IMG/VR virus record: IMGVR_UViG_3300005613_000473
Span: 1-21,308 of that record
Length of the DNA: 21,308 bases
Source: a virus
Strand: one strand, 5' to 3'
The translations under genes were made by a program, and so were the position numbers. Shown here in pieces: positions 1 to 21,308 of this stretch (position 1 is the stretch's first letter; each line of letters begins with the position of its first letter). Under the pieces are notes generated by a model, which saw only the letters and a program-made list of their open reading frames with translations, was not told where the DNA came from and did not search any database.

Positions 1-816
1 GCTACAGTAACTGCAGAAGCTTCTGCAACTATTTCTGGTGGAAGTATCGTTTCTATTGATATTATAAATTCTGGACTTGGTTATACCACTTCAAATTCAC
101 CAGTAGTTCTAATTGAATCTCCACAAGTTATCAAGGAATCTGACAGCGTTGAATCTTATTCCGGTGATAGTGGGATTATTGTTGGATTTGGAACGACTAC
201 TATTTCTGGCAATAACCAATTTATATTTGATCTGTTTATTCCAATAGATTCATACTTAAGAGATTCAAAAGTTTCTTCTTCAACTACAACAATAAGTTCT
301 CTTTCTTCTGGCGATTATTTCATGGTTTATGAATCTAATGTTGGAGTTGCTTCTACAAGCATAAGTTCTTTAGACAATTCTTACAATATTGTTGCTATTG
401 GTACATCATTTGTCGATAATGTCTATTACGTTGATTCTGTGGAAGTTATTGAAAGAGTCATTGTTGCTCCTGGGTTAGGTGGAACGACAGGTGTAGGAAC
501 TACATCGATCTTGAGAGTTTTTGCTCCAATATCAGGAATCTCAACAATTACTTTTGATTCTACAAACATTACGATGGATTCTGGAATTTATACAATGGAT
601 ATAACTTCAACTGAAACTTATTCTGGAACAATATCAACAACAAGTATATCAAATCCAGTATCTTTTGGTAAATTTAGTTGGGGTAAAATATCCTTAGGAT
701 CAAGATCCAATCCAAATGAATTTAATTTTTATGGAAATAATGGCATTTCTGGTATTACATCGTCTGCGGTTGTCTTCAGACAAAAACCCCTAAGATATAA
801 TGATTATATCTTATAA
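1..816 (+). CDS. Large virion structural protein, 3' end only
   Basis: The reading frame is open from base 1 to the TAA at 814-816, so the last 271 residues are visible and the start lies upstream. The visible part is rich in Ser, Thr, Gly and Ile and reads as beta-strand repeats. Residues 13-29 carry a strand ending in SGLGYT, a module seen again in gp8, the giant protein and gp14 below. The C-terminus (around SWGKISLG and FRQKPLRYNDYIL) resembles, from memory, the ends of large structural proteins encoded just before gp8 in marine T4-like phages. In T4 the gene before 8 is baseplate wedge gene 7, so this may be a positional counterpart, but I see no clear gp7 signature. A virion protein is likely; its exact role is unknown. 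Confidence 0.7.
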   Translation, partial: ATVTAEASATISGGSIVSIDIINSGLGYTTSNSPVVLIESPQVIKESDSVESYSGDSGIIVGFGTTTISGNNQFIFDLFIPIDSYLRDSKVSSSTTTISSLSSGDYFMVYESNVGVASTSISSLDNSYNIVAIGTSFVDNVYYVDSVEVIERVIVAPGLGGTTGVGTTSILRVFAPISGISTITFDSTNITMDSGIYTMDITSTETYSGTISTTSISNPVSFGKFSWGKISLGSRSNPNEFNFYGNNGISGITSSAVVFRQKPLRYNDYIL

Positions 817-833
817 TAAATAACTAAAAAACT
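814..833 (+). promoter_or_regulatory. Putative T4-type late promoter before the fibre-like gene
   Basis: AATAAATA at 815-822 resembles the T4 late promoter core TATAAATA and lies 16 bases before the ATG at 839. It overlaps the upstream stop codon. The surrounding 20 bases match 2460-2479 at 18 of 20 positions. The octamer also occurs inside genes in this AT-rich DNA (for example 853-860), so the support is its position and the extended match rather than the octamer itself. Confidence 0.5.
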
Positions 834-838
834 AAAAG

Positions 839-2452
839 ATGGCACGATTAGGAATAAATACGGGAATTACACCAAATGATGGAAATGGAGACACTCTAAG
901 AGAGGCTGGTGGAAAAATTAATTCCAACTTTGAAGAGATTTATGATTACTTTGGTGATGGAACTAATCTAAGTTTTTCTGGTGGTGTTTGGGAAACAACT
1001 GGTTCTGGTATTAATACTACATCAAATGTTGGCGTAGGAACTACAAATCCTAGATTTAATTTGGAAGTTGGATATGTAGGTGCATCTGGAACAACATTAT
1101 GGGTAAATGGTGATGCAAGAATTACTGGTATTTTAACAGTAGGTACAGCATCTATTACTTTAGATGGAATTAATAATACAGTTAATATTGGATCTGGAGT
1201 AACTATTGATGGTAATAGTGGAATTATTTCAGCAACTTCACTTTTCCTTAATGGAGAATCTATTTCTGGGGGTGGTGGAGAATCGTACTGGACCCAAACG
1301 GGCGTAGGAATTCATACACTTTCTAATGTTGGAGTGGGAATAACAAATCCAACAAGTGCTCTTACAGTTGAAGGAAATACTTCTCTTGAAACTTTGAGTG
1401 TTTCTGGTATTTCTACTTTTAATGATGATGTAATTTTCAAGGGACAAGGAGCAACTCGTGCATATTGGGATGCAGTAGCACTTGATGGATCCTTTTTTAT
1501 ATACAATTCAAAACTTGTTATTGGCGAATCTGGAGATCCGTACTTTGAGTCTGGAACAGGGAGTTCTGCTCAACTTTCAAATGGTGGATTAGTTATTGAT
1601 GCTGGTTATTTGTTGGTTGATGCTGCTAATGGCGATAATGTTGCAAAATTTGTTCCAACTGTTGGCGGAGATAATAATGTAGAACTTTATTCTAATAATT
1701 CTAAAAAATTCGAAACTCTTGGTGCTGGTGTAACAATCACTGGAACTACTTTTACAAATCAGTTAAGTGTTTCTGGTGTTTCTACTTTCCAAGCATTTAA
1801 TTCTTATGTTGAAATGGGCAATCCAAGTTATTATGCAGGACTCAGATTGATTTCTGGAGCGACAGAAGCAATAATTCGTCAAAGTGGTAGTGGGGACTTA
1901 AACCTATTTTCAGAATCTAATAGAAATATATCATTAAACGGCTATTCCACATTTGGTGATTCAAACAACCTTGGAAATGTTCAATTAAATAATGGAAATA
2001 TAGGAGATACAAAAGTTGGTAGTGCAATTACATTTACTTCTAATACTGGTAATGTTTATGCAACATCAGCCACTGTTGGAATTGTAACTGGCGCAACCTA
2101 TTATGGTGACACATCAAATACAACAGATGGTAGATGGTCATTAGGTGCTAATGGAACCTCCGACTATACATTTACTGGAATTGGATTTACTCAAACAACT
2201 AATGATCCGATTCTTTATCTTGCAAGAGGCAGAGTATATGAGTTTGTAAATAACTCTGGTGGAGCACATCCATTTGAAATTCGTGTAAGTAATGGAGGTG
2301 CTGCATATAGTGATGGTGTTACAAATAACGCAGCAGCAACTGGTGTTATAAGATTTGAAGTTCCTATGAATGCGCCAAACACATTATTCTATCAATGTAC
2401 TGTTCATTCTGGTATGGGTAACACTATTGCTGTTTATCCAACAGTATCATAA
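839..2452 (+). CDS. Fibre-like virion protein with C-terminal cupredoxin-like domain
   Basis: This 537-residue protein is probably a tail or baseplate fibre-like component. The N-terminus (LGINTGITPNDGNGDTLREA, then GGKINSNFEEIY) is a motif I recall at the start of marine T4-like phage structural proteins. The middle has repeated fibre-type beta units: SNVGVGTTNP near residue 62 recurs as SNVGVGITNP near residue 161, and LSVSGISTF recurs as LSVSGVSTF. Residues 441-537 form a separate domain resembling a small cupredoxin, with His477 in HPFEI and then Cys520, His523 and Met526 in CTVHSGM. That is the His/Cys/His/Met set of a type 1 copper site, with the C-x2-H-x2-M spacing known from amicyanin. 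No signal peptide is seen. There is no clear Shine-Dalgarno sequence before the ATG. A host-binding or particle-stabilising role is inference. Confidence 0.75.
   Translation: MARLGINTGITPNDGNGDTLREAGGKINSNFEEIYDYFGDGTNLSFSGGVWETTGSGINTTSNVGVGTTNPRFNLEVGYVGASGTTLWVNGDARITGILTVGTASITLDGINNTVNIGSGVTIDGNSGIISATSLFLNGESISGGGGESYWTQTGVGIHTLSNVGVGITNPTSALTVEGNTSLETLSVSGISTFNDDVIFKGQGATRAYWDAVALDGSFFIYNSKLVIGESGDPYFESGTGSSAQLSNGGLVIDAGYLLVDAANGDNVAKFVPTVGGDNNVELYSNNSKKFETLGAGVTITGTTFTNQLSVSGVSTFQAFNSYVEMGNPSYYAGLRLISGATEAIIRQSGSGDLNLFSESNRNISLNGYSTFGDSNNLGNVQLNNGNIGDTKVGSAITFTSNTGNVYATSATVGIVTGATYYGDTSNTTDGRWSLGANGTSDYTFTGIGFTQTTNDPILYLARGRVYEFVNNSGGAHPFEIRVSNGGAAYSDGVTNNAAATGVIRFEVPMNAPNTLFYQCTVHSGMGNTIAVYPTVS
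2159..2449 (+). other. Cupredoxin-like domain with complete type 1 copper ligand set
   Basis: This encodes residues 441-537 of the fibre-like protein. The domain opens with a strand around YTFTGIGFTQ, has RVYEFVNNS followed by His477 in HPFEIRVSNGG, and closes with FYQCTVHSGM (Cys520, His523, Met526) and a final strand NTIAVYP. Order and spacing match small cupredoxins of the amicyanin type. Similar domains with HPF and YQC.xHSGM motifs are familiar to me from other marine phage structural proteins. Copper binding has not been shown from the sequence. Confidence 0.65.
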
Positions 2453-2459
2453 AAATCTC

Positions 2460-2479
2460 TAATAAATAAGTAAAAAACC
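2460..2479 (+). promoter_or_regulatory. Putative T4-type late promoter before gp8
   Basis: AATAAATA at 2461-2468 lies 19 bases before the gp8 ATG at 2488, in a 35-base intergenic gap. The 20 bases match those at 814-833 with two differences, including the A run after the octamer. Confidence 0.5.
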
Positions 2480-2487
2480 AGTATCAG

Positions 2488-4044
2488 ATGGCCGCGATTA
2501 TAACAGACCAACTTCGTATATTAAATGCAAAGAATTTTGTTGCTGGAGTAACATCAACAACAAATTCTTATTACACCTTTGTTGGATTGCCCAATGCAAC
2601 TAATTTTCAAAGTGATTGGGATACAAATCCACCTAGCCCTAAGGATAATTTTGACGAAGAAAATAATTATTGGGATACAATGATTGCGCTGAAAAAAATT
2701 TCAGCAAGTGATATAAATCAGGTTATTAGAAAAATTACTTGGACTTCTGGCATTACATACGATATGTATCGCCATGATGTAAGCAGAACAAATTCATCAC
2801 AACCCTCCGGTGCAATTGATTTGTATTCTGCAAATTACTATGTAATGAATAGTGATTTTAGAGTCTATATTTGCTTATATAATGGTGCATCTCCCGAAAA
2901 TAATTTTTCAGGAAATCCATCTTTGGATGAACCAACTTTTACAGACCTTGAGCCAAGAGCAGCTGGATCAAGTGGAGATGGATATATTTGGAAATATCTT
3001 TATACTATTAAACCAAGTGAAGCAATTAAATTTGATGTAACTAATTTTATTCCAGTTCCTAAAAATTGGGAAACTGGTACAGAGAATGCTTCCGTAAGAA
3101 ACAATGCAGCAACTAGTGGACAATTAAAGATTATTACCATTAGAAATCGTGGTGTTGGATTAGGAACAGCAAATAGAACTTATACTAGAGTACCTATTAA
3201 AGGTGATGGGTCTGGTGCTGAGGCAACAATTGTAGTTAATAATGATTCTAAAATTGAGTCAATTACAGTTTCAAATGGAGGTTCTAATTATACATTTGGA
3301 ACTGTTGATTTGGAAGCGGGAGGAGTTCCAACAGGAACTACAAAACCAATTTTTAATGTTATTATTCCACCTCAAGGAGGACATGGAGCTGATATCTATA
3401 GGGAATTGGGAGCATATAATGTTTTATCTTATTCTAGAATTGAAAATGATTCTGAGAATCCAGACTTCATAACTGGAAACCAAATCGCAAGAGTTGGAAT
3501 TATTGAAAATCCAAAAGCATATCAGTCTTCCGACAATCTATCTTTAGATAAAGCAAGTGCGGTTTATGCTCTTAGATTGACAGGAACGGGTTATAGTTCT
3601 GCAACCTTCACCGCAGATTCTTTTATTACTCAAACAATTGGTATTGGATCTACAGCGATTGGAAGAGTAGTTTCTTATGATCAAGTAACAGGTGTTCTTA
3701 AGTATTGGCAAGATAGAACCACTGCAGGTTTTACTACTAGTGGGGCATTGAATCCAACTCCAGTTTATGGATTTAAACTTAATAGATTTACGAGTTCAAT
3801 CGCAGCTGGAGGAAACTTCACTATTGTTGGTGGTTCTGTAAACCTAGGTATTGATACTTCCTTTACGGGTGTTTCTACTACAATAAATAATAGGACATAT
3901 TACCTTGGTCAATCTTTTACCAATGGTGTTTCAAACCCAGAGGTTAAAAAATATTCTGGAAATATCATATATGTCGATAACAGACCTTCAATAACGAGAT
4001 CTGTTAATCAAAAAGAAGATGTAAAGGTTATCTTGCAATTCTAA
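2488..4044 (+). CDS. gp8: Baseplate wedge protein gp8
   Basis: This 518-residue protein is the counterpart of T4 gp8, a baseplate wedge subunit. The best evidence is the match, from memory, of two T4 gp8 segments: GDGYIWKYLYTIKP at residues 163-176 (T4 GDGYVWEYLFEIPP), and the C-terminus from about 493, IIYVDNRPSITRSVNQKEDV (T4 MIYMENRPPIIMAMDQTEEI), ending in VKVILQF (T4 INILFTF). T4 gp8 is about 334 residues, so this version is roughly 180 longer. The extra length seems to lie between residues 220 and 480 and contains a GGSNYT strand module (KIESITVSNGGSNYT, from residue 255) and a Gly/Ser-rich AIGRVVSYD-type segment. The start AAIITDQLRILNAKNF is typical of marine T4-like gp8. It ends 6 bases before the next gene. 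Confidence 0.9.
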   Translation: MAAIITDQLRILNAKNFVAGVTSTTNSYYTFVGLPNATNFQSDWDTNPPSPKDNFDEENNYWDTMIALKKISASDINQVIRKITWTSGITYDMYRHDVSRTNSSQPSGAIDLYSANYYVMNSDFRVYICLYNGASPENNFSGNPSLDEPTFTDLEPRAAGSSGDGYIWKYLYTIKPSEAIKFDVTNFIPVPKNWETGTENASVRNNAATSGQLKIITIRNRGVGLGTANRTYTRVPIKGDGSGAEATIVVNNDSKIESITVSNGGSNYTFGTVDLEAGGVPTGTTKPIFNVIIPPQGGHGADIYRELGAYNVLSYSRIENDSENPDFITGNQIARVGIIENPKAYQSSDNLSLDKASAVYALRLTGTGYSSATFTADSFITQTIGIGSTAIGRVVSYDQVTGVLKYWQDRTTAGFTTSGALNPTPVYGFKLNRFTSSIAAGGNFTIVGGSVNLGIDTSFTGVSTTINNRTYYLGQSFTNGVSNPEVKKYSGNIIYVDNRPSITRSVNQKEDVKVILQF

Positions 4045-4050
4045 AGAATT

Positions 4051-7000
4051 ATGCCACAGGAAACAAATCTCAATGTTGCTCCATATTTTGACGACTTCGA
4101 TCCTCAAAAGGATTATTATAAAGTCTTGTTTAAACCAGGTTATCCTGTACAGGCAAGGGAGTTAACCACATTACAATCTGTATTACAAAACCAAATTGAA
4201 AGATTTGGTACACACTTCTTTAAAGAAGGTGAAAAAATAATTCCTGGACAACTAACATACTTAAACAACTATTATGCAGTAGAAATTGAATCTCAGTTTT
4301 TAGGTATTAATGTTGAGGAATACCTGGATCAGTTGATTGGAAAAACCATCAGAGGAGAAACATCTGGAGTAGTTGCAAAGGTTGTTAGTTATATTACCGA
4401 TATTCAATCCGAAAGAAGCAATTTTACTTTATATGTAGATTATATCGAAACAAGTTCATCAAATCTTTCCGATAGAGAATTTTTTGATGGTGAGGTTTTA
4501 ATAACAGATGAAAGTATTAATTTTTTAAACACTTTTATCACTGCAGGAGAAGGTTTTGCTTCTACAATAGCTACTGATTCAACTTCTACAGGATCTGCTT
4601 TTGCTCTTGGAGAAGGTATTTACTTTTTAAGAGGATATTTTGTTCAAGTTGATGATGAAATTTTAATTTTAGATCAATATACAAATACTCCTAGTTATAG
4701 AGTTGGTTTATTGATTGATGAGGATGTAATTTCTTCAGAATTAGATTCCACATTGAATGATAATGCTCAAGGATTTAATAACTATGCAGCCCCTGGCGCA
4801 GATAGATTAAGAATCAGTGCTTCTTTAGCAAAAAAAGATTTAAATGATTTTGATGATCAAAATTTTGTACAATTAGCTACTGTCGAAAACGGTATATTAA
4901 GAGAAGGTAAAAAAACAAACAAAACCTCAGAATTGACCGATGAGTTAGCAAGAAGAACTTTTGATGAATCTGGACACTACTATGTTAAGAGATTTAGAGT
5001 TGATTGTAAAGAAAGTCTTAATGATGGTTATGGCAATAGAGGAATCTATAATGAGAATCAACAAACTTCCGGAGGAAGCACTCCAAGTGATTCTTTAGCA
5101 ATTTATAAAATTGCTCCAGGAAAAGCATATGTAAGAGGATATGAAATTGAGACGAGATCTCCATCCTTTATTGATGTTCCAAAGCCAAGAACAACTAGAT
5201 TAGCAGAAAATCAAGCAATTAATTTTTCTTTTGGTCCAACAATTGTTGTGAACAATGTGACTGGATCTCCGAGAATTGGATTTAATACGGGAACAACTTT
5301 ACAACTTAGAGACCAAAGGGTTGGAATAGATTCATTTGTTGCAGCTGGTAATGAAATTGGTATCGCAAGAGTATATGATTTTGCTCTTGAGTCGGGTTCG
5401 TATGATTCTTCAAATTTAAATATAAATCAATGGGATTTATCTTTATTTGATATTCAAACTTACACTAATATAACTTTAAATGAAACAGTAAATCTTTCTT
5501 TACCTGTTCATGTTAAAGGTAGATCTAGCGGAGCAACTGGTTTCTTAAGATACCCCAGCACTGGTGTTGCAATTACAGCATATCAAGTTAACGGACAATT
5601 TTTTAATGGTGAAGAGTTAATTTTTAACGGTATTTCTGATGGAAGTAGAGTTAGTGTTGCAGTTACAAATAAAAATCTTTCTGATGTAAAATCTATTTTT
5701 GGAAGTGTTGGATTTGGTGGAACTTTCTCTGCAGATTTATTGCAAGTTTCATCAAGAGTTATAGGAATTGCATCAATTAGTTCTGCAAGTTCTGGAATTT
5801 CTACAATAACTACATCGGCAGTAGCTTTTCCTGGAATTGTCACAACTGGCAATTTAATTCGATATTCTAGACCTGGATTTACTGATAAATCTTTCGCTAG
5901 GGTAACAAGTGTTCAAACCAATACAATTACAGTAACTGGAGTTACAACTGTAACTGGTGTTTGTGATGGAGGACTTTCAGCAACTTCTTTAAGTCTAACT
6001 GATCTAACTGTCCTTAAATCAAATATACCAGTTAGTGCCGGCAGTGGAAATTTTGCTGGAAATAATAGTATTTTTAGTGTATTTCCAAAGAAAAATATTG
6101 CAACTGTAGACACTTCCTCATCAAGTTTAATTATAAGAAAGAGTGTAACTGTAGATATAACTGATGGTTCTACAACAACTATTTCCGCAGGAACTAATGA
6201 AGTATTCTTACCATTTGATGAAGAAAGATATTCTTTGATTAGATCTGATGGAACATTAGAAGTTTTAACAGAAGACAGATTTGAGTTTACTGTTGGATCT
6301 ACTCAACTTACAATAAATGGATTAGGAAGCAATGACACTGGTGCTACTTTAATTACAACCAGAAGAAAGTCTAACATTACTTCAAAAGTAAAGAGAAAGA
6401 AAATAGTAGATTCTATTGTTATTAATAAATCAAAATATCAAGGATCTGGTGTTGGAAATACAACTTTAAATGATGGTCTTACTTATGGAAATTATCCATT
6501 TGGAACAAGAATTCAAGATGAAACTATTTCTCTCAATGTTCCTGATGTAATTAGAATTTATGGTGTTTTTGAATCTGAAAATAGTTCAGATCCAACTTCT
6601 CCATCTATGTCTTTAGGATCCATGGATGGCCCTTCAGCAACAACAAATGATTTAATTATTGGAGAAGAAATTACTGGTAAAACAAGTGGCGCGAAAGCAA
6701 TTTATATTACCAAAAACAGTGATACAAACATTGGATTCATTTATGAAAATAGCATTTCATTTGAAGTCGGTGAAGTTGTAACATTTTCTCAATCAGGAGT
6801 AAATGCAATTGTATCTTCTGATTTGAGTGTTGGAAGTAAAAACATTACTTCTAATTATCGTTTTTCAAATGGACAAAATTTAACATACTACGATTATTCT
6901 AGAATTATAAGGAGATCGGGTGCATCTGAACCAACAAGAAGATTAAAAGTGTTTTTCTCGAAGGGATATTATGATTCTTCTGATACTGGAGATATTACGA

Positions 7001-10000
7001 CGGTTGAATCTTATAATTCTTTTGAATATGGTAGTGAAATTGCAACAATTAACTCCATTAGAAATACAGACATTGTAGATGCAAGACCAAGAGTAATTAA
7101 TTACACGGTATCCGAAGGTGCAAACTCTCCATTTGAATTCAATGGTAGATCATTTAATGCAGGATCCACAGGACAACATAGTTCTAAAGATGTGATTGCA
7201 TCTGACGAATCCATAACTTTATCATATACATACTATCTCCCTAGAATTGACAGACTTTATCTTGACAAAGATGGGATTTTTATCGTTAAATTTGGTGCTC
7301 CAGATGATAATCCCAAACTACCGGAGGAAGTTTCTGGAGCAATGAACATTGCTAATATTTTCCTCCCAGCATACTTATATTCTGCTCAGCAAGTAAGAAT
7401 TGATTCCGTAGATCATAAGAGATATCAAATGAATGATATCTTTAAGTTAGAGAGAAGAATCAAAAATCTTGAGTATTATACATCTTTATCAAATCTAGAA
7501 ACAAATACATTAAATCTGTTTGTTTCGGATGCGAATGGCCTTAACAGATTTAAATCTGGAATATTTGTAGATGGTTTCCTGAATAGAATTCCACAAGATT
7601 CGAGTATCGGAGTTAAAAATAGTGTTGATATTAGAAAAGCAGAGTGTAGACCTTCTCATTATACAACTGCGTTAAATCTTGAAATCGGTTCAACTTCAAT
7701 TGCAGGAATTGGAACAACAACAATTGCAAATCAAGATAAGAGATTTGCAGACATTCTTGGAACAAATATTAAGAGATCAAATAGTGTTGTAACTCTTAAT
7801 TATTCCGATACTTCTTGGTTAAAGCAACCTTTTGCTACTAGAACTGAAAGTGTTACTCCTTTCTTTGTTAAATTCTGGCAAGGAACATTGGAATTTGAGC
7901 CAACTGTTGATGTTTGGATTGATGTTAATAGGCAGGTGGTAAACAGTGTCGAAATGGAGGGATCTTTCCTTGGTATTGCTGAGGCAATGAGAGCAGAAGT
8001 AACAACTGCTGCCGATGGATCTAGATCTGGAATAAGTCCTGTAATTTGGCAATCTTGGGAAACTACCGGAGTTGATGTGAGTTTTAGTTTAAGCTCTAGT
8101 CAAAGTTCTTCAAGTTCTTCTAGTACATCTCTAAGACAAGGATCTCTTTCAGAATTTAGAGATTCTACTGCAGATAGATCTAGTGCAACTAGTGTACCTC
8201 AAACATTCTTAGTTGAAGAAGAAACAACTGATACAACAACATCCACAACAATAAGCGGAACTGTTGGAGTTGATTTACAGCAGCAAAGAAGAGGAACTCA
8301 AACAACAGTAACTGAACAAATTGATACAGAGTCTCTTGGAGATAGAATCACAAGCAGAAATATAATTAACTTTATGAGATCTCGTAATATTGAATTTACG
8401 GGTAGAAGATTAAAACCGTTCACACAAGTTTATCCATTTTTTGATAATGTTGATGTAAATTCTTTCTGTTTCAGTAAATTACTTGAAATTGAAATGTCAT
8501 CCGGAACTTTCCAGGTTGGAGAGACTGTAATTGGATTTATGCCAAGCACCCAAACAACTCCAAATGTTGACACTCAATCTTCGCCAACAATTATATTCAG
8601 AGTATCTACTCCTAATCACAAATATGGACCATATAATAACCCAACTGATATTTTTGAGAGAAATCCTTACGATAGAGAAAACCAAATTTCAACTTTATAT
8701 TCTGCCTCTTCTACAATACTGAATATAGACACTTTTAGTTTGGCCGATGAAAGTCAACCAAACTTTAGAGGTAATGTAAGAACTGGTATGCTCCTTAGAG
8801 GACAGAGTAGCGGTGCAGAGGCGACAGTATCCAATGTAAGACTTGTAACTGATAGACTTGGAACAATTATCGGATCATTCTTAGTTCCAAATGGAAATAA
8901 TGCTTCAAATCCAATCTTTGAGACTGGAAGAACAAGATTTAGATTAACAAGTAGTTCAATTGATTCTAAAGTTCCTGGTGTAGTAACTACATCAGCTGAA
9001 GAAATTTTCTACTCTCAAGGTGATATTGATAATACTCAAGAAGTCACGCTATCACTCAGAAATGCAAGAGTTGATCATAATGACAACTTCTTACAAACAA
9101 GAACAATCGGGGATAGTGCTTCATCCTCGACAACATTTGTAAGTGGTACAGATTCAAGTACAAGACTTACTGGAGAATATAGAGATCCATTAGCACAAAG
9201 TTTTATTGTTGATGATGAAACTGGTATCTTTGTTACTAAGATTGACCTTTATTTTGCAGAAAAATCGAATGATCTTCCAGTAACAGTTCAAATTAGAGAG
9301 GTTGAGTTAGGAACTCCATCTCAAAAAATTCTTCCATATTCGGAAGTTGAATTATCTCCAGATCAAGTTAACACTTCCTCTGATGCAAGTATTGCAACTA
9401 CATTTGAATTTGAATCTCCCGTTTATCTTGAGGGACAGAGAGAATATGCAATCATTATTATTTCAAATTCTACTGAATATACAGTTTGGATTTCTAGACT
9501 TGGAGAATCTGATATTTCTACTTTAGGAACTGAAAGGGGTCAAATTCTTGTTTCAACACAAAGATTACTTGGTTCTCTGTTTAAATCTCAGAATGCATCT
9601 ACCTGGACTCCAAGCCAATACGAAGATTTGACTTTTGAACTCTATAGAGCAAACTTTGTTTCTTCTGGAAGTGTTCAATTCTTTAATCCAGAACTTTCAA
9701 AAGATCTCGAACTACTTACAGCAAATCCAATTACAATGACCTCCAATACAGTAAGAATTGGAATTGGAACAACTGTTAATGATCAGGAATTAACAATTGG
9801 CAATACAATACTTCAAAATGGAGTAAATGTTTCTGGTAAACTAGTTGGATATGGTGGAACCGCTACAGGTAATCTTAACATCACCAATGCTGGCGTAGGA
9901 TACACACCATCATCAGGAAATCTCACTTATTCTGGTGTCGCATTGACAAGTATAATTGGAAATGGTATAAATGCAACTGCAGATATTCATATTGATAATG

Positions 10001-11634
10001 GAGTTGCTATTGGTGCAACTATTATTAATGGTGGAACGGGTTATACCGTTGGTGATATAGTTTCTCCAATACAAATTGGTTCTAATAATCTTGGAAGTGG
10101 AATGAGACTTAGTATCTCTCAACTTAGTGGACAAAATCAACTCATTGTTTCAAATATTCAAGGAGAATTTGAAACTGGAGTTGGTAAATCTATTCAGTAT
10201 ATAAACAATGCTGGAGTAACAACAGATTTAAATGGACAAATTGGTGGAAATGTATTAGCTATTTCTCCAATAACTGAAGTTTCTGATGGACTTCACTTTA
10301 AAGTATTCCAGAGAAATCACGGTATGCATTCTGGAGTTAATAAAGTTACAATATCAAATGTTCAATCTGACACGACTCCAACAACTTTAAGTGCAAATTA
10401 TCTTACGGCTGCAACTGGAAATATTTCGGTTGCAAGCACTTCTAATTTTGGAACTTTTGAAAATGTAAGTATTGGTGCTACTAACCCAGGTTATGCTTTA
10501 ATTGGTAATGAAATTATTTCTTACACTGGAGTCGCTGCAAATGCTCTTACTGGAGTAACAAGACAAATTGATGGAACCAAGGCATTTAGTTATCTCTCTG
10601 GTGATTTGGTTTATAAGTATGAGTTAAATGGAGTTTCTTTGAGAAGAATTAATAAAACTCATACTCTTTCTGATGCGACAGTATCTGATCCAAGAAGTTT
10701 TGATTTTTATAATGTAAAGGTTGATATGACTTCAAATGGAATCGATAGATCTTCAACAGTGACAATGCCAGAATTACACTTTAATGAAACTAAAATTGGT
10801 GGAGGAATTAAGGCAAGATCAACATATAATGTTCAATATGAATTAATTACTCCTAATGTAAGAGTTATATCGCCAACAGGAACAGGTATCGTACCATCCG
10901 TAAGAACAATTACTGGAAGAAGTGTTGGTGGTTCTGAAGCTGGATATGTCGATAAAGGATTTAAGCAAATTTCATTAAATCAAGCAAATTATTTTGATTC
11001 TCCAAGAATGGTTGCTTCCAGAGTCAATGAAAATGAGTATCTCACTTCTTTACCTGGAAATAAGTCATTCACAATGAATCTAAACTTTACCACTTCAGAT
11101 TCGAGAATTTCTCCAGCAATCGATCTTCAAAGTAATAGCATTATATTTACTTCAAATAGAGTAAATAGTCCAGTTTCAAATTATGCTACTGATTTTAGAG
11201 TAAATGATGTTGTTAATGATCCAAATGCGTTTTATTATGTAACTAAGAATGTTACTTTAGAAAATCCAGCAACTTCCATTCAAGTTATTGTTGATGGGTA
11301 TGTAAGTAACTACAGCGATTTGAGAGCTTTCTATGCAGTAGATCAAGAAACTCAAGTGAATGAAACAATTTTTGTTCCATTCCCAGGATATCAAAATATT
11401 AATGTTTATGGAAATGTAATTAATCCATCTATTAATAATGGACAACCATCATCACTTGTTCCAAAAGTTGATGAATATGCTTATGAACCATCTGGAGAAT
11501 TATTCAAAGAATACAAATTTACTATTGATAATTTGCAACCATTTAAATTCTTTAGAATCAAACTGATTGGCACATCAACGAATCAAGCTTTTGTTCCAGT
11601 AATTAAAAACTTTAGAGTTATTGCTCTTGCGTGA
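4051..11634 (+). CDS. Giant virion structural protein (DUF4815-like N-terminus), baseplate or fibre associated
   Basis: This 2527-residue protein takes up over a third of the window. Its N-terminus (NVAPYFDDFD, YYKVLFKPGYPVQARELTTL, QSVLQNQIERFG.HFFKEG) matches the DUF4815-type start of large structural proteins of marine T4-like phages, from memory. Landmarks: KRYQMNDIFKLERRIKNLEY at about 1123-1142; a Ser-run and Thr-rich linker at about 1344-1425; FMRSRNIEF at 1441-1449 followed by LKPFTQVYPFFDNVDVNSFC to 1473; RDPLAQSFIVDDETGIF from 1711; GVGYT and GGTGYT strand modules at about 1940-1999; a TRG-type module at 2111-2190. Several (I/V)xGxxSGAxA modules are scattered along it (about 97, 488, 871, 1580). 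It sits between gp8 and gp13, where T4 has genes 9-12 and wac, so it may supply peripheral baseplate or fibre functions. It starts 7 bases after gp8 and has no promoter of its own that I can see. Confidence 0.8.
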   Translation: MPQETNLNVAPYFDDFDPQKDYYKVLFKPGYPVQARELTTLQSVLQNQIERFGTHFFKEGEKIIPGQLTYLNNYYAVEIESQFLGINVEEYLDQLIGKTIRGETSGVVAKVVSYITDIQSERSNFTLYVDYIETSSSNLSDREFFDGEVLITDESINFLNTFITAGEGFASTIATDSTSTGSAFALGEGIYFLRGYFVQVDDEILILDQYTNTPSYRVGLLIDEDVISSELDSTLNDNAQGFNNYAAPGADRLRISASLAKKDLNDFDDQNFVQLATVENGILREGKKTNKTSELTDELARRTFDESGHYYVKRFRVDCKESLNDGYGNRGIYNENQQTSGGSTPSDSLAIYKIAPGKAYVRGYEIETRSPSFIDVPKPRTTRLAENQAINFSFGPTIVVNNVTGSPRIGFNTGTTLQLRDQRVGIDSFVAAGNEIGIARVYDFALESGSYDSSNLNINQWDLSLFDIQTYTNITLNETVNLSLPVHVKGRSSGATGFLRYPSTGVAITAYQVNGQFFNGEELIFNGISDGSRVSVAVTNKNLSDVKSIFGSVGFGGTFSADLLQVSSRVIGIASISSASSGISTITTSAVAFPGIVTTGNLIRYSRPGFTDKSFARVTSVQTNTITVTGVTTVTGVCDGGLSATSLSLTDLTVLKSNIPVSAGSGNFAGNNSIFSVFPKKNIATVDTSSSSLIIRKSVTVDITDGSTTTISAGTNEVFLPFDEERYSLIRSDGTLEVLTEDRFEFTVGSTQLTINGLGSNDTGATLITTRRKSNITSKVKRKKIVDSIVINKSKYQGSGVGNTTLNDGLTYGNYPFGTRIQDETISLNVPDVIRIYGVFESENSSDPTSPSMSLGSMDGPSATTNDLIIGEEITGKTSGAKAIYITKNSDTNIGFIYENSISFEVGEVVTFSQSGVNAIVSSDLSVGSKNITSNYRFSNGQNLTYYDYSRIIRRSGASEPTRRLKVFFSKGYYDSSDTGDITTVESYNSFEYGSEIATINSIRNTDIVDARPRVINYTVSEGANSPFEFNGRSFNAGSTGQHSSKDVIASDESITLSYTYYLPRIDRLYLDKDGIFIVKFGAPDDNPKLPEEVSGAMNIANIFLPAYLYSAQQVRIDSVDHKRYQMNDIFKLERRIKNLEYYTSLSNLETNTLNLFVSDANGLNRFKSGIFVDGFLNRIPQDSSIGVKNSVDIRKAECRPSHYTTALNLEIGSTSIAGIGTTTIANQDKRFADILGTNIKRSNSVVTLNYSDTSWLKQPFATRTESVTPFFVKFWQGTLEFEPTVDVWIDVNRQVVNSVEMEGSFLGIAEAMRAEVTTAADGSRSGISPVIWQSWETTGVDVSFSLSSSQSSSSSSSTSLRQGSLSEFRDSTADRSSATSVPQTFLVEEETTDTTTSTTISGTVGVDLQQQRRGTQTTVTEQIDTESLGDRITSRNIINFMRSRNIEFTGRRLKPFTQVYPFFDNVDVNSFCFSKLLEIEMSSGTFQVGETVIGFMPSTQTTPNVDTQSSPTIIFRVSTPNHKYGPYNNPTDIFERNPYDRENQISTLYSASSTILNIDTFSLADESQPNFRGNVRTGMLLRGQSSGAEATVSNVRLVTDRLGTIIGSFLVPNGNNASNPIFETGRTRFRLTSSSIDSKVPGVVTTSAEEIFYSQGDIDNTQEVTLSLRNARVDHNDNFLQTRTIGDSASSSTTFVSGTDSSTRLTGEYRDPLAQSFIVDDETGIFVTKIDLYFAEKSNDLPVTVQIREVELGTPSQKILPYSEVELSPDQVNTSSDASIATTFEFESPVYLEGQREYAIIIISNSTEYTVWISRLGESDISTLGTERGQILVSTQRLLGSLFKSQNASTWTPSQYEDLTFELYRANFVSSGSVQFFNPELSKDLELLTANPITMTSNTVRIGIGTTVNDQELTIGNTILQNGVNVSGKLVGYGGTATGNLNITNAGVGYTPSSGNLTYSGVALTSIIGNGINATADIHIDNGVAIGATIINGGTGYTVGDIVSPIQIGSNNLGSGMRLSISQLSGQNQLIVSNIQGEFETGVGKSIQYINNAGVTTDLNGQIGGNVLAISPITEVSDGLHFKVFQRNHGMHSGVNKVTISNVQSDTTPTTLSANYLTAATGNISVASTSNFGTFENVSIGATNPGYALIGNEIISYTGVAANALTGVTRQIDGTKAFSYLSGDLVYKYELNGVSLRRINKTHTLSDATVSDPRSFDFYNVKVDMTSNGIDRSSTVTMPELHFNETKIGGGIKARSTYNVQYELITPNVRVISPTGTGIVPSVRTITGRSVGGSEAGYVDKGFKQISLNQANYFDSPRMVASRVNENEYLTSLPGNKSFTMNLNFTTSDSRISPAIDLQSNSIIFTSNRVNSPVSNYATDFRVNDVVNDPNAFYYVTKNVTLENPATSIQVIVDGYVSNYSDLRAFYAVDQETQVNETIFVPFPGYQNINVYGNVINPSINNGQPSSLVPKVDEYAYEPSGELFKEYKFTIDNLQPFKFFRIKLIGTSTNQAFVPVIKNFRVIALA
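8080..8325 (+). repeat. Ser/Thr-rich low-complexity linker in the giant protein
   Basis: This encodes about residues 1344-1425: a run with eight of nine residues Ser at 1352-1360, then TTDTTTSTT and a Gln/Thr-rich stretch. It separates the N-terminal half from the conserved FMRSRNIEF segment. It is probably a flexible linker; length variation between related phages would be expected. Confidence 0.6.
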
Positions 11635-11635
11635 T

Positions 11636-11872
11636 ATGGATTTAGTACCTGTGGATGGAAATCCAGGATTATATCGGGATAACATATCAAATGCTATTGT
11701 GAATACAAACAAAAATGATTATGAATCATATTTGAACTCAAGAAAAAAAATGAATAGCGAAAGAGAAAAAATTGATTCTTTAGAAAAAGAAATTAATTCT
11801 GTTAAAGATGATGTTAGTCAGATAAAAAATTTATTATTAAAATTAGTTGAAAATCAAACCATAAATAGTTAA
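11636..11872 (+). CDS. Small coiled-coil protein, function unknown
   Basis: I place the start at the ATG at 11636, giving 78 residues (MDLVPVDGNPGLYRD...). A longer frame from a TTG at 11621 would overlap the upstream gene by 14 bases and adds only five residues. The ATG lies one base after the TGA of the giant gene (11632-11634), which fits translational coupling. Residues 1-30 have the motif LVPVDGNPGLYRD..S.AIVNTNK, recalled from short marine phage proteins. Residues 34-74 are charged with hydrophobic residues at heptad-like spacing (IDSLEKEINSVKDDVSQIKN), indicating a coiled coil. The location near the T4 wac (fibritin) position is suggestive, but the protein is far shorter than fibritin and I do not assign that role. 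Confidence 0.75.
   Translation: MDLVPVDGNPGLYRDNISNAIVNTNKNDYESYLNSRKKMNSEREKIDSLEKEINSVKDDVSQIKNLLLKLVENQTINS
11860..11867 (+). promoter_or_regulatory. Putative late promoter CATAAATA
   Basis: This CATAAATA box lies inside the last codons of the small coiled-coil gene, 20 bases before the ATG at 11888. The same octamer occurs at 12270-12277 at nearly the same distance from the next gene. Confidence 0.45.
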
Positions 11873-11887
11873 AATAGTAATTCTATA

Positions 11888-12274
11888 ATGTCTAGGCATA
11901 CAATTACATTTGATCCCGATTCTGGTGTTGCATACGGTGTAAATTTAACCATAAACACTGGGTCAAACTTCATTGGGAAATTTACTATTTTAAATACATC
12001 TGGTGCAGCATTTGACTTCACTGGTTGGACAGCATCATCTCAGATATCTAAAAGTGTTTCAATAGGATCTACCTTGTATCCATCAGCAACATTCAATGTT
12101 GGATTCACAAGCGAAGCTGGTGGAAAATTTGATTTAACCCTATCTTCATCTACCACAAGAAATTTAAGTGAAGGTAGATATGTTTACGACATATTAGTAA
12201 GTTCTGGGTCAAGTGTTTACAGAGTTGCTGAAGGAAATGTTTTAGTCTTAGCTGGCATTTCATCAGCACCATAA
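11888..12274 (+). CDS. Small beta-sandwich-like virion protein
   Basis: This is a 128-residue protein with no signal peptide or membrane segment. It reads as a compact beta-strand domain: HTITFDPDSG, an FTGWTASSQISKS strand pair, a FDLTLSSSTTRNL strand, then EGRYVYDILVSSG and VYRVAEGNVLV. This layout (a polar modifier such as 'DFTGWTA', then 'G.Y.YDI', then 'V.RV.EG.v.V') is one I recall from small structural or receptor-associated proteins in marine phages and from Ig-like add-on domains. It lies directly before gp13. A virion role is inferred from context; a binding partner cannot be named. It has its own putative late promoter. Confidence 0.65.
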   Translation: MSRHTITFDPDSGVAYGVNLTINTGSNFIGKFTILNTSGAAFDFTGWTASSQISKSVSIGSTLYPSATFNVGFTSEAGGKFDLTLSSSTTRNLSEGRYVYDILVSSGSSVYRVAEGNVLVLAGISSAP

Positions 12275-12277
12275 ATA
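12270..12277 (+). promoter_or_regulatory. Putative late promoter CATAAATA before gp13
   Basis: CATAAATA overlaps the TAA stop (12272-12274) of the upstream gene and lies 21 bases before the gp13 ATG at 12299. A second AT-rich box, TATAAATT, follows at 12289-12296 but is too close to the start codon to be a promoter for this gene. Confidence 0.5.
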
Positions 12278-12298
12278 TTTTTTAGAGATATAAATTAA

Positions 12299-13147
12299 AT
12301 GGCGCAACCAACCTCTAGACAAGAGTTAATAGATTATTGCAAAAGAAAACTGGGAGCGCCAGTTTTGGAAATTAATGTTGCCGATGAACAAATTGATGAT
12401 CTTGTTGATGATGCATTACAATTTTTTAATGAGAGACATTTTGATGGTGTAACTCAAATTTACCTCAAATATCAAATTACACAAGATGATATCAATAGAG
12501 GAAGAGCTCCTGCTGGCCAAAGTTCTGTTGCTGGGATCGTAACCACAACAGCAACAACATCAATTGTGGGAACTGCAACAACATTTACATATACAGAAAA
12601 TAGTAATTATTTACAAATCCCATCGTCAATTATTGGAATAAACAAAATATTTAAGTTTGATGGAACAAACACTGTAACAAATAACATGTTCAGCGTTAAA
12701 TATCAATTATTTTTAAATGATATTTATTATTGGGGATCTACAGAACTTCTAACTTATGCAATGACTAAAACTTATCTTGAAGATATTGATTTTCTTTTGA
12801 CAACAGATAAGCAGATACGATTTAATCAAAGAATGGATAGATTATATCTTGATATTGATTGGGGAAGTGTAAGTGTTGGTGATTATTTGATAATAGATTG
12901 TTGGAGATTACTCAATCCAAATGATTTTGCAAGAGTGTGGAATGACTCTTTCCTAAAACCTTATCTTACAGCTTTGATTAAGAGGCAGTGGGGACAAAAT
13001 TTAATTAAATTCCAAGGAGTAAAACTTCCCGGAGGAATTGAATTGAATGGCAGACAAATATATGATGATGCTCAAAAAGAAATAGATATCATAATGGAAA
13101 AAATGTCAAATACATATGAGTTACCACCATTAGATATGATTGGTTGA
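12299..13147 (+). CDS. gp13: Neck protein gp13
   Basis: This 282-residue protein is the counterpart of T4 gp13 (about 309 residues), which with gp14 closes the head-tail neck after DNA packaging. The N-terminus (SRQELIDYCKRKLGAPVLEI, then NVADEQIDDLVDDALQFFNE) is the characteristic start of this family in marine T4-like phages. The C-terminal part (TALIKRQWGQNLIKFQGVKL followed by PGG) agrees with the conserved WG..L.KF.G..LPGG region. A Thr/Ala-rich loop at about residues 80-100 (TTTATTSIVGTATT) is low complexity. Its stop codon is 4 bases before the chosen gp14 start, so the two neck proteins are probably translationally coupled, which would suit their joint use. Confidence 0.9.
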   Translation: MAQPTSRQELIDYCKRKLGAPVLEINVADEQIDDLVDDALQFFNERHFDGVTQIYLKYQITQDDINRGRAPAGQSSVAGIVTTTATTSIVGTATTFTYTENSNYLQIPSSIIGINKIFKFDGTNTVTNNMFSVKYQLFLNDIYYWGSTELLTYAMTKTYLEDIDFLLTTDKQIRFNQRMDRLYLDIDWGSVSVGDYLIIDCWRLLNPNDFARVWNDSFLKPYLTALIKRQWGQNLIKFQGVKLPGGIELNGRQIYDDAQKEIDIIMEKMSNTYELPPLDMIG

Positions 13148-13151
13148 TATC

Positions 13152-14531
13152 ATGCTTAATCCTTTTTTTCAGCAAGGTTCAAAAAGTGAACAAAGTCTTA
13201 TTCAAGATTTAATTAATGAACAACTACGCATGTATGGCGTTGAAGTTTATTATATACCTAGAAAATATTATACCAAAAACACAGTTATTAAAGAAGTAAT
13301 TCAATCTAAGTTTGATAATGCATATCCGATAGAAGCATATGTTGATACATATGAAGGATATACTGGGCAGGGAACTATTCTTTCAAAATTTGGTATTCAA
13401 GAACTTGATGACTTAAGATTAATTATTTCAAGAGAGAGATATGAAACTTACATTACTCCATTAATAGAAAACTTACCTAATATTGAACTAGCGACTAGAC
13501 CAAAAGAAGGAGATCTTATATATTTTCCTCTTGGAGATAGAATTTTTGAGATAAAGTATGTTGAACATGAAAAACCTTTTTATCAATTACAAAAAAATTA
13601 TGTTTATGAATTAACATGTGAACTCTTCAGATATCAAGATGAAGATGTTGACACCAATGTGGAAGAAATTGATAATAATTTTGTAGAACTTGGTTATATT
13701 CAAACTCTTACCATGGTTGGAACAGCAATTACAGCAACTGCTGTTACAGGACTTGTTAATGGTGGAGTAAGATTTATAAATGTAACCAGAAGAGGAGAGG
13801 GATACACTTCCATTCCAACTGTTGCGATATCATCAGCTCCAAGTGGAGGAATAACCGCGATTGGAATTGCAACGATGATTTCTGGATTAGTTGATTGTGA
13901 TGGAACAACATCGTCCAAAGTTCAATCAGTTTATATTGCAAATCCTGGATTTGGATATACTATTGCTCCCGGAATAGTTTTTATTGGTGGAGGAGGGTCT
14001 GGTGCAGCTGCAACAACTGGAATTGGAAACAGTATGGTTGGTGTTGTGACTGTAACCTCTGGAGGTTCTGGATATTATACACCACCTACTGTAACATTCT
14101 CTTCTCCTGTTGGATTAGGAACTACAGCAACTGGCGTTTCTGTAATTAATTCTGCTGGATCTGTTTCTGCAGTTTATGTTACTAATGCTGGTTCTGGATA
14201 TACTGTTGCACCAACAGTTACAATCTCCAATCCATCTAGTAGTGGATCTGGAGATTTTATTGATAACGAAACAGTTACTGGAAGTAGTAGTGGAACAACT
14301 GCAAAAATTAAATCATGGAATTCTGTTACAAATATTCTTACTGTTTCAATTGTTTCTGGCGAGTTTACAATTGGTGAAAATTTAGTTGGAGAGGAGTCTG
14401 GAGCTACTCATGCGCTAAGAGTTATAGAAACTGATAATCTCGTTGATCCATATGCAGACAATGATAACATTGAACTTGAAGCAGATCAAATATTAGATTT
14501 CACAGAATCAAACCCATTTGGAAATCCATAG
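13152..14531 (+). CDS. gp14: Neck protein gp14 with C-terminal beta-repeat extension
   Basis: I place the start at ATG 13152 (MLNPFFQQGSKSEQ), giving 459 residues. The frame is open from TTG 13140, but that would overlap gp13 and the family starts with MLNP. Residues 1-185 are the gp14 domain: LIQDLINEQLRMYGVEVYYI, then PRKYY, LSKFGIQELDDLRLIISRER and YFPLGDRIFEIKYVEHEKPF. T4 gp14 is about 256 residues. Here about 190-375 holds four strand modules with GEGYT, GFGYT, GSGYYT and GSGYT, and about 367-430 an SGTTAKI..F.IGE.L.GEESGA module, followed by an acidic tail. The first half acts in the neck; the extension probably decorates the neck exterior, which is inference. Confidence 0.88.
   Translation: MLNPFFQQGSKSEQSLIQDLINEQLRMYGVEVYYIPRKYYTKNTVIKEVIQSKFDNAYPIEAYVDTYEGYTGQGTILSKFGIQELDDLRLIISRERYETYITPLIENLPNIELATRPKEGDLIYFPLGDRIFEIKYVEHEKPFYQLQKNYVYELTCELFRYQDEDVDTNVEEIDNNFVELGYIQTLTMVGTAITATAVTGLVNGGVRFINVTRRGEGYTSIPTVAISSAPSGGITAIGIATMISGLVDCDGTTSSKVQSVYIANPGFGYTIAPGIVFIGGGGSGAAATTGIGNSMVGVVTVTSGGSGYYTPPTVTFSSPVGLGTTATGVSVINSAGSVSAVYVTNAGSGYTVAPTVTISNPSSSGSGDFIDNETVTGSSSGTTAKIKSWNSVTNILTVSIVSGEFTIGENLVGEESGATHALRVIETDNLVDPYADNDNIELEADQILDFTESNPFGNP
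13764..14204 (+). repeat. Four GxGYT beta-strand modules in gp14
   Basis: Copies: 13764-13808 (VRFINVTRRGEGYT), 13917-13961 (VQSVYIANPGFGYT), 14037-14081 (VGVVTVTSGGSGYYT) and 14163-14204 (VSAVYVTNAGSGYT). Each has an alternating-hydrophobic strand, an Asn/Ser-Gly turn and GYT, followed by a short strand with P-T-V. The spacing of about 120-155 bases suggests tandem duplication or exchange of a 40-50 residue unit. Confidence 0.75.
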
Positions 14532-14541
14532 TAATTAGTTT

Positions 14542-14549
14542 GTTAAATA
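14542..14549 (+). promoter_or_regulatory. Weak candidate late promoter GTTAAATA before gp15
   Basis: GTTAAATA lies in the 45-base gap between gp14 and gp15, 27 bases before the ATG at 14577. It differs from the ATAAATA boxes elsewhere in the window at one core base and is farther from the start codon, so support is weak. Confidence 0.2.
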
Positions 14550-14576
14550 GAAGTAGTATCTTAGTGTATTTTTAAG

Positions 14577-15575
14577 ATGTTTGAATATTTTTATCACGAA
14601 ATAATGAGAAAAACCATCATTGGGTTTGGATCATTATTTAATAATATAACAATTAAACACACTACAGATGCTGATGCAGTTGTTAGTGCATCAAAGGTTC
14701 CTCTGGCATATGGTCCAACTCAAAAATTTCTAGCAAGACTTGAACAAGAGCCTAATTTAAATAAACCTGTTCAAATGACACTACCGAGAATGTCATTTGA
14801 ATTTATTGGATTAAATTACGACTCACAAAGAAAAACAACTCAAACACAAATAATTCAAACTGCACCTACGGCAAATAAAACTGATACTAAAAAAGTTTAT
14901 ATGCCAGTTCCATATAATATGACATTTGAACTTTCCATCATGACAAAGTTGAATGATGATATGTTACAAATAGTGGAACAAATTTTACCTTATTTTCAAC
15001 CATCATATAATCTCAGTATTAATTTATTATCTGATGTTGGAGAAAAGAGAGATGTTCCGATTGTTTTAGATAGCATAACAATGAATGATGATTATGAGGG
15101 CAATTTTGAAACGAGAAGGGCACTGATTTATACTTTAAGATTTACAGCAAAAACTTACTTCTTTGGGCCTGTCGCTTCTACATCTAGTGACATCATTAAG
15201 AAAGTTAGCATTGGATTGGTTGGTGATTCTAGTGTTAATAGAGTTAGAGAAATGACTTATACTGTTGAGCCAAGAGCAATTAAAAACTATACAGGAACCA
15301 TAACTACAAATCTTTCCTCCGATATTGGACTTTCAGAAACAAATATCGTTGTTAATGATGGATCAGCAATTCCAGAAAACAGTTATATTGTAATTGATAG
15401 TGAAGAAATGTATGTTGACACTGTTTCTGGAAATACTTTAAATGTAACTCGCGGAGCAGACTCTACAACTATTGCCTCACATGTTTCTGGTGCTGCTGTG
15501 AAGAAGATTACTGCTGATGATAATAATCTCATAGAATTTGGAGATAATTTTGGTTTTGATGGCTCAATATTGTGA
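14577..15575 (+). CDS. gp15: Tail completion / sheath terminator protein gp15
   Basis: This 332-residue protein is the counterpart of T4 gp15 (about 272 residues), which caps the tail tube and sheath and joins the neck. Evidence: the N-terminus MFEYFYHEIMRKTIIGFGSL followed by FNNITIKH matches T4 MFGYFYNSSFRRY..MGDLFSNIQIKR. FELSIMTKLNDDMLQIVEQI followed by LPYFQPSYN is nearly identical to the T4 segment YELSIFTRYEDDMFQIVEQI followed by LPYFQPHFN. RRALIYTLRFTAKTYFFGPV is also family-like. Residues 239-311 are an addition not present in T4: a small beta module with SYIVIDSEEMY and LNVTRGADSTT..SHVSGAAV, also found in the giant protein at 2111-2190. The last residues (EFGDNFGFDGSIL) are acidic and Gly-rich. 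Confidence 0.92.
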   Translation: MFEYFYHEIMRKTIIGFGSLFNNITIKHTTDADAVVSASKVPLAYGPTQKFLARLEQEPNLNKPVQMTLPRMSFEFIGLNYDSQRKTTQTQIIQTAPTANKTDTKKVYMPVPYNMTFELSIMTKLNDDMLQIVEQILPYFQPSYNLSINLLSDVGEKRDVPIVLDSITMNDDYEGNFETRRALIYTLRFTAKTYFFGPVASTSSDIIKKVSIGLVGDSSVNRVREMTYTVEPRAIKNYTGTITTNLSSDIGLSETNIVVNDGSAIPENSYIVIDSEEMYVDTVSGNTLNVTRGADSTTIASHVSGAAVKKITADDNNLIEFGDNFGFDGSIL

Positions 15576-15578
15576 GGA
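15573..15578 (+). promoter_or_regulatory. Shine-Dalgarno-like TGAGGA before gp16
   Basis: TGAGGA includes the gp15 stop codon and places GAGG eight bases before the gp16 ATG at 15586. It is the clearest Shine-Dalgarno match in the window, where most starts lack one. It also supports ATG 15586 over the out-of-frame ATG at 15590. Confidence 0.5.
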
Positions 15579-15585
15579 TTTTTGA

Positions 15586-16026
15586 ATGAATGATAAATTT
15601 AAATCGCTGAACGAAACTTTTGATGTTACTGCAGAGGTTGCTGAGACATCGATGAGTAAAATATCAGAAAAAGATGAAATTATTAAGAAAACAAGATCTT
15701 CGGATGAAGACATTAGAAAAGACTACGAATATACTAGAGGAAATTTATATTCAATTATTGAAAAGGGACAAGAAGCAATCAATGGTATATTGGAGTTAGC
15801 TCAAGAAACAGAACAGGCAAGAGCGTATGAAGTTGCTGGACAATTAATAAAAAATGTTGCAGATGCAACTGACAAGCTTATGGAACTTCAGAAAAAATTA
15901 AAAGATGTTGAGGAAGAAAAACAAATTAAAGGTCCCTCCACAGTTAACAATGCATTATTTGTTGGATCAACCGCAGATTTGGCAAAGATGTTGAAAAATG
16001 GATTAAAAGATAAAGAAGATAAATAA
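15586..16026 (+). CDS. gp16: Small terminase subunit gp16
   Basis: This 146-residue protein is the counterpart of T4 gp16 (about 164 residues), which regulates the gp17 packaging motor and helps start DNA packaging. The central part aligns with T4: IRKDYEYTRGNLYSIIEKGQ matches T4 [20 protein letters not shown], and ARAYEVAGQLIKNVADATDK followed by LMELQKKLKDV matches T4 [20 protein letters not shown] followed by ILKLHKDMKDI. The two central helices are those that form the oligomeric ring in this family. The tail NNALFVGSTADLAKML matches T4 QNATVFMGSPTELMDEI. It begins 10 bases after gp15. Unlike T4, gp17 does not follow directly; five genes intervene. Confidence 0.9.
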   Translation: MNDKFKSLNETFDVTAEVAETSMSKISEKDEIIKKTRSSDEDIRKDYEYTRGNLYSIIEKGQEAINGILELAQETEQARAYEVAGQLIKNVADATDKLMELQKKLKDVEEEKQIKGPSTVNNALFVGSTADLAKMLKNGLKDKEDK

Positions 16027-16027
16027 T

Positions 16028-16066
16028 ATGACAGGGAGAGAAATCCCAAAGTACAAAGGTTACTAA
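16028..16066 (+). other. 12-codon mini-ORF between gp16 and the fibre-like gene
   Basis: An ATG starting one base after the gp16 stop codon opens a 12-codon frame (MTGREIPKYKGY) ending at TAA 16064-16066, four bases before the next ATG at 16071. It fills almost the whole 44-base intergenic gap. It may be chance, a coupling peptide or a remnant; there is no Shine-Dalgarno sequence. Confidence 0.2.
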
Positions 16067-16070
16067 TAAA

Positions 16071-17981
16071 ATGCCAAAGGATTTACCTTCTATTGACGAA
16101 TTTGCTGAAAATAATAGTGATTTGCCATCTATAGATGAATATTTCATAGAAGAAGTTGATGGAAATCTTCCTTCTATTAATAATTTTATTGAAAAAGAAG
16201 AACTAGAAGAAAATATACAAACGATTGAAGATGCAAATGGAGAAACTTTTGCAGAGGTAAAAGATATTGTTCCTCCTTGGCAAGAACTTATTAGATTAAT
16301 AAATGATGTTAGAGAAGAAATTCCAAATATACCAGAAATCAAATATTATGATTCTGAATTAGAAAAACTTTGTGAAATCGTAGATCAGGTAAGATCAGAA
16401 ATACCAACAATACCTGAAGTAAAGTACTATGATTCAGAAATAGAAGCAATATGTGAACAAATTGATCAGGTAAAGAGTTATATCTCAAGTTCTATTTCAG
16501 AACTACCAGAGGTAAAATATTACGATAATCAAATTGTAGAAATAGAAGAAAAACTTAGTGCTATTAGTCATAGCATTAATAATCTTCCAGAACCAAAATA
16601 TTATGAGGATGATCTTCAATCAATTAAAGAAGACATTGAAAAAGTAAGGAATGAAATACCAATATTTCCAAAATGGGTAAATGAAGTTAATGAAGTTCCA
16701 GATTTTTCTTGGATTGGAAAAACTTTTAGTGTGATTGATGATGACTTTATTAAAGTTAACGACACTATTGAAACTCTTGGTGAAAAAATAAAATTAGAGA
16801 TTTCAAAATTATCCGAAGAAAATGAAACCAGATATTTTGAGAATAAGATTCAATTTGGAACTGATATTAATGACTTAGATAACAAGATTCAAGGTGAAAA
16901 AGAAAAAATTTGGAAAGAATTGAGAGAGTCTTCCCTAAAAATTTGGGAATATCATAAAGAATTTAAAGATGACGATAAAAAATTAAAAAAACAAATACTT
17001 GGCGAATATAACAAGTTAAAGCAAAGTATTAATGAAGAAATCAAAAAATACAATCAGAATAGTGTTGAGACTGATAAACTTCTTTTAAATTATTTTGAGG
17101 ATCTTAGAAAAGAAATTTCGGAACTTCCTGAAGTAAAATATTATGATGATGATCTACGCCACATCAGAGTAGACATAAAAGAACTTCGTGATATTGTAAA
17201 AAATATTAAATTAGATCAAAAATCTATACAAGAATCAATACAAGAGGGACTTCTAAATGAACCTCCTGATAAGCCAGAATCTGTAGACGGAAAAAAAGAT
17301 CCATTAACACCAATGGATCAAAAGTTTGCAACTTTAGATGATCTTGCAAATCATTATCGTTTATTCATTAATAGAATTCAGCAACAAATTTCTACAATTG
17401 GTGGAGGTGGAGCAGGATTTATTAAAGATCTTGATGACGTAAGTTTTGATCAAACAACGGGAAATAACAAACTTTTAATTTATGATCAAGCAAATTCTAA
17501 ATGGGTTGGAATTGCTAGTACGGCTTTAAGTGGATCAACAGCTTTAGTTGACTTAACAGATGTCAACATATCTAATTTGGGTGATGGTAGATTTTTAAGA
17601 TATGATGCATCATCAAGTGAATTTACTTTTTCTCCTGTTTCTGCAACTAACCTCGAATTAATCGCTGGAGATATACAGTCTGGTATTTTAACTACCACAT
17701 CAATTCTTCCGGCAACAGTAATGTCAATAAGTGCTACAACATATAGATCTGTTAATTATCAGATTCAAGTTACAGAAGGAACTAACTACAATATGACGAC
17801 AATAAATGTAATACATGATGGTACAACTACATATATGACAGAATATGGAACTATTAATCATCCCGTAGGAATTGCCACATTTTCTACTGATATTTCTGGG
17901 GGATCTTTAAGATTATTAGGTTATCCATCTTCAACTAATTCAACAACTTTTAAAGTTATCTTCACTGCGCTAGAGGTATGA
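16071..17981 (+). CDS. Fibre-like protein with coiled-coil KYYD repeats and bead C-terminus
   Basis: This 636-residue protein is probably a fibre or spike-like virion component. Residues 5-39 hold three copies of a short motif (LPSIDEF, LPSIDEY, LPSINNF). Residues 70-200 and about 340-385 are charged helical segments punctuated by five copies of (L/I)PE(V/I/P)KYY(D/E), with tyrosines at 92, 119, 150, 177 and 357. The middle (about 200-340) is Lys/Glu-rich and likely coiled coil. A Gly run at about 444 leads to two bead motifs (IKDLDDVSF..KLLIYDQANSKWVG and LVDLTDVNI..RFLRYDASSSEF). A beta-rich C-terminal domain with MTTINVIHDGTTTYMTEYG follows, a type I recall from marine phage fibre-like proteins. 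Placement between gp16 and gp17 differs from T4. The next gene starts inside its stop codon (ATGA). Confidence 0.75.
   Translation: MPKDLPSIDEFAENNSDLPSIDEYFIEEVDGNLPSINNFIEKEELEENIQTIEDANGETFAEVKDIVPPWQELIRLINDVREEIPNIPEIKYYDSELEKLCEIVDQVRSEIPTIPEVKYYDSEIEAICEQIDQVKSYISSSISELPEVKYYDNQIVEIEEKLSAISHSINNLPEPKYYEDDLQSIKEDIEKVRNEIPIFPKWVNEVNEVPDFSWIGKTFSVIDDDFIKVNDTIETLGEKIKLEISKLSEENETRYFENKIQFGTDINDLDNKIQGEKEKIWKELRESSLKIWEYHKEFKDDDKKLKKQILGEYNKLKQSINEEIKKYNQNSVETDKLLLNYFEDLRKEISELPEVKYYDDDLRHIRVDIKELRDIVKNIKLDQKSIQESIQEGLLNEPPDKPESVDGKKDPLTPMDQKFATLDDLANHYRLFINRIQQQISTIGGGGAGFIKDLDDVSFDQTTGNNKLLIYDQANSKWVGIASTALSGSTALVDLTDVNISNLGDGRFLRYDASSSEFTFSPVSATNLELIAGDIQSGILTTTSILPATVMSISATTYRSVNYQIQVTEGTNYNMTTINVIHDGTTTYMTEYGTINHPVGIATFSTDISGGSLRLLGYPSSTNSTTFKVIFTALEV
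16083..16187 (+). repeat. Triple LPSID motif at the N-terminus of the fibre-like protein
   Basis: Three short units start at residues 5, 18 and 33, each LPSI(D/N)(E/N)(F/Y), separated by acidic spacers of 6-8 residues. They look like linear binding motifs in a disordered head region, possibly docking sites on a multimeric partner. No partner can be named. Confidence 0.6.
16332..16667 (+). repeat. Four tandem KYY(D/E) helical repeats, 27-31 residues each
   Basis: Repeat starts are at residues 88, 115, 146 and 173, giving periods of 27, 31 and 27. Each begins PE(I/V/P)KYY(D/E) and continues with a charged helix such as SEIEAICEQIDQVKSYI. A fifth copy begins near base 17127. DNA copies have diverged, so this is an old protein-level repeat rather than a recent duplication. 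Confidence 0.75.
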
Positions 17982-18133
17982 AGACATTTAAACAATTTCA
18001 AGAGGAATGGTCTGATAAATATAAAAAGAGTATTGATTGCTCTAATCCAAAAGGGTTCTCTCAGAAAGCGCATTGTGCTGGAAGAAAGAAGAGAGCAAAA
18101 GGTGATACTACTAAATCAAAACCAGTTGAATGA
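17978..18133 (+). CDS. Small basic protein with capsid-targeting-like N-terminus
   Basis: This 51-residue protein begins MKTFKQFQEE. Its ATG overlaps the TGA of the fibre-like gene (ATGA at 17978-17981), and its own TGA (18131-18133) overlaps the next ATG (18130), so it sits in a chain of coupled overlaps. The first ten residues closely resemble the T4 internal protein III capsid targeting sequence MKTYQEFIAE as I remember it. The rest is strongly basic with two Cys: SIDCSNPKGFSQKAHCAGRK followed by KRAKGDTTKSKPVE. The CSNPKGFSQKAHC segment is a motif I recall from other marine phage proteins. A head-internal, DNA-contacting role is inference. The gp21-type cleavage signal is weaker here (FQEE) than in the sister gene at 19496. 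Confidence 0.7.
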   Translation: MKTFKQFQEEWSDKYKKSIDCSNPKGFSQKAHCAGRKKRAKGDTTKSKPVE

Positions 18134-19494
18134 AAAAGAACGGACGCTGCCCTGCAGGACAATATTACTGCTATACAAATAAGGAGTGTAGACCCATTCC
18201 ATCAGGATTTATGGTTGATCCTGATGGAATGCTTCGCAAAGAAAACGGTGCTTCTGTTGACGAAGGAACTCTTCATAAATGGTTTAAATCATCAAAATCT
18301 AAGGATGGAAAACCTGGTTGGGTTAATGTAGTTACAGGAGGAACCTGTGCTAGCGATGAACCTGGAGAAGGAACTCCCAAATGTGTCTCATCAGCAAAAA
18401 GAGCAAATATGACTCCTGCAGAGAGACTTTCTGCTGCAAGAAGAAAGAAAAAAGCAGATCCAGGACAGCAACAAAAAACTGGAGCTGCAAAACCAACTTA
18501 TGTTTCAACCGACAAACCAAAGAGAAAAATGAACGAAGAAAAAAAACAACCAGATCATGAACACTCAATGATTCGTTCTGAACTTGAGACAATTCGAAAG
18601 GCAGTAGATCGTCTTAAGTTAAAAATGAAGGGGGAAGGCAATGTAGAAGCATGGGTACAATCTAAAATCACTAAGGCCGCCGATTATATTGATTCTGCTG
18701 CAGATTATATTGATAGTGGTGAGCATAATGTTCATGGATCAGTGGACGAGCAAAAAGATGTTAAAGGTAAAAGTAGCGGTAAAAAAGATGCTTGTTATCA
18801 CAAAGTAAAATCTCGTTATGATGTTTGGCCTTCTGCTTATGCATCTGGTGCTTTGGTTAAATGTCGTAAAGTGGGTGCTTCTAATTGGGGAAATAAATCA
18901 GAATCTTTAGAGGTAGAGGAAGCAAAGAAGTGTTGGCCTGGTTATGAAAAGAAAGGGACTCAAAAACTTTTTGGTAAAACTTATAATCGTTGCGTAAAGA
19001 AAGAAGAATTAGAAATAGATGAGGCAGTAAGACTTCCATCAAAAACAGGAAATATTATTCTTGTAACTCTGACTTGGAGAGGTAAGTATTATGCTATTAA
19101 GATGTTCTTCCCACAAGTAACAAAACCAAGTAGGCAAGATGTTCAGACTCAAATTAATAAGGTGTATCCCGGATCAAAGGTAAATAGTTACTATATTAGT
19201 GATATTAAACCAGGAGAACAATTATTACAAACAGAAGATTGGCAGAAAGTCAATCGTCAAGATAAAACTGATGGATTAAGCAAAGCAGCAGTCAAAGCAT
19301 ATCGTCGTGAAAATCCTGGTTCAAAGTTACAAACTGCAGTAACTGAAAAAAATCCAGAAGGCAAAAGAGCAGAAAGAAGAAAATCGTTTTGTAGTCGTAT
19401 GAAAGGAATGAAAAAGAGATTAACTTCTGCAGAAACTGCGAGAGATCCAGATTCAAGAATCAATAAAGCACTTCGTCGTTGGAACTGTAACTAA
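18130..19494 (+). CDS. Cys-rich basic mosaic protein, function unknown
   Basis: This 454-residue protein is built from several small units. In order: Cys7/Cys14/Cys20 in GRCPAGQYYCYTNKECRPIP; GWVNVVTGGTC to KCVSSAKRANMTPAERLSAA (63-103, Cys73 and Cys85); EAWVQSKITKAADYIDSAAD (about 173-192), a helical motif common in marine phage proteins; KKDACYHKVKSRYDVWPSAY, ASGALVKC (218-245); CWPGYEKKGTQKLFGKTYNR, C (268-288); a beta/alpha domain at 309-357 (TWRGKYYAIKMFFP, YPGSKVNSYY) shared with the 108-residue protein; and a basic C-terminus with FCSRMKGMKKRLTS and SRINKALRRWNC. I recall such units in cyanophages but know no function. Paired Cys and basic charge suggest metal or nucleic acid binding; that is inference. 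A TGA lies immediately before the ATG in this frame. Confidence 0.8.
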   Translation: MKKNGRCPAGQYYCYTNKECRPIPSGFMVDPDGMLRKENGASVDEGTLHKWFKSSKSKDGKPGWVNVVTGGTCASDEPGEGTPKCVSSAKRANMTPAERLSAARRKKKADPGQQQKTGAAKPTYVSTDKPKRKMNEEKKQPDHEHSMIRSELETIRKAVDRLKLKMKGEGNVEAWVQSKITKAADYIDSAADYIDSGEHNVHGSVDEQKDVKGKSSGKKDACYHKVKSRYDVWPSAYASGALVKCRKVGASNWGNKSESLEVEEAKKCWPGYEKKGTQKLFGKTYNRCVKKEELEIDEAVRLPSKTGNIILVTLTWRGKYYAIKMFFPQVTKPSRQDVQTQINKVYPGSKVNSYYISDIKPGEQLLQTEDWQKVNRQDKTDGLSKAAVKAYRRENPGSKLQTAVTEKNPEGKRAERRKSFCSRMKGMKKRLTSAETARDPDSRINKALRRWNCN

Positions 19495-19495
19495 A

Positions 19496-19525
19496 ATGAA
19501 ATCCTTTAAACAATTCCTTTCAGAA
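19496..19525 (+). other. Candidate capsid targeting peptide MKSFKQFLSE
   Basis: Ten codons encode MKSFKQFLSE, matching T4 IPIII MKTYQEFIAE at M1, K2, F7 and E10, with conservative changes at 3, 4 and 8. The LSE end fits the gp21 cleavage consensus. A second copy, MKTFKQFQEE, is at 17978-18007; the two copies share M1, K2, FKQF at 4-7 and E10. Confidence 0.5.
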
Positions 19526-19822
19526 AGCGTAAATATTACAGGAGATTTCAATGGAAATCTTTATATAAATGGTTCAAAATCTCAATCAGAATCTGTTGAT
19601 GAGCAATTCGTTGCTGATATTGTTTGGGAGGGGAAACTTTACCGCATGGAAATTTCCTCAGATAAAATTCCATCTAGAGAATCTCTGGGGGAACAAATTC
19701 AAGAAACATATCCAGGTGCTGTTGTCCATAACATTTATCCAGCACAATATAATTCAAACAGTGCATTAAGAATTACAGGAATTAAAAGATATCAACCAGA
19801 AAAATTAAGTTGGACGGACTAA
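19496..19822 (+). CDS. Small protein with capsid-targeting-like N-terminus and duplicated WxGKxY domain
   Basis: This 108-residue protein begins MKSFKQFLSE, very close to the T4 IPIII targeting peptide MKTYQEFIAE, and LSE fits the gp21 prohead protease cleavage rule (L/I)-x-E. Cleavage after Glu10 would leave SVNITGDFNGN at the new N-terminus. Residues 38-81 repeat a domain of the preceding 454-residue protein: W44, G46, K47, Y49, P59-S60-R61, Q67-I68 and Y72-P73-G74 match W316, G318, K319, Y321, P333-S334-R335, Q341-I342 and Y346-P347-G348, with a single two-residue gap. The ATG follows the upstream TAA by one base, and the next gene begins 4 bases after its stop, so it is translationally linked to both. 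Function unknown; an internal head protein is the leading idea. Confidence 0.75.
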   Translation: MKSFKQFLSESVNITGDFNGNLYINGSKSQSESVDEQFVADIVWEGKLYRMEISSDKIPSRESLGEQIQETYPGAVVHNIYPAQYNSNSALRITGIKRYQPEKLSWTD

Positions 19823-19826
19823 TAAT

Positions 19827-21143
19827 ATGGCTCAGTGGAATAAAAACATACAAGATTATTTGAATCAGGAAAGAACTCTTCATGAGGTGATAATGTGTGC
19901 CGATAGATACGGCAATATTGGAAACTGTGGTGTTGGTGGAACTGGAAATACCAGTGGAGATGCTTTTGGGAGGATGAGAATATCTCAACCTCTTACACTT
20001 TTTGATAGTTTTCATAGGTATAGAGATAATAATCTTTGGGAAGAATCTCTTGTCGGAACTGGTGCTACCGTTGGTATTGTAACATCACAAGGTTTAGTTG
20101 ATATTGGTATTGGAACTACTGCTGGTTGCTCTGTGATTAGAGAAACTACAAAAGTATTCTCATATCAACCAGGCAAATCACTATTAATATTAAACACATT
20201 TGTTCCAGCAACACCAAAAGAAAATCTAAGACAAAGGATTGGATACTTTGGTGCCGATAATGGAATGTATTTTGAAATTGATGGAACGGATGTATATTTT
20301 GTAGAAAGAAGTCTATCAACTGGAACAGAAACAAGAGTATTGCAAGATGATTGGAATGTTGATAAGTTAGATGGAACTGGTGTTTCTGGTATTACATTAG
20401 ATACCACCAAAGCACAAATCCTTTGGATGGATGTTGAGTGGTTAGGACTTGGAACGGTTAGGATGGGATTTGTAATTGATGGGAGAATGATTCACTGCCA
20501 TTCATTCCATCATGCAAATATTATCCAATCAACTTATATCACAACAGCATCATTACCTTTAAGATATGAGATTGCGAATACTGGAATTACGACAAGTTCA
20601 AGCACACTCAAACAAGTATGTTCTACTGTAATTTCGGAAGGAGGTTATGAACTTCGTGGACTACAACAAGCAATAGGAACTCCAATTCAAACTCCATATA
20701 CTCTTTCTATTGCTGGAACTTTTTATCCAATAATTAGTTTAAGATTGAAATCATCCCCAGATAGATTGGATGCAATTGTTATTTTGACTGCTATTTCTTT
20801 GATGGGTGTGGGTAATGGTATCAATTATAACTGGCAGATGAGAGCATCTGGAACTACAACAGGAGGAACTTGGACAAGTGCTGGTATTGATAGTGCGGTG
20901 GAATATAAACTGAATGGAACTGGTATAACTGGGGGAAGAATATTAGCATCTGGATTCTTCAATTCTGCAAATCAAGGTTCGCCAAATCTTGATATTCTTA
21001 AAGAAGCACTCTTTAAGTTTCAGTTAGAACGAAATGGATTGACTGGAACTCCTTATGAACTCACACTTGTTGTTGCTGCAAGTCCAATATCAAGTAGTGA
21101 AGAAGTTTATGCGGCATTAGATTGGGAAGAGATTAGTAGGTAA
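19827..21143 (+). CDS. Virion-type beta-rich protein before gp17
   Basis: This 438-residue protein has no signal peptide or transmembrane segment. Its N-terminus has MCADRYGNIGNCG (Cys24 and Cys34) and then DAFGRMRISQPLTLFDSFHR, Y at 45-65. The DAFGR.R.S.P.TLFDS motif is one I recall in phage structural or tail-associated proteins, including marine T4-like ones. The rest alternates beta strands and Gly/Thr turns (GYFGADNGMYFEIDGTDVYF, IGTPIQTPYTLSIAGTFYPI), consistent with a large sandwich or jelly-roll-like fold (WMDVEWLGLGTVRMGFVIDG). It ends in LDWEEISR five bases before gp17. A virion attachment or decoration role is likely from its type; it is not a T4 gene counterpart that I can name. 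Confidence 0.7.
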   Translation: MAQWNKNIQDYLNQERTLHEVIMCADRYGNIGNCGVGGTGNTSGDAFGRMRISQPLTLFDSFHRYRDNNLWEESLVGTGATVGIVTSQGLVDIGIGTTAGCSVIRETTKVFSYQPGKSLLILNTFVPATPKENLRQRIGYFGADNGMYFEIDGTDVYFVERSLSTGTETRVLQDDWNVDKLDGTGVSGITLDTTKAQILWMDVEWLGLGTVRMGFVIDGRMIHCHSFHHANIIQSTYITTASLPLRYEIANTGITTSSSTLKQVCSTVISEGGYELRGLQQAIGTPIQTPYTLSIAGTFYPIISLRLKSSPDRLDAIVILTAISLMGVGNGINYNWQMRASGTTTGGTWTSAGIDSAVEYKLNGTGITGGRILASGFFNSANQGSPNLDILKEALFKFQLERNGLTGTPYELTLVVAASPISSSEEVYAALDWEEISR

Positions 21144-21148
21144 TTATT

Positions 21149-21308
21149 ATGAGTGATGTCTATTTGGGAAATCCGCTCCTTAAAAAAGCAAATACTCCAA
21201 TTGAGTTCACTCAAGAACAAATTGAGGAGTTTATTAAATGTCAAAGTGATCCTGTATATTTTGCAAAAAACTATGTAAAGATTGTAACTCTTGATAAAGG
21301 ATTACAAC
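21149..21308 (+). CDS. gp17: Large terminase subunit gp17, 5' end only
   Basis: The frame opens at ATG 21149 and runs off the window after 53 codons. The visible N-terminus (MSDVYLGNPLLKKANTPIEF, then TQEQIEEFIKCQSDPVYFAK, then NYVKIVTLDKG) is the characteristic start of gp17 in marine T4-like phages. This is the packaging ATPase-nuclease that pumps DNA into the prohead, stimulated by gp16. The Walker A and nuclease motifs lie beyond the window and cannot be checked. The start codon is 5 bases after the upstream stop, and the start lacks a Shine-Dalgarno sequence. Confidence 0.88.
   Translation, partial: MSDVYLGNPLLKKANTPIEFTQEQIEEFIKCQSDPVYFAKNYVKIVTLDKGLQ

Follow-up and report, generated by a model that had tools for sequence, protein, structure and literature searches.

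Probable T4-type capsid targeting peptides at the start of two small proteins encoded between the terminase genes of a T4-like cyanophage

The proteins that marine phages deliver together with their DNA are largely unknown, and the locus analyzed here raises the question whether a short N-terminal peptide could mark some of them. Capsid targeting by such a peptide, the capsid targeting sequence (CTS), is on record for T-even phages and has been proposed to operate in T4-like phages generally (PMC9026906). We found no prior report of a capsid targeting tag in cyanophages in the open literature searched, where the sole text containing both terms was this same T4 review. The DNA analyzed here (the window, 21,308 nucleotides) derives from a T4-like cyanophage, the closest named relative of which is Synechococcus phage S-SRM01 (Kyanoviridae). 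At the right end of the window, gp15 is followed by the terminase small subunit gene gp16 (terS; 15586..16026, + strand; phrog_445, E 1e-52), a gene for a tail-fibre-like protein (from 16071), a 51-aa gene (17978..18133, +), a 454-aa gene (18130..19494, +), a 108-aa gene (19496..19822, +), a gene for a 438-aa virion structural protein (19827..21143, +; phrog_1645), whose homologue SSZBM1_190 has been detected in virions, and the start of the terminase large subunit gene gp17 (terL; 21149..21307, +; phrog_5989, E 1e-15), cut by the window end. These genes overlap or almost touch each other. The 51-aa gene shares ATGA overlaps with both its upstream and downstream neighbors, and the 108-aa gene starts 2 bases past the stop of the 454-aa gene. 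The late-promoter motif TATAAATA has no match in the window, so the evidence on timing comes from this tight packing only.

Both small genes are open frames on the coding strand. Their products begin with MKTFKQFQEE in the basic 51-aa protein (pI 9.8; body WSDKYKKSIDCSNPKGFSQKAHCAGRKKR) and with MKSFKQFLSE in the acidic 108-aa protein (pI 5.1). They lie between terS and terL and, as a sequence-only reading of this DNA had described, flank a basic Cys-rich protein of 454 residues (pI 9.7, 11 Cys). That reading took the two peptides for T4-like targeting signals and the three genes for a possible cassette of head-internal proteins. Our analysis suggests that the two small proteins are very probably head proteins targeted to the capsid in the manner of T4 internal proteins. 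In the reading that we prefer and consider probable as a whole, both decapeptides are CTSs of that type, the 108-aa protein is cleaved, the 51-aa protein stays uncut, the 454-aa protein is a probable polyprotein, and the locus represents one case of a general cargo system.

The occurrence of the tag is not due to chance. Two MKx[FY]xxFxxE starts among the 14 genes of the window have a chance probability of about 1e-8, as calculated from window residue frequencies. Across 46 phage records, MKx(F/Y)xxFxxE has 79 matches, whereas its reversal has 4. Of the 79 matches, some 37 fall in the 108-aa family, by which most of the records were picked, so that about 42 versus 4 is the fairer comparison. 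Among the matches listed in two IMG/VR pattern scans, 200 of the 202 distinct complete ones start a frame of 50 aa or more, compared with 26% of the ATGAAR sites present in the second scan's DNA. The T4 genome provided a control: here the pattern matches exactly three genes, namely IPII, IPIII (MKTYQEFIAE) and the 54-residue gene 61.1 (MKTFKEFIKE).

The residues conserved within the tag are those that matter in T4. According to a review of Black's work, residues 4 and 7 of the IPIII tag govern targeting and residues 8 and 10 processing; Asp at position 10 blocks processing but keeps targeting, and T4 gp21 cuts after L/I-x-E (PMC9026906). Both window proteins have an aromatic residue 4 and Phe7, the targeting positions. 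Among 81 homologues of the 108-aa protein (phrog_1742), F/Y4, F7 and E10 are invariant, with Ser, Ala or Gly at position 11. Position 8 is L/I in 77 of the 81, which fits L/I-x-E|[S/A/G]; the fit extends to 81/81 if Met8 is allowed. It is this match between position-specific conservation and the T4 mutational data that identifies the tag as a T4-type CTS, as the sequence-only reading had supposed.

At the processing positions, the two window tags part ways. The decapeptide of the 108-aa protein (19496..19525, +) ends in LSE|S, with Leu8 and Glu10 followed by a small residue; the earlier remark that LSE fits the (L/I)-x-E rule thus holds for the window protein and for most of its homologues. 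The decapeptide is predicted to be cleavable, with the mature protein starting at Ser11 (19526). The tag of the 51-aa protein (17978..18007, +) reads QEE|W. It keeps Phe4 and Phe7 but Gln8 breaks (L/I)-x-E, and the protein is therefore predicted to be targeted and uncut. Gln8 is present in all 11 tagged copies of this family (the window protein and 10 further homologues), in which residue 10 is E, D, N or S; one related gene elsewhere has Ile8. Hence, judging by its residues, the peptide may act like a CTS for targeting, but we do not place the 51-aa protein among the cleaved internal proteins. The tag can also be dispensed with as a unit, since nine other loci have the 51-aa body (WSxxYKxSIxC) at the start of the large neighboring protein, the putative polyprotein, with M(G/S) replacing the tag.

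The form of the cleavage site can be compared with that in the major head protein gp23 of relatives. In S-SRM01, gp23 has SFLSE|A aligned with SFLTE|A of T4 gp23; the mature T4 gp23 chains in PDB fall short of the complete protein by 65 residues, consistent with cleavage at SFLTE|A. The corresponding sequences are SFLAE|A in S-SCSM1 and GLLTE|A in S-CREM2. Since gp23 proteins of relatives carry (F/L)L(S/A/T)E|A at the T4 cleavage position, the end of the 108-aa tag has the form of the site expected in gp23 (FL(S/T)E|A in the aligned T4 and cyanophage sites). The protease itself could be looked for in relatives, as the window stops before the region of gp21 to gp23. Downstream of terL, S-SRM01, S-SCSM1, S-CREM2 and Syn9 encode both gp21 and gp22, and S-RIM8 encodes gp21.

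How widely is the tag used? Because the window's own genome is represented by a 21.3-kb fragment, tagged proteins were collected from related phages, and it turned out that the tag heads dozens of unrelated proteins. In the IMG/VR scans and relatives together, the bodies behind it fall into at least 64 clusters. Pfam domains found above cut-off behind the tag include SAM lyase (PF23780), ART-PolyVal ADP-ribosyltransferase, zeta toxin-like kinase, glucosaminidase, DPBB, DUF6267, phage lysozyme, cytidylyltransferase and a HiPIP-like protein. Relatives of SAM lyase are present in 30 cyanophage records; in the four inspected they adjoin terS within the terS–terL region. The earlier notion of a portable tag is borne out by this diversity; the accompanying remark, that the two bodies are unrelated to each other, needs the addition that the 108-aa body matches a domain within the 454-aa protein.

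The same data bear on the possibility that the peptide is merely a common amphipathic N-terminal helix of phage proteins that has no targeting role, its likeness to T4 reflecting convergence or the descent of one gene family. The motif is indeed short, and one cluster of at least 154 tagged proteins ties 108-aa, polyprotein and SAM lyase bodies together through shared modules. However, the tag is common to many body clusters, is conserved at the positions needed in T4, matches only internal-protein genes and 61.1 in the T4 genome and, in its strict form, is absent from every annotated replication or photosynthesis gene of S-SCSM1; we consider this explanation very unlikely. Still less probable is a role of the small proteins as accessory factors of the tail, the neck or packaging. 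Their site between gp16 and gp17, adjoining tail-fibre-like and virion structural proteins, might suggest so, but elsewhere in cyanophages the same locus holds SAM-lyase-like proteins, endonucleases and photosynthesis genes, which makes location weak evidence; moreover, in T4 the tag is a signal for the head interior.

If the tag acts as a CTS, tagged proteins are expected in virions. Of the 6 strictly tagged genes covered by four published proteomes, 4 were detected (SSCSM1_91, S-CREM2 ORF6 and ORF154, and S-SM1_190, with SSCSM1_30 and SSZBM1_191 undetected), compared with 14–24% of all genes. S-SCSM1 (MK867354 labels; PMC9602691) has two strictly tagged genes, of which the nucleotidyltransferase was detected and the 108-aa homologue was not. 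In S-CREM2 (PMC10665884), both were detected, SAM hydrolase ORF6 with 19 unique peptides and cytidylyltransferase ORF154, and so was ORF136, which starts with MQTFSMFFSE. The single tagged gene of S-SM1, T4-GC190, was detected (PMC3037559). In S-SZBM1 (PMC9146016), the 108-aa homologue and SSZBM1_192 (MKTFKQYITE) were undetected, and cytidylyltransferase SSZBM1_140, headed by a relaxed tag (MRFRQFIIEA), was detected. All in all, the nucleotidyltransferase of the tagged family has been detected in virions of four cyanophages and SAM lyase in one. As the independent families are few and the nucleotidyltransferase is counted several times, the association between tag and virion is supportive, not conclusive. 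The tag does head an enzyme, which in the sequence-only reading was to count against targeting, but that enzyme, the nucleotidyltransferase, has itself been found in virions by mass spectrometry. A further phage with a reported virion NMNAT, S-CBWM1, was rejected as a supporting case, as it has no strict tag; this phage is outside Kyanoviridae.

Of the two undetected 108-aa homologues, one has two suitable tryptic peptides and the other six. Their non-detection in the S-SCSM1 and S-SZBM1 proteomes is real evidence against the 108-aa family, softened by small size and the limited depth of the studies. It would fit an alternative in which tagged proteins are parts of the prohead core or scaffold that enter via the tag, aid assembly and, instead of being injected, are broken down or expelled as the head matures. 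The location of the 108-aa gene among late head genes would agree with such a role, as would the several gp21-type sites in the 454-aa family, reminiscent of T4 gp22 and gp67. On the other hand, SAM lyase and nucleotidyltransferase with the same tag persist in virions, and Syn9 builds heads even though no 108-aa gene is annotated in its terS–terL region. We regard a purely scaffolding role as unlikely. As for the 454-aa protein, its homologues SSCSM1_29 and S-CREM2 gp137 are virion proteins by mass spectrometry (two of three with proteomics), the third, SSZBM1_194, being undetected in S-SZBM1 virions. What the proteomes show is virion presence of other tagged proteins and of 454-aa homologues.

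The 454-aa protein (phrog_727, phrog_3477) is made of small modules, the C-terminal one being DUF6321 (PF19846; 19258..19482, +; E 1.7e-14, above the gathering score). In relatives these modules are shuffled, split and fused. Residues 299–370 (AVRLP..LLQTED; 19024..19239, +) are homologous to the 108-aa body (hhalign probability 96%, E 1e-9; phrog_1742 E 0.015) and are preceded by a cleavage-type IDE|A. In the 454-aa family, L/I-x-E[AGSDK] was found at most 14 residues upstream of a module border in 40 of 134 cases compared with 5.4% of all 15-mers, the homologues behind these border counts not being independent of one another. The total number of cleavage motifs in the family is 111, compared with 76 ± 9 in shuffles. 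Among the scored borders of the window copy, only IDE|A fits strictly. The tag itself recurs here as well. It heads members of the family in three relatives, whereas SSZBM1_194 holds an internal GFITYREFIAEGNRTARMM, almost identical to the T4 tag, and similar internal copies in P-TIM40, S-WAM1, P-SSM4 and S-SSM5 each stand immediately before a SAM-lyase-like body. From these features, we take the 454-aa family for a probable polyprotein in which tagged cargo modules are joined and which gp21 would cut.

For the window proteins themselves, we infer targeting, cleavage, injection and a host target along the following lines. Phe4 and Phe7 would bind the protein to the prohead scaffold core during head assembly, and the cargo would thereby be built into the head. 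There, gp21 would cut the 108-aa protein after Glu10 (FLSE|S) to leave a free cargo protein beside the DNA, whereas the 51-aa protein, targeted but having Gln8 in place of the cleavage residue, would keep its tag. The 454-aa protein, a probable head polyprotein, would be cut by gp21 between modules. The same tag would load enzymes, such as SAM lyase and nucleotidyltransferase, making up a general cargo system of T4-like cyanophages, and its most likely purpose would be injection alongside DNA for action early in infection.

What might such cargo do? The tagged enzymes include counter-defence types such as SAM lyase, a known phage answer to SAM-dependent defences. T4 injects three unrelated inhibitors of the GmrSD restriction enzyme behind its tag (PMC12373910). 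By analogy with these cases, pre-loaded counter-defence is the most natural reading for the tag system as a whole. Neither the 51-aa nor the 108-aa protein matched a family of known function in Pfam, PHROGs or PADLOC, and PDB profile searches by sequence detected no relative. The structural model of the 108-aa protein has only a β-β-α-β core (mean pLDDT 65.5), for which the best structural match was T7 Gp2 (4lk0_M; Foldseek E 0.36, VIA Z 4.9, rmsd 2.3 over 50 residues). We did not adopt the T7 Gp2/RNA polymerase epsilon fold for this core, as the match is not significant and is tied with ribosomal proteins; a role at RNA polymerase is therefore only a lead.

We group the window genes with a known kind, that of T4 internal proteins, with uncleaved and internal tags as possible variants. 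Like IPII and IPIII, they are small genes with unrelated bodies behind one tag of the same length and position, having an aromatic residue 4, Phe7 and, in the 108-aa form, (L/I)8 and Glu10 followed by a small residue, and a gp21-type protease is present in relatives. They differ from T4 in that the genes reside between terS and terL and not beside lysozyme and denV, that their bodies have no relative among the T4 internal proteins, that the 108-aa product is acidic, and that the tag of the 51-aa family is of an uncleavable type. Only for T4 are injection and inhibition of GmrSD known (PMC12373910). Closer to home, cyanophage cytidylyltransferase/NMNAT (T4-GC190) and the S-CREM2 SAM lyase share the tag (MKSFLQFLKEA, MKNFSSFLTEA, MKDFDSFLEEF) and the Kyanoviridae background, and published mass spectrometry documents them in virions; they differ from the window proteins in having enzymatic bodies. 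Earlier reports describe the virion nucleotidyltransferase and SAM hydrolase as cyanophage passengers, without a packaging mechanism, and we found no mention of the tag in the available text of those papers. The tag is a candidate explanation for both passengers.

Two other groups of head proteins invite comparison. Iyer, Aravind and colleagues (PMC9503650) have described polyvalent proteins and effectors packaged in heads, which are likewise multi-module, carried in virions and thought to be injected, and an ART-PolyVal domain stands behind the tag in one of our loci. However, those proteins were recognized by domain fusions (MuF, portal) and gene neighborhood; in our case the address on the cargo is a removable decapeptide of its own, and the 454-aa protein consists of modules that are small, Cys-rich and basic. 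Head proteins cut by gp21-type proteases (T4 gp22 and gp67; those of phiKZ and SPN3US) resemble the 454-aa family in having L/I-x-E between modules; they differ in that no homology was found and that cleavage in the 454-aa family is a prediction.

If the tag works in cyanophages, it would provide a sequence rule for candidate injected proteins in thousands of environmental genomes and explain the recurring nucleotidyltransferase in cyanophage virion proteomes. It would also predict a split of the cargo into cleaved and uncleaved proteins, and point to pre-loaded SAM lyase disarming SAM-dependent restriction before phage gene expression. More broadly, T4-like environmental phages, and cyanophages above all, might use general tag-addressed injection, in which a removable decapeptide, be it cleavable, uncleavable or internal, loads dozens of unrelated effectors and alone predicts the injected genes; we put this wider view forward tentatively, as plausible but falling a little short of probable. 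The effectors would then be SAM lyases, ADP-ribosyltransferases, a zeta-toxin-like kinase, nucleotidyltransferases and polyproteins of small Cys-rich modules.

Polyproteins of 770–1110 aa with the N-terminus MASWEEFSRI(V/I)AEA are encoded upstream of the 108-aa gene in six phage loci (L034, L036, L038, L042, L066 and L089). This start looks like a second form of the capsid targeting tag, one that retains the aromatic pair but has the cleavage site shifted three residues downstream. Similar segments (FSNWREEL..E|DWQ) are found inside polyproteins, ahead of DUF6321. Within the window itself, the 636-aa tail-fibre-like gene carries an N-terminal motif in three copies (DLPSIDEF, DLPSIDEY and NLPSINNF; 16071–16200).

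T4 gene 61.1 (L135; AF158101, 18966–19130, minus strand) encodes a hypothetical protein of 54 aa and adjoins 61.2. Its start, MKTFKEFIKED, is of the capsid-targeting type, and the product may be a so far unrecognised internal protein.

A tagged SAM lyase (PF23780) is ORF6 of S-CREM2 (L133:1341–2582), which published mass spectrometry found in virions; further tagged copies occur in L228, L144 and L148. Related bodies, annotated as hypothetical, lie close to terS in P-SSM4, S-SSM5, P-TIM40 and S-WAM1. Tagged ADP-ribosyltransferase-type and zeta-toxin-like proteins encoded on IMG/VR phage contigs (L221:6037–6813, L261:962–1504 and L271:12946–13677) are candidate injected effectors.

In S-SRM01, a 67-aa tagged protein at 47292 (L129:41–241) matches the high-potential iron-sulfur protein family PF01355 (E 6e-5). 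Vibriophage KVP40 has two tag-like starts, at 39187 and 58233 (L140, L141); one of the proteins (215 aa) looks methyltransferase-like by eye and the other (484 aa) has HEAT-like repeats. The S-PM2 cytidylyltransferase gene is apparently split (L174, L175; 104256–106752), with stops within the first match and the C-terminal part ~1.8 kb downstream.
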